The notes beneath the pieces were generated by a model. The model was not told the origin of the DNA, did no database searches, and saw only the letters and a program-made list of their open reading frames with translations. DNA of 64,000 nt from Alphaproteobacteria bacterium (lineage in GTDB: Bacteria > Pseudomonadota > Alphaproteobacteria > Micropepsales > Micropepsaceae): positions 372,001 through 436,000 of the forward strand of contig JAGOBA010000002.1 in the NCBI GenBank assembly GCA_017983635.1. The letters run 5' to 3'. A program made the translations under genes and the position numbers. Positions 1-64,000 of this stretch are shown here, in pieces. Every line of letters begins with the position of its first letter. The first letter of the stretch is position 1.

Positions 1-634
1 CCTGGAAGCGATCGATGCCGGCATCGCGCTCGCCGTTTGCATCACCGAGGGCATCCCGGTTCTCGACATGGTCAAGGTCAAGCGCGCGCTGCAAGGCTCC
101 AAGACCCGCCTTGTCGGTCCGAACTGCCCCGGCGTCATCACCCCCGGCGAATGCAAGATCGGCATCATGCCGGGCCATATCCACCAACGCGGCAGCGTGG
201 GCATTGTGTCGCGTTCGGGCACGCTCACCTACGAGGCCGTCGCCCAAACAACGGCCGCAAAGCTCGGTCAAACGACCTGCGTCGGCATTGGCGGCGACCC
301 CGTGAACGGCACGAATTTCATCGATGTGCTCGAGATGTTCCTTGCCGATCCGGAAACGAAATCCATCATTATGATCGGTGAAATCGGTGGCTCGGCCGAA
401 GAAGACGCGGCCGAGTTCTTGAAACGCTCGAAGGTGAAGAAGCCGGTCGTCGGATTCATCGCAGGCGTAACCGCACCGCCGGGGCGTCGCATGGGCCACG
501 CCGGTGCGATCGTCTCCGGCGGCAAAGGCACCGCCGAGGGCAAGATCGACGCGATGCGCTCGGCTGGCATCACGGTCGCCGACTCGCCGGCAGCGCTCGG
601 CACGACGCTCTCGCGCGTGTTGAACGGTCACTAG
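1..634 (+). CDS. sucD: Succinyl-CoA synthetase alpha subunit, 3' part
   Basis: Partial gene; the reading frame is open from base 2, so the start lies upstream of the window. With the beta subunit SucC it converts succinyl-CoA to succinate with NTP formation in the TCA cycle (cytosol). The product matches the family closely: [48 protein letters not shown], and [16 protein letters not shown], which carries the phosphorylated catalytic histidine. The stop is at 632-634, and sucA follows 51 bases later in the same direction, the usual alphaproteobacterial sucCDAB order. Confidence 0.97.
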
Positions 635-685
635 TTATTAGCAGCCTCGCTCTACAACAGCGCGAGACATGTGAGACGTTTTGAA

Positions 686-3652
686 ATGGCAACGCCCCAG
701 CCCAAAGGACCGCGCACGAACGAGGTCTTTTCGGAATCATCGTTCCTCTATGGCGCGAACGCCGCGTTCATCGAGCAGCAACTCGCGCTCTATCTGGAAA
801 ACCCGGCCTCGGTCGATGAAAGCTGGCGCGGCTTCTTCGCCGGTGTCGTGGAGCAGGGCGATGGCAAGCGCGGCGCCTCTTGGGCGCGCACCGACTGGGA
901 GCCTGCCGACGAAATCACCCGCGCATTGACCGGCACGCCGGATGCGAAGCCGGCCGCAAAAGCGGCCAAGCCCGCCATCGTCCACGAATTGCAGCAAAAG
1001 ATCGCCGCGATCGCACCGACGCTCTCCAGCGACGAAGTGCGCCGCGCCGTCGTCGACACCGTACGCGCGATTCAAATGATCCGCGCCTATCGCGTCCGCG
1101 GTCACCTCGAAGCGGATCTCGATCCGCTGCGCTTGACCGAACCGAAGCCCCATCCCGAACTGCACCCGGAAAGCTACGGCTTCGGCCCTGGCGATCTCGA
1201 CCGCCCGATCTTCATCGACCGCATGCTCGGCCTCGAAACCGCCACCGTGCGCCAGATGCTCGACATCTTGCGCCGCACCTACTGCGGCAAGATCGGCATC
1301 CAGTTCATGCACATCGCCGATCCGGAAGAAAAGGCGTGGCTGCAGCAGCGCATGGAAGGCGCCGATAAGGAAATCACCTTCACGCCTGAGGGCAAGAAAG
1401 CGATCCTCCAGAAGCTGATCGAGGGCGAAGGCTTCGAACGCTTCTGCTCGGTCAAATTCGTCGGCACCAAGCGCTTCGGTCTCGACGGCGGTGAAGCCGT
1501 GATCCCGGCGCTTGAACAAATCATCAAGGTCGGCGGCAAGCTCGGCGCAAAGGAAATCTCGATCGGCATGCCGCATCGCGGCCGCCTAAACGTGCTCGCC
1601 AACGTCATGGCGAAACCTTACCGCGCGATCTTTCACGAATTCCAAGGCGGCTCGTCGAGCCCCGAGGACGTCGCGGGTTCGGGCGATGTGAAGTATCACC
1701 TCGGCGCCTCGTCGGACCGCGAGTTCGACGGCAACAAAGTTCACCTCTCGCTCGCCGCCAACCCCTCGCACTTGGAAGCCGTCAACCCGGTCGTCCTCGG
1801 CAAGGCGCGCGCGAAGCAGCATCAATTCAAAGACAAGGTCGAACGCACCACCGTCATCCCGATCCTCATGCACGGCGACGCGGCGTTCGCGGGGCAGGGC
1901 GTCGTTGCCGAATGTTTCGCGATGTCGGGCACGAAGGGCTTCCGCACCGGCGGCACAATTCACGTCGTGGTGAACAACCAGATCGGTTTCACCACCGCGC
2001 CGATGCACTCGCGCTCCTCGCCGTATCCCTCCGACGTGGCGTTGATGGTGCAGGCGCCGATCTTCCACGTGAACGGTGACGATCCCGAAGCGGTCGTCTA
2101 CGGCGCGCGCGTCGCGACCGAGTTCCGTCAGAAGTTCCACAAAGACGTCGTCCTCGACATCTTCTGCTACCGCCGTTTCGGTCACAACGAGACCGACGAG
2201 CCGATGTTCACGCAGCCCTTGATGTACAAGGCCATCAAGGCGCACGCCTCCACGCTCGCGCTCTATGAAAAGCGCCTACTCGACGAAGGTACGATCACCG
2301 CCGACGAACTCGGCCAGATGAAAAAGGCGTTCGAAGAGCGTTTGCAAAACGCGCTTGAAGCCGCCTCCGCCTTCAAGGCAAACCGCGCCGACTGGCTCGA
2401 CGGGGCCTGGGCCGGCTTTGGCCAAGCCGAAGGCGAAGAGCGCCGTGGCGACACCGCCGTCCCGATGGTGCAACTCAAGAGAGTCGGCGCCGTGCTTGCG
2501 CGCGCGCCGGCCAGCATCAACCTCCATAAGACGATCCAACGCCTGCTGCAGCAAAAGCAGCAGATGATTGACACCGGCGCCGGCATCGATTGGGCCACCG
2601 CCGAAGCCTTGGCGTTCGGCACGCTGCTCGACGAAGGCTTCCACGTCCGCCTCCAAGGCCAAGACGCCAGCCGCGGCACGTTCAGCCAACGCCACGCCGC
2701 CTTCGTCGATCAACAAACCGAGGAACGCTACCACCCGCTGCAAAACATCTCGCCCAAGCAAGGCGAGTTCGAAGTCGTGGACTCGTTCCTCTCCGAGGAA
2801 GCGGCCTTAGGCTTCGAGTACGGCTACACGCTCGCCGAACCGAAAGCGCTGGTGCTGTGGGAAGCGCAGTTCGGCGACTTCGCCAACGGCGCGCAGGTCT
2901 TGATCGACCAGTTCATTGTCTCGGGCGAGCGCAAATGGTTGCGCATGTCCGGCCTCGTGATGCTGCTCCCGCATGGGTATGAAGGCCAAGGCCCGGAACA
3001 CTCCTCCGCCCGCCTCGAGCGCTTCCTGCAACTCTGCGCCGAAGACAACGTTCAGGTCGGCAACATATCGACGCCCGCGAACTACTTTCACGCGCTGCGC
3101 CGCCAGATTCACCGCAACTTCCGCAAACCGTTGATCCTGATGACGCCGAAGTCGCTGCTTCGGCACAAGCGCTGCGTTTCCCGGCTCGATGAAATGGCCG
3201 AGGGCACGTCGTTCCACCGCCTGCTGCACGACGATGCGCAAACCTATCCGGGCTCGACCGTCAAACTCGTACCCGACGACAAGGTCAAGCGCGTAATCCT
3301 CTGCTCCGGCAAGGTCTACTACGACCTTCTGGAAGAGCGCGAGAAGCGCGGCATCACGGACATCTACCTGCTGCGCGTCGAACAGTTCTATCCGTTCCCC
3401 GCGCGCTCGATGGTGACCGAACTCGGCCGCTTCCTGAAAGCCGACATGATTTGGGCCCAGGAAGAACCGAAGAACATGGGCGCCTGGACGTTCATGGAAC
3501 CGAACATCGAATGGGTCTTGAATCGCATCGGTGCGAAGACCCAACGCGCCCGCTATGTCGGCCGCAACGCCTCCGCCTCCCCCGCGGCCGGCCAAGCCAG
3601 CCGCCACCAAGCCGAACTCAAAGCCCTCCTCGACGACGCACTGAACCTCTGA
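686..3652 (+). CDS. sucA: 2-oxoglutarate dehydrogenase E1 component
   Basis: Thiamine-diphosphate E1 subunit of the 2-oxoglutarate dehydrogenase complex; it decarboxylates 2-oxoglutarate and passes the succinyl group to lipoyl-E2. The protein is 988 aa, normal for the family. The N-terminal [18 protein letters not shown] is the E2-contacting segment; the core motifs [28 protein letters not shown] and [13 protein letters not shown] are present, and the C-terminal half shows the transketolase-like domain ([20 protein letters not shown]). I chose the ATG at 686 with a GAGA box about 9 nt upstream; an in-frame GTG at 671 would add five residues. sucB starts 11 bases after the stop. Confidence 0.97.
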
Positions 3653-3663
3653 AAGACCCCCGC

Positions 3664-4890
3664 ATGACGACCGAAATTCGCGTACCAGGCCTCGGTGAAT
3701 CGGTGACGGAGGCAACCGTCGCCAAGTGGTTGAAGAACCCGGGCGACGCCGTCCGCGCCGACGAACCTTTGGTCGAACTGGAAACCGACAAGGTGACGGT
3801 CGAAGTCCCGGCCCCAAGCGCGGGCGTCCTCGCCGAGATCCGCGTCCAGTCCGGCGCCACGATCGCCGTCGGCGGTGTGCTGGGGATGATCGGTGAAGGG
3901 GCAGGGGCCGCCGCACCCCCGCCACCGAAGCCGCAACCATTGCCTTCGACCGCACCCAAACCAGCCACAGCCGCGCCGGCGCCTCAGCCCCCGCGCGCGC
4001 CGGTCGCCAACGCACCGGTCGCCCCGTCGGCACGCAAAATGGCCGAAGAGGCCAACATCGCGCCCAGCAACATAGCCGGCTCCGGCCGCGATGGCCGCGT
4101 GATGAAAGGCGATGTCCTCGCCGCTATCGAAGCGCGCGCCAGCGAACCGCGCCCGGTCTACGTTCCTTCGTCCGGCCCGCGTCCCCACGCTAGCCGCGAA
4201 GAGCGCGTACCGATGACGCGCCTGCGCCGGACGATCGCGCTGCGCCTGAAGGAAGCGCAGAACACCTCGGCCATGCTCACGACCTTCAACGAGGTCGACA
4301 TGTCCGGCGTGATGCATTTGCGCGCTGCGCACAAAGACACGTTTGAGAAGCGCTACGGTGTGCGCCTCGGCTTCATGAGCTTCTTCGTGAAGGCCTGCCT
4401 AATCGCACTGAGGGAAATACCGTCAGTCAACGCGGAGATCGAGGGCGACGACATCGTCTACAAGAACTACTACGACATCGGCGTCGCCGTCGGCACGGAG
4501 CGCGGCCTCGTCGTGCCGATCGTGCGCGACGCCGATCAGCTGACGTTCGCCGACATCGAAAAGAAGATCAACGATTTCGGCCTGCGTGCCCGCGACAACA
4601 AGCTTAAGCTGGAAGAGCTGCAAGGCGGCACGTTCACGATCTCGAACGGCGGCGTCTACGGAAGCCTCATGTCGACGCCGATCCTGAACGTGCCCCAGGC
4701 AGGCATCCTCGGCATGCACAAGATCGAACAGCGCCCGGTCGCCATCGACGGCAAAGTCGAAATCCGCCCAATGATGTACGTCGCCCTCTCCTACGACCAC
4801 CGCCTGGTCGACGGCAAAGAAGCGGTAACGTTCCTCGTGCGCGTCAAAGAATGCCTGGAAGCACCGGAACGCCTTGTTCTCGAAGTGTAG
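3664..4890 (+). CDS. sucB: Dihydrolipoamide succinyltransferase (E2 of 2-oxoglutarate dehydrogenase)
   Basis: Structural core of the 2-oxoglutarate dehydrogenase complex; transfers succinyl from lipoamide to CoA. The 408-aa protein shows an N-terminal lipoyl domain (about 1-75) with the lipoylated lysine at K43 ([12 protein letters not shown]), a Pro/Ala-rich linker (about 80-125), a peripheral E1/E3-binding domain ([20 protein letters not shown]) and the catalytic acyltransferase domain ending in [13 protein letters not shown], giving catalytic H379 and D383. The ATG at 3664 is 12 bases after the sucA stop, so the two are surely co-transcribed. lpd follows after a palindromic repeat. Confidence 0.97.
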
Positions 4891-4908
4891 TCGCGTCCAA
4901 AAAAGTTC

Positions 4909-5057
4909 GTCATGGCCGGGCTTGACCCGGCCACCCAGTGCGCGCACGTCTGTGCGCGCGAGAGACTGAGACCGATGACCAGCCACTCACATCGCAATAG
5001 ATTTCCCCGGCGCTGCCGTGCCGCTTCCTGGGTGGCCGGGTCAAGCCCGGCCATGAC
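4909..5057 (+). repeat. MITE-like palindromic repeat, copy 1
   Basis: Two 30-base arms (4909-4938 and 5028-5057) are perfect inverted complements of one another and enclose about 89 bases of unrelated sequence. The arm itself contains a smaller palindrome (GCCGGGCTTGACCCGGC). The same 30-base arm recurs at 8195-8224 and 8370-8399. It carries no gene. It fills the sucB-lpd gap and ends 9 bases before the lpd start codon, so any sucB-lpd transcript carries this foldback and lpd translation starts beside it. Confidence 0.9.
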
Positions 5058-5066
5058 GGTGTTGGC

Positions 5067-6473
5067 ATGACCGACACATACGACGCCGTTGTCATCGGTG
5101 GCGGCCCCGGTGGCTACAACGCCGCGATCCGGTTGGGCCAGCTCGGCAAGCGCACGCTCTGCGTGGAAAAGCGCGGCAAGCTCGGCGGCACCTGTCTGAA
5201 CATCGGCTGCATCCCGTCCAAGGCGCTGCTCCGCGTCTCCGAACTCTTCGAAGAAACGAAATCGCACTACGGCGCGCTCGGCATCAAAACAACCGGTGTC
5301 GACTACGACCTGCCAACCATGATGGCGCACAAGGACAAGACCGTCGACGGCCTGACCAAGGGCGTCGAGTTCCTGTTCAAGAAAAACAAGGTCGAACACG
5401 TCTACGGCACCGGCGCGTTCGCCGGTGGCAACCGCGTCGACATCAAGGCGAACGACGGCACGACGCGCACGGTCGAAGCCAAGGCGATCATTATCGCGAC
5501 CGGCTCGGAGCCGACCCCGCTCGCCGGCGTCGCCGTAAACGAGAAGGACGTCGTCTCCTCCACCGGTGCCCTCGCGCTAACCACAGTGCCCAAGCGCCTG
5601 CTCGTGATCGGCGCCGGCTACATCGGCCTCGAAATGGGCTCGGTCTGGCGTCGTCTCGGCAGCCAAGTCACCGTCGTCGAATATCTGGACCGCATCACCC
5701 CCGGTCTCGACGGTGAAGTCGCCAAAAACTTCCAACGCATCCTTGCCAAGCAAGGCATGACGTTCAAACTGGGCGCCAAGGTCGTGGGCGTCGAACGCAA
5801 GAACGGCGCACTGCATGTCGCGATCGAACCCGCCGCCGGCGGCCCGCGCGAGACGATCGAAACCGACATCGTGCTCTCTTCGATCGGCCGCCGCCCCTAC
5901 ACGGAAGGCCTCGGTCTTGAAAAAGTCGGCCTCAAATTCGACGCCAAAGGCCGCATTCCGGTCGGCCACCACTACGCGACCGCGATTGCCGGCATCTACG
6001 CCATCGGCGACGTGATCGAAGGCCCGATGCTCGCCCACAAAGCCGAAGACGAAGGGGTCGCCATCGCCGAACGCATCGCAGGCCAAGCGGGCCACGTGAA
6101 CTACGAAGCAATCCCCGCCGTCGTCTACACCGCCCCCGAAGTCGCCACCGTGGGCAAAACCGAAGAAGACCTGAAGGCCGCCGGCATCGCCTACAAAGTC
6201 GGCAAGTTCCCCTTCAGCGCCAACTCCCGCGCCCGCGCGAACGCCAGCACGGAAGGCTTCGTCAAAATGCTCGCCGACGCCAAAACCGACCGCGTCCTCG
6301 GCGTCCACATGATCGGCCCCGAAGTCGGCAACATGATCGCCGAAGCCGCCTTCGCGATCGAACTCGGCGCCTCGTCTGAAGACATCGCCCGCACCAGCCA
6401 CGCCCACCCAACGCTAACCGAAGCCGTCCGCCAAGCCGCCCAAGCGGTCGGCGGCTGGACGATGCAGATGTAG
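5067..6473 (+). CDS. lpd: Dihydrolipoamide dehydrogenase (E3)
   Basis: Flavoprotein that reoxidises dihydrolipoamide with NAD+, serving 2-oxoglutarate dehydrogenase and possibly other lipoyl complexes. The 468-aa protein has the FAD dinucleotide-binding motif GGGPGGYNAA near residue 11, the redox-active disulfide C43/C48 (GGTCLNIGCIPSKALL), the NAD motif VIGAGYIGLEMGSV, and the C-terminal catalytic His-Glu pair in HAHPTLTE (about H447/E452). The start ATG lies right after repeat copy 1 and has only a weak Shine-Dalgarno sequence. Confidence 0.97.
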   Translation: MTDTYDAVVIGGGPGGYNAAIRLGQLGKRTLCVEKRGKLGGTCLNIGCIPSKALLRVSELFEETKSHYGALGIKTTGVDYDLPTMMAHKDKTVDGLTKGVEFLFKKNKVEHVYGTGAFAGGNRVDIKANDGTTRTVEAKAIIIATGSEPTPLAGVAVNEKDVVSSTGALALTTVPKRLLVIGAGYIGLEMGSVWRRLGSQVTVVEYLDRITPGLDGEVAKNFQRILAKQGMTFKLGAKVVGVERKNGALHVAIEPAAGGPRETIETDIVLSSIGRRPYTEGLGLEKVGLKFDAKGRIPVGHHYATAIAGIYAIGDVIEGPMLAHKAEDEGVAIAERIAGQAGHVNYEAIPAVVYTAPEVATVGKTEEDLKAAGIAYKVGKFPFSANSRARANASTEGFVKMLADAKTDRVLGVHMIGPEVGNMIAEAAFAIELGASSEDIARTSHAHPTLTEAVRQAAQAVGGWTMQM

Positions 6474-6595
6474 GCCTGGGAGCGCCGGCATCCTGCCGAC
6501 CCTGTCTTCTCCGACAGTCGAATCCCTTCAGCCACCGTTCAGCCACAAAATGCTCATATCCCAGCCTTCGAAAGTGAGGCTTAGGGGCAGGACAC

Positions 6596-6931
6596 ATGTG
6601 GCAACCCAGAATGTTCGGTATCGCGGTCGGCTGGCTCGCGGTCGCGGCCGTTGCCGTCTATTTCCTCCAAACCGACATGGTTCAGGCTGGCCTCTTCGGG
6701 GATAGCTGCCGCATTTTCGGTATGTCGTCTTGGTCTTGCGGTGTGCTGCCGAATCTCGCGGTCGGCGCCTCGAACGCGTTCGTCTACTTCATCGAACTGC
6801 CGTTCACCTACGAACCCGGCAACGACTGGATCGGCGCCACCTCCGCCATCATGTGGACCGGCTCCCCCGTCGCCTACTGGCTCGCCGCCATCGCCACGAA
6901 CTACTGGGTCTGGAAGCTGAATCAGCTTTGA
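6596..6931 (+). CDS. Small membrane protein of unknown function
   Basis: 111 aa. I do not recognise the family. An N-terminal hydrophobic segment (about 8-33, IAVGWLAVAAVAVYFLQ) and a C-terminal one (about 85-105, AYWLAAIATNYWVW) flank an aromatic-rich middle with two cysteines, suggesting two membrane spans. It follows lpd by 122 bases in the same direction. The GC-rich codon use matches its neighbours, and the ATG at 6596 has a GGGGCAGGA stretch upstream that could serve as ribosome-binding site. Probably real, function unknown. Confidence 0.6.
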   Translation: MWQPRMFGIAVGWLAVAAVAVYFLQTDMVQAGLFGDSCRIFGMSSWSCGVLPNLAVGASNAFVYFIELPFTYEPGNDWIGATSAIMWTGSPVAYWLAAIATNYWVWKLNQL

Positions 6932-6932
6932 A

Positions 6933-7260
6933 TCATGGTCTTTCGGTGAAGCGCATTCGCGATCGCCGGACGGTCACCAACGCGCCCCGAGCGAGCGATG
7001 CCTCGTGTAGCGCGATCACGCGACGGACGATGTCGAGCTGCTCCGGCGGAGAAACCTGCTCGACTCGGATGAGGCCGGATGAAACCAGCGGTGCGCTGGA
7101 AGATGTGCGTTCCGAAATCGGTGTCTTCCGTCAGCACCACGCGTGCGTCCGCGGCTGCCATCACCAAGACTTCTTGATCGGTCGGGTTGCGCGCCTCTGC
7201 GACGAGCGAAAGCACATCATGCCCGTCGCTCCGCAAGCCCTCAATCGTCAGCCGTCGCCT
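6933..7260 (-). pseudogene. Broken PIN-like toxin gene (DUF5615 type)
   Basis: One frame encodes LRSDGHDVLSLVAEARNPTD...VLTEDTDFGTHIF, typical of DUF5615 PIN-like toxins. The rest of the family (GLIRVEQVSPPEQLDIVRR, then VIALHEASLARGALVTVRRS and a stop at 6933-6935) is in another frame, so there is a frameshift at about 7090-7110. The usual N-terminal aspartate-bearing strand before the RSDGHDV segment is also missing: the homology begins right at the end of xerC. No partner antitoxin (normally DUF433) is adjacent. Best read as a decayed toxin-antitoxin remnant. Confidence 0.75.
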
Positions 7261-8186
7261 TACTTCCGCGCCCGCGGGTGCGCGCTCTCGTAGACCTTCA
7301 GCAAATGCGTCTCATCGACCGCCGTATAGCGCTGCGTCGTCGAGAGCGATGCGTGCCCGAGCAGTTCCTGAATCGCGCGCAAATCACCGCCCGCTGCCAG
7401 CAGGTGCGTCGCGAACGCGTGGCGCAGCGCGTGTGGGGTCGCGCTCTCCGGCAATCCCAGGGCTCGCCGCAAATGCTGCATCAGCCCCTGCACGATGCGC
7501 GGGTTGAGCCGCTTGCCGCGCGCGCCGAAGAACACCGGGTCGTCACGCGTCGCGCCGAATGGGCACATCTTCACGTACGTCTCGATCGCATCGCGCGCTT
7601 CCGGCAGCACCGGCACCACGCGCTGTTTGTTGCCTTTGCCGGTGATTACGATTGCCTCCGGCAACGGCAGCGCGCCGCGGTTCAGCCCCAGCGCCTCCGA
7701 AATGCGCAACCCCGCGCCATAGAGCAGCGTCAGCACGGCGACATTGCGCGCCGCGATCCAAGGCTCCGAGCCCAGGATCTCCGCCTCGTCGAGCAGCATC
7801 TGCGCGCCTTGAACCGAGACCGGCTTCGGCACCGAGGCCGGCAGCTTCGGTGGCCGCACGCGCCGGATCGCGATGTTCTCGACCAACCCCTGCTTCTGCA
7901 AGAACATGAAGAACGTTCGAAGCGCCGACACCGCCCGCGCCACACCGCGCGGGCCTAAGCCGTCTTCGCGCCGCGTCGCCAACCACCCGCGCACATCCGC
8001 CGCCGAAACATCTTTCAGCGCAGGAAGATCGACGGTCTCCCCGCGGTGCGCCCGGAGGAACCCCAAGAACCCGCCGACATCATGCGTGTAAGCCTCGACC
8101 GTCTTCGGCGACAGCCGGCGCACATGCATCATCTGCTCGCGCCAAACCTGAAACGCTTGGGCGCCGTCCATTTCGCGACGACCCAA
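7260..8186 (-). CDS. xerC: Tyrosine recombinase XerC
   Basis: Site-specific recombinase that with XerD resolves chromosome dimers at dif. The 308-aa protein has an N-terminal SAM-like core-binding domain (about 8-100) and a C-terminal catalytic domain with all active-site residues visible: R161 (GAGLRISEAL), K184 (GKGNKQR), H252 and R255 (HALRHAFATHLL), H278 (LGHASLSTTQRY) and nucleophile Y287. Start could be the ATG at 8186 or the one five codons in (8171). It lies between the lpd region and transaldolase/priA as in many alphaproteobacteria. Confidence 0.93.
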   Translation of the reverse strand: MGRREMDGAQAFQVWREQMMHVRRLSPKTVEAYTHDVGGFLGFLRAHRGETVDLPALKDVSAADVRGWLATRREDGLGPRGVARAVSALRTFFMFLQKQGLVENIAIRRVRPPKLPASVPKPVSVQGAQMLLDEAEILGSEPWIAARNVAVLTLLYGAGLRISEALGLNRGALPLPEAIVITGKGNKQRVVPVLPEARDAIETYVKMCPFGATRDDPVFFGARGKRLNPRIVQGLMQHLRRALGLPESATPHALRHAFATHLLAAGGDLRAIQELLGHASLSTTQRYTAVDETHLLKVYESAHPRARK

Positions 8187-8194
8187 AAATAGTC

Positions 8195-8399
8195 GTCATG
8201 GCCGGGCTTGACCCGGCCACCCAGCTCTCGCGCGATAGCACGACGAAAACTCAGCCTCACCACAAAGAGACGAAATCCACGAAGTTGCACGAAGGCCTTG
8301 GTGAGCCTTCGCGACCTTCGTACCTTCGTGGTGAAAAAACTGAGTCTCCATCGCGCTATCGCACGAGAACTGGGTGGCCGGGTCAAGCCCGGCCATGAC
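8195..8399 (+). repeat. MITE-like palindromic repeat, copy 2
   Basis: A 205-base long imperfect palindrome. Its outer 30 bases on each side (8195-8224, 8370-8399) are identical to the arms of copy 1 at 4909-5057. The inverted match continues inward for about 30 more bases with a few mismatches (CGATAGC-containing segment), and the centre is built from CACGAAGG/CCTTCGTG units. It lies between the xerC start and the end of the transaldolase gene. No coding capacity. Confidence 0.9.
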
Positions 8400-8410
8400 G
8401 AAATTAGAAG

Positions 8411-9073
8411 TCACTTCCGCGGCACCGTTTGCCCCGTCTTCGCCCAATCGGCCAAGAACGCGGCGAGACCTTTGTCCGTTAGCGGGTGCTCGATCAGTTG
8501 CTTGAACACGCTGGGCGGCAACGTCGCCACATCCGCGCCCGCTTTCGCCGCCTCCGTCACATGCATCGGATGGCGAACCGACGCAGCCAGGATCTCCGTC
8601 TCCAGCCCCATGTAATTGTCGTAGATCGAGCGGATATCGCGGATCAGCTGCATCCCGTCCTCGCCCACATCGTCGAGCCGCCCGATGAACGGCGAGATGA
8701 ACGTCGCCCCTGCTTTCGCCGCGAGCAGCGCCTGGTTCGCCGAGAAGCACAACGTCACATTCACCATCGTGTCTTCTTCGGTCAGCGTTTTGCACGCGCG
8801 CAATCCCGCCCACGTCAGCGGCACCTTCACCGCAATGTTCTCCGCGATCTTGGCGAGTGCGCGCCCCTCGGCCAGCATGCCGTCCACGTCGGTCGCGGTC
8901 ACCTCCGCGCTCACCGGCCCTTCGACCAGGTCGCAGATCTCGCGAATCGCGTCGACGAAATTGCGACCCGATTTCGCAATCAACGTCGGATTCGTTGTCA
9001 CCCCGTCGACGAGTCCCGTCGCGGCCCAAGTTTTGATCTCAGCCACATCGGCGGAATCGAGGAAGAATTTCAT
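8411..9073 (-). CDS. fsa: Transaldolase / fructose-6-phosphate aldolase family (short type)
   Basis: 220 aa, the length of the short TalC/FSA-type transaldolases. Begins [16 protein letters not shown], with [13 protein letters not shown] and the Schiff-base lysine in VKVPLTWAG. It acts in the non-oxidative pentose phosphate pathway or as fructose-6-phosphate aldolase; the sequence alone does not separate the two. The start at 9073 is set by the conserved N-terminus; the open frame upstream to 9139 is not conserved. Divergent from priA with only 42 bases between. Confidence 0.9.
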
Positions 9074-9115
9074 GGGGTATTGACCTTCTGTTCGCAATCG
9101 GGCGGACCATACCGC

Positions 9116-11326
9116 ATGGCGCTGGAAGCCGAAGCACAAATTGAAGCGGGGCCTGTGGAAGGCGACGTCGTCGGCGTCGTCGTTCCGCGGCCGCTCAAAG
9201 GCGCGCTCGACTATCGCGTGCCTGAGGGTCTGCGCCTCGCGCGCGGCGATATTGTCGAAGTGCCGCTCGGGCGCGGCGGTGACGCCACCTTGGGCGTCGT
9301 GTGGGGAAAAGGCGAAGGCGGCTTCGACCGCGCGCGCCTCAAGGAAGTCACCCGCCGTTTCGCCGTCCCGCCGCTGAAAGAAGAACTGCTGCAGTTCGCG
9401 ACCTGGGTCGCAAACTACGTCGTGGCCCCTTTGGGCGACGTGGTCAGTCTGCTGCTCCGCGCGCCCGACGCGCTGGAACCGGAGAAGGACCGCAAAGCAA
9501 TCCGTCTTGGCGCCTACAAGCCCGACAAACTTACCGACGCACGCGCCCGCGTGCTGGACGTCGCAAGTGACGGCCTCGCCCGCCGCCTCTCCGAATTGGC
9601 CGAGGCTGCCGGCGTAACCACCGCCGTCGTCGGCGGCCTCATCAAACTAGGTGCGCTCGAGGAGGTGAAGCTCCCACCCTACCGCCCGGGCCCGCCACCC
9701 GATCCCGCCTTCGCTGGCCCCACACTCTCGGCCGCGCAATCGAAAGCGGCCGCGCACATGATCAAGGCCGTGAACGCGCACCGCTTCGAAGCGATGCTGC
9801 TCGACGGCGTCACCGGCTCCGGCAAGACCGAAACCTACTTCGAAGCGATCGCCGCCGCGCTCCTGAACGGCAAACAGGCGCTGATCCTGCTCCCCGAAAT
9901 CGCGCTCACCGTCCAATTCCTCGACCGCTTCACGAAACGCTTCGGAGTGAAGCCGACCGAATGGCACTCGGACCTGACGCAAGCCCAACGCCGCCGCAAC
10001 TGGCGCGCCGTCATGCTGGGCGACGCTCGCGTCGTCGTCGGCGCGCGCTCGGCGCTCTTCCTGCCGTTCAAGGAGCTCGGCTTCGTCGTCATTGACGAAG
10101 AACACGACACCGCATTCAAGCAGGAGGAAGGCCTCATCTATCACGCGCGCGACATGGCGGTCGTGCGCGCGCGCATGGAGAATTGCCCGATTGCCTTGAG
10201 CTCCGCGACGCCCTCGCTCGAAACCTGGGTCAACGCCGAAAGCGGTCGCTACGCGCGATTGCATCTCCCCGAACGCCACGGCAAGGCGACGCTGCCTAAA
10301 GCCGCGTTGATCGACATGCGCAAAGAGGAAACCAAAGCCGGCGAATACCTTTCGCCCACGCTCACGCGCGCAGTCGAAGAAACGCTGGCGCAAGGCGAAC
10401 AGGCGATGCTGTTCCTGAACCGCCGGGGCTTCGCGCCGCTCACGCTCTGCAAAGCCTGCGGCCACAAGCTGGGTTGCCCGCGCTGCACCTCGTGGCTGGT
10501 GGAGCACCGCTATAAGCGCAAACTCGTCTGCCACCACTGCGGCTACGATCGAAACGTTCCGCCAGCCTGTCCGGAGTGCAAGACGGCCGGCGCCTTCATC
10601 GCTTGCGGCCCCGGCGTCGAACGCGTGGCCGAAGAGGTCGCGCAAAAATTTCCGAACGCGCGCACGAAGATCGCCTCCAGCGACACGATGGGCGGCCCGC
10701 GCCAAGTGCAGCTTGCCATCGACGCGATCGCCAACCACGAAATCGACATCCTGATCGGCACGCAAATCGTGGCCAAGGGCCACAACTTCCCGATGCTGAC
10801 CCTCGTCGGCGTCGTCGATGGTGACCTTGGCCTCGAAGGCGCCGACCCGCGCGCCCGCGAGCGCACGTTCCAACTCCTGCACCAAGTCTCGGGCCGCGCC
10901 GGCAGAGCCGACCGCAAAGGCCACGTGCTAATCCAAACCAGCGACCCGAACCACGCGGTGCTGAAAGCGATCGCCTCCGGCAACCGCGACGCCTTCTACG
11001 CCGCAGAGTGGGGCAAGCGCGAAGCCGCAGGTCTGCCCCCCTTCGGCCGCATGGCGGCCCTCATCCTCTCCGGCCGCAAGGAAGAACTGGTCAACGAAGC
11101 GGGCGAAACGCTGGCGCTATGCGCCCCCAACGCCAAAGGCGTCCAAGTCTGGGGCCCGGCCCCAGCTCCCCTTGCCCTCATCCGCGGCCAATCCAGACTG
11201 CGCCTCGCCGTCCACACCGACCGCACCGTGAACCTGCAAGCCTACCTCCGCGCCTGGCTCGACCCGGTGAAACTCCCGTCGTCGGTGTTCCTCACCATCG
11301 ACGTCGACCCGCAGAGTTTCTTGTGA
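9116..11326 (+). CDS. priA: Primosomal protein N' (replication restart helicase PriA)
   Basis: 3'-5' helicase that recognises stalled forks and reloads the replisome. The 736-aa protein has an N-terminal 3'BD (about 15-115), winged-helix, Walker A ([14 protein letters not shown], about 231-244), Walker B VVIDEEHD, eight zinc-binding cysteines ([23 protein letters not shown]) inserted in helicase lobe 2, and helicase motif [12 protein letters not shown]. Start taken at the ATG at 9116 ([12 protein letters not shown]), which fits family length; the open frame extends much farther upstream across the transaldolase gene, but that is a shadow. Confidence 0.95.
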
Positions 11327-11329
11327 ATC

Positions 11330-11361
11330 TTGAAATGGCACCATAATGGTGCCATTATACT
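11330..11361 (+). promoter_or_regulatory. Promoter and operator of mqsRA
   Basis: A perfect 9-base inverted repeat, AATGGCACC (11334-11342) and GGTGCCATT (11348-11356) with a 5-base spacer, lies just before the mqsR start at 11371. A candidate promoter overlaps it: -35 TTGAAA at 11330-11335, 17-base gap, -10 CATTAT at 11353-11358. Binding of the antitoxin here would block the promoter, matching known autoregulation of MqsRA-type modules. The predicted leader is only a few bases. Confidence 0.7.
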
Positions 11362-11370
11362 GCTGACGCC

Positions 11371-11676
11371 ATGGAAAAGCTCAAGCCGACGTTCAGTCTG
11401 GAGTCATTTCAGGCGGCGTTTGCCAGCGCCGAGGCTCTGGTCGCAACGACAGTCGCGCTGAAGGATGCGGCGGCGATCGGTTTCGACAAGACGGAGATTG
11501 TGGAGGTCATCCAATCGATGACGCGCCGGCACTTCTACAAGTCGATGACGTCATTCGCTGATCATCGCGAATGGCAAGACGTGTATCAGGTCCCGTACTT
11601 CGGGTTGGTAATCTACTTGAAGTTCACCGAGCGAGCGCTGACCGGATTTCAACTGCTCTCGTTCAAGGAGAAGTGA
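11371..11676 (+). CDS. mqsR: MqsR-family toxin (mRNA interferase)
   Basis: 101 aa. The C-terminal two thirds match MqsR: DFYKSM-like HFYKSMTSFADHREWQDVY followed by YLKFT and the terminal LLSFKEK. Family members are ribosome-independent endoribonucleases cutting at GC-containing sites. Followed at 2 bases by its antitoxin gene; toxin-first order is typical of mqsRA. No strong Shine-Dalgarno box precedes the ATG; given the promoter position, the message may be nearly leaderless. Confidence 0.9.
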   Translation: MEKLKPTFSLESFQAAFASAEALVATTVALKDAAAIGFDKTEIVEVIQSMTRRHFYKSMTSFADHREWQDVYQVPYFGLVIYLKFTERALTGFQLLSFKEK

Positions 11677-11677
11677 G

Positions 11678-12097
11678 ATGAAAAAACTAAAGCCCAATCA
11701 GCGCTTGAGCCCCATCACGGGGCAAGTGCTGACCCGCGGCGTCCGCAAGGTGAAGATCACTTTCGAAGGTCAATCTGAGACAGTCGCTCTGCCGGGTTGG
11801 TACCCGCGCGGCCGCTCGTCAGATGACGGGTTGCATACCGGCAAGGACATGGAGGTGTCGGACGCCGCGCTGGGCCGACTGAAAGCCAAGGCCCTTGGGG
11901 CCATGTCGCCTGCCGAGGTCAGGGCGGTTCGCGCCAAGCTCAAGCTCTCGCAGCGCGAAGCAGGAAAGGTGCTGGGCGGCGGCCCGCGCGCGTTCCAAAA
12001 GTACGAGTCTGGCGAGATAACGGCCAGCGGCCCAATGAGCCGACTGTTACGCCTGTTAGCTCGCGACCCAAAACGACTGAAGGAGCTTCGGGATTGA
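11678..12097 (+). CDS. mqsA: MqsA-family antitoxin lacking the zinc cysteines
   Basis: 139 aa. N-terminal part (about 1-75) resembles the MqsA toxin-binding domain (SPITGQVL, LPGWYP, LHTGKDMEVSDAALGRLKA); C-terminal HTH of MqsA type (AKLKLSQREAGKVLGGGPRA, then FQKYESGE) binds DNA. The protein has no cysteine at all, so the Zn site of E. coli MqsA (CxxC pairs) is absent; the positions read SPITG and GWYPRG. A strong AAGGAG box within the end of mqsR drives it. It ends 6 bases before the convergent ppa stop. Confidence 0.9.
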   Translation: MKKLKPNQRLSPITGQVLTRGVRKVKITFEGQSETVALPGWYPRGRSSDDGLHTGKDMEVSDAALGRLKAKALGAMSPAEVRAVRAKLKLSQREAGKVLGGGPRAFQKYESGEITASGPMSRLLRLLARDPKRLKELRD

Positions 12098-12103
12098 GAG
12101 GGC

Positions 12104-12634
12104 CTATGTCTTCGCAGCCCTCGCAATCGCCTCAACGATCAACCCCTCTGCGTCTCCCACGTCCACCCAATCGCCGAGCTTCGTCCACTTCCCCTTCTCC
12201 AGATCCTTGTAGTGCTGAAAGAAGTGCGCCGTTTGATCGCGCAGGATCGGAGGCAGGTCGCGATAGCTCTGCACGCCCGTGTAAAACGGGTGCAGCGCAT
12301 CGACCGGCACCGCGAGGATCTTCTCGTCCGCCCCGGCCTGGTCCGTCATGATGAGCGCCCCGACCGGCCGGCAGCGGATCACCGCACCCGCGACCACCGG
12401 CACAGGCGCAATCACAAGAACATCGATCGGATCGCCATCCTCCGACAGCGTGTGCGGAATGAACCCGTAGTTCCCCGGATAGTACATCGCCGTATGCAAG
12501 AACCGGTCGACGAACAGCGTCCCCGATGCCTTGTCCAACTCATACTTCACCGGCACGCCGCCGAACGGAATCTCGATCAGCGCATTCACGTCCTTCGGCG
12601 GATTGCGCCCGGCCGTGATCTTGGAAAGGTCCAT
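12104..12634 (-). CDS. ppa: Inorganic pyrophosphatase (family I)
   Basis: Cytosolic Mg-dependent hydrolase of pyrophosphate that pulls biosynthetic reactions forward. 176 aa, normal for bacterial family I. Visible motifs: IEIPFGGVPVKYELDKASG with active-site Glu/Lys, YPGNYGFIPHTLSEDGDPID carrying the catalytic DxDPxD aspartates, then VDALHPFYTGVQSY and the H-F-F-x-H-Y-K-D-L-E segment. An AAGGAG box precedes the ATG. Transcribed after the HigBA-like pair, 15 bases from its antitoxin stop, so read-through is possible. Confidence 0.96.
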   Translation of the reverse strand: MDLSKITAGRNPPKDVNALIEIPFGGVPVKYELDKASGTLFVDRFLHTAMYYPGNYGFIPHTLSEDGDPIDVLVIAPVPVVAGAVIRCRPVGALIMTDQAGADEKILAVPVDALHPFYTGVQSYRDLPPILRDQTAHFFQHYKDLEKGKWTKLGDWVDVGDAEGLIVEAIARAAKT

Positions 12635-12649
12635 ATGCGATAAGCTCCT

Positions 12650-12979
12650 TTAAGCGGCGCGAACAGTCACCTTGCTCCGGGCGTCATGCCGCTCGCGATG
12701 GACGATCTCGACGTCGCGTCCGAGCGCGACTAAAATCTCAAGCAATTTGCCAACCGAAAAGAGGCCGGGCCTGCAGCGCATAAGGACGGACACCTGTGGT
12801 TGATGCAAGCCCAGCAACTTTGCCGCCTGCGCCTGCGTGAGCTTACGCCGCTTCAGCTGCTCGTAGATCGCATACGTCAGCTGCGCTTTCAAAAGCTCTT
12901 GCTCCGGATGGGGCAGTTCGAGGTCGGCAAAGACGTTGCCACTACCCCGGACAACTTTCTCACTCTTGCGTGTTGCCAT
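12650..12979 (-). CDS. XRE-family antitoxin (HigA-like)
   Basis: 109 aa from ATG at 12979. The centre holds an XRE helix-turn-helix (KLTQAQAAKLLGLHQPQVSV), followed by a C-terminal tail (LFSVGKLLEILVALGRDVEI) typical of HTH antitoxins that neutralise Gp49/HigB-like toxins. The start overlaps the toxin end closely: toxin stop 12981-12983, AAGGAG box inside the toxin tail. Expected to repress its own promoter upstream of the toxin gene. Confidence 0.85.
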   Translation of the reverse strand: MATRKSEKVVRGSGNVFADLELPHPEQELLKAQLTYAIYEQLKRRKLTQAQAAKLLGLHQPQVSVLMRCRPGLFSVGKLLEILVALGRDVEIVHRERHDARSKVTVRAA

Positions 12980-12980
12980 C

Positions 12981-13343
12981 TCAGGTCTCCTTCGCGGCTT
13001 GAGCAAGCCGGTGCTCGGCCTCTGCCAACTTCAGGCGCTTCTTGATCATTTCAATGTCGGCTGCGGATGTGGCGATCCCTTTGCGGGATTTCTTCTGAAA
13101 CGCATGCAACACATAAATCGCTTCCTCGAACCTCACCGTGTAGACCGCCCGATAGGTCCCGCCGGTGTCATCGGCGATCACCTCCACCACGCCGCGCCCG
13201 CCGAATCCGCTCAAGGGCTTGGCGCTAGGGTCGATCCCGCCGCGCTGTGCGGCGTAGAGTGCGTAGCCAATGTCGCGCCGAACCGGTCCCGAGAACCCGC
13301 GGACCGCATCATGCGACGTTCCGAGCCAAACCACCGGTTTCAT
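12981..13343 (-). CDS. RelE/HigB-like toxin (phage Gp49 family)
   Basis: 120 aa from ATG at 13343 (MKPVVWLGTSHDAVRGF). The fold signature of Gp49/HigB-type toxins is clear: DIGYALYAAQRGG, KPLSGFGGRGVVEV, TYRAVYTVRFEEAIYVLHAF and QKKSRKGIAT, then a lysine-rich C-terminal helix. Such proteins cleave mRNA on the ribosome. It is the first gene of a two-gene module; the open frame starts earlier (13379), but those residues are not conserved. Confidence 0.87.
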   Translation of the reverse strand: MKPVVWLGTSHDAVRGFSGPVRRDIGYALYAAQRGGIDPSAKPLSGFGGRGVVEVIADDTGGTYRAVYTVRFEEAIYVLHAFQKKSRKGIATSAADIEMIKKRLKLAEAEHRLAQAAKET

Positions 13344-13353
13344 AACAAAAGAA

Positions 13354-13367
13354 GTATAACGATATAC
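13354..13367 (-). promoter_or_regulatory. Possible operator of the HigBA-like module
   Basis: A short inverted repeat, GTATA-N4-TATAC, lies 10 bases upstream of the toxin start inside an AT-rich island of otherwise GC-rich DNA. Position and symmetry suit autorepression by the HTH antitoxin, but the arms are only 5 bases. Confidence 0.4.
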
Positions 13368-13447
13368 AACGCGAAGCAACCGACTTGCTCCCCCGCGTCA
13401 AAGTCGCGCTTTTCCGTCATGTTGCGCCGCAATGGGGGCTATGCTAG

Positions 13448-13474
13448 ACCCCCGGCCGCGGCGTCGCCGGGGGT
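13448..13474 (+). other. Hairpin in the atp operon upstream region
   Basis: A perfect 9-base stem (ACCCCCGGC / GCCGGGGGT) with a 9-base loop, 113 bases before atpH. No T-run follows, so it is not an intrinsic terminator. The 13344-13586 stretch otherwise holds only the HigBA promoter region and presumably the atp promoter, which I could not place with confidence. Confidence 0.5.
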
Positions 13475-13586
13475 GGATTTCGCGCCTGCCCCAAACGCAA
13501 AAATTGTCGCAAATTCAATAGCTTAAGCCTCGCCAACCCAACGGCGACCAACAGGCTTGGGCCAGCTTTTGTTTGGAGCCTCATTC

Positions 13587-14144
13587 GTGGCAAGCGAAAA
13601 CGTTTCCGTTGCGGGTCTGGCGGGCCGGTATGCGACCGCTTTGTTCGAACTCGCGACCGAGACCAAGTCGCTCGACGCCGTGGCCGGCGATCTGACGCGC
13701 TTGAACGCGCTGATCGCGGGCAGCGCGGACCTCGCCCGCCTCGTCCGCTCGCCGGTGTTCAGCCGCGAAGAGCAGGGCAGGGCGATCGACGCCGTTCTGA
13801 CGCGCCTCAACGTCAACCCGCTGACCAAGAACTTCATCGGCCTGCTCGCCCAAAAACGCCGCCTCTTCGCGCTCACCGGAATCGTTTCCGCCTTCGAAGC
13901 GCTTGTCGCCCGCCAACGCGGAGAGATGACGGCGGAGGTGACCAGCGCCCAACCCTTGAAGGCCGAACAGCGCACCGCGTTGCTCGGCACACTCAAAGAC
14001 GCGATGAAGCGCGAGATGCGCCTCACCGAACGCGTCGATCCGTCATTGCTTGGTGGCCTTGTCGTCAAGGTCGCCTCGCGCCAAATCGATTCATCGTTGA
14101 AATCCAAACTCGTGCGCCTCGAACGTGCGATGAGAGGGGCTTAA
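13587..14144 (+). CDS. atpH: F1 ATP synthase delta subunit
   Basis: Peripheral-stalk subunit on top of F1 that links it to the b subunits. 185 aa from the GTG at 13587 ([22 protein letters not shown]), supported by a GGAG box 10 nt upstream and by family length; the ATG at 13557 would add ten unconserved residues. N-terminal six-helix domain followed by a C-terminal part ending [20 protein letters not shown], a family hallmark. First gene of atpHAGDC; the F0 genes lie elsewhere, as usual in alphaproteobacteria. Confidence 0.95.
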
Positions 14145-14154
14145 GAGAACGCCA

Positions 14155-15684
14155 ATGGACATCCAAGCCGCAGAAATTTCCGCGATCCTGAAGAGCCAGA
14201 TCAAGAACTTCGGCGCCGAAGCCGAAGTCAGCGAGATCGGCCAAGTGCTTTCCGTCGGCGACGGCATCGCGCGCATCCACGGCCTCGACAAGGTTCAGGC
14301 CGGTGAAATGGTCGAGTTCCCGGGCGGCATTAAGGGCATGGCGCTCAACCTCGAAAGCGACAACGTCGGCGTCGTGATCTTCGGCAACGACCGCGACATC
14401 AAAGAGGGCGACACGGTCAAGCGCACGGGCTCGATCGTGGACGTACCGGTGGGCAAAGGTTTGCTCGGCCGCGTCGTCGATCCGCTGGGCAACCCGCTCG
14501 ACGGCAAGGGCCCGATCGCCTCGACTGAGCGCCGCCGCGTCGACGTGAAGGCGCCCGGCATCATTCCGCGCCGCTCGGTGCACGAGCCGATGCAGACCGG
14601 CCTGAAGTCGGTGGACTCGCTCATCCCGATCGGTCGCGGCCAGCGCGAGCTCATCATCGGCGACCGCCAAACCGGCAAGACCGCCATCGCGCTCGACACG
14701 ATCATCAATCAGAAGTCGGTCAACGCGACCGGCGACGAAAAGCAAAAGCTCTATTGCATCTACGTCGCCATCGGGCAGAAGCGCTCGACCGTCGCGCAGA
14801 TCGTCAAGACGCTCGAGCAATTCGGCGCGATGGAATACACGATCGTCGTCGCGGCGACGGCATCCGACCCCGCGCCGCTCCAATTCCTGGCGCCGTTCGC
14901 CGGCTGCACACTCGGTGAATACTTCCGCGACAACGGCATGCACGCCGTCATCATCTATGACGACTTGTCGAAGCAAGCCGTCGCTTACCGCCAGATGTCG
15001 CTGCTGCTCCGCCGCCCGCCGGGCCGCGAAGCGTATCCGGGCGACGTGTTCTATCTCCACTCCCGCCTGCTCGAGCGCGCGGCGAAACTGAACGACGCGA
15101 ACAAGGGCGGCTCGCTGACCGCGCTCCCCATTATCGAAACGCAGGCCAGCGACGTCTCGGCCTACATCCCGACAAACGTCATTTCGATCACCGACGGTCA
15201 GATCTTCCTTGAGACGGAATTGTTCTATCAGGGCATTCGCCCGGCGGTGAACGTCGGCATCTCGGTCTCGCGCGTGGGCTCGTCCGCGCAGATCAAGGCG
15301 ATGAAGCAGGTCGCGGGCACCATGAAGTCCGACCTCGCGCAGTACCGCGAAATGGCCGCCTTCGCGCAGTTCGGCTCCGACCTCGATGCGGTGACGCAGC
15401 GTTTGCTCAACCGCGGTTCGCGTTTGACGGAGCTGTTGAAGCAGCCGCAATTCGCACCCTTCCCGGTCGAAGAGCAGGTCATCTCGATTTACGCGGGCAC
15501 GCGCGGCTATCTCGACAAGTTGCAGGTCAGCCAGATCGGCAAGTTTGAGCAAGAGTTGCTGCAGAAGATCCGCGCCAGCCACAAGGACCTGCTCGACGGC
15601 ATCCGCAAGGAAAAGGCGCTGACGCCGGACCTCGAAGGCAAGCTGAAGTCCGTTCTGGAATCTTTCTCCAAGAGCTTTGCGTAA
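14155..15684 (+). CDS. atpA: F1 ATP synthase alpha subunit
   Basis: Non-catalytic nucleotide-binding subunit of the F1 hexamer (alpha3beta3). 509 aa with the P-loop [13 protein letters not shown] at residues 169-181, the [12 protein letters not shown]-terminal beta-barrel segment, and the signature [20 protein letters not shown] near the C-terminal domain. Starts 10 bases after atpH and is followed at 6 bases by atpG. Confidence 0.98.
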
Positions 15685-15690
15685 AGCCAG

Positions 15691-16572
15691 ATGCCAAGCT
15701 TAAAGGACCTTCGCAACCGCATCGCCAGCGTTAAGTCGACGCGCAAGATCACGCGCGCGATGCAGCTCGTTTCGGCCTCCAAGCTGAAGCGCGCGCAAGA
15801 AGCGGCGGAGGCAGCGCGCCCCTACGCGGAAAAAATGCAGGGCGTTCTCGCCAACCTCGCGGCGGGGATCGCGGGCCAAGCCGGCGCGCCGAAGCTGCTC
15901 GCCGGTACCGGCCGCGACGACAACCATCTGCTCGTCGTGATGACGGCCGATCGCGGCCTTTGCGGCGGCTTCAACACGAACATCGTCAAGCTCGCGCGCC
16001 AGCACATTCTCTCGCTCCAGCGCGAAGGCAAGAAGGTCAAAATCCTCTGCGTCGGCCGCAAGGGCCGCGATCAGCTGAAACGCAATTTCGCCGGCCTCAT
16101 CATCGGCACGGTCGAACTCGGCGGCATCCGGCGCTTGGGGTTTGCCCACACGCAGCCGATCGCCAAGCAAGTGCTCGACCGCTTTGATGCCGGCGAATTC
16201 GACGTCGTGACGCTGTTCTACGCGCGCTTCAAATCGGTGATCAGCCAGATCCCGACCGCGCTGCGCCTGATTCCGGCCGAAGTACCGAAGGGCACCAAGA
16301 CCGCCGACCTCAAGGGCGGCGCTTACGAGTACGAGCCGGACGAACAAGACATCCTGACCGAACTCCTGCCGCGCAACGTCGCAATCCAAATCTTCCGCGC
16401 CCTGCTCGAAAACCAAGCGTCGGAACAAGGCGCGCGCATGGCCGCGATGGATGCCGCGACCCGCAACGCCGGCGACGTGATCGCCGCGCTGTCGACGAAA
16501 TACAACCGCTCGCGCCAGGCGCAGATCACCAAAGAACTCATCGAAATCATTTCGGGCGCGGAAGCGCTCTAA
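15691..16572 (+). CDS. atpG: F1 ATP synthase gamma subunit
   Basis: Central rotor shaft of F1. 293 aa. N-terminal coiled-coil helix [19 protein letters not shown], middle Rossmann-like part ([19 protein letters not shown]) and C-terminal helix with the family signature [20 protein letters not shown] that pairs with the N-terminal helix. Six bases after atpA, 9 bases before atpD. Confidence 0.97.
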
Positions 16573-18021
<1,449 letters not shown>

Positions 18022-18038
18022 TAGGGAATGGGCATAGG

Positions 18039-18076
18039 GATTGGGTTTTAGAAGCCCCATCCCCCAACACCCAATC
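18039..18076 (+). other. Foldback between atpD and atpC
   Basis: GATTGGGT (18039-18046) and ACCCAATC (18069-18076) form an 8-base stem around a C-rich loop, followed by a tandem AATCACC AATCACC. No T-run, so not a terminator. Could tune the atpC level through mRNA processing, as the epsilon subunit is needed at one third of beta; this role is inference. Confidence 0.4.
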
Positions 18077-18095
18077 ACCAATCACCGAGTAACTC

Positions 18096-18494
18096 ATGGC
18101 CAAGCTTCACTTCGATCTCGTCTCCCCCGAACGCCTCTTGATCTCGGCCGAGGTCGACCAAGTCGACGTGCCGGGTTCCGAAGGCGACTTTGGCGTGTTC
18201 GCAGGTCACGCCCCGGTGATGACGACGCTGAAGCCCGGCGTGCTCTCGATCGTGTCCGCCGGCAAAGGTGCCGAAAAATTCTTCGTCCGCGGCGGTTTCG
18301 CCGAGGTCACGCTGCAAGGCCTGACCGTACTCGCGGAAGAGGCGATGCCCCTGGCCGAACTCGATGCCGCCGCGCTCGATCAGCGCATCAAAGACGCCGA
18401 GGAAGACATGGCCGACGCCAAGGACCCGGCCATCCGCGAACGCGCCCAGGAAACCGCGAACAACCTGCGCCAGCTGCGCAGCGCCCTGGGCTAA
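18096..18494 (+). CDS. atpC: F1 ATP synthase epsilon subunit
   Basis: Rotor-foot subunit that couples gamma to the c-ring and can inhibit ATP hydrolysis. 132 aa, with the N-terminal beta-sandwich (HFDLVSPERLLISAEVDQVD, VPGSEGDFGVFAGHAPVMTT, LKPGVLSI) and a C-terminal helical part ending in NNLRQLRSALG. Last gene of the operon. Confidence 0.96.
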   Translation: MAKLHFDLVSPERLLISAEVDQVDVPGSEGDFGVFAGHAPVMTTLKPGVLSIVSAGKGAEKFFVRGGFAEVTLQGLTVLAEEAMPLAELDAAALDQRIKDAEEDMADAKDPAIRERAQETANNLRQLRSALG

Positions 18495-18651
18495 CCCCCG
18501 GCGTCAAGGCCCGAATTCCATCAAATCGGGCTGCGGCGTGATCGCCGCCCCATTGGAATGACAAGCGCGCATTTGGTATGGTCCCGCGCAATCAAGGGCC
18601 GCAACAAAACCATCGCGGCTGAATGGTATTTGGAATTGGGAGCGGCCGCCG

Positions 18652-19470
18652 ATGCGCGACCATTGGACACTCGACACGATCGCTTGGGACAAGTTCGACC
18701 GCACGAAGTTGCAGCCGGAATTGGTGCGCCTCGTGAAGGCAGCCGCGCTCGTCGAATACAACGCGACGGACTATGTCGAATACTTGCGAGCCGTCTTCAA
18801 GAACGAGCCCGAGATGATGAAACATCTCGATCGTTGGGGCACGGAAGAGGTCCAGCACGGCTCCGCCTTGGCCAAGTGGGCAGAGATGGCCGATCCGACC
18901 TACAATTTCGAACAAGCCTTCGCCCGCTTTCGCAAGGTCTATCGCCCTGAGCACTTCATCCACGCCGACGGTTCCGTCCGCGGCAGTCGGGTGGGCGAAC
19001 TGATCGCGCGCTGCGTCGTCGAATGCGGCACTTCCTCAAGCTACACAGCGTTGCGCGACGCCTCGACCGAACCTGTGCTGAAGCAGATCGCGGGTCTCAT
19101 CGCCGCTGACGAGTTCGCGCACTATCGCCTGTTCCACAAACTGATGGACGTGCAGCCCGAGCAGAAGCCCGGCTTCTGGCACCGTCTCTACATCGCCGCG
19201 ACCCGCATCTCGGAATCGACGGACGACGAACTCGCCTCCGCGTATTACAGCGCGAACTTCCCTGAAGGCGCGCCCTACGACCGCAAGGCCTGCAACGCCG
19301 CATATCAATCGTCCATGATGCTGCTCTACAAGCGCCCGCACATCGACAGCGCCATCGGCATGGTCGGCAAGGCGATCGGCATGAACCCCGACTCGCGTGT
19401 GCTGAAATGGACCTCGGGCGCCCTGTTCAACTTCATCTCCTGGCGCTGGACGAAGCCGCAGGCGGCCTAA
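18652..19470 (+). CDS. Ferritin-like di-iron protein
   Basis: 272 aa. Shows the repeated carboxylate/histidine pattern of ferritin-like di-iron helical bundles: glutamate in [22 protein letters not shown] (EExxH), glutamate in [18 protein letters not shown], and [11 protein letters not shown] (DExxH). That gives a complete E/EExxH/E/DExxH set, so a functional di-iron site is likely. Distant resemblance to acyl-ACP desaturases and rubrerythrin-like proteins; substrate unknown. A GGGAGCGG stretch precedes the ATG. No obvious operon partner; the gap to atpC is 157 bases. Confidence 0.75.
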
Positions 19471-19660
19471 TCCTCGGCGCGCTTGTGCGCGGCGCGGACA
19501 GGTGTTGCGCGCCTACGTCTCGCGCCAGCCATTGAAACGTGGCGGCCTCATTTCGGCGAGAATTGGCGACCGCGGTAATAACCTCTTAACCGAAACAGAC
19601 CCATCTCGGCGTGGTCCACTACTGACGTGTCCGTCAGTTTCCTGTCCGGAGAGAATCTTC

Positions 19661-21370
19661 ATGTTCGGTCGTATTCGCGCCACTCGCTTTCTAATGCTTG
19701 TCGCCGCCGTCATCGGCGCCGGCCTGTTGGCGCTCATGGCCATCAACCAGACCGCGCTGAGCGAATTGAGAGTGGGTGGCCCGGCCTACACCCGCATCGT
19801 CCTGGGCAAGGACCTGATCGCCGACATCCTGCCACCGCCGGCCTACGTCATCGAAGCCTATCTGGACGCAACGCTCGCGCTGAACGATCCGTCGAGCGTC
19901 GGCACGCATGCCACGCGGCTCGTCCAGCTGCGCAAGGACTACGATACCCGTCGCGAGTACTGGAAGGGGCAGGATTTCGACGCCGAGACGAAGGGGCTTC
20001 TCCTCAACGAATCGGACAAGCACGTCCAGCGCTTCTGGGCGGAACTCGATCGGCGGTTCCTGCCCGCTTTGATCAAGGGCGATGTCGAGGCAGCACGCGC
20101 TTCGTACGCCTCTCTGGAGGCAGCTTATGCGGATCACCGCAAAGTCATCGACGCCATTGTGGTCCGCGCAACAAAGCTCGCGGCCGATTACGAAACCGGC
20201 GCGCATGAGGACAGCGGCTTTTACACCACCCTGCTCTGGACCGCGTCCGCGGTCGTGCTCCTTCTCACATTGGGGGCCCTCTGGGCGATCGGCTACGGCG
20301 TCGTAACGCCGCTGACCGTGATGACCGGCGTGATGAAGCGCTTGTCTGAAGGCGTCGCCACGCTCAACCGCGACAAGCTGATGGTCGACGTCCCGCATGT
20401 GGGTCGCCACGACGAGATCGGCGACATGGCCAGCGCGCTTCAGGTCTTCAAAGAAGGCGCGGTCGAAATGGACCGCTTGCAGGCAGCCAAGAAGGCGGCC
20501 GAGCGCCAGGTCGAAATCGACAAGCGCACGGCAATGAACGAACTGGCGGAATCCTTCCAGCAGAGCATCGGTCAACTTGTGACCAGCATCTCGTCCGCCT
20601 CGGGCAAACTGCAAGCGACTGCCGAGGCCCTGACCGCGACCGCCGATGAGACGACCCGCCAGTCCGTGACCGTCGCCAGATCGTCGGAAGAAGCCTCGCA
20701 AAACGTGCAGACGATCGCCGCCGCCACGGAAGAGCTCTCCGCTTCGGTTACTGAAATTTCGCGTCAAGTGGTCGATGCAGCCAACGTCTCGACGCAGGCC
20801 GCCACCGACGCCAAGAAGACCGACAACACGGTGCGGAGTCTTGCCGAAGCGGCCGTGCGCATCGGCAAGGTGGTCGAACTCATCAACGACATCGCCAACC
20901 AAACGAATTTGCTCGCGCTGAACGCGACGATCGAAGCGGCGCGCGCCGGCGAAGCGGGCAAAGGCTTCGCCGTCGTGGCCTCGGAGGTCAAGAACCTCGC
21001 GACTCAAACCGCCCGCGCAACCGAAGAGATCGCGGGTCAGATCAACTCGATGCAGTCAGTCACGACCGAAGCTGTCGGTGCCATCCACAACATCGCCATG
21101 ACGATCGAGCGCATCTCCAACATCTCCTCTGCGATCTCAAGCTCGGTCGAGCAACAGGGCCTGGCTGTGAAGGAGATTGCGCAGAACGTCGAACTCGCGG
21201 CCGGCGGCGCCCAAACGGTGACCCGCAGCGTCGACGGCGTTAGCGCCGCCGCATCGACCACAAGTCAGTCGGCCAATCTCGTGTTGGGCGCGACGCACCA
21301 GCTCTCGCAATCGGCTGCCAGCATGAAGCAGCAGGTCGAGGAATTCCTGAGCAAAGTACGGGCGGCGTAG
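19661..21370 (+). CDS. Methyl-accepting chemotaxis protein
   Basis: 569 aa from ATG at 19661 with a GGAGAG box upstream; the earlier in-frame start at 19502 is not needed. Topology: TM1 (about 8-28), a periplasmic helical sensor of about 160 residues, TM2 (about 190-213, [20 protein letters not shown]), HAMP domain, then a cytoplasmic signalling coiled coil with the conserved hairpin tip [20 protein letters not shown] and [18 protein letters not shown]. It would signal to CheA/CheW; the ligand is unknown. No che genes in the window. Confidence 0.93.
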
Positions 21371-21371
21371 C

Positions 21372-21421
21372 GCCGCAGCCCGGTCGTTGGATTGCGCCGG
21401 CGCCCACTTTCGCGCTGCGGC
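21372..21421 (+). terminator. Foldback after the chemoreceptor gene
   Basis: GCCGCAGC (21372-21379) pairs with GCTGCGGC (21414-21421), with a GCGCCGGCGC palindrome in the loop, directly after the stop codon. There is no T-run, so a factor-independent terminator is doubtful; may stabilise the 3' end. Confidence 0.3.
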
Positions 21422-21526
21422 TACCCGATAGATGAACGAAGCGTCATGCGGGCAGCGGTTCAAAGGCGCCCGCATTCGCACTAAGGTTCTCTAAGTGGTC
21501 GATCCAACAAAGGAGTCTCGATTCCC

Positions 21527-21949
21527 ATGTCCTCGCTTTCCAAGATCGGTCTTGTCGCCTCGCTTGCACTGATCGCGGCGTTCCCGGTGTCGGCCAACAT
21601 GGCCCCGCCTGAGCCGCCGACAGCGACAGACCCCGCGTCAGTCCCGGCCGACCCGGCTGCAGCTCCCGTGGATCCGGCCGCGCCGGCAGACCCCACCGCG
21701 GCGCCGGCCGATCCGGCGGCTGCAGCCCCGGCCGATGCAGCCCCGCCGGCAGACGCTTCGGCGCCTGCAACCGATGCTGCACCCACCACCGACACAGCAG
21801 CCACCGATCCGGCCGCGACCGATGCGACGGCGTCGGCGGATGCTCCGGCTGAAGGCGGCGGCATGAGCGGCGGTATGATCGCTGCCATCATTGGCGGCAT
21901 CGTTGTCCTGGGCGGCGGCGCCTATTGGTTGATGAACCGCAAAGCTTAG
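21527..21949 (+). CDS. Exported Pro/Ala/Asp-rich protein with C-terminal membrane anchor (paralogue A)
   Basis: 140 aa. Signal peptide at 1-23 (LSKIGLVASLALIAAFPVSA), then about 85 residues of low complexity made of PAD/AAP/TDA units, then EGGGMSGGMIAAIIGGIVVL...YWLMNRKA: a glycine-rich motif, one transmembrane helix and a short basic end. No known family. The next gene (22090-22707) is a paralogue with the same layout and the same sequence TGGTCGATCCAACAAAGGA before its start, so the pair arose by duplication that included the leader. Probably an envelope-spanning or surface spacer protein; function unknown. Confidence 0.75.
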   Translation: MSSLSKIGLVASLALIAAFPVSANMAPPEPPTATDPASVPADPAAAPVDPAAPADPTAAPADPAAAAPADAAPPADASAPATDAAPTTDTAATDPAATDATASADAPAEGGGMSGGMIAAIIGGIVVLGGGAYWLMNRKA

Positions 21950-22089
21950 AAGTTGTGCCATGCCCAGCCTTCGCGCAGCTGTCGATGGCGCGAAAGCTGA
22001 GCGATAGAGCGGCATACGAGCGCAGTGCCATCCGCGGTCACTCGCTCTATGTATTCTTTTGGTCGATCCAACAAAGGACCCCGAGTCAA

Positions 22090-22707
22090 ATGTCCACCTT
22101 TTCAAAGCTTGCTCTTGTTTCTTCTCTCGCTCTGATCGCCGCGATGCCGGCTTCGGCCGATCCGGCGGCTCCTGCTGCCGCTCCGGCGGCTGCGCCTGCC
22201 GCAGCGCCGGCGGCGCCTGCCGCTCCGGCAGCGACACCGGCGGCCGACGCAGCCGCGAAAGCCGCTGACGCTGTCAAAGACGCCGCGACCGGCGCCGCGA
22301 CGGCCGTCGACAAAGCCGCTGGCGCAGCGACTGACGCCGCCGCTGGAGCCGCAAACACGGCGGCTGGTGCGGTTGACGCCGCTGCTGGTGCAGCAACGGA
22401 TGCCGCCGGCGCTGCGACCGACGCGGCCGGTGCCGCGACCGACGCCGCCGCCGGTGCGGTCGATGCCGCCGCTGGTGCAGCCGACGCTGCCGCCGGCGCG
22501 GTGGGTGACGCCGCCACAGCGACGACGGATGCAGCGACCGACGCCGCGACCGCTGCCACGGATGCGGCAACCGACGCGGCCGGCGCCGTCGCCGACGCGG
22601 CGACGCCTGCTTCCGAAGGTGGCATGGGCACCGGGACGATCGCAGCGATCGTTGCCGCGCTCGCAGCCGCCGCTGGCGCGGGCTACTGGTTCATGACCCG
22701 CAAATAA
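22090..22707 (+). CDS. Exported Ala/Asp-rich repeat protein with C-terminal membrane anchor (paralogue B)
   Basis: 205 aa from ATG at 22090; the open frame runs 55 codons farther up, but the shared leader and signal peptide (FSKLALVSSLALIAAMPASA) set the start. The body is almost only alanine with regularly placed D, G, T and V (units like DAAAGAA and TDAAT), about 155 residues, which should form long amphipathic helix or coiled-coil-like rods as in LEA-type or AMID-like Ala repeats. It ends EGGMGTGTIAAIVAALAAAA then YWFMTRK, like paralogue A. A strong terminator follows. Confidence 0.75.
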   Translation: MSTFSKLALVSSLALIAAMPASADPAAPAAAPAAAPAAAPAAPAAPAATPAADAAAKAADAVKDAATGAATAVDKAAGAATDAAAGAANTAAGAVDAAAGAATDAAGAATDAAGAATDAAAGAVDAAAGAADAAAGAVGDAATATTDAATDAATAATDAATDAAGAVADAATPASEGGMGTGTIAAIVAALAAAAGAGYWFMTRK

Positions 22708-22734
22708 GCGGTTTATCGAACAACAAGTTCGAAG

Positions 22735-22764
22735 GCGCAGGTGGGAAACCACCTGCGCTTTTTT
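22735..22764 (+). terminator. Intrinsic terminator
   Basis: Perfect 10-base stem GCGCAGGTGG / CCACCTGCGC with a GAAA tetraloop (22735-22758), followed by TTTTTT at 22759-22764. Ends transcription of the two Ala-rich paralogues; the next gene is convergent. Confidence 0.93.
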
Positions 22765-22779
22765 CTTTGCGGCTGGGCG

Positions 22780-23418
22780 TCAATGCCCGTGTGCGGCTGC
22801 CGCTGCGGGCTCGTGGCCGTCGGCGTGCGGCTCTTCCGTTTTGGCCGCCGGCGATTGCCGATAGGGATCAAGCCGGTCGAATCCACTCAGATCTTCAACG
22901 CCACCGTTCAAGTCCATCAACAACAGCTGCGTGCCGAGCGTCGGAAATTTTGCATTCGTTTGGTCTCGAAGCTCGCGCAACAGCCCGCGGTGCAGGTTCG
23001 TTTCGCGCGTCCGATCGGCAATCGAATCCGGCCCGTAGACGATCTTGAAGGCGCCGCAATCGCGGTGATCGATCACAATGAGATCGCTGATGTGGTGCAG
23101 CTTGATCGCCGTATCGACGTGCTTCCAGAACGTAGCCGCCCACTCCGGCCCAAGCTTTCCCAACGCACCCGCTGCCGCACCAGCCAAGACCACGTGATCG
23201 TATTGGTTCTCAAACCCGCGCCCATGCATGTACTTCACCGCGTCATCGACCAAGCGGTAATCCATGCAGGTCAGCACCAGCGCTTTCGCGCTGCCCGCCC
23301 GCGCCATCGAAGCAAGCGCAAGCCCCGCCCCGGCAGCGCCCACGACGCCGCGCAACAATTGACGGCGCGAGAGACTATAGCAACCGCATGCGATCTGGGG
23401 CGTCGAAAAGTGGCTCAT
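22780..23418 (-). CDS. Tat-exported beta-carbonic-anhydrase-like protein
   Basis: 212 aa from ATG at 23418. Twin-arginine signal SRRQLLRGVVGAAGAG (17-32). Mature part has the beta-carbonic-anhydrase zinc set: C51-x-D53-x-R55 in LVLTCMDYRLVDDA and H118-x-x-C121 in VIDHRDCGAF. The C-terminus is histidine-rich (HADGHEP, AHGH). The fold suggests a periplasmic zinc protein; whether it hydrates CO2 is open, since this exported, short-core subtype is divergent. Follows the MoaD-like gene by 53 bases on the same strand, so a three-gene operon is likely. Confidence 0.8.
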   Translation of the reverse strand: MSHFSTPQIACGCYSLSRRQLLRGVVGAAGAGLALASMARAGSAKALVLTCMDYRLVDDAVKYMHGRGFENQYDHVVLAGAAAGALGKLGPEWAATFWKHVDTAIKLHHISDLIVIDHRDCGAFKIVYGPDSIADRTRETNLHRGLLRELRDQTNAKFPTLGTQLLLMDLNGGVEDLSGFDRLDPYRQSPAAKTEEPHADGHEPAAAAAHGH

Positions 23419-23471
23419 GGCAATACTCCGGCTGACCGAGTTATTGCCCGGACGAATGAACAGCCTCTTAA

Positions 23472-23744
23472 CTACCCGCCGCTGAGCGCACCGAAGACGT
23501 GAACCTCGCCGCGCGCAGAGACATCGGCGCTGATCTCCCGCACCCGCTCCCCATCGACAAAGATACGCATGTGCTGGCGAATGCGCCCCTGCTCGTCGAT
23601 CACGCGGAAGCGGATGCCGGGATAGCGCTTGTCCAAATCGTTCAGCACGTCGTCCACGGTTGCGCCGGCCACCTGCACGCTTGCCGCACCGCTCGTGTAG
23701 TTCCGCAGCTGCTGCGGCACGAAGACGGTCACCGTCGGTTTCAC
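23472..23744 (-). CDS. MoaD/ThiS-family ubiquitin-like protein
   Basis: 90 aa, start GTG at 23744 overlapping the upstream stop by 4 bases (GTGA). Beta-grasp fold signature: VTVFVPQQLRNYTSG, VDDVLNDLDKRYPGI, RIFVDGERVREIS, ending in FGALSGG with the C-terminal Gly-Gly that in MoaD, ThiS and small archaeal/bacterial ubiquitin-like modifiers is adenylated and turned into a thiocarboxylate or conjugated. No moaE, thiG or E1-like gene is nearby, so this is not a standard cofactor locus. Its partner is the BNR protein gene. Confidence 0.85.
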   Translation of the reverse strand: MKPTVTVFVPQQLRNYTSGAASVQVAGATVDDVLNDLDKRYPGIRFRVIDEQGRIRQHMRIFVDGERVREISADVSARGEVHVFGALSGG

Positions 23745-24922
23745 AACCGCTCCACCGCGACCACGCTGTAGATCTCCGGCAAGTGCCGCGCGATCGGCGT
23801 CCAGCGCCCGCCTTCGTTGGCGCTTGCCCAAACCTCGCCACCCGTGGTCCCGAGATAAAGCCCCACGGCCTTCATATCGTCGCGGCAGAACGCCTGTCGC
23901 TTCACCGTGAGCCAGCCCTGTTTCTTCGGAAACCCCTTGTCCTGCCGCTCCCAACTCTTGCCCGCATCGCGCGTGCGATAGGCGGCGGGCTTGCCCTCCG
24001 GACTCGTGCGCGGCCAAACGGTCGTGCCGTCCATCGGAAACACCCACGCGCAGTCCGCATCGCGCGGATGCGCCAGAATCGTAAAGCCGATATCGCCGAC
24101 CGCCTTCGGCATCGCGTTGCCGATCCGCTCCCACTTCTCGCCCGGCCGGTCCAGCCGGTAGATACCGCAATGGTTCTGCTGCCAAACCCGGTCCGGGTCC
24201 GAAGGTGACAGCGCGATGAAATGCGCGTCCTGCCCATACTCGGGATAAGGATCGGGATTGAAATTCGCCTCGACGTTCTTGTTCAGCGGACGCCACGTCC
24301 GTGCGCGATCCTTGGACTCGAACACGCCGCCCGTCGATGTCGCGATGTACATATGGTTCGCATCGCGCGGATCGATGACGACTTGATTGAGCAGTGCCCC
24401 GTCAGGTGTCCCCGCATCGCCCGGGCACCACTTGTCGTACATTGCATTCCCATTGAACCCCTCGACACTTTCCCACGACACGCCGTCGTCCGTGCTCACG
24501 AAGAGGCCCGGCGGCGAACCGCCGGCCCACCAAACGCCGGGTTCGTCATTATGTCCCTGAGAAAGCCAGAACGTATGATCGACCGCGCGCCCTTGGCCAG
24601 ACGCGACCGTCGGAAACGCCGGCGGCTTCGCCGCCTCTTTCCAGCTCCGGCCCTTGTCGGTTGAGCGAAAGATTGTCGGCCCCAAATGCCCGGTCTTCGC
24701 CGCCATCAACAGCGTGCCCGACCGCGTATCGCGCACGAGATGGTTCACCACCTGCCCCAGAAAGTGTGGCCCCTCCATCCGCCATGTCTTGCGGCGCGAA
24801 TCCGAGTGCAGAAACCAAGCCCCCTTCCGCGTCCCCACCAGAAGCGTAACTCCTTTTGGCGCCTTCTTTTTTGAACCGCCCCGCACCGTCGCCTTAACCA
24901 TCGAGAGCCTCGTTTTCTCCAA
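23741..24922 (-). CDS. BNR-repeat (sialidase-like) beta-propeller protein
   Basis: 393 aa. At least five BNR/Asp-box motifs are visible: STDKGRSW, STDDGVSW, SKDRARTW, TRDAGKSW and SANEGGRW, spaced as blades of a beta-propeller similar to sortilin/Vps10 or exo-sialidase folds. There is no signal peptide; the N-terminus is basic (VRGGSKKKAPKG), so it seems cytoplasmic. The catalytic residues of true sialidases are not evident. It overlaps the MoaD-like gene by 4 bases, indicating translational coupling. Confidence 0.82.
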   Translation of the reverse strand: MEKTRLSMVKATVRGGSKKKAPKGVTLLVGTRKGAWFLHSDSRRKTWRMEGPHFLGQVVNHLVRDTRSGTLLMAAKTGHLGPTIFRSTDKGRSWKEAAKPPAFPTVASGQGRAVDHTFWLSQGHNDEPGVWWAGGSPPGLFVSTDDGVSWESVEGFNGNAMYDKWCPGDAGTPDGALLNQVVIDPRDANHMYIATSTGGVFESKDRARTWRPLNKNVEANFNPDPYPEYGQDAHFIALSPSDPDRVWQQNHCGIYRLDRPGEKWERIGNAMPKAVGDIGFTILAHPRDADCAWVFPMDGTTVWPRTSPEGKPAAYRTRDAGKSWERQDKGFPKKQGWLTVKRQAFCRDDMKAVGLYLGTTGGEVWASANEGGRWTPIARHLPEIYSVVAVERL

Positions 24923-25152
24923 GAAAGCGAATCTGCCCTAGCGTTCCCGCCAGGGTCAACACACCAACCATAGCGTGCAGGCGGTGCGGCCGGTGCGCAT
25001 GTTCGACCCATAACACCATGAATGGGGTGCAAACCAGACACTACTGGCAGGATATTACAACACGCACCGTAGGATTTTCTGGAGTTTTGTCCTGCCGAAA
25101 TTGTCCACTCCAGACAAGAGGTCGGGGGACCTCGTCGTGCCGGGGGGAAATC

Positions 25153-28100
25153 ATGTCTGTAAGGGAAAATGCACCGCTAATCGCCACGAGCGGCAACTCT
25201 AGGTTGGTATTCAAACGCCGCGCGTTGATTGCCGCGTTGCTGGCTTCAACAGCCTACGCCGGATTGAGCACCTCACCGGCCTCAGCCACGATCTACACGC
25301 CGCCCGATGACACGACATACGACAGCAACGTCGGCACGTTTGCGAACGGCGACACAATCAACGTCACCGTGCCTGTAACGCACAACGGAAACTTGTCGCT
25401 CATCACGAACGGCATCTTGAACATCAACGCGGGCGGCAGCATCACGAACGACACCGGAGGCCTTTGGGGAACAGGCATCGCTCTGACAATCTCCGGCGGC
25501 ACGTCGGTCACAATCGACGGTTTCGATGCCTCGGGAACCGTCATACCGCTGCTCGGGATCGTTGACACGTTCGGATCGCTTGCGGGGGCGGGCACGCTGA
25601 ACGTCACCGGCGGCGGAGTCGTCTTCGGCGGCAACAATGCGAGCACTGCGTTCAGCGGCACAGTTGTCATGCCGACTCTGAACAATTTCTTAGGTAAGAC
25701 GGGAACCGGTAGGTTCACCATCAACAACATGACGATGGCACAAGGTGAGTTGCTGGACGGCAGTACCGGTGGCGGAGGACTCACCCTCACCAGCGGAACG
25801 GCAAACATCAAGTCGATTGCGGTCGGTACAGGCGTTGGCAACAACACGATGCTCATGTCCGGTGGCATCTTGAACATAACCGGCACCATCAGCGGACCGC
25901 CGTGCGGATCGGATTGCCCGGCCCTGCGCATCGGCGACTTCTTCGGCACTGGCGTGCTGAACCAAACGGCAGGCACCATCAACGTCGGCGCTGCCGGTGT
26001 GGCTGCCAGTATGAACATCGGCAACCAAAGCGGCAATGGCACCTACACCATCTCGGCCGGCGCCACGCTAAACCTTGGCGTCCTCGGCGATGCGACCAGT
26101 GCCGGCCTTTACGGAATAGCGCGCCAAGCGTCGGGGAGCGCCGCGCACATTGGTCAGACCACGACCGGCGTGTTCAACATCTCCGGCGGCACCGTCAATG
26201 TGAACGCCGGCGAACTGATCAACGGCGACCGCGACGCCGGCGGAGCTGCGGGCGTCATCACCAGTTCGACGATCAACCTTTCGGGCGGCACGCTCAGCAT
26301 CAAGAACGGCGCCAACCTTTGGCTTTCCGCCGCAAACAACGCCGCTGCCACGGACAGCATCTTCAACCTAACGGGCGGCACGCTGGAGGTCGGCGACGGC
26401 CGCCTGAAAGACAACTATCTCGCCGGCGCCACCTATGAGTTCAACCTTGGTAACGGCACGATCAAGGTCATCGACAGCGATCTGACCACCACGGTCCACG
26501 GCACGCTGACGGGTCTAACCGCCGGCACCGGCGTAAAGATCGACACGAACGGCCTCATCGCGAACTGGAACGGCCTCCTCGATGGCGCCGGCTGGCTGGT
26601 GAAGACGGGCGCCGGCACGCTGAATCTCGGCGGCCTCGGCAACACCTACACCGGCGGCACCGCGTTCAACGGCGGCGTGGTTGTCGTCGACGCGACCGCA
26701 GACCTCGGCGCAGTTGGTTCGGCGATGTCGTTCAACGGCGGCACGCTGCGACTTGATGCGGGAGGGGTCCTCTCTCCCAAGTCTGGCGGCGTGACGATGG
26801 CAGGCGCCGGCACGATCGACACGAATGGTTTCAACGACGCCCTGACCACGACCATCACCGGTAGTGGAGCCTTGACCAAGGTTGGTGCTGGTGCTTTGAC
26901 CCTCAGTGCTAACAATAACGCGCACACGGGCGCGCTCAACATCAATGCGGGTTCAGTGAACGCGCATAACGGCAATGGCATCGGCGACACGAGCGCGCTA
27001 ACCGTAGCAGGCGGCGCAACGCTGAATGTCGAATTCGGCGTGACCGAGACGATCGGCTCGTTGGCCGGCGCAGGCAACGTGCAAATCAGGGACAGTATGA
27101 CCCTGGTGACTGGCGGCAACGGCGCCTCGACGACCTACAGTGGTGTGCTCTCGGAAGGCTTCGGCGTCGGAAAGTTGACCAAGACCGGCACGGGCGTGTT
27201 CACGGTGAACGCGAACACAACCTACACCGGCCTGACGACGGTGAACCAAGGCACGATGCTGCTGAACGGCACGATGGCCGACGGCTTGCTGGTTGCGGCG
27301 GGCGCAACGTTTGGCGGCAATGCGACCGTCACCGGCAACGTCGCGAACAACGGCCACATCGCGCCCGGCAACTCGCCCGGCACTCAAGTCTATCTCGGCA
27401 ACTACACCGCCGGCGTGGGCGCGATCTTCGACATGGAAGTGGTCTTCAACAGTGCGAACGCGCCTGTGAACGGTACGACCCACGACTTCGTCAACATGAC
27501 GAACGCGGGCGCCACGATTACCGGCACGACGCTCTTGAACATCATCCCGTTTGCGCCTTCAGGTGCGCCGCAACCCACGACCGGCAACGGCATTGAACTC
27601 GTTCGCGTCGCGGCCCCAGTGGCGGGCAACCAGTTTGCGCTGGCCGCACCGGTCTTCGTTGGCGGTTACCAGTACGTTTTGACCTATGTTCCTTCGGCAG
27701 GCCCCGACAGCTGGTACCTGCGCTCGCAGGTGGGTGAAGGCGTGTTCGGTGCCGCAGCGATGTTCTCGGCCGGGCAAGCCATGACGGGCAGTTGCTTTGG
27801 TGCCGGCGAAGAACTCGCTTTTTCCGACAACAGTCAGAGTAAGCGCGTCTGGGCGAAGGGCACGATGGGCAGCCGCGAGACCGGCGCCGACACGGGCCTA
27901 ACCTCCGAGCAAGACTACACGTGCGGATCTGGCGGCGCCGACCTGCGCGCCGGCGACGGCGACGTACGCGTCGGCATCATGGGTGGCTTCGGCAACACGG
28001 ACGTCGACGTGACGACCCTGGCGGGCATTGGCACGCTCGAGGGTGACGGCACGGCGGTTCAACTCTACGCCGTGTATCTCCACGACCATGTCTATGCGAC

Positions 28101-28599
28101 CATGCAGTTGGGCTACGGCAGCTACGACTGGACGTTCGACGGACCGCTCACGGCACCCACCGCCGCCGAAACGAGCGGCATTCTTGGCGCCTTCGAAACC
28201 GGCATGCGCTGGCCGCTGAGCGAAGCATGGCGCATCGGCCTTAGCGGCGGCATCGCCTATGACGGCATGTCGTGCGACTCGAGCTGCCTGTTGACGGGCT
28301 TGACCGACGATCCTGCCGAATGGTCTGCCAAGGGCGCGCTCCGGCTCGACGGCAACATGGGCTCGTGGAGAACGTTCGCCGCGCTCGGGCTTTCCGATCG
28401 TTTCGGTGAGAACAACGTCACCGTGGGTACCGCGACCACCACGACCGATACGGACTCCTCAATGCTCGACCTAAGCGCCGGCCTCGGTGTGCGCCTTGCG
28501 AGCAACGTCGAGTTCTTCGTGGGCGGCCACTATGGCGAAAGCTTGGACAAAGACGTCGATCAATTCGATGGCAACGGCGGCATCAAGATCGCCTGGTAG
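25153..28599 (+). CDS. Autotransporter (type Va) with PATR-type passenger repeats
   Basis: 1148 aa from ATG at 25153 preceded by GGGGGGAAA; the frame is open from 25018 but that part lacks a signal. Long signal peptide about 22-46 (RRALIAALLASTAYAGLSTS). The passenger is a beta-helix with Gly/Thr/Asn-rich repeats, including PATR units LVKTGAGTLNLGG...YTGG, LTKVGAGALTLSANN and LTKTGTGVFTVNANTTYTG. The last roughly 270 residues form the outer-membrane barrel (VWAKGTMGSRETG, AVQLYAVYLHDHVYATMQLG) and end in IKIAW, the expected terminal aromatic. The 230 bases upstream contain a TCTGGAG/CTCCAGA foldback (25078-25114). Confidence 0.9.
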   Translation: MSVRENAPLIATSGNSRLVFKRRALIAALLASTAYAGLSTSPASATIYTPPDDTTYDSNVGTFANGDTINVTVPVTHNGNLSLITNGILNINAGGSITNDTGGLWGTGIALTISGGTSVTIDGFDASGTVIPLLGIVDTFGSLAGAGTLNVTGGGVVFGGNNASTAFSGTVVMPTLNNFLGKTGTGRFTINNMTMAQGELLDGSTGGGGLTLTSGTANIKSIAVGTGVGNNTMLMSGGILNITGTISGPPCGSDCPALRIGDFFGTGVLNQTAGTINVGAAGVAASMNIGNQSGNGTYTISAGATLNLGVLGDATSAGLYGIARQASGSAAHIGQTTTGVFNISGGTVNVNAGELINGDRDAGGAAGVITSSTINLSGGTLSIKNGANLWLSAANNAAATDSIFNLTGGTLEVGDGRLKDNYLAGATYEFNLGNGTIKVIDSDLTTTVHGTLTGLTAGTGVKIDTNGLIANWNGLLDGAGWLVKTGAGTLNLGGLGNTYTGGTAFNGGVVVVDATADLGAVGSAMSFNGGTLRLDAGGVLSPKSGGVTMAGAGTIDTNGFNDALTTTITGSGALTKVGAGALTLSANNNAHTGALNINAGSVNAHNGNGIGDTSALTVAGGATLNVEFGVTETIGSLAGAGNVQIRDSMTLVTGGNGASTTYSGVLSEGFGVGKLTKTGTGVFTVNANTTYTGLTTVNQGTMLLNGTMADGLLVAAGATFGGNATVTGNVANNGHIAPGNSPGTQVYLGNYTAGVGAIFDMEVVFNSANAPVNGTTHDFVNMTNAGATITGTTLLNIIPFAPSGAPQPTTGNGIELVRVAAPVAGNQFALAAPVFVGGYQYVLTYVPSAGPDSWYLRSQVGEGVFGAAAMFSAGQAMTGSCFGAGEELAFSDNSQSKRVWAKGTMGSRETGADTGLTSEQDYTCGSGGADLRAGDGDVRVGIMGGFGNTDVDVTTLAGIGTLEGDGTAVQLYAVYLHDHVYATMQLGYGSYDWTFDGPLTAPTAAETSGILGAFETGMRWPLSEAWRIGLSGGIAYDGMSCDSSCLLTGLTDDPAEWSAKGALRLDGNMGSWRTFAALGLSDRFGENNVTVGTATTTTDTDSSMLDLSAGLGVRLASNVEFFVGGHYGESLDKDVDQFDGNGGIKIAW

Positions 28600-28618
28600 C
28601 CCTCAAGTCGAAGCGAAG

Positions 28619-28647
28619 AAACGCCCCGGCCCAACCGGGGCGTTTTT
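28619..28647 (+). terminator. Bidirectional intrinsic terminator
   Basis: Eleven-base stem AAACGCCCCGG / CCGGGGCGTTT with a 5-base loop, then a T-run to 28647. The A-rich left flank makes it usable from the minus strand too. It separates the autotransporter from the convergent hydrolase gene. Confidence 0.93.
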
Positions 28648-28656
28648 CGTTGCGAC

Positions 28657-29439
28657 TTACGCCGCCACGCCGGCCGTCACGTTCGCCACCCACTCGCGCA
28701 CGAAGTTTGCGGTCGCTTCCCAGCCCGGTTCGCCGATCAGCCAGTGGCTGGCACCCGCGACCTCGAAATATTCGCCGCGCTCGCGATAACGCCTGGCGAT
28801 CGAGGCGACCGTCTTCGGCGGGTTCACCCGGTCGAATTCGCCGGCCACGCACAGCACCGGACACGCGACCTTCGCCGGATCGACATAGGTCGCGCGCCTG
28901 GCGTCCATCGCCCAATGCAAAATCTCGAACGTGGCGAGCCCCGACTCCGGCACGAAGCGCGCGAACGTCGCCTCGCGCTCGCCGGCCGGCATCAGGTCGA
29001 GCGCATGCGTCTCCGCGATCCAAGACTCCGGCCACAGCGGCTTGTTCCAAAATTGCCCGGCGAGATAGAGCCCCTGCGCCGACATGATCTCCCATGGGCT
29101 TGTCGGCAGCGTCCCCCAGGGCGCCGATGGTGCGAGCAACGCCAGCGCCTTCACCGGCACCCGCGTCGCCACCATCTGCGCGATCAGCCCGCCCATCGAA
29201 TGCCCGACGATCACCGGTGGCGCGGGCAGCGCGCGCACCAGCTCTTCGATATCGTTTGCATAGTCGAGCGTCGAGGTAAGGCCCAACTCGCGCGGCGCTC
29301 GCACGCCCGGCGCCAGATCGTGATGGCGCAACGTCGGCACGATCACCCGCGCGCCGTGCGCCTCGAACAGCTTGGCATAGCGGTCGAACGCCCACCCGGC
29401 GCAGAACGCGCCGTGAACCATGATAACCGTTTGAGTCAT
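28657..29439 (-). CDS. Alpha/beta hydrolase
   Basis: 260 aa, complete alpha/beta hydrolase fold. Oxyanion segment MVHGAFCAGWAF, nucleophile elbow VGHSMGGLIAQ (S81), acid in CVAGEFDRVNPPKT and histidine in VAGASHWLIGEPGW. No signal peptide, so cytoplasmic; closest in style to small-molecule esterases/lipases. Substrate unknown. Nine bases after the rppH stop in the same direction, so possibly co-transcribed. Confidence 0.88.
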   Translation of the reverse strand: MTQTVIMVHGAFCAGWAFDRYAKLFEAHGARVIVPTLRHHDLAPGVRAPRELGLTSTLDYANDIEELVRALPAPPVIVGHSMGGLIAQMVATRVPVKALALLAPSAPWGTLPTSPWEIMSAQGLYLAGQFWNKPLWPESWIAETHALDLMPAGEREATFARFVPESGLATFEILHWAMDARRATYVDPAKVACPVLCVAGEFDRVNPPKTVASIARRYRERGEYFEVAGASHWLIGEPGWEATANFVREWVANVTAGVAA

Positions 29440-29448
29440 AGGGTCATT

Positions 29449-29937
29449 CTAGCCGGGCTTGGCGAGATGGCGAAACGCTTCGACGACCTTAGCGTAAACC
29501 GGCCGCTTGAACGGCACGATCAGGCGCGGCAGTTCGTCAACCTCGACCCAGCGAAAAGCGTCGAATTCGGGCGGTTTATGGCGGTTGAGATCAATATCGG
29601 CGTCGCTTCCCTCAAAGCGCATCGCAAACCACTTTTGCCGCTGGCCGCGATACTTGCCCTTGAGCGCCCGGCCGACCGCCTCGGGCGGAAGGTCATACGT
29701 GAACCACTCGTCGGCCTCCGCCAGCACCCGGACCTTCGTGATGCCGGTCTCTTCTTCCAACTCGCGAAAGGCCGCCGCGCGAATGTCTTCGCCCGCATCG
29801 ATCCCGCCCTGCGGCATCTGCCATGCTTGCCCCAACTCCTGGATGATCCGCCGCCCGACAAAGACCAGGCCCGCGCGATTCAACACCATCACGCCGACAC
29901 AGGGCCGATAGGGCAGGCTGTTCGGATCGACGTTCAT
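29449..29937 (-). CDS. rppH: RNA pyrophosphohydrolase (Nudix)
   Basis: 162 aa. Nudix box [23 protein letters not shown] is complete. The N-terminus [20 protein letters not shown] and the WQMPQGG motif mark the RppH/NudH group, which removes 5' pyrophosphate from mRNA to start decay (or hydrolyses diadenosine polyphosphates). Its start overlaps the end of the upstream gene by 4 bases (ATGA). Located near ctpA/envC as in many alphaproteobacteria. Confidence 0.93.
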
Positions 29938-31148
29938 GGATGCGGCGCCGGTGTTTCGAACGCAGGTTCCGGGTTCGTCGGCAGCTGCTGCGCTGGCGTT
30001 GGACGCGGCTTGGGCGGCGCATGCTGCGGCTTCGGTGCGCTATGCGGCGCTGGCGCCTCTCCCGCGGGCGCCGCCGCGGCGACGGCCTGCGTTTGCGTCA
30101 GCGCCGAAACCGGCACCAGCGCGATGCCACGTTCCTCAAGCCCCGCCGCCCAAGCCGACGCGCGGTCGATGGTGACCGGAATCGCACCCGCGAAGCCAAC
30201 CGCGATCCCGCGTTGTTTGGCCAACGCCTCAAGCGATTCAAGCTGCTTCTCGATCGCCTCGCGCGTTGGCGTCGCATCCACGTGCACATCCGCGCGCGCG
30301 AAAGCGACGCCCGCCGCTTGCGCCGTCTCGCGCCCGATCGATTGCTCGCTCTCGCCGGAGTCGACGAGATAAAGCCCGCGCCCCTTCGCTTCATCCGCCA
30401 GAAATCGTACGTCTTCGCTGCTCGACAGAAACTTGGCGCCTTGCGCGTTGATCAGTCCCGCATAGCCCGCCACCCGCGACATCACCCAGCGCAACCGCAC
30501 CGGATTGTCGGCCGACGATGTACCGGTGAGAAGCGTGTTCTGCCCCGGATCGTTGTCCGGATAGTCGTAGGGCTCCAACGGTACTTCAAGCAGCACCTCA
30601 TGCCCCTTCGCGCGCGCCGTCGAGACCACGGCCTGCAGCTGCGATCCATAAGGCGTGAAAGCCAGTGTGACGCCCGGCGGTAATCGGTCGACGGCCGCTG
30701 CCGTGACCGCTTCGCCAAGACCAAGTCCGCCCACGATCAGCGCCACCTTCGGCCGCGGATCGGACCGATCGAACGCCCGTGCGTAAACGTCCATCGGTTT
30801 GCGCCCGTCGCCCGCGATGCGGGGCAGCGGTCCGTCGTTCGAAGTTTCCAAGAGTGCCGGATCGCTGATCACGATGCCGTTCACCGCCGTCAATGCGCCG
30901 ACCGCGACGGCTGCAGGCGTCGTCGGTTGCGCGACCAAGGGCCCGCCTGTTCCTGGTGACGCGACGGCATGATCGATTTTGATGACTTGCTTGGGCTCTG
31001 CGTCCTCGGCGCTGCCGAACAATGTAATGCCGACGAGCGCGCCGAACACGATCACGCCACCGCCCGCCGCCGCCATCAACGGCAGATGCTTCCTGTCCAA
31101 GGAACCAAATCTCTTGGCGAGCGCGGCGGGAATGGCAGGCAATCGCAT
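29934..31148 (-). CDS. Divergent polysaccharide deacetylase family protein (YibQ/DUF610)
   Basis: 404 aa. An N-terminal basic stretch and one TM helix (about 24-45, [20 protein letters not shown]) anchor it, leaving a large periplasmic domain. Family motifs: [49 protein letters not shown], and the late [20 protein letters not shown] segment. Proline/alanine-rich C-terminus (about 365-404). Related to NodB-like deacetylases but with altered active site; role in envelope remodelling is likely, from its usual envC-ctpA neighbourhood. Confidence 0.88.
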
Positions 31149-31242
31149 GAAAGGCGCAAGGCTCTTCGTCGTGACCGAACTGGGCAGACAATGTGCCCAG
31201 TCCGGTTAATGACTTACAAGCGTGCGCAAGGGCTCGAAACCC

Positions 31243-32547
31243 TTACTTAGGCTTCGTCACCGGCGTGTTCGAGACGATTTCCTGGCCCCGCAACAGGCGC
31301 ATCGCGTAGGTCAGCTGGAAGTCGTCGAACTTTTCGCCTGCCTTCGGCCTCACCACCGGACCCACGTGGGGCTTCTTGCCGCCCTCCTGCGCGTCCAAAT
31401 GCTTCGGCAGATTGGCTTCCAGCAAGCGGTCGTTGGCTTCCTTTTCGCTGTCGGCGTCGAACGCCTGTTCGACCAGGATGTCCGGATCGATGCCCGTGGC
31501 TTGGATCGAACGTCCCGACGGCGTGAAATACTTCGCCGTTGTGAGACGCAGCGCACCGTCCACCCCGCCCGAGAGCGGAATAACCGTCTGCACCGAACCC
31601 TTACCGAACGAACGCGTGCCGATTACCCGCGCGCGCTTCTGATCTTGAAGCGCACCCGCGACGATTTCCGACGCGGATGCCGAACCCTCATTGATCAAGA
31701 CAACGACGTGCACGCCGCCATTCATGACCTGACCGGAGCGTGCATTGTAGCGCTGTGTATCGCCCGCGCGCCGTCCGCGCGTCGAGACGATTTCACCTTG
31801 GTCGAGGAACGCGTCCGACACCGCGATCGCCTGATCGAGCAACCCGCCAGGATTGTTGCGCAGGTCGAGCACGATGCCCTTCAAGCGGCCGCCGATCTTG
31901 GCTTTCGCCTGATCGATCGCATGCTCAAGCCCGTCTTCGGTCTGTTCCGTAAAGCTGGTGATGCGGATATAGGCGACGTCGTTTTCGGCGCGGAATCGCA
32001 CGCTCTCAACCCGGATGATCGCGCGCATCAACGTCACGTCGATCGGTTTCTTCTCACCTTTGCGCAGGATCGTGATGCGGATCTGCGTGTTCGGAGGCCC
32101 TTTCATTTTGTCGACGGCTTCCGAGAGGGTGAGACCCTGAATCGCTGTGCCATCAATCGTGGCAATGAGGTCGCCCGACTTAATCCCAGCCTTCGCAGCC
32201 GGGGTCCCATCCATCGGCGTGATAACTTTGACCAGGCCTTCTTCCATCGTGACTTCAAGGCCAATTCCCCCGTACTCGCCGCGGGTCGACACCTGCATGT
32301 CCGAGAAGTTCTTCGGGTTCATATAGCTCGAGTGCGGGTCGAGTGCGTTCAGCATCCCGTTGATCGCGCTTTCGACGAGCTCGCCGTCTTTTACTTCGCG
32401 CACGTAGTCGTTTTTCACCCGTTCGAACACATCGCCGAACAGGTTGAGCTGCCGGTACGTGTCCGTGCTCGCGAAGGCATGCGTCACAAGCAAAGTCGCA
32501 AACGCACCGCCGACCGCCGAAAGAACTCCAAGGGTGTACTTGTTCAT
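31243..32547 (-). CDS. ctpA: Carboxyl-terminal processing protease (S41)
   Basis: 434 aa from ATG at 32547 (MNKYTLGVLSAVGGAFATLL). Signal anchor about 5-27, tail-specific protease N-terminal region, PDZ domain (about 85-165, GGIGLEVTMEEGLVKVITPM), then catalytic S41 part with serine in NEGSASASEIVAGALQD and lysine in GTRSFGKGSVQTV. Periplasmic; family members trim peptidoglycan-associated proteins. It begins 5 bases after the envC-like stop, so they form a transcription unit. Confidence 0.95.
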   Translation of the reverse strand: MNKYTLGVLSAVGGAFATLLVTHAFASTDTYRQLNLFGDVFERVKNDYVREVKDGELVESAINGMLNALDPHSSYMNPKNFSDMQVSTRGEYGGIGLEVTMEEGLVKVITPMDGTPAAKAGIKSGDLIATIDGTAIQGLTLSEAVDKMKGPPNTQIRITILRKGEKKPIDVTLMRAIIRVESVRFRAENDVAYIRITSFTEQTEDGLEHAIDQAKAKIGGRLKGIVLDLRNNPGGLLDQAIAVSDAFLDQGEIVSTRGRRAGDTQRYNARSGQVMNGGVHVVVLINEGSASASEIVAGALQDQKRARVIGTRSFGKGSVQTVIPLSGGVDGALRLTTAKYFTPSGRSIQATGIDPDILVEQAFDADSEKEANDRLLEANLPKHLDAQEGGKKPHVGPVVRPKAGEKFDDFQLTYAMRLLRGQEIVSNTPVTKPK

Positions 32548-32551
32548 GGAA

Positions 32552-33787
32552 CTATCCGCTGACCTTTTCTCTAAGCGCCGCAAACCAAGGTGCAGGATCA
32601 ACCGGCACGCCGTTGCGGCGGAATTCGATGTAGAGCTTTCCGCCCCCGCTCCCCTGTTGGCCGGCGCCCATGCGCCCAACCGGTTCCCCGGCTAGCACGA
32701 CTTGGCCTACCACGCCGTCAACATTCGAAAGACCTGCAAGTAGAACATGATAGTCACCCTTCGCGGCGATGATCAACATGCGCCCATACCCGCGGAACGA
32801 GCCGGCAAACATGATTTTCCCGTCACACGGAGATGTGACCTGCGATCCTGCCCGGGTTTCGAGGTGAATTCCGGCCAAATGCCCGCCCATGCCGTCGGCT
32901 GACCCGAACCGCGATTTCAGTTCACCGTTAGCCGGTAACGTCAACAAACCGCGCATTTCATCGAGCGGCACACTGCGCGCAGCCCCCGCCGAGGCGATCT
33001 GCCGGGTGACCAATGGCGCACCGGTCGTCGAGCCCGGCCGCTTCGCATCGTCCTCAAGCGTTGCAATTAGCGCGCGAAGATCACTGGCCTGCTCGGCAAG
33101 CGTGCCGATACGTGCCTGCGTGGCCTTCAAGCGCTGATCCGTCTGCACCGCCAAATAGCGGCGCTGGGTCAGCAATTCGCTGAGCACGTTGCGATCCTTC
33201 TCCAAGGCTCCAGCCGCCGCGGCGACGTTGAGCCTTTCGTCCGCCGCTTTCTGCCGCAGTTTTCTGAGCTCGACGAGACCTTGCCCCAACTCTTGGGCTT
33301 TTTTTTGAATGGCCGGAAAGACGGCTGTGAGCAGCATCGCAGATCTGGCCGCCGCGGTCGCATCGTCCGGCCGCACGATCAAGGCCGGCGGCGGCTCGCT
33401 CCCCATCCGCTGCAAAACCGCGAGCAAGGAGGTGAGCTTTCCGCGCTCGCCCGCGAGCGCTCGCATTGCCAGTGCCTCGCGCGTTTCGAACACAGCCAGG
33501 CGCTGTTCCACTGAATTGAGCTCGCGCTCGCGCGTCTGCGCATTGGCCGCGGCTTGGATCAACTGCACGCGCAACCGCTGCTGATCCGCAGCCAGTTCGA
33601 CCGCAGACTTGCTCAGCGTTTCGACATCGCGCTTGTCCTGGCCAAGCTGCTTTTGAATGGCGTCAAGCTTATCCGTGGGGTTCTTCGCCTGCTCGACCGC
33701 GCTTTGCCCAAAGACCGGCGCGGCGACGAGCAGCCCGGCGGCAATCGCCGCCGCACCTGTCCAGACCCCTAGAGACCGACCTGCCAC
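32552..33787 (-). CDS. Murein hydrolase activator, EnvC family
   Basis: 411 aa. Signal peptide (GAAAIAAGLLVAAPVFG), long coiled coil about 30-250, then a C-terminal LytM domain (about 290-400). The LytM zinc residues are replaced (GIHLETRAGSQV in place of HxGxD; DYHVLLAGL without the HxH pair), as in EnvC, which activates amidases instead of cutting itself. Directly upstream of ctpA, a common alphaproteobacterial pairing for cell division. Confidence 0.9.
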   Translation of the reverse strand: MAGRSLGVWTGAAAIAAGLLVAAPVFGQSAVEQAKNPTDKLDAIQKQLGQDKRDVETLSKSAVELAADQQRLRVQLIQAAANAQTRERELNSVEQRLAVFETREALAMRALAGERGKLTSLLAVLQRMGSEPPPALIVRPDDATAAARSAMLLTAVFPAIQKKAQELGQGLVELRKLRQKAADERLNVAAAAGALEKDRNVLSELLTQRRYLAVQTDQRLKATQARIGTLAEQASDLRALIATLEDDAKRPGSTTGAPLVTRQIASAGAARSVPLDEMRGLLTLPANGELKSRFGSADGMGGHLAGIHLETRAGSQVTSPCDGKIMFAGSFRGYGRMLIIAAKGDYHVLLAGLSNVDGVVGQVVLAGEPVGRMGAGQQGSGGGKLYIEFRRNGVPVDPAPWFAALREKVSG

Positions 33788-33845
33788 CGCACACCCGCTG
33801 CATTCACGAAGCGGTTACGAATCTATCAGGCTTTGGTGGCTGCGG

Positions 33846-34619
33846 TCACGAATGCTTCGTCTGATTCGCGACTGTCGCAATACGCTTGGCGATCTCATCC
33901 GCATCGCCCAGAAATGCCGTCGACGCCGCCAGAAAGCGATCGTTCAGTGTGTAACCTTTCGGCACCCCTGTGGGCAGATTCACACCCTCGATCTCGCCGT
34001 CGGAAATTCCTTCCAGGTGTTTGAGCAGCGCGCGCAACGAATTCCCATGCGCGGCGATGAGGATTCTCTTCTTCTGTTTGAGAAGCGGCACGATCTCCGC
34101 CTGCCAATAAGGCAGCACGCGCGCGACCACGTCCTTCAGGCTCTCGCTGCGCGGAACATCGGCGTCGGGCACATCGCGATAGCGCCTGTCGAACTTCGGA
34201 TAGTCCTGGCTGTCGAGGTCGACCGGCGGCGGCGGCGTTCCGTAGGCGCGCCGCCACTGCTGCACCTGCGCCTCGCCGAAAGTCTTCACGGCTTCGACCT
34301 TGTTCTTGCCCTGCAGGCTGCCGTAGTGCCGCTCGTTCAGCCGCCAATGCTTCACCACCGGGATCCACATCAGATCCATTTCTTCCAGCACCAGCCACAG
34401 CGTCTTGATCGCCCGGCTCTGCAGCGACGTGAACGCGATATCGAAGGAAAGCCCGTCCTTCTTCATCTGCCGTCCCGCCGCCCGCGCCTCGCCGATGCCC
34501 TGCTCCGACAGCGGGCTGTCGCGCCAGCCGGTGAAGATGTTCTCCTTGTTCGCCTCGCTCTGCCCGTGGCGGATGATGACGAGATCGTAAGTCGATTTGG
34601 CGGTCATGCTTGAGCTCAT
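33846..34619 (-). CDS. gpmA: 2,3-bisphosphoglycerate-dependent phosphoglycerate mutase
   Basis: 257 aa; interconverts 3- and 2-phosphoglycerate in glycolysis. Catalytic phosphohistidine in IIRHGQSEANKENIFTGW (R17-H18-G19), LNERHYGSLQGKNK, and the second histidine in LIAAHGNSLRALLKHLEG. Length and the K-rich insert are those of dPGM, not of cofactor-independent GpmI. It overlaps the upstream membrane-protein gene by 4 bases (ATGA). Confidence 0.96.
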   Translation of the reverse strand: MSSSMTAKSTYDLVIIRHGQSEANKENIFTGWRDSPLSEQGIGEARAAGRQMKKDGLSFDIAFTSLQSRAIKTLWLVLEEMDLMWIPVVKHWRLNERHYGSLQGKNKVEAVKTFGEAQVQQWRRAYGTPPPPVDLDSQDYPKFDRRYRDVPDADVPRSESLKDVVARVLPYWQAEIVPLLKQKKRILIAAHGNSLRALLKHLEGISDGEIEGVNLPTGVPKGYTLNDRFLAASTAFLGDADEIAKRIATVANQTKHS

Positions 34620-35179
34620 TGCAGGGTCGTAAACAAAAGCGCGACGTACGCGAAAACCGCGCCTGCGGCAACCAGGGCCGAGATCTTGTGAAACGTTTCG
34701 CTCGTAAGCACCAGACCGGGAATCACCCCCGCGATGAACCCCGCGTGGAAGGCAAGATCCGGCGCCGCCGGCAGCCGCCCCTCAAGCGCGAACGTGCGGG
34801 CCAAGCTCGTCAGCAAGAGGGTGAGCAATATCCCGAAAAACCAACGTGCCTGCGCATAATAATTCACCCGCAAGTCCAGCGCGTCGTCGCGGTCGAAATC
34901 CGGCAGGATCAGCGCACTCAAGAAGAACAAGAAAATCGGCTGCATCAACGTCAAGCTGAACGCCAGAAACGTCCACGTCTCGATGTTGCGCAACCCGAAC
35001 ATGCTCCACCACGTCTGCACGTGAATGACGAGCAGCACCAATGCCCACAAGATAGGCGGCCAGTAGATCTTGACCCGCCCCCGCATCTGCACGATGCGCG
35101 CAAGCCCCATTAACACGTTGGTGATCCCCAGACCGAGCACGATCGAGATCAAGACCGAAAGGTGAGCAAAGGCGTCCAT
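34616..35179 (-). CDS. Multi-span membrane protein, unknown function
   Basis: 187 aa, five or six hydrophobic helices (for example LISIVLGLGITNVLMGL, ILWALVLLVIHVQTWW, IFLFFLSALILPDF). No enzyme motif seen. Tryptophan-rich loop WWSMFGLRNIETWTF. The stop overlaps the gpmA start by 4 bases, so the two are translated together. Divergent from the AraC-type gene with 151 bases between. Confidence 0.8.
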   Translation of the reverse strand: MDAFAHLSVLISIVLGLGITNVLMGLARIVQMRGRVKIYWPPILWALVLLVIHVQTWWSMFGLRNIETWTFLAFSLTLMQPIFLFFLSALILPDFDRDDALDLRVNYYAQARWFFGILLTLLLTSLARTFALEGRLPAAPDLAFHAGFIAGVIPGLVLTSETFHKISALVAAGAVFAYVALLFTTLQ

Positions 35180-35330
35180 CGTCGCTTTGTGTCCCCGCGC
35201 GGAGCCATCCCGGCGCGGTGGTCAGCTTAGGGCGGAACGGCGGGTCATAACAACACGCAACACCCTGCAGTATGCTATCGCGTTACGAGGCACCGGCCGG
35301 TATTTTCGCCCGACACGACGTGGACCCTGC

Positions 35331-36404
35331 ATGCCCGACGCCGCACTTACCGCCGAATTTATCCTGCGTGGCATCGCGATTGGCGCCCTCGCGGCGACTG
35401 GCGTGGCCTTCTTTCGTGCCGGCGCGAACCCATCGATGCGTATCGCGGGATCGCTGTTTTTCCTGAGCACCATTGCCTATGTCGTGAACTCGTCGCACCA
35501 GCTGAGACCGATGCTGGGCCTCTACGATGCGCCGTTGACGCTTCTTTCGCTCGGCGGCGGCGGTTACTTCTGGCTTTTCATGATCACGCTGTTTCAGGAC
35601 CGCCCCATCTCGATCCGGACGCTCGCTCCGGCGGCACTTCTGACAGCCGTTGGCATCTTGGGTCTGGCGACCGTGCCGCCGGTGCGCAATGGTGTGTGGA
35701 TCGTTCACAATCTGATTGAAATCACGCTGTCACTGCACGCGCTTTACGTCGTCTACGACAGTTGGCGCGGCGACCTCGTCGAAGCGCGCCGCCGTCTGCG
35801 GGGCCCATTCTTGGGTGTTGTTGCGCTCTATATAATCGCGATGTCGGGCATCGAAATCGGCGAGAGCGTTGGTATCCAAGCCTGGTGGTACAGCCTCGTT
35901 GGCGGCGGGGTCATCGCTCTGTTCTGCCTCGCTGGCTGCTTTGTCTTTCTGGAAACGCGTGCGGCGATCTTTGGTCGCGCGGTGCCCGCGGCCGCAGCGC
36001 CGATAGGCGCACCGCGCATCGACCCCGCCGACCGCATCACGCTCGATAAGCTCAGCGAAGCGATGGACCGGGATCGCGCCTGGAAGGACGAGAACCTGAC
36101 CATCGGCTCCCTTGCTGAAAAAGTAGGCGTGCCCGAACACCGCCTGCGCCGCCTGATCAACGACAATCTGGGCCACCGCAATTTCGCGGCCTTCGTCAAC
36201 ACGCGCCGCATAGAAGCGGCCAAACTGACCCTGGCCGACCCGGCCCAATCCCGCACAACGGTTGCCGCCATCGCCTTTGAGCTCGGCTTCGGCTCGCTCG
36301 GCCCTTTCAACCGCGCCTTCAAGGAGGCGACCGGCAAGACCCCGACCCAATGGCGCCGCGACACCCTCGAAGCCGCCTCGCCGAAACCCGAAAACGCTGG
36401 CTGA
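35331..36404 (+). CDS. Membrane-embedded AraC-family regulator
   Basis: 357 aa from ATG at 35331. The first about 205 residues carry six or seven TM helices (LRGIAIGALAATGVAFFRAG, YFWLFMITLF, LGVVALYIIAMSGIEI), followed by a C-terminal AraC HTH (LTIGSLAEKVGVPEHRLRRL and ELGFGSLGPFNRAFKEATGK). Such one-component membrane regulators sense a signal in or across the membrane. It is 92 bases upstream of the sterol-desaturase-like gene on the same strand, its probable target. Confidence 0.87.
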   Translation: MPDAALTAEFILRGIAIGALAATGVAFFRAGANPSMRIAGSLFFLSTIAYVVNSSHQLRPMLGLYDAPLTLLSLGGGGYFWLFMITLFQDRPISIRTLAPAALLTAVGILGLATVPPVRNGVWIVHNLIEITLSLHALYVVYDSWRGDLVEARRRLRGPFLGVVALYIIAMSGIEIGESVGIQAWWYSLVGGGVIALFCLAGCFVFLETRAAIFGRAVPAAAAPIGAPRIDPADRITLDKLSEAMDRDRAWKDENLTIGSLAEKVGVPEHRLRRLINDNLGHRNFAAFVNTRRIEAAKLTLADPAQSRTTVAAIAFELGFGSLGPFNRAFKEATGKTPTQWRRDTLEAASPKPENAG

Positions 36405-36496
36405 ATCTGAAAACAACCAAGCTTTTCCGCCATCGGCGAGACGGTCCCGTCAGTGATCGCCACCTTGCGCCCCACGTCCAACGCAAGGAGACACAC

Positions 36497-37306
36497 ATGG
36501 ACCCGTTCATCGCCGCGCTCGCCGAACAATGGCTCAAGAACATGGCGACCGACATCACCCGCTACGCCGTCTTCGCGATCGCCGTATGGGCAGGCCTTTG
36601 GATCATCCTCGGCGGCGTTTTGAAGGGCCGCAAAATCCGCCCTGACACACCCCCGGCGCGCCAACTCGCGACCGAGTTTCTGATCTCGCTTCGTTCGATC
36701 GCGATCTTTTCGACCATCGCGCTCGTACCCGTGATCCTAAACCGCTTCGACCTCTTCCACGGTCACGAGATCGCCGTGTCCTGGGGCCCGGTTTGGTTCT
36801 GGGTCAGCCTCGCGCTGATGATCGTCGCCCACGACGCTTATTTCTATTGGGCGCATCGCCTGATCCACGATCCGCGCCTGTTCCGCCGCTTCCACCGCCG
36901 CCATCACAAGAGCCACAACCCCTCGCCGTTCACGGCCTACAGCTTCGACCTCGGCGAAGCCGCACTCATGGGTATCTTCGTGCCGATCTGGGTGATCCTG
37001 GTGCCCACACCGTGGCCGGCGGTCGGCCTCTTCGTGCTGCATCAAATCGTGCGCAACACGCTCGGTCACTCCGGCTACGAAGTGATGCCGGCCCGGAGCA
37101 ATGGCCGCCCGCTGATCGACTGGCTGACGACGACCACGCACCACGACCTGCACCACGCCCAAGCTGGCTACAACTACGGCCTCTACTTCACTTGGTGGGA
37201 TCGCTGGATGGGCACCGAGCATCCGAACTACTACGCCCACTACGCACTCGCCGTCGGCAAGACGCATGAGTTCGTGGCGAGCGGCAAACACGAAGGAGCG
37301 GCTTGA
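36497..37306 (+). CDS. Sterol desaturase / fatty acid hydroxylase family protein
   Basis: 269 aa integral-membrane di-iron oxygenase, start ATG 36497 with an AAGGAG box. The histidine clusters are intact: HDAYFYWAHRLIH, FHRRHHKSHN and THHDLHHAQAGYNYG. Four TM helices frame them. Acts on lipid substrates; precise substrate unknown. Sits with the membrane-bound AraC regulator in a plus-strand insert inside an otherwise minus-strand block. Confidence 0.9.
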   Translation: MDPFIAALAEQWLKNMATDITRYAVFAIAVWAGLWIILGGVLKGRKIRPDTPPARQLATEFLISLRSIAIFSTIALVPVILNRFDLFHGHEIAVSWGPVWFWVSLALMIVAHDAYFYWAHRLIHDPRLFRRFHRRHHKSHNPSPFTAYSFDLGEAALMGIFVPIWVILVPTPWPAVGLFVLHQIVRNTLGHSGYEVMPARSNGRPLIDWLTTTTHHDLHHAQAGYNYGLYFTWWDRWMGTEHPNYYAHYALAVGKTHEFVASGKHEGAA

Positions 37307-37313
37307 GTAGAGA

Positions 37314-37745
37314 TCACGCGGTTTCGACGGCCAGCGCCCGCATCAAGTTGGCCGTCGACCAGCTCGCAACCCCAGTCCCTGCGAAGTCGCGATCGAAGCT
37401 CCAGATGTCGGCGTCGAACGCCCAGGCGCATGCGAGAATGTGGGCGTCTACAGCCGACCCGTTCTGGCTGGCGACGGCATCTCTCAACCAGAGAGCCGCG
37501 CGGTCAATGACGGTCGTTTCAGCATCGACAAGGTTCATCAGCGCGACGGTCGCGTGCAAGCTTGGGAGGCGATCTGGCGCCTTCAAGCCGAGTTCGATTC
37601 GACGCGCCGCATCGCTGACGCCGGTACTCGTAACGAGCAGCTGTCGCCGGTTGGCGGCAGTTTTCAGGGCTTGAACGTTCCGACCGCGAACGGCCGCGAT
37701 CAATACAGAAGTGTCGACGACCAGCGGCGCACGCGGCAATCTCAT
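37314..37745 (-). CDS. PIN-domain toxin (VapC-like)
   Basis: 143 aa. PIN acidic residues: D in LVVDTSVLIAAVRG, E in GVSDAARRIELGLK, D in GSAVDAHILACAWAFDADIW and D in SFDRDFAGTG. VapC toxins are Mg-dependent RNases cutting tRNA or rRNA. Its start overlaps the upstream antitoxin gene by 4 bases (ATGA). Confidence 0.85.
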   Translation of the reverse strand: MRLPRAPLVVDTSVLIAAVRGRNVQALKTAANRRQLLVTSTGVSDAARRIELGLKAPDRLPSLHATVALMNLVDAETTVIDRAALWLRDAVASQNGSAVDAHILACAWAFDADIWSFDRDFAGTGVASWSTANLMRALAVETA

Positions 37746-38038
37746 TTGCGGCGCTTGATATCACGCTGGACCCGGCGCACGGCCGCCGCATTCCAATTCG
37801 TCTTATCGAGCGGGCCAAACCGCTCAAGCGCCACGTCGTCGGCGGAGACGTCACGCGTTTTGCCCCAAAGCTCCGCCTCGCGGAGCGTTGTCGCCAGCTT
37901 CTTTGGGTCGGTCTTCTTCAGAGGAAAGAATGCGCCAAGAGTCCGGTCGCCCGACTTTACGGGCGTGGGCTCATCAAGCGCCTCGAGCCTCTTGGCCGTC
38001 ATCTTCTGCAGATCGCGGATGCTGATGTTCTTGTTCAT
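37742..38038 (-). CDS. Probable antitoxin of the PIN toxin
   Basis: 98 aa. Begins MNKNISIRDLQKMTAKRLEA, a short HTH or Phd-like N-terminal DNA-binding part, followed by VKSGDRTLGAFFPLKKTD, reminiscent of Phd/YefM-type antitoxins where the residues after the beta-strand hold the 'S-G-x-R-x-x-A' segment. The C-terminal half is charged and likely wraps the toxin. Family assignment is tentative; the role rests on coupling with the PIN gene and on the palindromic operator before its start. Confidence 0.7.
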   Translation of the reverse strand: MNKNISIRDLQKMTAKRLEALDEPTPVKSGDRTLGAFFPLKKTDPKKLATTLREAELWGKTRDVSADDVALERFGPLDKTNWNAAAVRRVQRDIKRRK

Positions 38039-38044
38039 GGAAGT

Positions 38045-38074
38045 TTACATACACCTGTATGTAACAAAAATCAA
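38045..38074 (-). promoter_or_regulatory. Promoter and palindromic operator of the PIN toxin module
   Basis: TTACATAC-N4-GTATGTAA, a perfect 8-base inverted repeat at 38045-38064, sits 6 bases before the antitoxin start. On the minus strand it overlaps a candidate promoter: -35 TTGATT (38069-38074), 17-base gap, -10 TATGTA (38046-38051). This is the usual layout for autorepression. Confidence 0.75.
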
Positions 38075-38077
38075 CTT

Positions 38078-38533
38078 TCACACCCGATGATACGGATGCC
38101 CGCCCAGGATCGTCACCGCGCGAAAGAGTTGCTCCGCCAACATCGTGCGCACGAGCAGATGCGGCCAGGTCTGCGTCCCGAACGCGATCGTCAGCTGCGC
38201 GCGCCTCTTCACCTCGGCGGGCAGGCCGTCCGGCCCGCCGATCGCAAACAGCGCACGTGTCTCACCGACATCGCGCCACTTGGCGAGTTGCTTGGCGAAC
38301 GCTTCGCTGGAGAGTGAGTTACCCCGTTCGTCGAGCGCGATGAGGAGCACCGGCCCTGCGCACGCATCGATCAGCTTCTCCGGCTTGCGCTCGTCCCACT
38401 CTGTCAGGACGAACGACGAAAGCCCTAGCGCGCGCCCGCCGTCGCGCGCGCGTTGCAGATAGCTGAGCGCGAGTTCTGTTTCCGGCGCGGCCTTCGCCCG
38501 GCCGCCGGCGAGAATGTCGATCGCAAGGGCCAA
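38078..38533 (-). CDS. rlmH: 23S rRNA pseudouridine-1915 N3-methyltransferase
   Basis: 151 aa SPOUT-class methyltransferase that modifies assembled 70S ribosomes. LIALDERGNSLSSEAFAKQL, FAIGGPDGLPAEVKR and the C-terminal MLAEQLFRAVTILGGHPYHR, forming the knotted SAM site, are all present. Ten bases downstream of rsfS, matching the conserved nadD-rsfS-rlmH order. Confidence 0.95.
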   Translation of the reverse strand: MALAIDILAGGRAKAAPETELALSYLQRARDGGRALGLSSFVLTEWDERKPEKLIDACAGPVLLIALDERGNSLSSEAFAKQLAKWRDVGETRALFAIGGPDGLPAEVKRRAQLTIAFGTQTWPHLLVRTMLAEQLFRAVTILGGHPYHRV

Positions 38534-38543
38534 GCGAAAATGC

Positions 38544-39146
38544 CTACACGGCCTCGGCGACCGACGCGCCGTCGCCCCACATCTTTTCTAGATTGTAGAA
38601 CGCGCGCACTTCCGGCCTGAACACGTGCACGATCACGTCCATCGCATCCACCAGCACCCAGTCGCCTTGCGGCAAACCCTCGGCGCGGCCGTGGATGCCG
38701 TGCTTTTTCAGCTCTTCCGTCAGGTGCTCCGCGATCGCACTGACATGCCGGTTCGACCGTCCGCTGGCCACGACCATGAAGTCGGCCATCGGGCTTTTGT
38801 TCGAAAGGTCGATCGAGACGATGTCCTCGGCCTTGTCGTCGTCGAGCGTTTTCAGCACGACATTGAGCAGTTTCTGGGCCGCATCGGATGCGCGTTGCTT
38901 CGCCGCTTTAGGAGCGGCAGCCTTCTTCGCCGGAGCTTTGCGCTTGGCCGGCGGTTTAACTGGTGTTTTCGCCCGCGACACGCGGGTCGTACGCTTGGCT
39001 GTCAGTGGGGCACTCCCTCGGTTGTGCGGTTGAGCGGACAGCGCCAATCCACCGACAACACCCGAAACTCTTTCCGATGCACCACGTGGTTCAGAGCCAA
39101 AATCCTCAAAGATCGAAGACCCGCGCCGGAGCTTGCCGCGAAGCAT
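38544..39146 (-). CDS. rsfS: Ribosomal silencing factor RsfS
   Basis: The RsfS core occupies the C-terminal about 115 residues (LLNVVLKTLDDDKAEDIVSI, DFMVVASGRSNRHVSAIAEH, GDWVLVDAMDVIVHVFRPEV, YNLEKMWGD); it binds uL14 and blocks subunit joining in starvation. Before it lies a Lys/Ala/Pro-rich stretch (about residues 58-85). The start is uncertain: ATG at 39146 gives 200 aa, while a GTG at about 38981 would give about 145 aa and keep most of the basic tail. Confidence 0.9.
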   Translation of the reverse strand: MLRGKLRRGSSIFEDFGSEPRGASERVSGVVGGLALSAQPHNRGSAPLTAKRTTRVSRAKTPVKPPAKRKAPAKKAAAPKAAKQRASDAAQKLLNVVLKTLDDDKAEDIVSIDLSNKSPMADFMVVASGRSNRHVSAIAEHLTEELKKHGIHGRAEGLPQGDWVLVDAMDVIVHVFRPEVRAFYNLEKMWGDGASVAEAV

Positions 39147-39267
39147 TCCAGCGCCGTCAGGCTAACATGGTTTGCTGAGCGGAACGATCAAGAAACCCGC
39201 AAACTTTCAAACAAAGTGAACATGTTGCCGTGGATTCTGGCCGAATCACAAACCGCCCGTTGCGACT

Positions 39268-39912
39268 TTACCGCCACACACCACGCTGGCGCAGCGCCGT
39301 CGCCGACGTCGGGTCGAGCCGCTCGCGGATGAATGTCCAAGCCGGCGCCTTCATATCGGCAAGGCTTGCCGACTTGTCGTCGGCCACCCGCGCGTTCTCA
39401 AGATAGAGCGCGGCCGGGCTCGCGAGCGCGCGCACTGTGAACCCCGGACGCGCGACCACGGCGATCGGCAGCAGCTTGACGATCGCCTTCCAGCGCCGCC
39501 AATGGTGGAACGAAGCCAAGCTGTCGCCGCCCATCAACCACACGAACCGCGCCTTCGGAAACTGCCGCACCAAGGCCTCGATCGTGTCGATCGTAAAGCG
39601 CGTACCCAGCGCCTCCTCGGGTGTCCCGGCGTGGATATCGGGATGGGCGGCCACCTCGCGCGCCTTCGTCAGTCGCCTCTCGAGCGGCGCCATGCCGACC
39701 GTGCTCTTCAAGGGGTTCTGCGGCGCCACCAACCACCAAACGGCATCAAGCTTCAATCGCCTCAGCGCGATCATCCCGATGTGCCGATGCGCTTGATGGG
39801 CAGGATTGAACGACCCGCCAAGCAGCCCGATGCGCCCGCCCGCGCGCGCGAGCGCCACGATCGGTGGCGGAAACGCATCAGGGTCGAGTTTGTCCATCGC
39901 CCCGCACGACAT
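39268..39912 (-). CDS. nadD: Nicotinate-nucleotide adenylyltransferase
   Basis: 214 aa; makes deamido-NAD from nicotinate mononucleotide and ATP. Nucleotidyltransferase motif [18 protein letters not shown] and the later motif [18 protein letters not shown] (ISSTxxR type, here DPTSATALR). Core segment [13 protein letters not shown] is typical NadD. The ATG at 39912 overlaps the end of proA by 35 bases; an internal ATG (39897) is also possible. Confidence 0.95.
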
Positions 39913-41151
39913 ATTTGAACGTCGTCAACTCGCGCGCGCCCACGGGCCCGCGCGCATGCAAGCGTCCGGTTGCGATCCCGATCTCCGCGCCGAAACCGAA
40001 CTCTGCCCCATCAGCAAACTGCGTCGAAGCGTTGTGCAGCACGATCGCACTATCGACCTCGCGCAAGAATGTCTCTGCGGCGGCCTTATCTTCCGTCACG
40101 ATCGAATCCGTATGCGAAGAGCCGTACTTGCCGATATGGGCGATCGCGGCATCGACGCCCTCGACCACTTTCACCGCCATGATCGCGTCGAGATACTCCG
40201 TGTACCAATCGTCCTCGTCCGCGGGCTTCACCCGCCGATCGACCGTCTGTGTGATCCGGTCGCCGCGAATCTCGCAGCCCGCATTGAGCAGCGCCAGCAC
40301 CAACGGCCGAAGCAACCGCCCGGCGCCGGCCGCGTCGATCAGCAGCGTCTCCGCCGCCCCGCACACCGACACACGCCGCATCTTCGAATTCATCACGATA
40401 TCGAGCGCCTTCGCGAGATCCGCGCTTTTGTCGACATAAACGTGACAGTTCCCGTCCAGATGCGCGAGCACCGGCACGCGCGCGTCCTTCTGCACCCGCG
40501 CGATCAAGCTCTTGCCGCCGCGCGGAATAATCACGTCGATCCCGCCGTCGAGCCCGTTCAACATCCGCCCGACAACCGCACGATCGGTGGTCGGCACAAG
40601 CTGGACCGCGGCTGCTGGCAAACCTGCGCGCTCAAGCCCTTCGGCAATCGCCGCCTGAATGGCCCGCGCCGAGCCGGTCGCCTCCGATCCGCCGCGTAGG
40701 ATCACGGCATTGCCGGATTTTATGCACAAGGCCGCCGCGTCCGCCGTCACATTTGGTCGGCTCTCATAGATGATCCCAATCACCCCGATCGGCACCCGCA
40801 CGCGCGCGATCTTCAGCCCGTTCGGCCGCGTCCACTCGGCTTCCGCATCGCCCAACGGATCGGCAAGCCAGGCAACCGTCTCTATCCCCTTCGCCATCCC
40901 CAGCACGGCGGCAGACGTCAGCCGCATCCGATCGATGAAGGCCGGCGTCAGCCCCGCCTTCGCCGCCGCTTCGATATCGCGCGCGTTGGCGGCTAGGATA
41001 TTCTTCTCGCGCGCCACGATCGCGGTCGCCATCGCGTGCAGCGCCGCCGCGCGCTGGCTCTTGTCGGACTTCGCGAGCACGCGCGCCGCCGCTCGCGCTT
41101 GCGACCCCATGCGGGTCAGCGTCTCGTCGGCATCCTCTGTACACGGAGCAT

Positions 41152-41155
<4 letters not shown>
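39878..41155 (-). CDS. proA: Gamma-glutamyl phosphate reductase
   Basis: 425 aa, second enzyme of proline synthesis. Catalytic cysteine in [16 protein letters not shown] (the C in place of the usual ICNA/VCNAxET context is retained), NADPH site [37 protein letters not shown] and C-terminal [20 protein letters not shown]. Overlaps proB by 4 bases, so ProB and ProA are made together, as suits their channelled labile intermediate. Confidence 0.96.
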
Positions 41156-43430
<2,275 letters not shown>

Positions 43431-43556
43431 TCAGCGCCTCAACTAAGTAGTACGAATACCGTGCCTTCGCGAGTGCCAATTCGTCCAAAAAGGTGAAGGC
43501 GCAGGCGGATTCGAGCCCGGCGGCGGCTTTGAGCTCGTTAAGGACCCTGCGCCGCC

Positions 43557-43949
43557 TCAGATCAGTTCGATTTTCGCCGTGTGCCCGGGGGCATTGGCGA
43601 GGCGGGCGTCGTGGGTAACGAGTGGAATGTCGAGCGCTTCGGCAAGAGCAACGTACACCGCGTCATACGCAGATAAGTTCTGGCGGAGCTCCCAGATGCG
43701 CGGGAGAAGCACGTTGTGGGGGTAGCGTTTGACGGGAACATCCAGCCAACGGTCTAGGATGACCCGGCAGTGTTGTGCATCCATCTGTTTGGCGGCCACG
43801 ATCCGCCGGAGCACTTGAGCTATTTCGACATCGACAGCGTGGGGCACGTGCAGGGTCTCGTCCAAGTCGAACAAGCGAGCCTCGATTGCTGCTGCCGATG
43901 GCGTCCTTAGCAAGAGTTCAAGCAGTGCCGACGCGTCAACGACGATCAC
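43557..43949 (-). CDS. vapC: PIN-domain toxin VapC
   Basis: 130 aa. The four PIN acids are in place: D in MIVVDASALLELLL, E in AVDVEIAQVLRR, D in LSAYDAVYVALAEAL and D in VTHDARLANAPGH. Ribonuclease toxin. ATGA overlap with the upstream FitA-like antitoxin. The 186 bases after it (43371-43556) contain a 44-codon open minus-strand frame without a start codon; I see no gene there. Confidence 0.92.
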   Translation of the reverse strand: MIVVDASALLELLLRTPSAAAIEARLFDLDETLHVPHAVDVEIAQVLRRIVAAKQMDAQHCRVILDRWLDVPVKRYPHNVLLPRIWELRQNLSAYDAVYVALAEALDIPLVTHDARLANAPGHTAKIELI

Positions 43950-44176
43950 CGGCTGTCTCGTTCCGCTCGCAAAATCTTGGTCGGCAAGAGTCCGGGCGGT
44001 GCAGCTGGTAACTTGGCCAATCGGGCCCTGATCTCATCCATCGTCGGCTGTTCGGCCACATGACGGATTTCGTTCAACAAATAGTCCGACAAGGACATGC
44101 CCGCCAAGGCGGCCCGCGCCTTGAGACGCCGGTGGAGCGTATCGGGGACGTTTCGAATCTGGATCATCGTTGACAT
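43946..44176 (-). CDS. vapB: FitA/VapB-type ribbon-helix-helix antitoxin
   Basis: 76 aa from ATG at 44176 (or 67 codons... the second ATG three codons in). RHH DNA-binding part IQIRNVPDTLHRRLKARAAL and MSLSDYLLNEI, then a C-terminal toxin-binding tail with TMDEIRARLAKLP. Typical FitA size and layout. The palindromic operator overlaps its start codon. Confidence 0.9.
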   Translation of the reverse strand: MSTMIQIRNVPDTLHRRLKARAALAGMSLSDYLLNEIRHVAEQPTMDEIRARLAKLPAAPPGLLPTKILRAERDSR

Positions 44177-44211
44177 GTGCGGAGCATGCAACCATGCGCC
44201 ACACATGTCAA
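44170..44211 (-). promoter_or_regulatory. Promoter and operator of the vapBC module
   Basis: Perfect 10-base inverted repeat TTGACATGTG (44170-44179) / CACATGTCAA (44202-44211), 22 bases apart, with further GCATG symmetry between. The outer arm supplies a consensus -35 TTGACA on the minus strand (44206-44211); 17 bases on is a weak -10 CATGCT (44183-44188). The inner arm covers the start codon, so FitA/B binding would block both transcription and the start site. Confidence 0.8.
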
Positions 44212-44226
44212 GTGTCTTGGCAAGGC

Positions 44227-44799
44227 TTAAGACGCAACCGCCTCGCAGGCGCGACCGCCCGCTAACGCGAGCCACCTTTCCCGGGGCAGCACCATATCCA
44301 GGCACTTCACGTTGGCGCCGCGCGCCAGGCAGTAGCGCGGCGTCTCCTTCGTGTAGCGAAACCCGAGCTTGGTCAGTATCCGCCCCGACGCGTGATTGTC
44401 TGCGTAGTGCCCTGCGACCACCTGTTCGAGCTTCAGCCCGCAGAATGCATAGTCGCGCAGCGCGACGGCCGCCTCGCTGCCATAACCACGGTTCCAATAC
44501 GGCTCGCCCAACCAATAGCCGAGCTCCCAGTCGGCGTGATCGCGCACCCCGACGCCGATACCACCGATCAACTCGTCGCCGATTGTGATCGCAAGCGCCA
44601 CCGTCTTACCGCCCGCCCACAGCGCCTCTTGCTTGTCGAGCCAATCGGTCGCCGCGGTATCCGTATAGGGATAGGGCATCGTCGAAAGGTTCTTCGCGAC
44701 GCGCCAATTATTGGCAAGGGCTACGAGACGCGCATGGTCGCGCTTCTCCAAGGGCCGCAGCACCAAACGTTCGGTCGCAATCGGTTCGAACTTCGACAC
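44227..44799 (-). CDS. GNAT acetyltransferase (RimJ/RimL type)
   Basis: 190 aa, GCN5-related fold: LVLRPLEKRDHARLVALANN, GGIGVGVRDHADWELGYWL, acetyl-CoA loop YWNRGYGSEAAVALRDYAF and GHYADNHASGRILTKLGFRY. Between rpmA and obgE, where many alphaproteobacteria carry such a gene; it may acetylate a ribosomal or other protein N-terminus, but the substrate is unknown. Confidence 0.9.
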   Translation of the reverse strand: MSKFEPIATERLVLRPLEKRDHARLVALANNWRVAKNLSTMPYPYTDTAATDWLDKQEALWAGGKTVALAITIGDELIGGIGVGVRDHADWELGYWLGEPYWNRGYGSEAAVALRDYAFCGLKLEQVVAGHYADNHASGRILTKLGFRYTKETPRYCLARGANVKCLDMVLPRERWLALAGGRACEAVAS

Positions 44800-44828
44800 G
44801 GTTCACTCTCCATGAGAGAGGGAGAAAC

Positions 44829-44856
44829 AAAAAAGAGGAAGATGGCGGACCATCTC
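44829..44856 (-). terminator. Possible terminator after rpmA
   Basis: On the minus strand AGATGG-TCCG-CCATCT forms a short stem followed shortly by TTTTTT (complement of 44829-44834). A wider GAGAGGGAGA/TCTCCCTCTC pairing (44816-44825, 44853-44862) can enclose it. It would partly separate the ribosomal genes from the downstream operon. Confidence 0.5.
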
Positions 44857-44920
44857 CCTCTCAAATCTTGGACCGCCGTCCCGTTCTAATCCGGGCGCGG
44901 TCGATATGTAGGACCGTCCC

Positions 44921-45190
44921 TTAGTGCGCCGTAGCCGCTGCCGGCTTTACCCAAATGACTTGGCGGCCGCGCGCATCAAGCTTGAAGGCAACATTGCCGC
45001 CCACGAGCGCATAGAGCGTGTGATCGCGGCCCATGCCGACGCCCGCGCCCGGATGGAACTTGGTGCCGCGCTGACGCACGATGATGTTCCCCGGCACGAC
45101 GGCTTGGCCGCCATACAGCTTCACTCCGAGATACTTTGGATTTGAATCGCGTCCGTTCCGTGACGAACCGCCGGCTTTTTTGTGCGCCAT
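44921..45190 (-). CDS. rpmA: 50S ribosomal protein bL27
   Basis: 89 aa. [40 protein letters not shown] and [20 protein letters not shown] are diagnostic. Reaches the peptidyl-transferase centre. The N-terminus is already the mature form (no Firmicutes-type cleavable extension). Six bases downstream of rplU. Confidence 0.98.
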
Positions 45191-45196
45191 GACGCC

Positions 45197-45508
45197 CTAC
45201 CCTTTGATCGACGTGATCTTGACCGTCGTCAGATCCTGACGGTGACCGCGTGTACGATGATAATTCTTGCGACGGCGCTTCTTGAACACCTTGATCTTGT
45301 CGCCGCGCGAGTGGTCGACGATTTCGGCTTCGACCTTGGCGCCCGTGAGCACGGGCTTGCCGACCGTCATGGTGGCGCCGTCGACGAGCATCAGCACTTC
45401 CCCGAGCGCGATCTTCGCACCCTTCTCGCCCGCCAAGCGGTCGATGGTCAGCTGATCGCCCTGCGCGACCTTGAATTGTTTGCCTTGGGCCTTGATGACC
45501 GCGAACAT
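45197..45508 (-). CDS. rplU: 50S ribosomal protein bL21
   Basis: 103 aa. [60 protein letters not shown]. First gene of the rplU-rpmA unit. A GGGCGGC/GCCGCCC foldback lies upstream at 45539-45571 in the divergent region shared with rlmJ. Confidence 0.98.
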
Positions 45509-45538
45509 TTGAATTCGTCTTTCGTCTGCAATTGATCA

Positions 45539-45571
45539 GGGCGGCCGCCGGTGCGAAAACCAGCGCCGCCC
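45539..45571. other. Foldback in the rplU / rlmJ divergent region
   Basis: GGGCGGC (45539-45545) and GCCGCCC (45565-45571) with a 19-base loop, 31 bases upstream of the rplU start on its 5' side and 72 bases upstream of rlmJ. Could be part of the rplU leader; no T-run in either direction. Confidence 0.35.
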
Positions 45572-45642
45572 AAGAGGGGCGCACTTATGATGATTGCCTT
45601 TTGGCCTGTCAAGCCGGAAAGCCTTGGAATTCGGCCAAATTC

Positions 45643-46473
45643 ATGAACTACCGCCACGTCTATCACGCCGGAAACTTCGCCGATGTGCTGAAGCACGCGG
45701 TGCTTTGCTGGATCGTGCGCTACCTGCAGCAAAAGGAAGCACCCTTAAAGCTGCTCGACACCCATGCCGGGGCCGGCATTTACGACCTGACCGGTCTAGC
45801 GGCCGGAAAGACGGGCGAGGCCAAGGACGGGATCTTGCGCCTGGTCAACCGAAGCGACCTCCCGCCGGTGCTTCGCGCCTACCTGGACCTGGTGCGGGCC
45901 GCCAACGGAAGCGCTCAAACAATCAGCCTCTACCCAGGCTCCACCGCCCTGATGACCGCGCTGGCCCGCAAACAAGACAGCGTCATGGCCTGCGAACTCC
46001 ACCCCGAAGATGCCGAAGCGTTAAGTCGCTCCGTCGCCAACCCGCGCCTGCGCATCGTCGCCGGCGACGGCTACCGCACGCTACTCGCCAACGTTCCACC
46101 GCCGGAAAAACGCGGCCTCGTCCTCATCGATCCGCCGTTCGAAGAGCCTGACGAATTCGAACGCCTGGCCGCCGGCTTCATCGCCGCCCACCGCAAATGG
46201 CCGACCGGCGTTTACATCTTGTGGTTCCCGCTCAAACACGCCGACGACGCAAACCGCTTCAAAGCCGAGTTGCAATCGTCGGGTATCAAGAAACTCACCC
46301 TCGTCACTCTTGATGTCGCCCGCGCCGAAGGCCTAAGCGCAACCGGCCTCATCCTCTGCAACGCCCCCTTCACCTTCGAAGCGGAATGGCGACCGGCGCT
46401 CGCATGGCTGGCGGAGGCTTTGGCGCAGGGTTCCGCACCACAAATCAACACTACCCGGCTTTCAGGGGAATGA
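45643..46473 (+). CDS. rlmJ: 23S rRNA (adenine-2030 N6)-methyltransferase
   Basis: 276 aa from ATG at 45643 (MNYRHVYHAGNFADVLKHAV, the fixed N-terminus of the family). SAM motif LLDTHAGAGIYDLTG, catalytic LIDPPFEEPDEF (DPPF/Y). Modifies A2030 in 23S rRNA. Divergent from rplU. Confidence 0.95.
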   Translation: MNYRHVYHAGNFADVLKHAVLCWIVRYLQQKEAPLKLLDTHAGAGIYDLTGLAAGKTGEAKDGILRLVNRSDLPPVLRAYLDLVRAANGSAQTISLYPGSTALMTALARKQDSVMACELHPEDAEALSRSVANPRLRIVAGDGYRTLLANVPPPEKRGLVLIDPPFEEPDEFERLAAGFIAAHRKWPTGVYILWFPLKHADDANRFKAELQSSGIKKLTLVTLDVARAEGLSATGLILCNAPFTFEAEWRPALAWLAEALAQGSAPQINTTRLSGE

Positions 46474-46590
46474 CCTCGCGGCCGAGCCCGGCCTACGGAA
46501 AATGGGCGCACGCCACCCTTCCTTGCAGTCAGCCAAGCCCTCGGCTATTCATCCCGCCCTTGTAAAGGGACCACGCCCTCTTATGGACAC

Positions 46591-46678
46591 GGATGGGTGG
46601 CAGAGTGGTCTATCGCACCGCACTCGAAATGCGGAGTACGGCAACGTACCGTGAGTTCGAATCTCACCCCATCCGCCA
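46591..46678 (+). tRNA. tRNA-Ser (anticodon CGA)
   Basis: Class II tRNA with long variable arm. Acceptor GGATGGG pairs with CCCATCC; D arm GCAGAGTGG; anticodon loop CTCGAAA with CGA at 46625-46627; variable arm GTACGGCAACGTACC; T arm GTGAGTTCGAATCTCAC; G discriminator and encoded CCA (46676-46678). Reads UCG codons, frequent in GC-rich genomes. Confidence 0.97.
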
Positions 46679-46683
46679 CCCTA

Positions 46684-46796
46684 CGCCCTGACGGGCTTCG
46701 GGTGGCAGGCCACCCGGAGCCAGGCAGGGCGAAGGGTGATCTCCCGAAGCTCCAAAGGAGCGCAGGGAGACCGCCGACGCTGCGGGAGCGCGCAGC
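46684..46796 (+). other. Chain of foldbacks downstream of tRNA-Ser
   Basis: Three foldbacks in a row: outer CGCCCTG/CAGGGCG (46684-46690, 46725-46731) enclosing CGGGTGGC/GCCACCCG (46699-46716); TCTCCC/GGGAGA (46740-46770) enclosing GCTCC-AAA-GGAGC; and GCTGCG/CGCAGC (46779-46796). Fills the gap between the tRNA and the GIY-YIG gene. Could act as tRNA 3'-end/termination region, a structured RNA or a repeat; no coding signal. Confidence 0.5.
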
Positions 46797-46845
46797 TCGG
46801 CACCGAACAAAAATAAGCCAAATTTCGGACCGAGAACCCGTACCC

Positions 46846-47124
46846 ATGTGGTACGTCTACCTTCTCCGCCTCGCCAATGAAGACATCTACGTCGGCTCAA
46901 CCAACGATCTGCGACGCAGGTTCTCAGCGCGCATCAAGCTGGACAAGTGCGTTCGACGCGAAAGCTCGTCCCTGCGACGCTCATGTCATATGTCGCCGCT
47001 CGCTCACGCGAGAGCGCTCGAAGACTACTTCAAATCTGGTTCGGGGAAAGCAGTCGCGCTGAAACGGCTTGTTCGCGAGCCGACCAAGCCGAAGCCTCAA
47101 AACACCGTCGACAGCACGAAATAG
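46846..47124 (+). pseudogene. GIY-YIG nuclease-family gene with two compensating frameshifts
   Basis: The open frame gives 92 aa: the start MWYVYLLRLANEDIYVGSTN is a good GIY-YIG motif with DLRRRF, and the end ALEDYFKSGSGKAVALKRL also fits. The middle (about residues 29-56) does not match, but the other frame reads AHQAGQVRSTRKLVPATLMS and SYVAARSRESAR, exactly the family middle. The genome has two extra bases in GCGCGC at 46927-46932 and lacks two at GCGC 47014-47017, so the frame is lost and regained. The product would lack the proper core, so this is probably a broken gene unless the two sites are sequence errors. Confidence 0.7.
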
Positions 47125-47195
47125 ACCCCGGCCCATGATGCGGCGGCGAGCACCAGCCTCGCCGGGATTCTGGATCGAAAGCTTGTCTCGCGCAT
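47097..47195 (-). CDS. Short membrane peptide, truncated copy
   Basis: 32 codons: MRETSFRSRIPARLVLAAAS then WAGVYFVLSTVF. The start (MRETSF-SR) and the TM helix (LVLAAASWAGVYF) match the longer copy at 49185-49346, but the 20 or so residues between are missing, an in-frame loss. It overlaps the end of the GIY-YIG frame. Whether it is made is unknown; it may be just a remnant of the direct repeat. Confidence 0.4.
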   Translation of the reverse strand: MRETSFRSRIPARLVLAAASWAGVYFVLSTVF

Positions 47196-47229
47196 CGCCG
47201 CACCCACTCACCTCCTGCCTCCGGCAAAG

Positions 47230-48021
47230 TTAGATCCGCGGCAGCCACATGCCCATGATCGCCATCGCTATGCCGACGCCCATGGCCAGGGTTAGCGCGA
47301 TCAAAGCGAGCGCCATAGCAAGCCGGTCAACGGCGTCACCCCGATCTTGCGAGCGCAGATAAATCTCCAGAATGCCGAGCGGCACGAGGTAGCACGCGAA
47401 ACTCAAGATCGTCGGAAACGGCCCGTCAAAGTTCTCGCCGAACCCGGCGGGGCCATGGTTCAGAAGGATCCACAACATCAATGCCACGCGAAAAAACCAG
47501 ACCCCGTTGACCGCAATGAACAAGCGAAGCGCCCAGCGGCGATGAACGCCGATGTTGCGGGCAAGCGCGTGGCGCAAGGTCATGGCCGCAAAGTACATAA
47601 TCAGCAACCCATTCAGACTGATTCCGGCGCCGAGGTTGACACCCCCGGCGGTGCCGCGAGTCCAAACGGCGTAAAGGCCGGCGAGGCTGATCAGGAAAGC
47701 CGTCAGCACATAGAGGCGGCCGTTCCAACGATGCAGCGGCAGCGCGCGCGCGCGAATTTGGGGAATGAGTTGAACCGGGCCGCCGACCGTGATGATGACC
47801 GCAAGAAAAAGATGCGCAGCCAACACCACGTTTCCAAATAGCCCGCCAGCCACCCAGCCGCCGACGAGCACATCGTTCCAACGCTCATACTGCCCTTCGA
47901 GGGCCGACCGGCCATAGAACGCGACGACATAGCCGGCGAAAGCGAACTGACCCGCTGCGGCGACGACGAACCAAAACGCGCCCGATGCCCGCAACGCCTT
48001 GTCGGCAAAGGAGTTCAGCAT
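47230..48021 (-). CDS. DUF2306-type membrane protein
   Basis: 263 aa, seven or eight TM helices. Features seen: LHRWNGRLYVLTAFLISLAG (the conserved HRxxGR stretch after a TM helix), NIGVHRRWALRLFIAVNGVW (HRRWM/A-R segment) and FLAVIITVGGPVQLIPQIR. These fit DUF2306 membrane proteins, which carry conserved His/Arg at the membrane face, possibly for heme or quinone. Divergent from the AraC-type gene (82 bases), its likely regulator. Confidence 0.82.
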   Translation of the reverse strand: MLNSFADKALRASGAFWFVVAAAGQFAFAGYVVAFYGRSALEGQYERWNDVLVGGWVAGGLFGNVVLAAHLFLAVIITVGGPVQLIPQIRARALPLHRWNGRLYVLTAFLISLAGLYAVWTRGTAGGVNLGAGISLNGLLIMYFAAMTLRHALARNIGVHRRWALRLFIAVNGVWFFRVALMLWILLNHGPAGFGENFDGPFPTILSFACYLVPLGILEIYLRSQDRGDAVDRLAMALALIALTLAMGVGIAMAIMGMWLPRI

Positions 48022-48118
48022 GCGTCGCGGGCCTCGAATCGTGGATGATGGGCACGGCTACCGCCGACGCGCGGCTGCCGTTATGGTCTCGGCATAACCG
48101 CCCGTGATCCCAAGGCCC

Positions 48119-49183
48119 ATGACGGCAGCAATCAAAAAACATGGCTTTCGTATACGCAGCGCCATGCCCTCTGCGCCGACCGTGTCGGCGGGGTACGCCA
48201 ACGATCTAATGCGTTTCGCGATCGCGCGCGGTGCGGATGCGGCGCGGCTTTCGGAGCGCTCGGGGATCGATCCTGGCTCATTGCAGGATCCAGACGCACG
48301 CATCCCCTTTGCCCGCTACATCGATCTGATGGCCGCTGCAAAAGCGCTGTGCGGCGATCCCGCGCTGGCCTTGCACCTCGGCGCGCGGCGGGATTTCAAA
48401 GATGTCTCGGTCGTGGGCCTCATTTGCTACGCCGCTCCAACGATGGGCGATGGCCTGATGGAGCTAAACCGCTTTGGTCGCTTGGTCGTTGAGGTGGACG
48501 TCCCTGCCGGTGGCGCGCGTTTTCAATTGCAGCGGCGCGATGAAGAACTGTGGTTGGTGGATACGCGCATCGATCCCAATAGCTTTCCCGAAATGACGGA
48601 GTCGACGTTCTCCCGCTTCATTTCCGAAACGGCGCGCCACTTTCCCGATGCGCGCTTTGCCAAGGCGGTGCACGTCACCCATGCGAAGCCTGACCACAGT
48701 GCCGAGTACGATCGCGTTTTCAAGGTCCCGGTCACATTCGGTAGCGAAAAGAACGCGATCATGATCGATGCGACGTGGCTATCTATCCCGCTCCACAGCC
48801 CAAACGGTTACGCCTTCGGCGTTCTTAGCGAGCACGCGGATCGATTGTTGAAGAATCTGTCGAACGCGAAGACCGTTCGCGGGCAGGTCGAGAGCCTATT
48901 GCTCCCCATGCTCCACAAGGGCGATGTGAGCATGCAGCATGTCGCCGAACGGCTGGGCTTAAGCCGGCAGGCGCTATACCGTAAGCTGGCGCAAGAAAAC
49001 GTCAGCTACGAGCATCTGGTCGACGACTTGCGACGCAGAATGGCACTCAATTACGTGAGTGGTAGGAAAACGTCGGTAAACGAGACCGCCTACCTTGTAG
49101 GCTTTTCCGATCCAAGTTCCTTTTCGCGGGCCTTCAAGCGGTGGACTGGATCAAGTCCGCGCGGCTGGAAGTCGGACGCGTGA
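48119..49183 (+). CDS. AraC-family transcription regulator with Arabinose_bd-type N-terminus
   Basis: 354 aa from ATG at 48119 (a GTG at 48104 would add five residues). N-terminal effector domain of the OruR/ArgR-like AraC group (YANDLMRFAIARGADAARLS, IPFARYIDLMAAAKALCGDP, ALALHLGAR), C-terminal HTH (VAERLGLSRQALYRKLAQEN, AYLVGFSDPSSFSRAFKRWT, GSSPRGWK). Likely controls the divergent DUF2306 gene. Confidence 0.9.
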   Translation: MTAAIKKHGFRIRSAMPSAPTVSAGYANDLMRFAIARGADAARLSERSGIDPGSLQDPDARIPFARYIDLMAAAKALCGDPALALHLGARRDFKDVSVVGLICYAAPTMGDGLMELNRFGRLVVEVDVPAGGARFQLQRRDEELWLVDTRIDPNSFPEMTESTFSRFISETARHFPDARFAKAVHVTHAKPDHSAEYDRVFKVPVTFGSEKNAIMIDATWLSIPLHSPNGYAFGVLSEHADRLLKNLSNAKTVRGQVESLLLPMLHKGDVSMQHVAERLGLSRQALYRKLAQENVSYEHLVDDLRRRMALNYVSGRKTSVNETAYLVGFSDPSSFSRAFKRWTGSSPRGWKSDA

Positions 49184-49184
49184 A

Positions 49185-49346
49185 CTAAAACACCAGCGAC
49201 ACAGCGAAATAAACCCCGGCCCACGACGCGGCCGCGAGCACCAGCCACGCCGGGATGCTCCAGGTCAGCGGCACGAAGTCCTCTTCCGGCGCGGCGAAGG
49301 CCTCGACGGTCATGGGCATTCTCGATTGGAAGCTTGTCTCGCGCAT
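49185..49346 (-). CDS. Short single-span membrane peptide
   Basis: 53 aa: basic start MRETSFQSRMPM, acidic middle EAFAAPEEDFVPLTW, then a TM helix IPAWLVLAAASWAGVYFAVS. Too short for most gene calls but homologous to the 32-codon frame at 47097-47195, which supports past coding. It ends one base from the convergent AraC-gene stop. Function unknown. Confidence 0.5.
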   Translation of the reverse strand: MRETSFQSRMPMTVEAFAAPEEDFVPLTWSIPAWLVLAAASWAGVYFAVSLVF

Positions 49347-49368
49347 CACCACACCCACTCATTTGTGT

Positions 49369-49387
49369 GATCCGTCTAACGCGAATC
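49369..49387 (+). promoter_or_regulatory. ACGCGAATC-core motif, site A
   Basis: GATCCGTCTAACGCGAATC, sharing TAACGCGAATC with site C (54902-54920) and ACGCGAATC with site B. It lies 22 bases upstream of the short membrane-peptide start. The rest of 49347-49534 holds a GCAACCA-N5-TGGTTGC foldback (49491-49509) and no gene. Weakest of the three sites. Confidence 0.4.
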
Positions 49388-49534
49388 ATCACGAGAGCTA
49401 ATCTACCAGAAGCGCTGCATGCTCAGCAGCAGAACAGGAAAGAAATCCGCAAGCCATTCGCTGTCGTTGCTGCCAGTTCGAAGTCTCGCAGCAACCACAC
49501 GTTGGTTGCGCTCGCGCATACCGCGCAAAGCGAC

Positions 49535-50578
49535 TCAATTGATGGTGACGAGCGCCGATCCGACCGCAAAGCTCGCGCCGAAGCCGATCAGCAACGCGTT
49601 GTCGCCTTTTTTTGCCCGGCCTTCCGAGACAAGTTGGTCGAGTAGCAACGGAATGCTCGCACTCGACGTATTGCCGGTCTCCGCGAAAGAGGCACAGAGC
49701 CGCGAGGGATCGATCCCTGCCGACCTGCACGCCGGTATCAAAATGCGGGTCAGGTTGGCCTGATGCGGGATCAGCCAATCGATGGTGTGCCCCTCACCCT
49801 GATAGCGGCGGATCTCATCGACCAGAATGCGCGTAGCGCCGACGGCGACCGGCGGCCCGGCCATATACCAGCGCACGTCTTGCGGCACTTCGAGCGAAGG
49901 ATTGCTGGCTTGCATGCCCGCGCCCTTGATCAGCCCGATCGTCCCCGCATCGATCATCGACGTCGCGCGCGTGGCTTTGAGGCTGGCAAGCCCATGCGCA
50001 CCCGGCTCCAGCAGCACCCCCGCCGCCGCATCGCCGAACAGGGTCGAAATCCCAAACGCCTTCGGATCGTAGGCGATGCAGCGCGACGAAAACTCGACGG
50101 CCAGACACGCCACCCGCCGATACCCCATCGCCTGGATCAGGCTCTTGCCGACCGTCAGCGCGTACATGAAGCCCGTGCAAGCATTGCTCGACATATCGAG
50201 CACGAACGGATGCCCCAACGCCCCGTGCCGGTCGCGCCCCGCGGCCACCACCTGCTGCGAGATCCCCGGAAATCCTTGCGTTGACGACGACGACACGATG
50301 ATCGCGTCCAGCGTCGCCCACGCATGCTCGTCCATCATCTTCTCGAGCAAGGTCAGCGCCACCTCGACCGGCGTCTCCTCCGGCGCAAAGAACCGCCGTG
50401 CGCGCAAGCCCGTCTTCTGCTCGATGAGCTCCGCGCGCGAGCGTGCTGTTTCTTCCGCGTCGGCATCGCGCACGTTGCGCGCATGCGCGCCCGCAATCAG
50501 CCGCTGACCGATGTCGCGGTTGGTGACGATCGTGTCGGGCAGAATGCTCGCCGTTGCGACGATGGAAACGTCTTGCAT
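49535..50578 (-). CDS. Beta-ketoacyl-ACP synthase III-like protein
   Basis: 347 aa. KAS III triad: C134 in DMSSNACTGFMYAL, H272 in LIPHQANLTRI and N303 in ETGNTSSASIPLLLD; end GFGASFAVGSALV. Condenses an acyl-CoA with malonyl-ACP, or acyl transfers, in FabH fashion. There is no plsX or acpP next to it, and the N-terminal region is longer than in housekeeping FabH, so it is probably a specialised paralogue (alkanoyl, olefin- or quinolone-type branch). Next upstream gene (50633) is an enoyl-CoA hydratase on the same strand. Confidence 0.85.
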   Translation of the reverse strand: MQDVSIVATASILPDTIVTNRDIGQRLIAGAHARNVRDADAEETARSRAELIEQKTGLRARRFFAPEETPVEVALTLLEKMMDEHAWATLDAIIVSSSSTQGFPGISQQVVAAGRDRHGALGHPFVLDMSSNACTGFMYALTVGKSLIQAMGYRRVACLAVEFSSRCIAYDPKAFGISTLFGDAAAGVLLEPGAHGLASLKATRATSMIDAGTIGLIKGAGMQASNPSLEVPQDVRWYMAGPPVAVGATRILVDEIRRYQGEGHTIDWLIPHQANLTRILIPACRSAGIDPSRLCASFAETGNTSSASIPLLLDQLVSEGRAKKGDNALLIGFGASFAVGSALVTIN

Positions 50579-50632
50579 GAAAACCCCAAATCCGGGCTGC
50601 GTCTTCCTTCAGGAACGCTACCCGCGCCCATA

Positions 50633-51433
50633 CTATCGGAAACGAGCAGGGCGTTTGTCCAGAAAAGCTTGCACGGCTTCCTTGTGTTCGGGCAGTGCCC
50701 AACATTCGCGCAGATAGTCGGTTTCCCGCTTTTGCGCGAGTGTCATGTCCTGTTCGCATGCATTCTTGGATAACAAGTCCTTGGTCATCCGCAGCATCGG
50801 GTCCGGATTGGCAGAGATGGCCTTACCCACCTCGAACGCTTTCGGCAGCAAGCCCTCCGGCGACGTGACAGAGTTGGCAAGCCCCATCTCGACCGCCTCG
50901 CGCCCGTCGATCAGCCGTGCACTGAGCATCAGATCGCTGGCCTTCGCGAACCCCACGCGGCTGACCAGGAAATGCGAAGACGCCAATTCCGGCACGATCC
51001 CCATCTTGACGAACACCAGCCCGAACTTTGCCGCCTCCGACGCGACAATGATGTCGAACGGCAAGATCATCGTGACGCCGATCCCGACCGCGGGCCCATT
51101 CACTGCCGCGATCAAGGGTTTCGACGAACGCACCAACGAAATCCAATCGAGCCCGCGCGGCAACCCGCCCTGACCGCCGCCCGTGTCCGCGCCAGGATCC
51201 CGCCCATCAAGTCGCGACTTGAACGTGTGCTCGATATCCGCCCCTGCGCAAAACCCGCGCCCCTCGCCCGTGACGACAATCGCGCCGATTCCGTGATCCT
51301 TGTTCGCGTGTTCGATGGCATCCGCCATCTCCTCGCTCATCTTCGGCGTCCAAGCGTTAAGCCGCTCCGGCCGATTAAGCGTGATCAGCGCTATCGGCGC
51401 CTGCGTCGTATAGCGAATGGTCGAGTAGGTCAT
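50633..51433 (-). CDS. Enoyl-CoA hydratase/isomerase family protein
   Basis: 266 aa crotonase fold. ALITLNRPERLNAWTPKM, oxyanion motif GRGFCAGADIEH, second oxyanion AAVNGPAVGIGVTMILPFDI and GIVPELASSHFL where a catalytic glutamate is expected. Acts on acyl-CoA, exact substrate unknown. 54 bases upstream of the KAS III-like gene on the same strand, so probably co-transcribed. Confidence 0.88.
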   Translation of the reverse strand: MTYSTIRYTTQAPIALITLNRPERLNAWTPKMSEEMADAIEHANKDHGIGAIVVTGEGRGFCAGADIEHTFKSRLDGRDPGADTGGGQGGLPRGLDWISLVRSSKPLIAAVNGPAVGIGVTMILPFDIIVASEAAKFGLVFVKMGIVPELASSHFLVSRVGFAKASDLMLSARLIDGREAVEMGLANSVTSPEGLLPKAFEVGKAISANPDPMLRMTKDLLSKNACEQDMTLAQKRETDYLRECWALPEHKEAVQAFLDKRPARFR

Positions 51434-51510
51434 GCGGAACAGCCCTTGCGAATGTCGTTCGCAAAGACTGTGAACCGCTCACGCCCCGGATGACAAGGGC
51501 AGCCTCAAGC

Positions 51511-52296
51511 CTAAGCCGGCACGATGCTGCCGTTGCCGTTACGCCATTCGGCCGGCACCGCGAAATAGGTCGACGGCTTGGCGATGTTCAACCGCGCCCG
51601 CGCCTGCTCCAACGGTTCCGACAGCAGCGCGATGTAGTCCTGGCCGGGCAGCCACTTGGCATTGCGCCCATTGCGATAGGCCTGCCAAACCGCCTTCAGC
51701 ATCGGCTGGCCGGGCAATTCCTTCTTCAGCTTCAGCGCGCCGACCAATCCGATGAAGCCGAAGCCCAACGACTTCGTCTGCGCATACGAAAAGGCAACCA
51801 AGCATGTCTCGCCGATCGCATCGCGGCCATAGCCCGTCATGACGTGCCAAAGATCGTGCACGTCGCGCAGGCGCCGGCCGTACCAAGCGAACGGATGCGA
51901 CCGTTCGACGTCCTGATTGTTCGCGCGCATGCTCTCTTCGATCAGGCCCTGCGCCGAAATATTCTCACTGGTCGTGAAATCCAAATAAGCGCGACCCACA
52001 CTGCCCGCGGGCAGGCTCTCCAAAAACGCGCGGTCCGATAAGATAGCGGCCAGCTCCTCGCGCCGGTAGGCGATCGCGCCGCCCTCGGGCGTCTCAAGCA
52101 ACTTCGCATAACCGTTCGGAATCGACTTGCCCGACAAGGCGCGCATGATCTCGAACACCTGGGCGGTGTCTTCTTTGTCCTTCAGCAGTTTCCCGATGGC
52201 TCGAATAGCGGTCAGCGGCCGGTACCCTAACTTCTCGAACATGATACCGTTCGAGGCCGCAGTTTCGTTTTGGTAGGTTGGGGCGGTCGCCATCAA
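51511..52296 (-). CDS. coq4: Coq4-family protein (ubiquinone biosynthesis)
   Basis: 261 aa. Contains the Coq4 metal motif HDxxH-x11-E as H147-D148-L-W-H151...E163 (RDVHDLWHVMTGYGRDAIGE), and MFEKLGYRPLTAIRAIGKLL at the start. Coq4 proteins bind zinc and catalyse C1 decarboxylation/hydroxylation of the quinone head group. Common in alphaproteobacteria without full ubi operons nearby. Confidence 0.9.
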   Translation of the reverse strand: MMATAPTYQNETAASNGIMFEKLGYRPLTAIRAIGKLLKDKEDTAQVFEIMRALSGKSIPNGYAKLLETPEGGAIAYRREELAAILSDRAFLESLPAGSVGRAYLDFTTSENISAQGLIEESMRANNQDVERSHPFAWYGRRLRDVHDLWHVMTGYGRDAIGETCLVAFSYAQTKSLGFGFIGLVGALKLKKELPGQPMLKAVWQAYRNGRNAKWLPGQDYIALLSEPLEQARARLNIAKPSTYFAVPAEWRNGNGSIVPA

Positions 52297-52361
52297 GTCT
52301 CTCCGTCAGCTGTTCCGGTCCTATACCGGTAAACTGACAAATTGTCATTATTGATCTGATT

Positions 52362-53264
52362 TCAAGTCCGCGGCAGCAGGTCGCCCGCAGCCTCCGCTGT
52401 TGCAAACACGTCATCCACCCGTGGCAACCGTGCCTCATTGCCAAGATACTGGACCCCATAGGCCGACGCCGCACGGGCAAACCGGAAGTGAAACCCCCAG
52501 TCCTGGGCCGGCCATTTCAGCCGCGAAAATACATAAGCGCCATGGAAAAGGTCGCCCGCGCCGTTGGTGTCGACCACCCGCTCCGCCGGCACGCGAAGCG
52601 CGGGTGTCCGCTGCGCAGGCCCTTCGCCGTCATACCAAACCAACCCCCGCTCGCCCTGCGTGACGCCGCCGACCTTGCAGCCCTTCGTTCGAAGCAAGCC
52701 CAAAACCTCGTCCGCGCTCTGTCCCAACTGCTCACAGAACCGCTCACTCACGATCGCAACATCGACATAGTCGAGCAACGCCATCGTATTCGACCGCACG
52801 CCGCCGCCGTCGAGCGAAACCAGAATGCCCCGCTCGCGTGCGATCTTCGCATACGCCAGCGCCGCATCGCTTTGGTGCCCGTCAAGATGCAACGCTTTGC
52901 ACCCATCGAGGTTCAACTGCGGAAACGGATGCAGATAGTGATCGTCGCGGCAGCGCACGATCGCGCGCTTGCCGTCGTTGGGCATGATGAAGGAAAGCGA
53001 AGACCGCGCCACTTTGCGCGCGTGCAGCGGAATGCGATAGACCGACGCCATGTCCATGAACATGCGCCCCAGCCAATCATCCGCCATCGTCGTCATCAGA
53101 TCGGGCACGATGCCAAGCTTCGCGCACGCGAACGCGGCCGTCACCGCATTCCCGCCGAACGCGACCGCATAGTCGCGCGCGACCGTCTTCTCGTCGCCCG
53201 TCGGAATTTCGTCCGTCAGAAACGTGATGTCGATATAGGTCTGGCCGATAAAGAGAGCTTGCAA
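52362..53264 (-). CDS. PfkB-family carbohydrate/nucleoside kinase
   Basis: 300 aa from a TTG at 53264, chosen because the family starts near LQALFIGQTYIDITFLTDEI and an AGGAAC box sits 7 nt before it; an ATG at 53321 would add 19 residues. PfkB motifs: VAFGGNAVTAAFACAKLG and C-terminal VDTNGAGDLFHGAYVFSRL with the catalytic Asp. Sugar kinase by class; substrate unknown. Confidence 0.87.
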   Translation of the reverse strand: MQALFIGQTYIDITFLTDEIPTGDEKTVARDYAVAFGGNAVTAAFACAKLGIVPDLMTTMADDWLGRMFMDMASVYRIPLHARKVARSSLSFIMPNDGKRAIVRCRDDHYLHPFPQLNLDGCKALHLDGHQSDAALAYAKIARERGILVSLDGGGVRSNTMALLDYVDVAIVSERFCEQLGQSADEVLGLLRTKGCKVGGVTQGERGLVWYDGEGPAQRTPALRVPAERVVDTNGAGDLFHGAYVFSRLKWPAQDWGFHFRFARAASAYGVQYLGNEARLPRVDDVFATAEAAGDLLPRT

Positions 53265-53333
53265 GGCAACGGTTCCTAAAGGCGCGCGAACCCTCTTAGC
53301 ACCCAAAGCTTGCCCATGCATTACGCGGCGTGG

Positions 53334-54368
53334 CTAGGCGCGGGAAACGTCTCGCCGCGCCGCCGTACCCGTCAGATGCCGCCGCAGAAAATCGCCTGCA
53401 TCGCGGACGGCCCGCTCGCTCTGTTCATTGAACAGGCGCTCGAACACGTGTCCGCCGCGCGACCAAACGCGCAGCGTGGCATCGACGCCCGCCTCGTGCG
53501 CGCGCTCGGCCAAGCGGCAAGCGTCGTCATGCAACACGTCGGTGCGGCTGGTCTGCACCAGCATCGGCGCCAGGCCCCGCAGGTCGCCGTAGACGGGCGA
53601 CGCCGCCGGGTCGAGCGGGCTCATCCCTTGCAGATAGAGGTGCGCGCAGATCGCCATCGACTCCATGCTGATCGGGCTTTCGCCGGTTACGCTGCGCGTC
53701 GCCGCCGACGGACCGGTCAGCGCCAGATCCGTCCACGGCGAGAGGAAGCAGTACGCCCCCGCGCGAATGCCCTCGTCCCGCAGCCTCAGTGCCGCCGACA
53801 AGGCAATCGCCGCGCCTGCAGACTCCGCGACGATGCCGATGCGCTCCGCCGCTTGACCTTGCCGCACGACTTCACGCACGGCCCCAACCACATCATCGAC
53901 CGCCGCCGGGCACCGATGCTCCGGCGCCAAGCGGTAGTCGACCATCAACGTCCGCACGCCTGCAGACTTCGCAATCCGCGCGATCAACGCCGTAAGCCGC
54001 GGGCTTCGCGCCGCGATGAACGAACCGCCGTGCACGTAGACCAGCATGGCGTGCTTGTCGAACTGTGGATGCTGCAGAACGGCTGTGCCACCGCGGGGCT
54101 CGTCTACGATCTCAAGCTCGGTCATCGCCGCGGCCATCTGCGAAGCGCTCGGCGCGCTGAACCGCATATGCAGCGCGCGCGCACGTTCCATGTACGCCGC
54201 AAAGCGGGCTGTGTCGCCCGATTCCCGTGCGCGTACCGCACCGGCAACAACCCCGCGCTCAAACGCGCGGCTGATCGCATTGCCGGCGCGCCGCGCGAAG
54301 CCCGGCAAGATCGGCGCGCGCGCCGCTACGCGTTCGATACGCAAACCGCCGTGCATTGCCGTGATCAT
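53334..54368 (-). CDS. HSL-family alpha/beta hydrolase (esterase)
   Basis: 344 aa from ATG 54368 with a GGAGG box 6 nt upstream; the earlier ATG at 54410 lies in the regulatory region. Oxyanion HGGSFIAARS (HGG motif), nucleophile VAESAGAAIALSAAL, acid and base in RTDVLHDDACRLAERAHEAG and SRGGHVFERL. Cleaves short-chain or aryl esters typically. Divergent from the LuxR-type gene with site B between. Confidence 0.87.
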   Translation of the reverse strand: MITAMHGGLRIERVAARAPILPGFARRAGNAISRAFERGVVAGAVRARESGDTARFAAYMERARALHMRFSAPSASQMAAAMTELEIVDEPRGGTAVLQHPQFDKHAMLVYVHGGSFIAARSPRLTALIARIAKSAGVRTLMVDYRLAPEHRCPAAVDDVVGAVREVVRQGQAAERIGIVAESAGAAIALSAALRLRDEGIRAGAYCFLSPWTDLALTGPSAATRSVTGESPISMESMAICAHLYLQGMSPLDPAASPVYGDLRGLAPMLVQTSRTDVLHDDACRLAERAHEAGVDATLRVWSRGGHVFERLFNEQSERAVRDAGDFLRRHLTGTAARRDVSRA

Positions 54369-54408
54369 TGTCGCCTCCGGTGTGCGGCTGTCGGATGGTA
54401 ATGTAGAC

Positions 54409-54431
54409 ACGCGAAGTGATTCGCGTCACGA
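54409..54431 (-). promoter_or_regulatory. ACGCGAATC-core motif with perfect palindrome, site B
   Basis: ACGCGAA-N4-TTCGCGT (54409-54426) is a perfect 7-base inverted repeat; read on the minus strand it continues CCTCGTGACGCGAATCACTT. It sits between the divergent HSL-esterase and LuxR-type genes, 41 bases before the former and 19 before the latter. Matches site C at 54905-54929 in almost every position across about 20 bases, as expected of one regulator. Confidence 0.6.
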
Positions 54432-54444
54432 GGCCCGTGCAGAG

Positions 54445-54843
54445 ATGCCCACAAGCCCAACACTCTTTGAAGTCATCGAATCACATCACCTCTCGAGGGT
54501 GCCAATCTACGAGTACGCGCGTACCTACCCCGACGTGCCGGACCGCCTACGCGGTGTCGTGGACTGGGTGGACAACAATCTACGCGTCGCAGGCTTCGCC
54601 TTCATGCTTGAGCGCATCGACGCGCGCGTGGCCGAAATCGAAGACAGCTGGGCGCAAAAATACGCGCTAACGCCGGCCGAAATGCGCTTGACCGCTCATC
54701 TCGTCATCGGCGGCACGATCGCAAACTATGCAAAAACGCATGGGCTGAGCCGCAACACCGTGCGCAATCAGCTGCAAGCGGCCTATTGCAAAACCGGCAC
54801 ACACCGCCAAGCGGAGCTCGTTTCCCTGCTTCTCAAGGCCTAA
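54445..54843 (+). CDS. LuxR-type HTH protein (orphan)
   Basis: 132 aa. C-terminal LuxR HTH (about 72-130): YALTPAEMRLTAHLVIGGTI then AKTHGLSRNTVRNQLQAAYCKTGTHRQAELVSLL. The N-terminal 65 residues show no receiver or autoinducer domain but a helical ERIDARVAEIEDSW stretch. No luxI homologue in the window. Divergent from an esterase gene, with the palindromic site B between; likely autoregulator of this block. Confidence 0.88.
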   Translation: MPTSPTLFEVIESHHLSRVPIYEYARTYPDVPDRLRGVVDWVDNNLRVAGFAFMLERIDARVAEIEDSWAQKYALTPAEMRLTAHLVIGGTIANYAKTHGLSRNTVRNQLQAAYCKTGTHRQAELVSLLLKA

Positions 54844-54904
54844 ATCGCACATTCTCATAGTGCGTTTGCATCATGCGCGTAACCGCGTGTGCACCCACCC
54901 TGAT

Positions 54905-54929
54905 TCTCGTAACGCGAATCGCTTGCGGT
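54905..54929 (+). promoter_or_regulatory. ACGCGAATC-core motif, site C
   Basis: TCTCGTAACGCGAATCGCTT lies 23-47 bases before the start of the 54952 gene. GATTCTCG-TAA-CGCGAATC is an 8-base palindrome with one mismatch. About 18 of 20 bases agree with site B on the opposite strand at 54409-54431. Confidence 0.55.
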
Positions 54930-54951
54930 TCATTGAGGGGATTGAGGGAAC

Positions 54952-56847
54952 ATGCGTAGAAGCCTTTTGCTGGCATCGATTGCGTTCGCCGCCATCACGC
55001 CAGTCGTTCTGGTGACGCCGCCAGCGCAAGCCGGCGGCCTCGAATGGGTTGACCGGCGAGCCAAGCTGCAAGCCGATGCGGCCCAACTCACGATCCGCAT
55101 TCACGACTATCAGCTCAGCCGAAGCTACTGCAGACCCACACATCCAAGGGACAAAACCTTCGACGAGGTAAGTCTGAACCAGCTTGAGGAGGAACTCGCG
55201 CTGCTGGGCACCGAATTCGAAGCTATCAAGACAGGCACATTGGCGGCGACCCAAGGCACGTCCGGCGGCGGCATCACGCAGGATAGGTTGATGACCCCCG
55301 GCTATCCGACATATCGCGGCTTCGATGTTCGCGACGACAAGCATTGGGTGAATATGCGGCGCGACACGTTCGATGACGCGCGCAAACTTCTGGCGGCGAA
55401 ACGGGAAAAACTGGCCAAGGCACCTGAGGAATTCTGCGGCGAGCCGACAAAGAAAACCACAGGCATCATCGGAAGCCCGCCGGCCCAACCCGTCGATGAG
55501 CCGGTTCCCGCGCCGACCTACGCCCCTATCAACATCCCGGGCCGTCCCACGCGCTTCTGCTCGATCGACGAAAAGGATGCCTGGCTGGCTCCGCTCGCCA
55601 AACAAATGGAAGACGCGATCGAGAACGAAAAGCTCGCGTGGGGCTGGGCGCAGGCGTTGAAGCGCGCCATGTCGAAGCGGCGCGATAACGCGGCGCTGCA
55701 AGCCCTCGCCACCACCGCGATCGCCCAACGCGATGCGTATCGCGACCTGAACATCAAGGCCAACAGGCTCTATGTCGACGTGCGCGACAACGTGCCGGTC
55801 GAAAAGTGCGGCGGCGATACCCCGAAGGAAGTCGGCGTCGTGCCCGGCAACACCGGCACCTCGGTCGGCGTCGGGGTCGGTGTCGGTCGAATCAGCATTC
55901 CAAGGCGGCTCTATCTCGCACTCGAGAACGCCGGCGAGTTGCGCCTCGGTGCTGCCGACACGTTGCGCCGGGAAACATTCGCGGCTCTATTCGTCACCAT
56001 GATGTACGACCTGGATTTTCTGCCGAAGCTCAACCTCGCCAAGGTCTTCGGTCTCGGCGACTCGCGCAGCCAACGCACCAGGCTCACCGGCGAACTCGAA
56101 ACCTACGACGTAACGCTAAAGTCGTCGGGCGGTTCGGTCGTCACCACGACTGAAGGTCTCGGCATTCCCGGAACCGGCGATCCCAGCCACCCAAGCCCCG
56201 CGGGTTATTTCTTGGCCAACCCTGCCCTCAACGACGTGATGGACATTTCGCAGCGCTACTCGACGAGTTACGATGGCCTTCACATCGCGATCGAGCAGGA
56301 AGAGAGTTGCGAAAACATGTCCGGTTCGCTCGCCATCGGCGGACGCTTCGGGCGCCTCGAAACGTCGGACCGGTTCTCCGGCTCGATCCCGGGCTTCGGC
56401 AGAGGCTTTGCCTACCAGACCGATCTCGAAACCGCGATCTGGGGTCTCTTCGTCGCGACGGAGGCAGAAGTTTCGCTCGACAATGCTTGGGATGGCGCCT
56501 TGCGCTACGCGGGCGAATTCTCAGGGTTTAGAGTGTCCGCCGGTGCCCGCGCAGGCGTCAACTTCGTTTCGGCCGACGGCACCGACCGGCTCGACTTCAC
56601 CGGCTTCGCGCCGCAAAGCGTGCGCTTGTCGAAGGACGAGACCACCTTCAGCTATCAGCTCAAAGCCGGCCTGCACTACACACCGCCGGCCGCACCGGGC
56701 TTGGATATCTCAATCAGTGGCGTCTACAACCTCGACGGCATCCACAATTCCGTCAACCGCACCGGCGAAACCGGCGACAGCTCTCAATTGAAGATTGAGA
56801 ACCAAGAAATGTACTACGGCATCGTACGCACAACCTTCACGTTCTGA
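54952..56847 (+). CDS. Novel outer-membrane protein with helical N-terminal part
   Basis: 631 aa, no family recognised. Signal peptide 1-27 (FAAITPVVLVTPPAQA). Residues 30-300 are charged and helical, with a few cysteines, and a Pro-rich spacer (about 175-200). From about residue 300 a Gly/Val stretch (GTSVGVGVGVGR) leads into a beta-rich region with alternating hydrophobic strands (for example SLAIGGRFGRLE, GFRVSAGARAGVNFVS) and the C-terminus YYGIVRTTFTF, the terminal phenylalanine expected of Bam-inserted barrels. Site C lies just upstream. Confidence 0.7.
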   Translation: MRRSLLLASIAFAAITPVVLVTPPAQAGGLEWVDRRAKLQADAAQLTIRIHDYQLSRSYCRPTHPRDKTFDEVSLNQLEEELALLGTEFEAIKTGTLAATQGTSGGGITQDRLMTPGYPTYRGFDVRDDKHWVNMRRDTFDDARKLLAAKREKLAKAPEEFCGEPTKKTTGIIGSPPAQPVDEPVPAPTYAPINIPGRPTRFCSIDEKDAWLAPLAKQMEDAIENEKLAWGWAQALKRAMSKRRDNAALQALATTAIAQRDAYRDLNIKANRLYVDVRDNVPVEKCGGDTPKEVGVVPGNTGTSVGVGVGVGRISIPRRLYLALENAGELRLGAADTLRRETFAALFVTMMYDLDFLPKLNLAKVFGLGDSRSQRTRLTGELETYDVTLKSSGGSVVTTTEGLGIPGTGDPSHPSPAGYFLANPALNDVMDISQRYSTSYDGLHIAIEQEESCENMSGSLAIGGRFGRLETSDRFSGSIPGFGRGFAYQTDLETAIWGLFVATEAEVSLDNAWDGALRYAGEFSGFRVSAGARAGVNFVSADGTDRLDFTGFAPQSVRLSKDETTFSYQLKAGLHYTPPAAPGLDISISGVYNLDGIHNSVNRTGETGDSSQLKIENQEMYYGIVRTTFTF

Positions 56848-56874
56848 CGCAGACAGAGGTCAGGCGCGAACAGC

Positions 56875-56958
56875 CGAAATGCACGAAGCCGCTCCGCTCG
56901 AGCTGCCGGACACCGAACCCCGGCCTCACGAGAGTCCAAGAGCCCTTCGTGCATTTCG
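56875..56958 (+). repeat. Inverted repeat after the outer-membrane gene
   Basis: CGAAATGCACGAAG (56875-56888) and its perfect complement (56945-56958), arms of 14 bases, about 56 bases apart. The CACGAAG unit also builds the core of repeat copy 2 near 8300. Could be a dispersed element or a transcription-end foldback; there is no T-run. Confidence 0.6.
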
Positions 56959-57059
56959 TGCTGTCAAAATTTGAGCCCCGCGCAACTGCGCCCGTGCACC
57001 AACGCCGTCAATAGGGCAGGGCATTCTCCTCTGGACGAGCGCGCAAAGAGGATCAAATC

Positions 57060-57328
57060 ATGACGACGTTGGCGGAGCTGAAAGCGAGGTCGTTCAAGAA
57101 CCCAAAGGTCAAGGCTGCCTACAACGAGATGTCGGACGAGTACGCCTTGGCCGGTGCATTGATCGACGCGCGAATGACGGCCAAACTCACCCAAAGCGAA
57201 CTCGCGCGGCGGATGGGGCCCAATCGGCGATCGCGCGTCTCGAGAGTGGTCGTGCGGTTCCCTCAGGCGCAACTTTGATCAGGTTCGCAAAGGCCGTTCG
57301 CCGTACGCTGCACGTTCAGTTTCGGTAG
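57060..57328 (+). pseudogene. Frameshifted XRE-type HTH antitoxin gene
   Basis: Frame 1 encodes MTTLAELKARSFKNPKVKAA, YNEMSDEYALAGALIDARMT and KLTQSELARRMG, a HigA-like N-terminus. At 57215-57221 (GGGGCCCAA) one base is missing; the frame from 57221 then reads QSAIARLESGRAVPSGATLI and RFAKAVRRTLHVQFR, stop at 57326, the normal family end. The printed 72-residue frame therefore is not the true product. No toxin gene lies next to it. The 212 bases before it hold only the inverted repeat. Confidence 0.75.
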
Positions 57329-57337
57329 TGAAAGCGT

Positions 57338-58963
57338 CTACAAACTCGGCTTCGACGGATAGTCCGAGCGCTTGCGTGCCGTCGCCTCCAGCATCTCCAT
57401 CGCCGCCAGCGCCACGTGCTCGCGCCAAGGCCGCGCGATCACCTGCACGCCGAACGGCAATCCCGCGCCGCCGTTGACGTTGCGCCGTTGCGCGGGCGTC
57501 AGATGCTGCACCTCCGGCCCGCGCTCTTCGTTCGGCCTGACGCGCGTCCACGGCACGATACCGGCCGGATAGCCGAGCACGTTGTAGAGAATGGTGTGCG
57601 TCCCTAAGAACGCGGGATCGGTGCTCGCACCGTGTGGCGCCGCGGGAACGGCGAACCCCGGCGCTAAGATCAGATCCATCCGGTTCGCGTCGTTCATGGC
57701 CTTCGCGAACGAATTGCGGAAGTCGACGACCTGCCGAGCAACATCCCAATAGGCGGCAGTATCGCGGTTGCCGAATGCGCGCAACACCCGCGCCGTCTCC
57801 GCTTGTCCCGTCAGCCCTAGGAGCGTGGCCAGCCATCGCGCCCGACGGTTCGACATCGATGCGGTGCCGAGTAAAGCGGCAATTCGTGGATCGGCCTTGT
57901 TGCGCCCAAGAATGTCTTTGAACGCGCTGCCGCCCGCGGTCATTGCGGCGAAGTAAAGTTCCTGCGCAGTGGCAACCGTTGTCGGCTTCCACTCGAACAC
58001 GCTGGCACCGGCCGCGCGCAGCACGTCGGCGGCCTCGCGCACCGCGCGCTGCCCTGTGGGACAAACAGAGGTGACCCCGTCGTCTGCGTAATAGCCGACG
58101 GTCAACTTCGAGAGATCGACGGACGCCGGATCGCCCAGCGGCGCGTAGACGCCGTTGTCGTTCAGATTGGCCCGATTGATGACGTCGAGGCCAAGTGCAA
58201 TGTCGCCGGTCGAGTTCGCCATTACGCCGACCTGACTTTCAATCACCTGCTGACCGATCGGGTAGGAATAGCGCCCGGCATCGGGACAGCGCCCGGCGGT
58301 CGGCTTGATCGATACGATGCCGCAAAAGTGGGCCGGGATGCGCACGCTGCCACCGATGTCTGTGCCGAGCCCCAAGCATGAGCCACGCGCCGCGATGATC
58401 GCGCCCTCGCCACCGCTCGAGCCGCCGGTGGTCCGCGTCACATCCCACGGATTATTCGTGCGCCCATAAAGCGGATTATCCGTCTCGACGAACAGCAGCA
58501 TCTGCGCCACGTTCGTTTTGCCAAGCACGATCGCGCCCGCCTCGCGCAGCGCCCGCACGTGCCGCTCGTCGCTGGTCGCCATCGTCTTCGCCCGCGACGG
58601 CAACCCAAACGTCGAAGGTGTCCCCTCAAGGTCGAGACATTCCTTCAGCGTGATCGGCACCCCGGCCAGCGGCGGCAGCTTCGCCCCCTCGCGCCGCTGC
58701 GCGTCGACCTGCGTCGCTTCCGCCTCTGCCTGCTCGAAGCGCTTCCAAACGACGGCGTTCAACTTCGGATTGACGCGCTCGATGCATTGAATGTGCGAGC
58801 GCACGGTTTCGGCCGCGGAGAGCCGTCCCTCGACGATCGCGCGCGCCGTCTCGGCCGCGCCCAAGTCCAACAATGAAGCCACAGCGAAGTCCCACCCCGT
58901 CGGCCCGTCATTAGCATGCAGGCGCCGCAATGCGCTATCGTCGCGCCACTCGTTATTCGCCAT
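57338..58963 (-). CDS. Amidase (amidase-signature family)
   Basis: 541 aa. Ser-cisSer-Lys triad of the amidase signature: K107 in VPITLKECLDLE, cis-Ser 182/183 in TTGGSSGGEGAIIAAR and nucleophile S206 in GTDIGGSVRIPAHFCG. No signal peptide; cytoplasmic. Hydrolyses amide bonds of unknown small substrates (not GatA, as there is no gatB/C). Divergent from the thioesterase gene. Confidence 0.9.
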   Translation of the reverse strand: MANNEWRDDSALRRLHANDGPTGWDFAVASLLDLGAAETARAIVEGRLSAAETVRSHIQCIERVNPKLNAVVWKRFEQAEAEATQVDAQRREGAKLPPLAGVPITLKECLDLEGTPSTFGLPSRAKTMATSDERHVRALREAGAIVLGKTNVAQMLLFVETDNPLYGRTNNPWDVTRTTGGSSGGEGAIIAARGSCLGLGTDIGGSVRIPAHFCGIVSIKPTAGRCPDAGRYSYPIGQQVIESQVGVMANSTGDIALGLDVINRANLNDNGVYAPLGDPASVDLSKLTVGYYADDGVTSVCPTGQRAVREAADVLRAAGASVFEWKPTTVATAQELYFAAMTAGGSAFKDILGRNKADPRIAALLGTASMSNRRARWLATLLGLTGQAETARVLRAFGNRDTAAYWDVARQVVDFRNSFAKAMNDANRMDLILAPGFAVPAAPHGASTDPAFLGTHTILYNVLGYPAGIVPWTRVRPNEERGPEVQHLTPAQRRNVNGGAGLPFGVQVIARPWREHVALAAMEMLEATARKRSDYPSKPSL

Positions 58964-58973
58964 TCAAGGAACG

Positions 58974-59495
58974 ATGATGCGCAACGAACGCACCTACCGC
59001 TGGGCCGACCCGGCCGAGCTCACGAAGGCCGCCGAAGGTCTCTCCGGCCTCGATCTCTTGAAGGCGATGTGCGAAGGTAAAGTCCCGCCGCCGCCGGTCG
59101 GCAGCCTCATCGGGGTCGACGAATTCGTGGCCGAGAAGGGCAAAGTCTCCTGCGCCTTCGACCCGGCGGAGTTCCACTACAACGCGCTGGGCACCGTCCA
59201 CGGCGGCGTGATCGCGACCGTCATCGACATCGTCATGGGCTCGGCAGTCCACTCGACACTAAAAGCGGGGCAGGGCTTCACGACCCTGACGCTCGAACTC
59301 AAATACCACCGCGCCGTCACGACAAAGTCGGGCCGCCTCACCGCCACCGCCGAAGTCATCACCCGCGGCCGCGACATCGTCACCGCCGAAGCCAAACTCC
59401 TCGACAAGAACGACCGCCTCTTCGCCAACGCGACATCGACGTTGATGATCCTGCGGCCGCCCGCGGGCTCACGCGCCGCCGCTGAAGCGCTTTAG
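58974..59495 (+). CDS. PaaI-family hotdog thioesterase
   Basis: 173 aa. Hotdog fold with EFHYNALGTVHGGVIATVID (the HGG active-site stretch of PaaI) and TLTLELKYHRAVT. Hydrolyses aryl- or acyl-CoA thioesters. Start at 58974 (MMRN); the second ATG at 58977 has better spacing to an AAGGA box. Convergent with the GH3-like gene, overlapping it by 27 bases at the 3' end. Confidence 0.88.
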   Translation: MMRNERTYRWADPAELTKAAEGLSGLDLLKAMCEGKVPPPPVGSLIGVDEFVAEKGKVSCAFDPAEFHYNALGTVHGGVIATVIDIVMGSAVHSTLKAGQGFTTLTLELKYHRAVTTKSGRLTATAEVITRGRDIVTAEAKLLDKNDRLFANATSTLMILRPPAGSRAAAEAL

Positions 59496-60989
59496 GTCGG
59501 CGAACAGCGTCTGATCGTTGATGATGCGCGGCACTTTGTTCTGGCCGCCCAGCCGCCCGCGCGACTTCATCCATTGCGAGAACGTACCCGGCGCGACCGC
59601 GCGGACTTTTGGCGCGTGCATACCAAAGCCTTCCGCCCGGTGCGCGCGATAGTCGTCGTTGCGCTCCTGCAGCCGCACGTCGATTGCGCTGGCGAACGCT
59701 TGAACCACACTCTCGGCCGGCACGCGCTCGAACTCGACGACAAACAAATGCCCGCCCAGGTCTCCGGCGCTCGCCGGAAAGACCGCGCCCATGGAAAAGT
59801 CGTTGATCGTCAGACCCTTCGATGCCGCGGCAAACGACACCGCATCCTCGACCTCTTCGCCGATCAAGTGCTCGCCGAACGCCGACATCGAATAGCTCGT
59901 GCGTCCGGTGATGAAGAGCCGCGGCGGTTGACGCGACGCGAACCGCACCGTGTCGCCGATCACATAGCCAAAACAACCCGAGCACGTCGAAAGCACGATC
60001 GCATAGTTGACGCCGGTTTCGACAGTCTTCACCCAATGCCGCGTCGGCCGGGGCGAATCCAGTTCCTCCAGCGGCACGAACTCGAAGAAGAGCCCGTTGT
60101 CTGTGATCAACCTCAAGCCGTCTTCCGGCGTCTCGTCCTGCAGCGCGATGAAGCCTTCCGACGCAGGATAGACTTCGCGCAGCTCGGCACCGCCCGCTAG
60201 AAACGTCTCGAATCGCGCACGATACGGTTTGAAGTTCACCCCGCCATGCACAAGCAGATCAAGCTTCGGATAAAGCTCGCGCGCGCTAACCGCGCGCCCG
60301 GCATTCGCCTGCTGCCGGTCGAAGAGAATGAACAGCCACGACGGCGTCCCGGTGATCACGCGAATGTCGGTCTCGACCGCCAGTTTGGCGAGCTTCGCGA
60401 CTTTTTCCTCCCAATCGGTGAGCAGTGCATACTCGATCGGTGGAAACGCGAATTGGTGCGCCCACCACGGCAAGCGTTTGATCGCAATCCCCGAAAGATC
60501 GCCCGACCACACGCCGTCCGCCTGCCGCACCAAATCGGTCGACCCGCCCAGCATGAAGCTCTTGCCGCCGAAGACACGCGACGCCGGCCGATGCGTCACG
60601 TGATGCGAGAACAGGTCGAGCCCCGCCTGCGTGTTCGAGCGGTTCATCGCTTGCGTCACCGGAATGTACTTCGATGCACCCGACGTCGTTCCCGACGTCA
60701 CCGCGAAGTATGGCACGCGCCCCGGCCAAGTGACGTTCTCGATCACCGGAAACTTTGGCTGCCAATACGCCTTCCAGAAGTCGTCATATCGGCGCAGCGG
60801 CACAGCTTTCTGATAGTCCTCGACCGTCGTGATCGAGCCAAAACCATGCTCGCGGCCGAATTGCGTGTTCGCCGCAGTCGCCAACAAGCGTTGGAGTTGC
60901 TGCTCTTGCGCCGCCGCCTCGTCAAGCGCGCCGAGCTTGCGCCGCCGCCGCCGCGCGTAAAGCTTGAGCAACGGCGTGAAGTCGGTCAT
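59469..60989 (-). CDS. GH3-type acyl-acid amido synthetase
   Basis: 506 aa, an ANL-superfamily member of the GH3 group known mainly from plants (auxin/jasmonate conjugating enzymes). Start MTDFTPLLKLYARRRRRKLG; AMP-binding loop VTSGTTSGASKYIPVT, adenine-side motif EVYPASEGFIALQDE and the hinge TGRTSYSMSAFGEHLIGEEV. These enzymes adenylate an acyl acid and join it to an amino acid. ATG at 60989 overlaps the acylase stop by 4 bases. A frame open to 62066 in the same register is a shadow of the acylase gene. Confidence 0.88.
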   Translation of the reverse strand: MTDFTPLLKLYARRRRRKLGALDEAAAQEQQLQRLLATAANTQFGREHGFGSITTVEDYQKAVPLRRYDDFWKAYWQPKFPVIENVTWPGRVPYFAVTSGTTSGASKYIPVTQAMNRSNTQAGLDLFSHHVTHRPASRVFGGKSFMLGGSTDLVRQADGVWSGDLSGIAIKRLPWWAHQFAFPPIEYALLTDWEEKVAKLAKLAVETDIRVITGTPSWLFILFDRQQANAGRAVSARELYPKLDLLVHGGVNFKPYRARFETFLAGGAELREVYPASEGFIALQDETPEDGLRLITDNGLFFEFVPLEELDSPRPTRHWVKTVETGVNYAIVLSTCSGCFGYVIGDTVRFASRQPPRLFITGRTSYSMSAFGEHLIGEEVEDAVSFAAASKGLTINDFSMGAVFPASAGDLGGHLFVVEFERVPAESVVQAFASAIDVRLQERNDDYRAHRAEGFGMHAPKVRAVAPGTFSQWMKSRGRLGGQNKVPRIINDQTLFADLKRFSGGA

Positions 60990-63253
60990 CGCGCCTTCAG
61001 AACGCTCTTCCGCGCAAACGTCGCGCGCACGGTCTCGATCTTCAGCGGCACCTGATAGCTGTGCCCGGTCATGAACGCATCGACTTGATCGCGAAACGTG
61101 GACGAGTTGTACCAGCCGTCGTTCCCGCCCAGCATCACGAACCAGTTCGCGTCCGGGTTCGAGAGATCCGACACATGCCGCGCCTGCGCGCCATAGCGCG
61201 TATCGTGCCGCTCCGCCGAGGACTCGTGATCCGTCTTCAAGATCGTCTCCGACGATCCCGCGGCCGGCACGTTGTCGAACTGATAGCGCGACCCGATCAC
61301 TGGGATCGCCGCAAACTGCGCCTGCACCGAAAGGCGATGCATGTCGCCCCAGGTCGGGTAGTCCACCGTCGCCTTCACGGCCACGTCGAGCGCCGCAATC
61401 GTAGCTGCGCGGAACGCCTCGGCGTTCAGCGTGGCGACCCGCGGCGCAAGTTGGCCATAAGGACTGCCCGCAGCGTCGAGGGCGATGATCTCGTCCGCCG
61501 GAAACATAGCCGGCAAAAACGACGCCATCACCGCCTCGAACGCCACAACACCCGCACTGTCGCGATCGTAGCGACCGTTCCAGTCCTCGATCGCCCGCGC
61601 CAGCCGCGCCTGATCGGCGCTCAACGTGAGCGCGTCCGCCTTCAGGCGCTTCACGAACGCGTCGCGCATCATGACCGACGAACTCGAATACGTATCCATC
61701 TGAATGCGCTTCAGATCGGCCGCCGAAACCCGCTTCGCCGAACCAAGGATTGCTTGCATGCGCGTCACGCGATCGTCGGCGGAAAAGAAATAGCCGATCG
61801 GCACGCTCGCATCCGCGCCACGGTTGTTGGCGGAGGCAACGAACCCTGTCGACGGATTGTAGACCGCGGGCAAATCGCGCGAAGTCAAAATCTCGTTCCA
61901 CGCCGCCGCATCGCCGATGGGCCGGACGAGATCGCCTGGCAGGGCCTTCGACCGCTTCGGCAAATGCGTCGCCGTCACCTGCCCGATGTTTCCCTTCGCA
62001 TCCGCATAGACGAAGTTCTGTGGTGAAATCGAAAAGCCTTCGAGCGCCGTGCGGAACGCCTGCCAATCGCGCGCCCGATTGACGCCGAGCATCGCGGTAA
62101 ACTCGTCGCTTGGGTTATGCCCGATCCAGCGCAGCGCAAACATCTCGCCCTCGCGTTTCGGAAAGATCTCGACGTCCGAGAGAATGGGCCCGTAGGGCGT
62201 TTCGCGCACCGTGATCTCAGAGTCGAACCACCACCGCGTCTTCACGCTCTCAGTTCGAGTGCTGATTTTCTCGGCCGGCAGCGAACGCACGTCGATCAGG
62301 TCGCTCCCCGCTGAGCGCATGTTGGTGCCGCCCCAGGCAATATTCTCGTTGCGCCCAACCGCGACGAACGGAATGCCCGGCACCATCAGCCCGACCATGT
62401 GATAGGACGGCGACTTCACGCCGGCCAACACCCAAAGGTTCGGCAGACTGATACCGAGGTGCGGATCGTTCGCGATCATGGCCGCGCCCGTGCCGGTTTT
62501 GGCCGCACCGACCGCCATCGAGTTGGAACCCGTCCGGCTCGATGTCGAAAGAAGCCGCGAGAACTCGTTCAGCGCGTGGTTCGAGTTTGCCGTGAAGCTC
62601 GGCGCCGAGTTGATGCCTTCCTCAAGCACTTCCCGCCACAGCTTCGGCCACTCCGGCCGGTCGCGGTACTGCATCAAGCGAAACCAGACCAGCCACGACA
62701 CGTCGATCGAAGCGAGCCGCCCGACGGTCAAAACCTCTTCGGCCCGCCACGGATCGCGATCGAGCCCGAGCAGCGCATACTCGTGCGGCAACTCTTTTGC
62801 CGTCGCTTGGTAGTGATTGACCCCTTCGACGAACGCGTCGAGCCACGCCTTCGTCTCGGCCGGCATCGATGCGTAGACAGCCTTGGACGTCTTGCCCAAG
62901 TTCACGGTGCGCAAAGCCTTCTCGATGTCGCTGACTTGCGGGATCGGCCCGGCGACCTCGCTCAAGCGGCCTTGGCTGAGCCGCCGCGCGACCTCCATCT
63001 GCCCCAGCCGCAAATGCGCATGCGCGAGCCCCAAAGCAAAAGCCGCATCGCGATCCGTGCTCGCTTCGATGAAGGGCACCTGCTGCTCGTTCCAGTGGAT
63101 CGTGACCGGCCCGCTCAGCGGCAAGCCTGCCGTCGGGAACATCGCAAGCCGCTCGTCTAAACTCTTCGGCTCGGGCAGCGACGTGAACACCGCACAACTG
63201 GCCAAACCAAAAACCGATATAACTACAAACGTCAGCTGTGCAATTGCACGCAT
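60986..63253 (-). CDS. Penicillin-acylase-family lipoprotein (Ntn amidohydrolase)
   Basis: 755 aa. Lipobox FGLASC with C20 marks it as a lipoprotein. An alpha subunit region precedes the autoprocessing site TGSNSMAVG, where S243 would be the nucleophile of the beta subunit; ANDPHLGISLPNLW and GRNENIAWGGTNM are family motifs. Such enzymes cleave acyl amides such as penicillins or N-acyl homoserine lactones in the periplasm. Ends overlapping the GH3-like start (ATGA), so the pair is translated together. Confidence 0.9.
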   Translation of the reverse strand: MRAIAQLTFVVISVFGLASCAVFTSLPEPKSLDERLAMFPTAGLPLSGPVTIHWNEQQVPFIEASTDRDAAFALGLAHAHLRLGQMEVARRLSQGRLSEVAGPIPQVSDIEKALRTVNLGKTSKAVYASMPAETKAWLDAFVEGVNHYQATAKELPHEYALLGLDRDPWRAEEVLTVGRLASIDVSWLVWFRLMQYRDRPEWPKLWREVLEEGINSAPSFTANSNHALNEFSRLLSTSSRTGSNSMAVGAAKTGTGAAMIANDPHLGISLPNLWVLAGVKSPSYHMVGLMVPGIPFVAVGRNENIAWGGTNMRSAGSDLIDVRSLPAEKISTRTESVKTRWWFDSEITVRETPYGPILSDVEIFPKREGEMFALRWIGHNPSDEFTAMLGVNRARDWQAFRTALEGFSISPQNFVYADAKGNIGQVTATHLPKRSKALPGDLVRPIGDAAAWNEILTSRDLPAVYNPSTGFVASANNRGADASVPIGYFFSADDRVTRMQAILGSAKRVSAADLKRIQMDTYSSSSVMMRDAFVKRLKADALTLSADQARLARAIEDWNGRYDRDSAGVVAFEAVMASFLPAMFPADEIIALDAAGSPYGQLAPRVATLNAEAFRAATIAALDVAVKATVDYPTWGDMHRLSVQAQFAAIPVIGSRYQFDNVPAAGSSETILKTDHESSAERHDTRYGAQARHVSDLSNPDANWFVMLGGNDGWYNSSTFRDQVDAFMTGHSYQVPLKIETVRATFARKSVLKAR

Positions 63254-63323
63254 GTTGGACCCATCACTCTCGCCAGTTCATCAACGAACATACAGTAGTG
63301 CGAGGCGCCCGGATTGGAAGGGC

Positions 63324-63578
63324 TCACCACGGCAGCGTCACCCGATACGCCAATACCCTGCTGTCGTGTTCGAGGCCCGAGTCGTAGTCCCCGTCGGGCA
63401 TCATACCGTCGCGTGTCGCAAAGTCGTTGTCGTTGCCGACGAAGAGCAGCCGCTCTTTGCCCACGATCGGTTTCGCCTTGCGTAGGAATCTGCTTGAACG
63501 AAATCGCGCGCGCCCGAAGCAGACCTTGCCATCGACATGCGGCACGAACGCCGCGGGCGGCGCGATAACACCTGTCAT
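63324..63578 (-). CDS. Small hypothetical protein, possible gene fragment
   Basis: 84 aa. The end ERLLFVGNDNDFATRDGMMP and DGDYDSGLEHDSRVLAYRV resembles the last repeat of phytase-like propeller proteins (the 'NDNDF' motif), but the rest of such a protein is absent. The ATG at 63578 overlaps the upstream stop by 4 bases. Either a remnant or a novel short gene. Confidence 0.4.
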   Translation of the reverse strand: MTGVIAPPAAFVPHVDGKVCFGRARFRSSRFLRKAKPIVGKERLLFVGNDNDFATRDGMMPDGDYDSGLEHDSRVLAYRVTLPW

Positions 63579-63712
63579 GCGGCATCGGCGGCGAAGCAGT
63601 AGATGTTGGCCGCAAACTCATCGCTCACGAACATCCGCCCGTCCCGCGTGGCGGCGGGCAGGCGGCCTAAGGCCAACAAGCGATAGGGCTTTTCGGTTTG
63701 GTTCGCGTTCAT
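63575..63712 (-). CDS. Short hypothetical open frame
   Basis: 45 aa (MNANQTEKPYRLLALGRLPA then FVSDEFAANIYCFAADAA), stop coupled to the start of the next frame. No family seen. May be part of the same decayed gene as 63324-63578 with a frameshift between. Low certainty. Confidence 0.3.
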   Translation of the reverse strand: MNANQTEKPYRLLALGRLPAATRDGRMFVSDEFAANIYCFAADAA

Positions 63713-63834
63713 GGGCACGGCCATAGCCCAATTCGGACGCTACGGCACTTGACGGCGCCGGGTCATTTGCGCGTGAATGATACCCGCGTGAGGGGAATTG
63801 GGGTTCCGCCCACGCAACGGGGTGGGGACGTGCC

Positions 63835-64000
63835 ATGTGGGGGCGCATTTCTCTGATCGCTGTCCTTTGGACGGCCGCAAGCTTCATCGCGACGGCGCAA
63901 GCGCCGGGCGAAGCCGTGACGATTCCGCTGGGCGCGCCGAAGCCCGCCGCCGAGCCGATCGCGCCCTTGGCCATGCAGACCCCCGAGCCAAAACCCAAAC
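63835..64000 (+). CDS. Exported protein, 5' part only
   Basis: Runs off the window. ATG at 63835 gives MWGRISLIAVLWTAASFIAT, a signal peptide with cleavage expected after TAQA, then a Pro/Ala-rich start (IPLGAPKPAAEPIAP, TPEPKPK). Family cannot be told from 55 codons. Confidence 0.6.
   Translation, partial: MWGRISLIAVLWTAASFIATAQAPGEAVTIPLGAPKPAAEPIAPLAMQTPEPKPK

Follow-up and report, generated by a model that had tools for sequence, protein, structure and literature searches.

A conserved pairing of GH3 amide synthetase and penicillin-amidase-family acylase genes in Alphaproteobacteria with a possible role in amino-lipid turnover

Why would a gene for an enzyme expected to make acyl amides be coupled to a gene for an enzyme expected to break them? 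The question is raised by a locus in the window, the whole stretch of 64,000 nucleotides of alphaproteobacterial DNA that was analysed. The original prediction of a GH3 gene and a penicillin-acylase gene overlapping through ATGA was confirmed, both genes being present on the minus strand with the coordinates given in Table 1. An amidase gene (57338-58963) was also found near the pair, as had been predicted, and a plus-strand frame encoding a 4HBT thioesterase ends at 59495, where it overlaps the GH3 gene tail to tail by 27 bases (59469-59495).

Table 1. Positions of the paired genes and of their diagnostic sites in the window.
Feature	Position	Strand	Basis
Penicillin-amidase-family (Ntn hydrolase) acylase, 755 aa, predicted lipoprotein	60986..63253	-	
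GH3 acyl-acid amido synthetase, OlsH-like, 506 aa	59469..60989	-	
ATGA overlap of acylase stop and GH3 start	60986..60989	-	Read directly
Codon of acylase Ser243, predicted N-terminal nucleophile after self-cleavage	62525..62527	-	Aligns with residue 1 of solved beta chains
Codon of acylase Cys20 in lipobox LASC	63194..63196	-	Read in translation
GH3 nucleotide motif 1, TSGTTSGASK (Ser99 corresponds to essential Ser115 of OlsH)	60669..60698	-	Alignment and PMC12493201
GH3 nucleotide motif 2, VYPASE	60156..60173	-	Comparison with published OlsH motif
GH3 nucleotide motif 3, GCFGYVIGD	59952..59978	-	Comparison with published OlsH motif

The GH3 protein matched the N-terminal, central and C-terminal GH3 models of Pfam (109.7, 46.3 and 69.3 bits respectively), bearing out its assignment as a GH3 homologue and revealing the three-domain architecture of OlsH. 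OlsH, a GH3-like enzyme described in 2025 from Singulisphaera acidiphila, uses ATP to couple ornithine to free fatty acid, and OlsI then attaches the second chain (PMC12493201). All three nucleotide motifs are present in the window protein, and the motif-1 serine that matches the essential one of OlsH (PMC12493201) is invariant in 22 of 22 aligned relatives. The score on the OlsH equivalog model NF052613 was 603.6 bits, just below the cut-off of 620, while the GH3 relative of locus L031, 79% identical to that of the window and likewise ATGA-coupled to an acylase, scored 628.3 and so passed it. Scores of 482-600 were obtained for five further alphaproteobacterial GH3 proteins scanned and 322-348 for three Bacteroidota proteins. 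On the contig of locus L067 three genes follow one another: olsI, which scored 424.8 against a cut-off of 385; a gene for an olsG-like methyltransferase, which at 245.8 did not reach its cut-off of 350; and, at 688.9, a GH3 gene whose product is 48% identical to the window GH3. This L067 protein retains 74 of the 80 positions that are invariant in 22 alphaproteobacterial relatives, compared with 58-63 in seven Bacteroidota proteins, and in the GH3 tree it is placed on the side of the alphaproteobacterial sequences, with the Bacteroidota proteins split off (100/100), on a long branch that leaves its position unsure. The model scores, the conserved L067 positions and the tree together indicate that the window GH3 closely resembles OlsH. 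It was not filed as OlsH because it misses the cut-off and because OlsI is absent from the whole genome of the window (best score 39.1 bits against a cut-off of 385), an absence that also rules out a full OlsH/OlsI pathway. The protein probably attaches free fatty acids to ornithine or a comparable amino acid; its likeness to OlsH suggests that it would draw on ATP and free fatty acid and not on acyl-ACP. Conjugation of auxin or another plant hormone was rejected as the first reading since similarity to the solved plant GH3 enzymes is weak, with a best phmmer score of 41.1 bits against 603.6 for the OlsH model. The L067 run (351-3656) has the olsI, olsG-like, olsH arrangement described in planctomycetes and lies on a contig labelled Bacteroidales, the result of either a misassigned bin or a transfer.

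The acylase matched Pfam Penicil_amidase (PF01804) over residues 49-742 with 475.2 bits, a full-length match accompanied by an Ntn fold, consistent with the penicillin-acylase-family Ntn hydrolase originally proposed. Ser243 is invariant in 23 of 23 aligned acylases, as are Asn244, His265, Asn476, Arg495 and Arg498, residues with catalytic roles in the family. The proposed lipoprotein nature of the acylase agrees with the predicted lipobox near the N terminus; a cysteine occupies this column in 17 of the 23 sequences and was not found in several distant ones. Paired and unpaired acylases form a single supported clade separate from paralogues (100/99). In locus L047 (5673-9539) the acylase reading frame is seemingly broken, its tail running into the GH3 frame. 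The closest solved relative, both by sequence and among the fold-library matches listed, where a family missing from the list is not thereby excluded, is D-succinylase of Cupriavidus (7ea4, 7eby), which shares the Ntn architecture and is 24% identical to the acylase. D-succinylase hydrolyses N-succinyl amino acids; from the GH3 partner we infer long fatty acyl chains, not succinyl, for the acylase of the window. Cleavage of amide-bound fatty acyl chains is the activity of PvdQ and MacQ, long-chain acylases of the same fold family for which we know of no GH3 partner. The window acylase differs from PvdQ in scoring 35.3 bits on the equivalog NF051460, far below the cut-off of 950. It is predicted to split amides of N-acyl amino lipids in the periplasm.

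Whether the two genes belong together was judged from their distribution. A GH3 gene was found in 22 of 61 related genomes, with the acylase as its immediate upstream neighbour in 18 of the 19 that could be assessed (window included; counted by hand), the exception being G011; in G003, G027 and G042 the contig ends too early for an upstream check. In the window's genus, G001 and G002 (92% and 98% complete) lacked a GH3 match, and their acylases were all distant (25-29% identity); G030 has an acylase (52% identity) and no GH3 match. A scan of one genome per species confirmed 111 stretches, from which 80 loci were kept, 45 of alphaproteobacterial type (among them some with other labels, such as L067 and L071) and 35 of Bacteroidota type; this locus set partly overlaps the genome set. 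The acylase was directly upstream of GH3 in 25 of the 45 alphaproteobacterial-type loci, some of the remaining 20 ending close to the GH3 gene, and in none of the 35 Bacteroidota-type loci. With gene starts placed by homology, 22 of the 25 paired loci have a gap of at most 50 bases, and five have the 4-base overlap seen in the window. The upstream arrangement is far beyond chance.

The count was extended to 387 alphaproteobacterial genomes, each at least 90% complete, in which GH3 was present in 48, the acylase subfamily in 60 and both in 43. The acylase search matched 65 genomes at 1e-70, of which the 60 with a match of at least 337 bits were kept; the rows dropped were G079, probably a genuine relative represented by a fragment of 43% identity, and G086, G130, G247 and G315 (31-34% identity). 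Co-occurrence in other genomes, on which the original prediction had been staked, was thus checked and the pairing strongly survived, the acylase being present in 43 of 48 genomes with GH3 versus 17 of 339 without. The 17 have the acylase alone, and G042, G065, G234 and G341 have GH3 alone; G229, counted as GH3-only, has an acylase cut by the contig end, inclusion of which gives 44 of 48. Of the 43 two-gene genomes, 31 from 19 families have the genes side by side (31 of the 48 GH3 genomes). Ten of the other 12 are clearly non-adjacent, with GH3 and acylase millions of bases apart in G192 and other complete genomes, and in G107 and G204 the GH3 gene is at the contig start, where adjacency cannot be judged. 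Since these ten genomes have both genes unlinked, operon membership by itself does not account for the association. By family, 22 have both genes, eight the acylase only, two GH3 only and 122 neither (P = 5.8e-18); restriction to families that include a genome of 3 Mb or more gives 21, 5, 2 and 42. Counting by family lowers but does not remove the effect of relatedness. Distances between GH3 proteins and between acylases were correlated over 24 pairs (r = 0.79, with no species-tree control). The GH3 and acylase genes form a conserved gene pair. Survival of the pairing makes the putative shared acyl-amide substrate of the original prediction more likely.

The likeness to OlsH directed attention to ornithine lipids. 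The genome of the window encodes OlsB (325.5, equivalog cut-off 320) about 120 kb from the pair. OlsB-type genes were called in all genomes with PF13444 at 1e-15 or better, the specific model being applied to that of the window's genome only. Such a gene is present in 60 of 60 counted acylase genomes and in 194 of 327 others; G229, with GH3 and the acylase fragment, gave no OlsB hit and if counted makes it 60 of 61. Because small genomes tend to be without OlsB, sizes were gathered for the 133 OlsB-negative genomes. Among genomes of at least 3 Mb the gene is present in 55 of 55 with the acylase versus 114 of 138 others (P = 2e-4), and among families of that size in 26 of 26 versus 34 of 44 (P = 0.01), a link that is weaker after size control because OlsB is widespread (254 of 387). 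The distribution supports, without proving, a predicted action of the acylase on lipids of the ornithine-lipid class. An OlsB-type gene is also carried by 46 of the 48 GH3 genomes (missing in G229 and G341), which rules out GH3 as a replacement for OlsB and shows that the GH3 enzyme adds to OlsB and is no substitute. With OlsB in the genome, ornithine lipid does not require GH3, which may use another amino acid. Phosphate control of the pair was rejected, there being no Pho-box-like site nearby and two matches in the window versus 2.42 expected; around OlsB there were two versus 0.50 expected, neither of them upstream of OlsB.

The amidase and thioesterase, originally noted beside the unit, proved not to be conserved neighbours. 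Among the fetched loci numbered L029 and above, tblastn at 1e-15 detected the thioesterase in L031 alone and the amidase in no locus, and a four-gene unit was rejected for this lack of conservation. A 631-residue protein encoded in the window (54952-56847, plus strand) has a 32% identical relative in L031 and no match in Pfam or NCBIfam at 0.001. A dienelactone-hydrolase-like protein adjoins GH3 or the acylase in six loci (L048, L053, L054, L101, L151 and L159), five of which were scanned with Pfam. Its gene is beside GH3 in L151 (G192) and beside the acylase in L159 (G410), genomes in which GH3 and acylase are far apart. L053 and L101 come from the cultured Azospirillum halopraeferens DSM 3675 and Silicimonas algicola, respectively. 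The acylase is present in 20 of 27 genomes with this protein versus 40 of 360 without, 27 of 40 genomes having been kept at 140 bits or more; use of all 40 gives 21 with the acylase (counted by hand). In the window's genome no such protein was detected at 1e-25. Our guess is that it is an esterase removing a second chain. The idea that loci lacking an adjacent acylase have some other constant partner was rejected, as their scanned upstream genes, which include those for an oxidase subunit, a dioxygenase, a desaturase and a sigma factor, are mutually unrelated with the exception of the dienelactone-hydrolase-like protein. In L062 (1446-3731) a molybdopterin-binding oxidase subunit is encoded directly upstream of GH3, in the acylase's place. 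No further neighbour recurs in more than six alphaproteobacterial loci.

The reading we favour, tentatively and with not quite even confidence, is that the pair runs a cycle of deacylation and reacylation on lipids of the ornithine-lipid type, in which the periplasmic acylase would split amides and GH3 would rebuild them. The acylase, as a predicted envelope lipoprotein, would free fatty acid and amino acid from an N-acyl amino lipid. The fatty acid would then reach the cytosol, a transport step needed because acylase and synthetase are predicted to be in different compartments, and there the GH3 enzyme would re-form the amide from free fatty acid, ATP and ornithine or a related amino acid, the product returning to the lipid pool. 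In genomes having the dienelactone-hydrolase-like protein, that protein could first remove the second, ester-bound chain. The coupled acylase would be one possible supply of free fatty acid for an OlsH-like enzyme; OlsH gave no product in living E. coli, for which the reason proposed is that no free fatty acid was available (PMC12493201). A broader version, which we regard as somewhat unlikely, is a dedicated alphaproteobacterial recycling of amide lipids, in which the envelope-anchored acylase, the OlsH-like ligase and, in some lineages, the esterase-like partner would make up a cycle of the Lands type acting on lipids free of phosphorus. Present together in 22 families of the class, the pair is a concrete candidate for the breakdown and rebuilding of amino lipids. 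If recycling is the correct reading, the acylase would be the first enzyme to break the amide of ornithine lipids, no enzyme opening this bond having appeared among the papers listed by the literature searches.

The main rival, which comes near the original prediction, retains the logic of a maker and a breaker and assigns to them another N-acyl amino acid product, such as a signal, a surfactant or a store. A membrane amino lipid is more probable than the dedicated signal or storage compound of the original prediction because the maker is close to OlsH and an OlsB-type gene is present in all 60 counted acylase genomes. A different product would accord with the presence of OlsB and absence of OlsI in the genome, and with the statement of the OlsH authors that homologues outside the planctomycetes may use other amino acids (PMC12493201); co-occurrence of the pair fits it equally well. 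Against it are scores in the OlsH range, the 74 of 80 invariant positions kept in the olsI-linked GH3 of L067, and the near-strict nesting of the acylase in OlsB genomes (60 of 60 counted, the G229 fragment excepted), and we consider it rather unlikely. That the two genes are merely co-transcribed, with no common substrate, draws on the facts that operon adjacency can persist without a shared reaction and that each gene is alone in some genomes. This is highly improbable given that the pair co-occurs clearly unlinked in 10 of 43 genomes (two more cannot be judged), that co-occurrence holds at the family level, and that no other neighbour recurs beyond the six loci given above.

In a maturation of the PvdQ type, GH3 would furnish an amine with a temporary acyl anchor, which the periplasmic acylase would remove once the product had crossed the membrane. 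We hold this to be quite improbable, as no assembly-line or exporter protein was among 20 Pfam-scanned neighbours, a minority of all neighbours, and the acylase falls far short of the PvdQ equivalog. The acylase could instead be a quorum-quenching acyl-homoserine-lactone acylase, with GH3 only using the released fatty acid. Among the weak PF13444 hits, however, only that of the window's genome was identified as LuxI-like; second, weak hits occur also in G002, G034 and G035, all without the pair, and at least 11 of the 18 relatives in which the pair is adjacent show no such hit. Quorum quenching also leaves the OlsH-like partner unexplained and is very improbable. A LuxI-like autoinducer synthase (PF00765, 61.6 bits) and, beside it, a LuxR-type regulator that has an autoinducer-binding domain are encoded on contig C10 of the window's genome (L115, 3987-4610 and 4675-5424, both minus strand).

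The preferred cycle of deacylation and reacylation can be set beside known systems. Mammalian PM20D1 and FAAH are enzymes unrelated to the GH3-acylase pair. They resemble it in that synthesis and hydrolysis set the level of N-acyl amino acids, and differ in that PM20D1 is described as synthase and hydrolase in one (PMC7145423). The OlsB/OlsA pathway, one part of which is present in the window's genome as OlsB, makes the same class of bond as GH3, the difference being that OlsB is an N-acyltransferase described as unrelated to GH3. Three forms of ornithine-lipid synthesis are known (PMC12493201). The OlsH/OlsI system of S. acidiphila is the nearest to the window GH3, with which it shares the fold, the nucleotide motifs, the motif-1 serine and an OlsH-range score, and from which an ATP-dependent joining of free fatty acid to amino acid would be expected here. 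It differs in that the window's genome has OlsB and no OlsI, and in the coupling of GH3 to a gene of the penicillin-amidase family. A word search of the main text of the OlsH paper (PMC12493201) found neither 'acylase' nor 'amidase'. No report of the GH3-acylase pair was found among the papers listed from the literature searched, which was mostly without subscription papers; an apparent GH3 match in PMC3071791 was, in the text concerned, GH30.

Two minor variations of the locus were observed. Gamma-glutamyltranspeptidase is itself an Ntn hydrolase, and a protein of a gamma-glutamyltranspeptidase cluster, identified by a scan of the L137 member, is encoded close to the acylase in L042, L043, L072 and L137. 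In L041 and L149 the GH3 genes are doubled in tandem, suggestive of a second substrate in these lineages.
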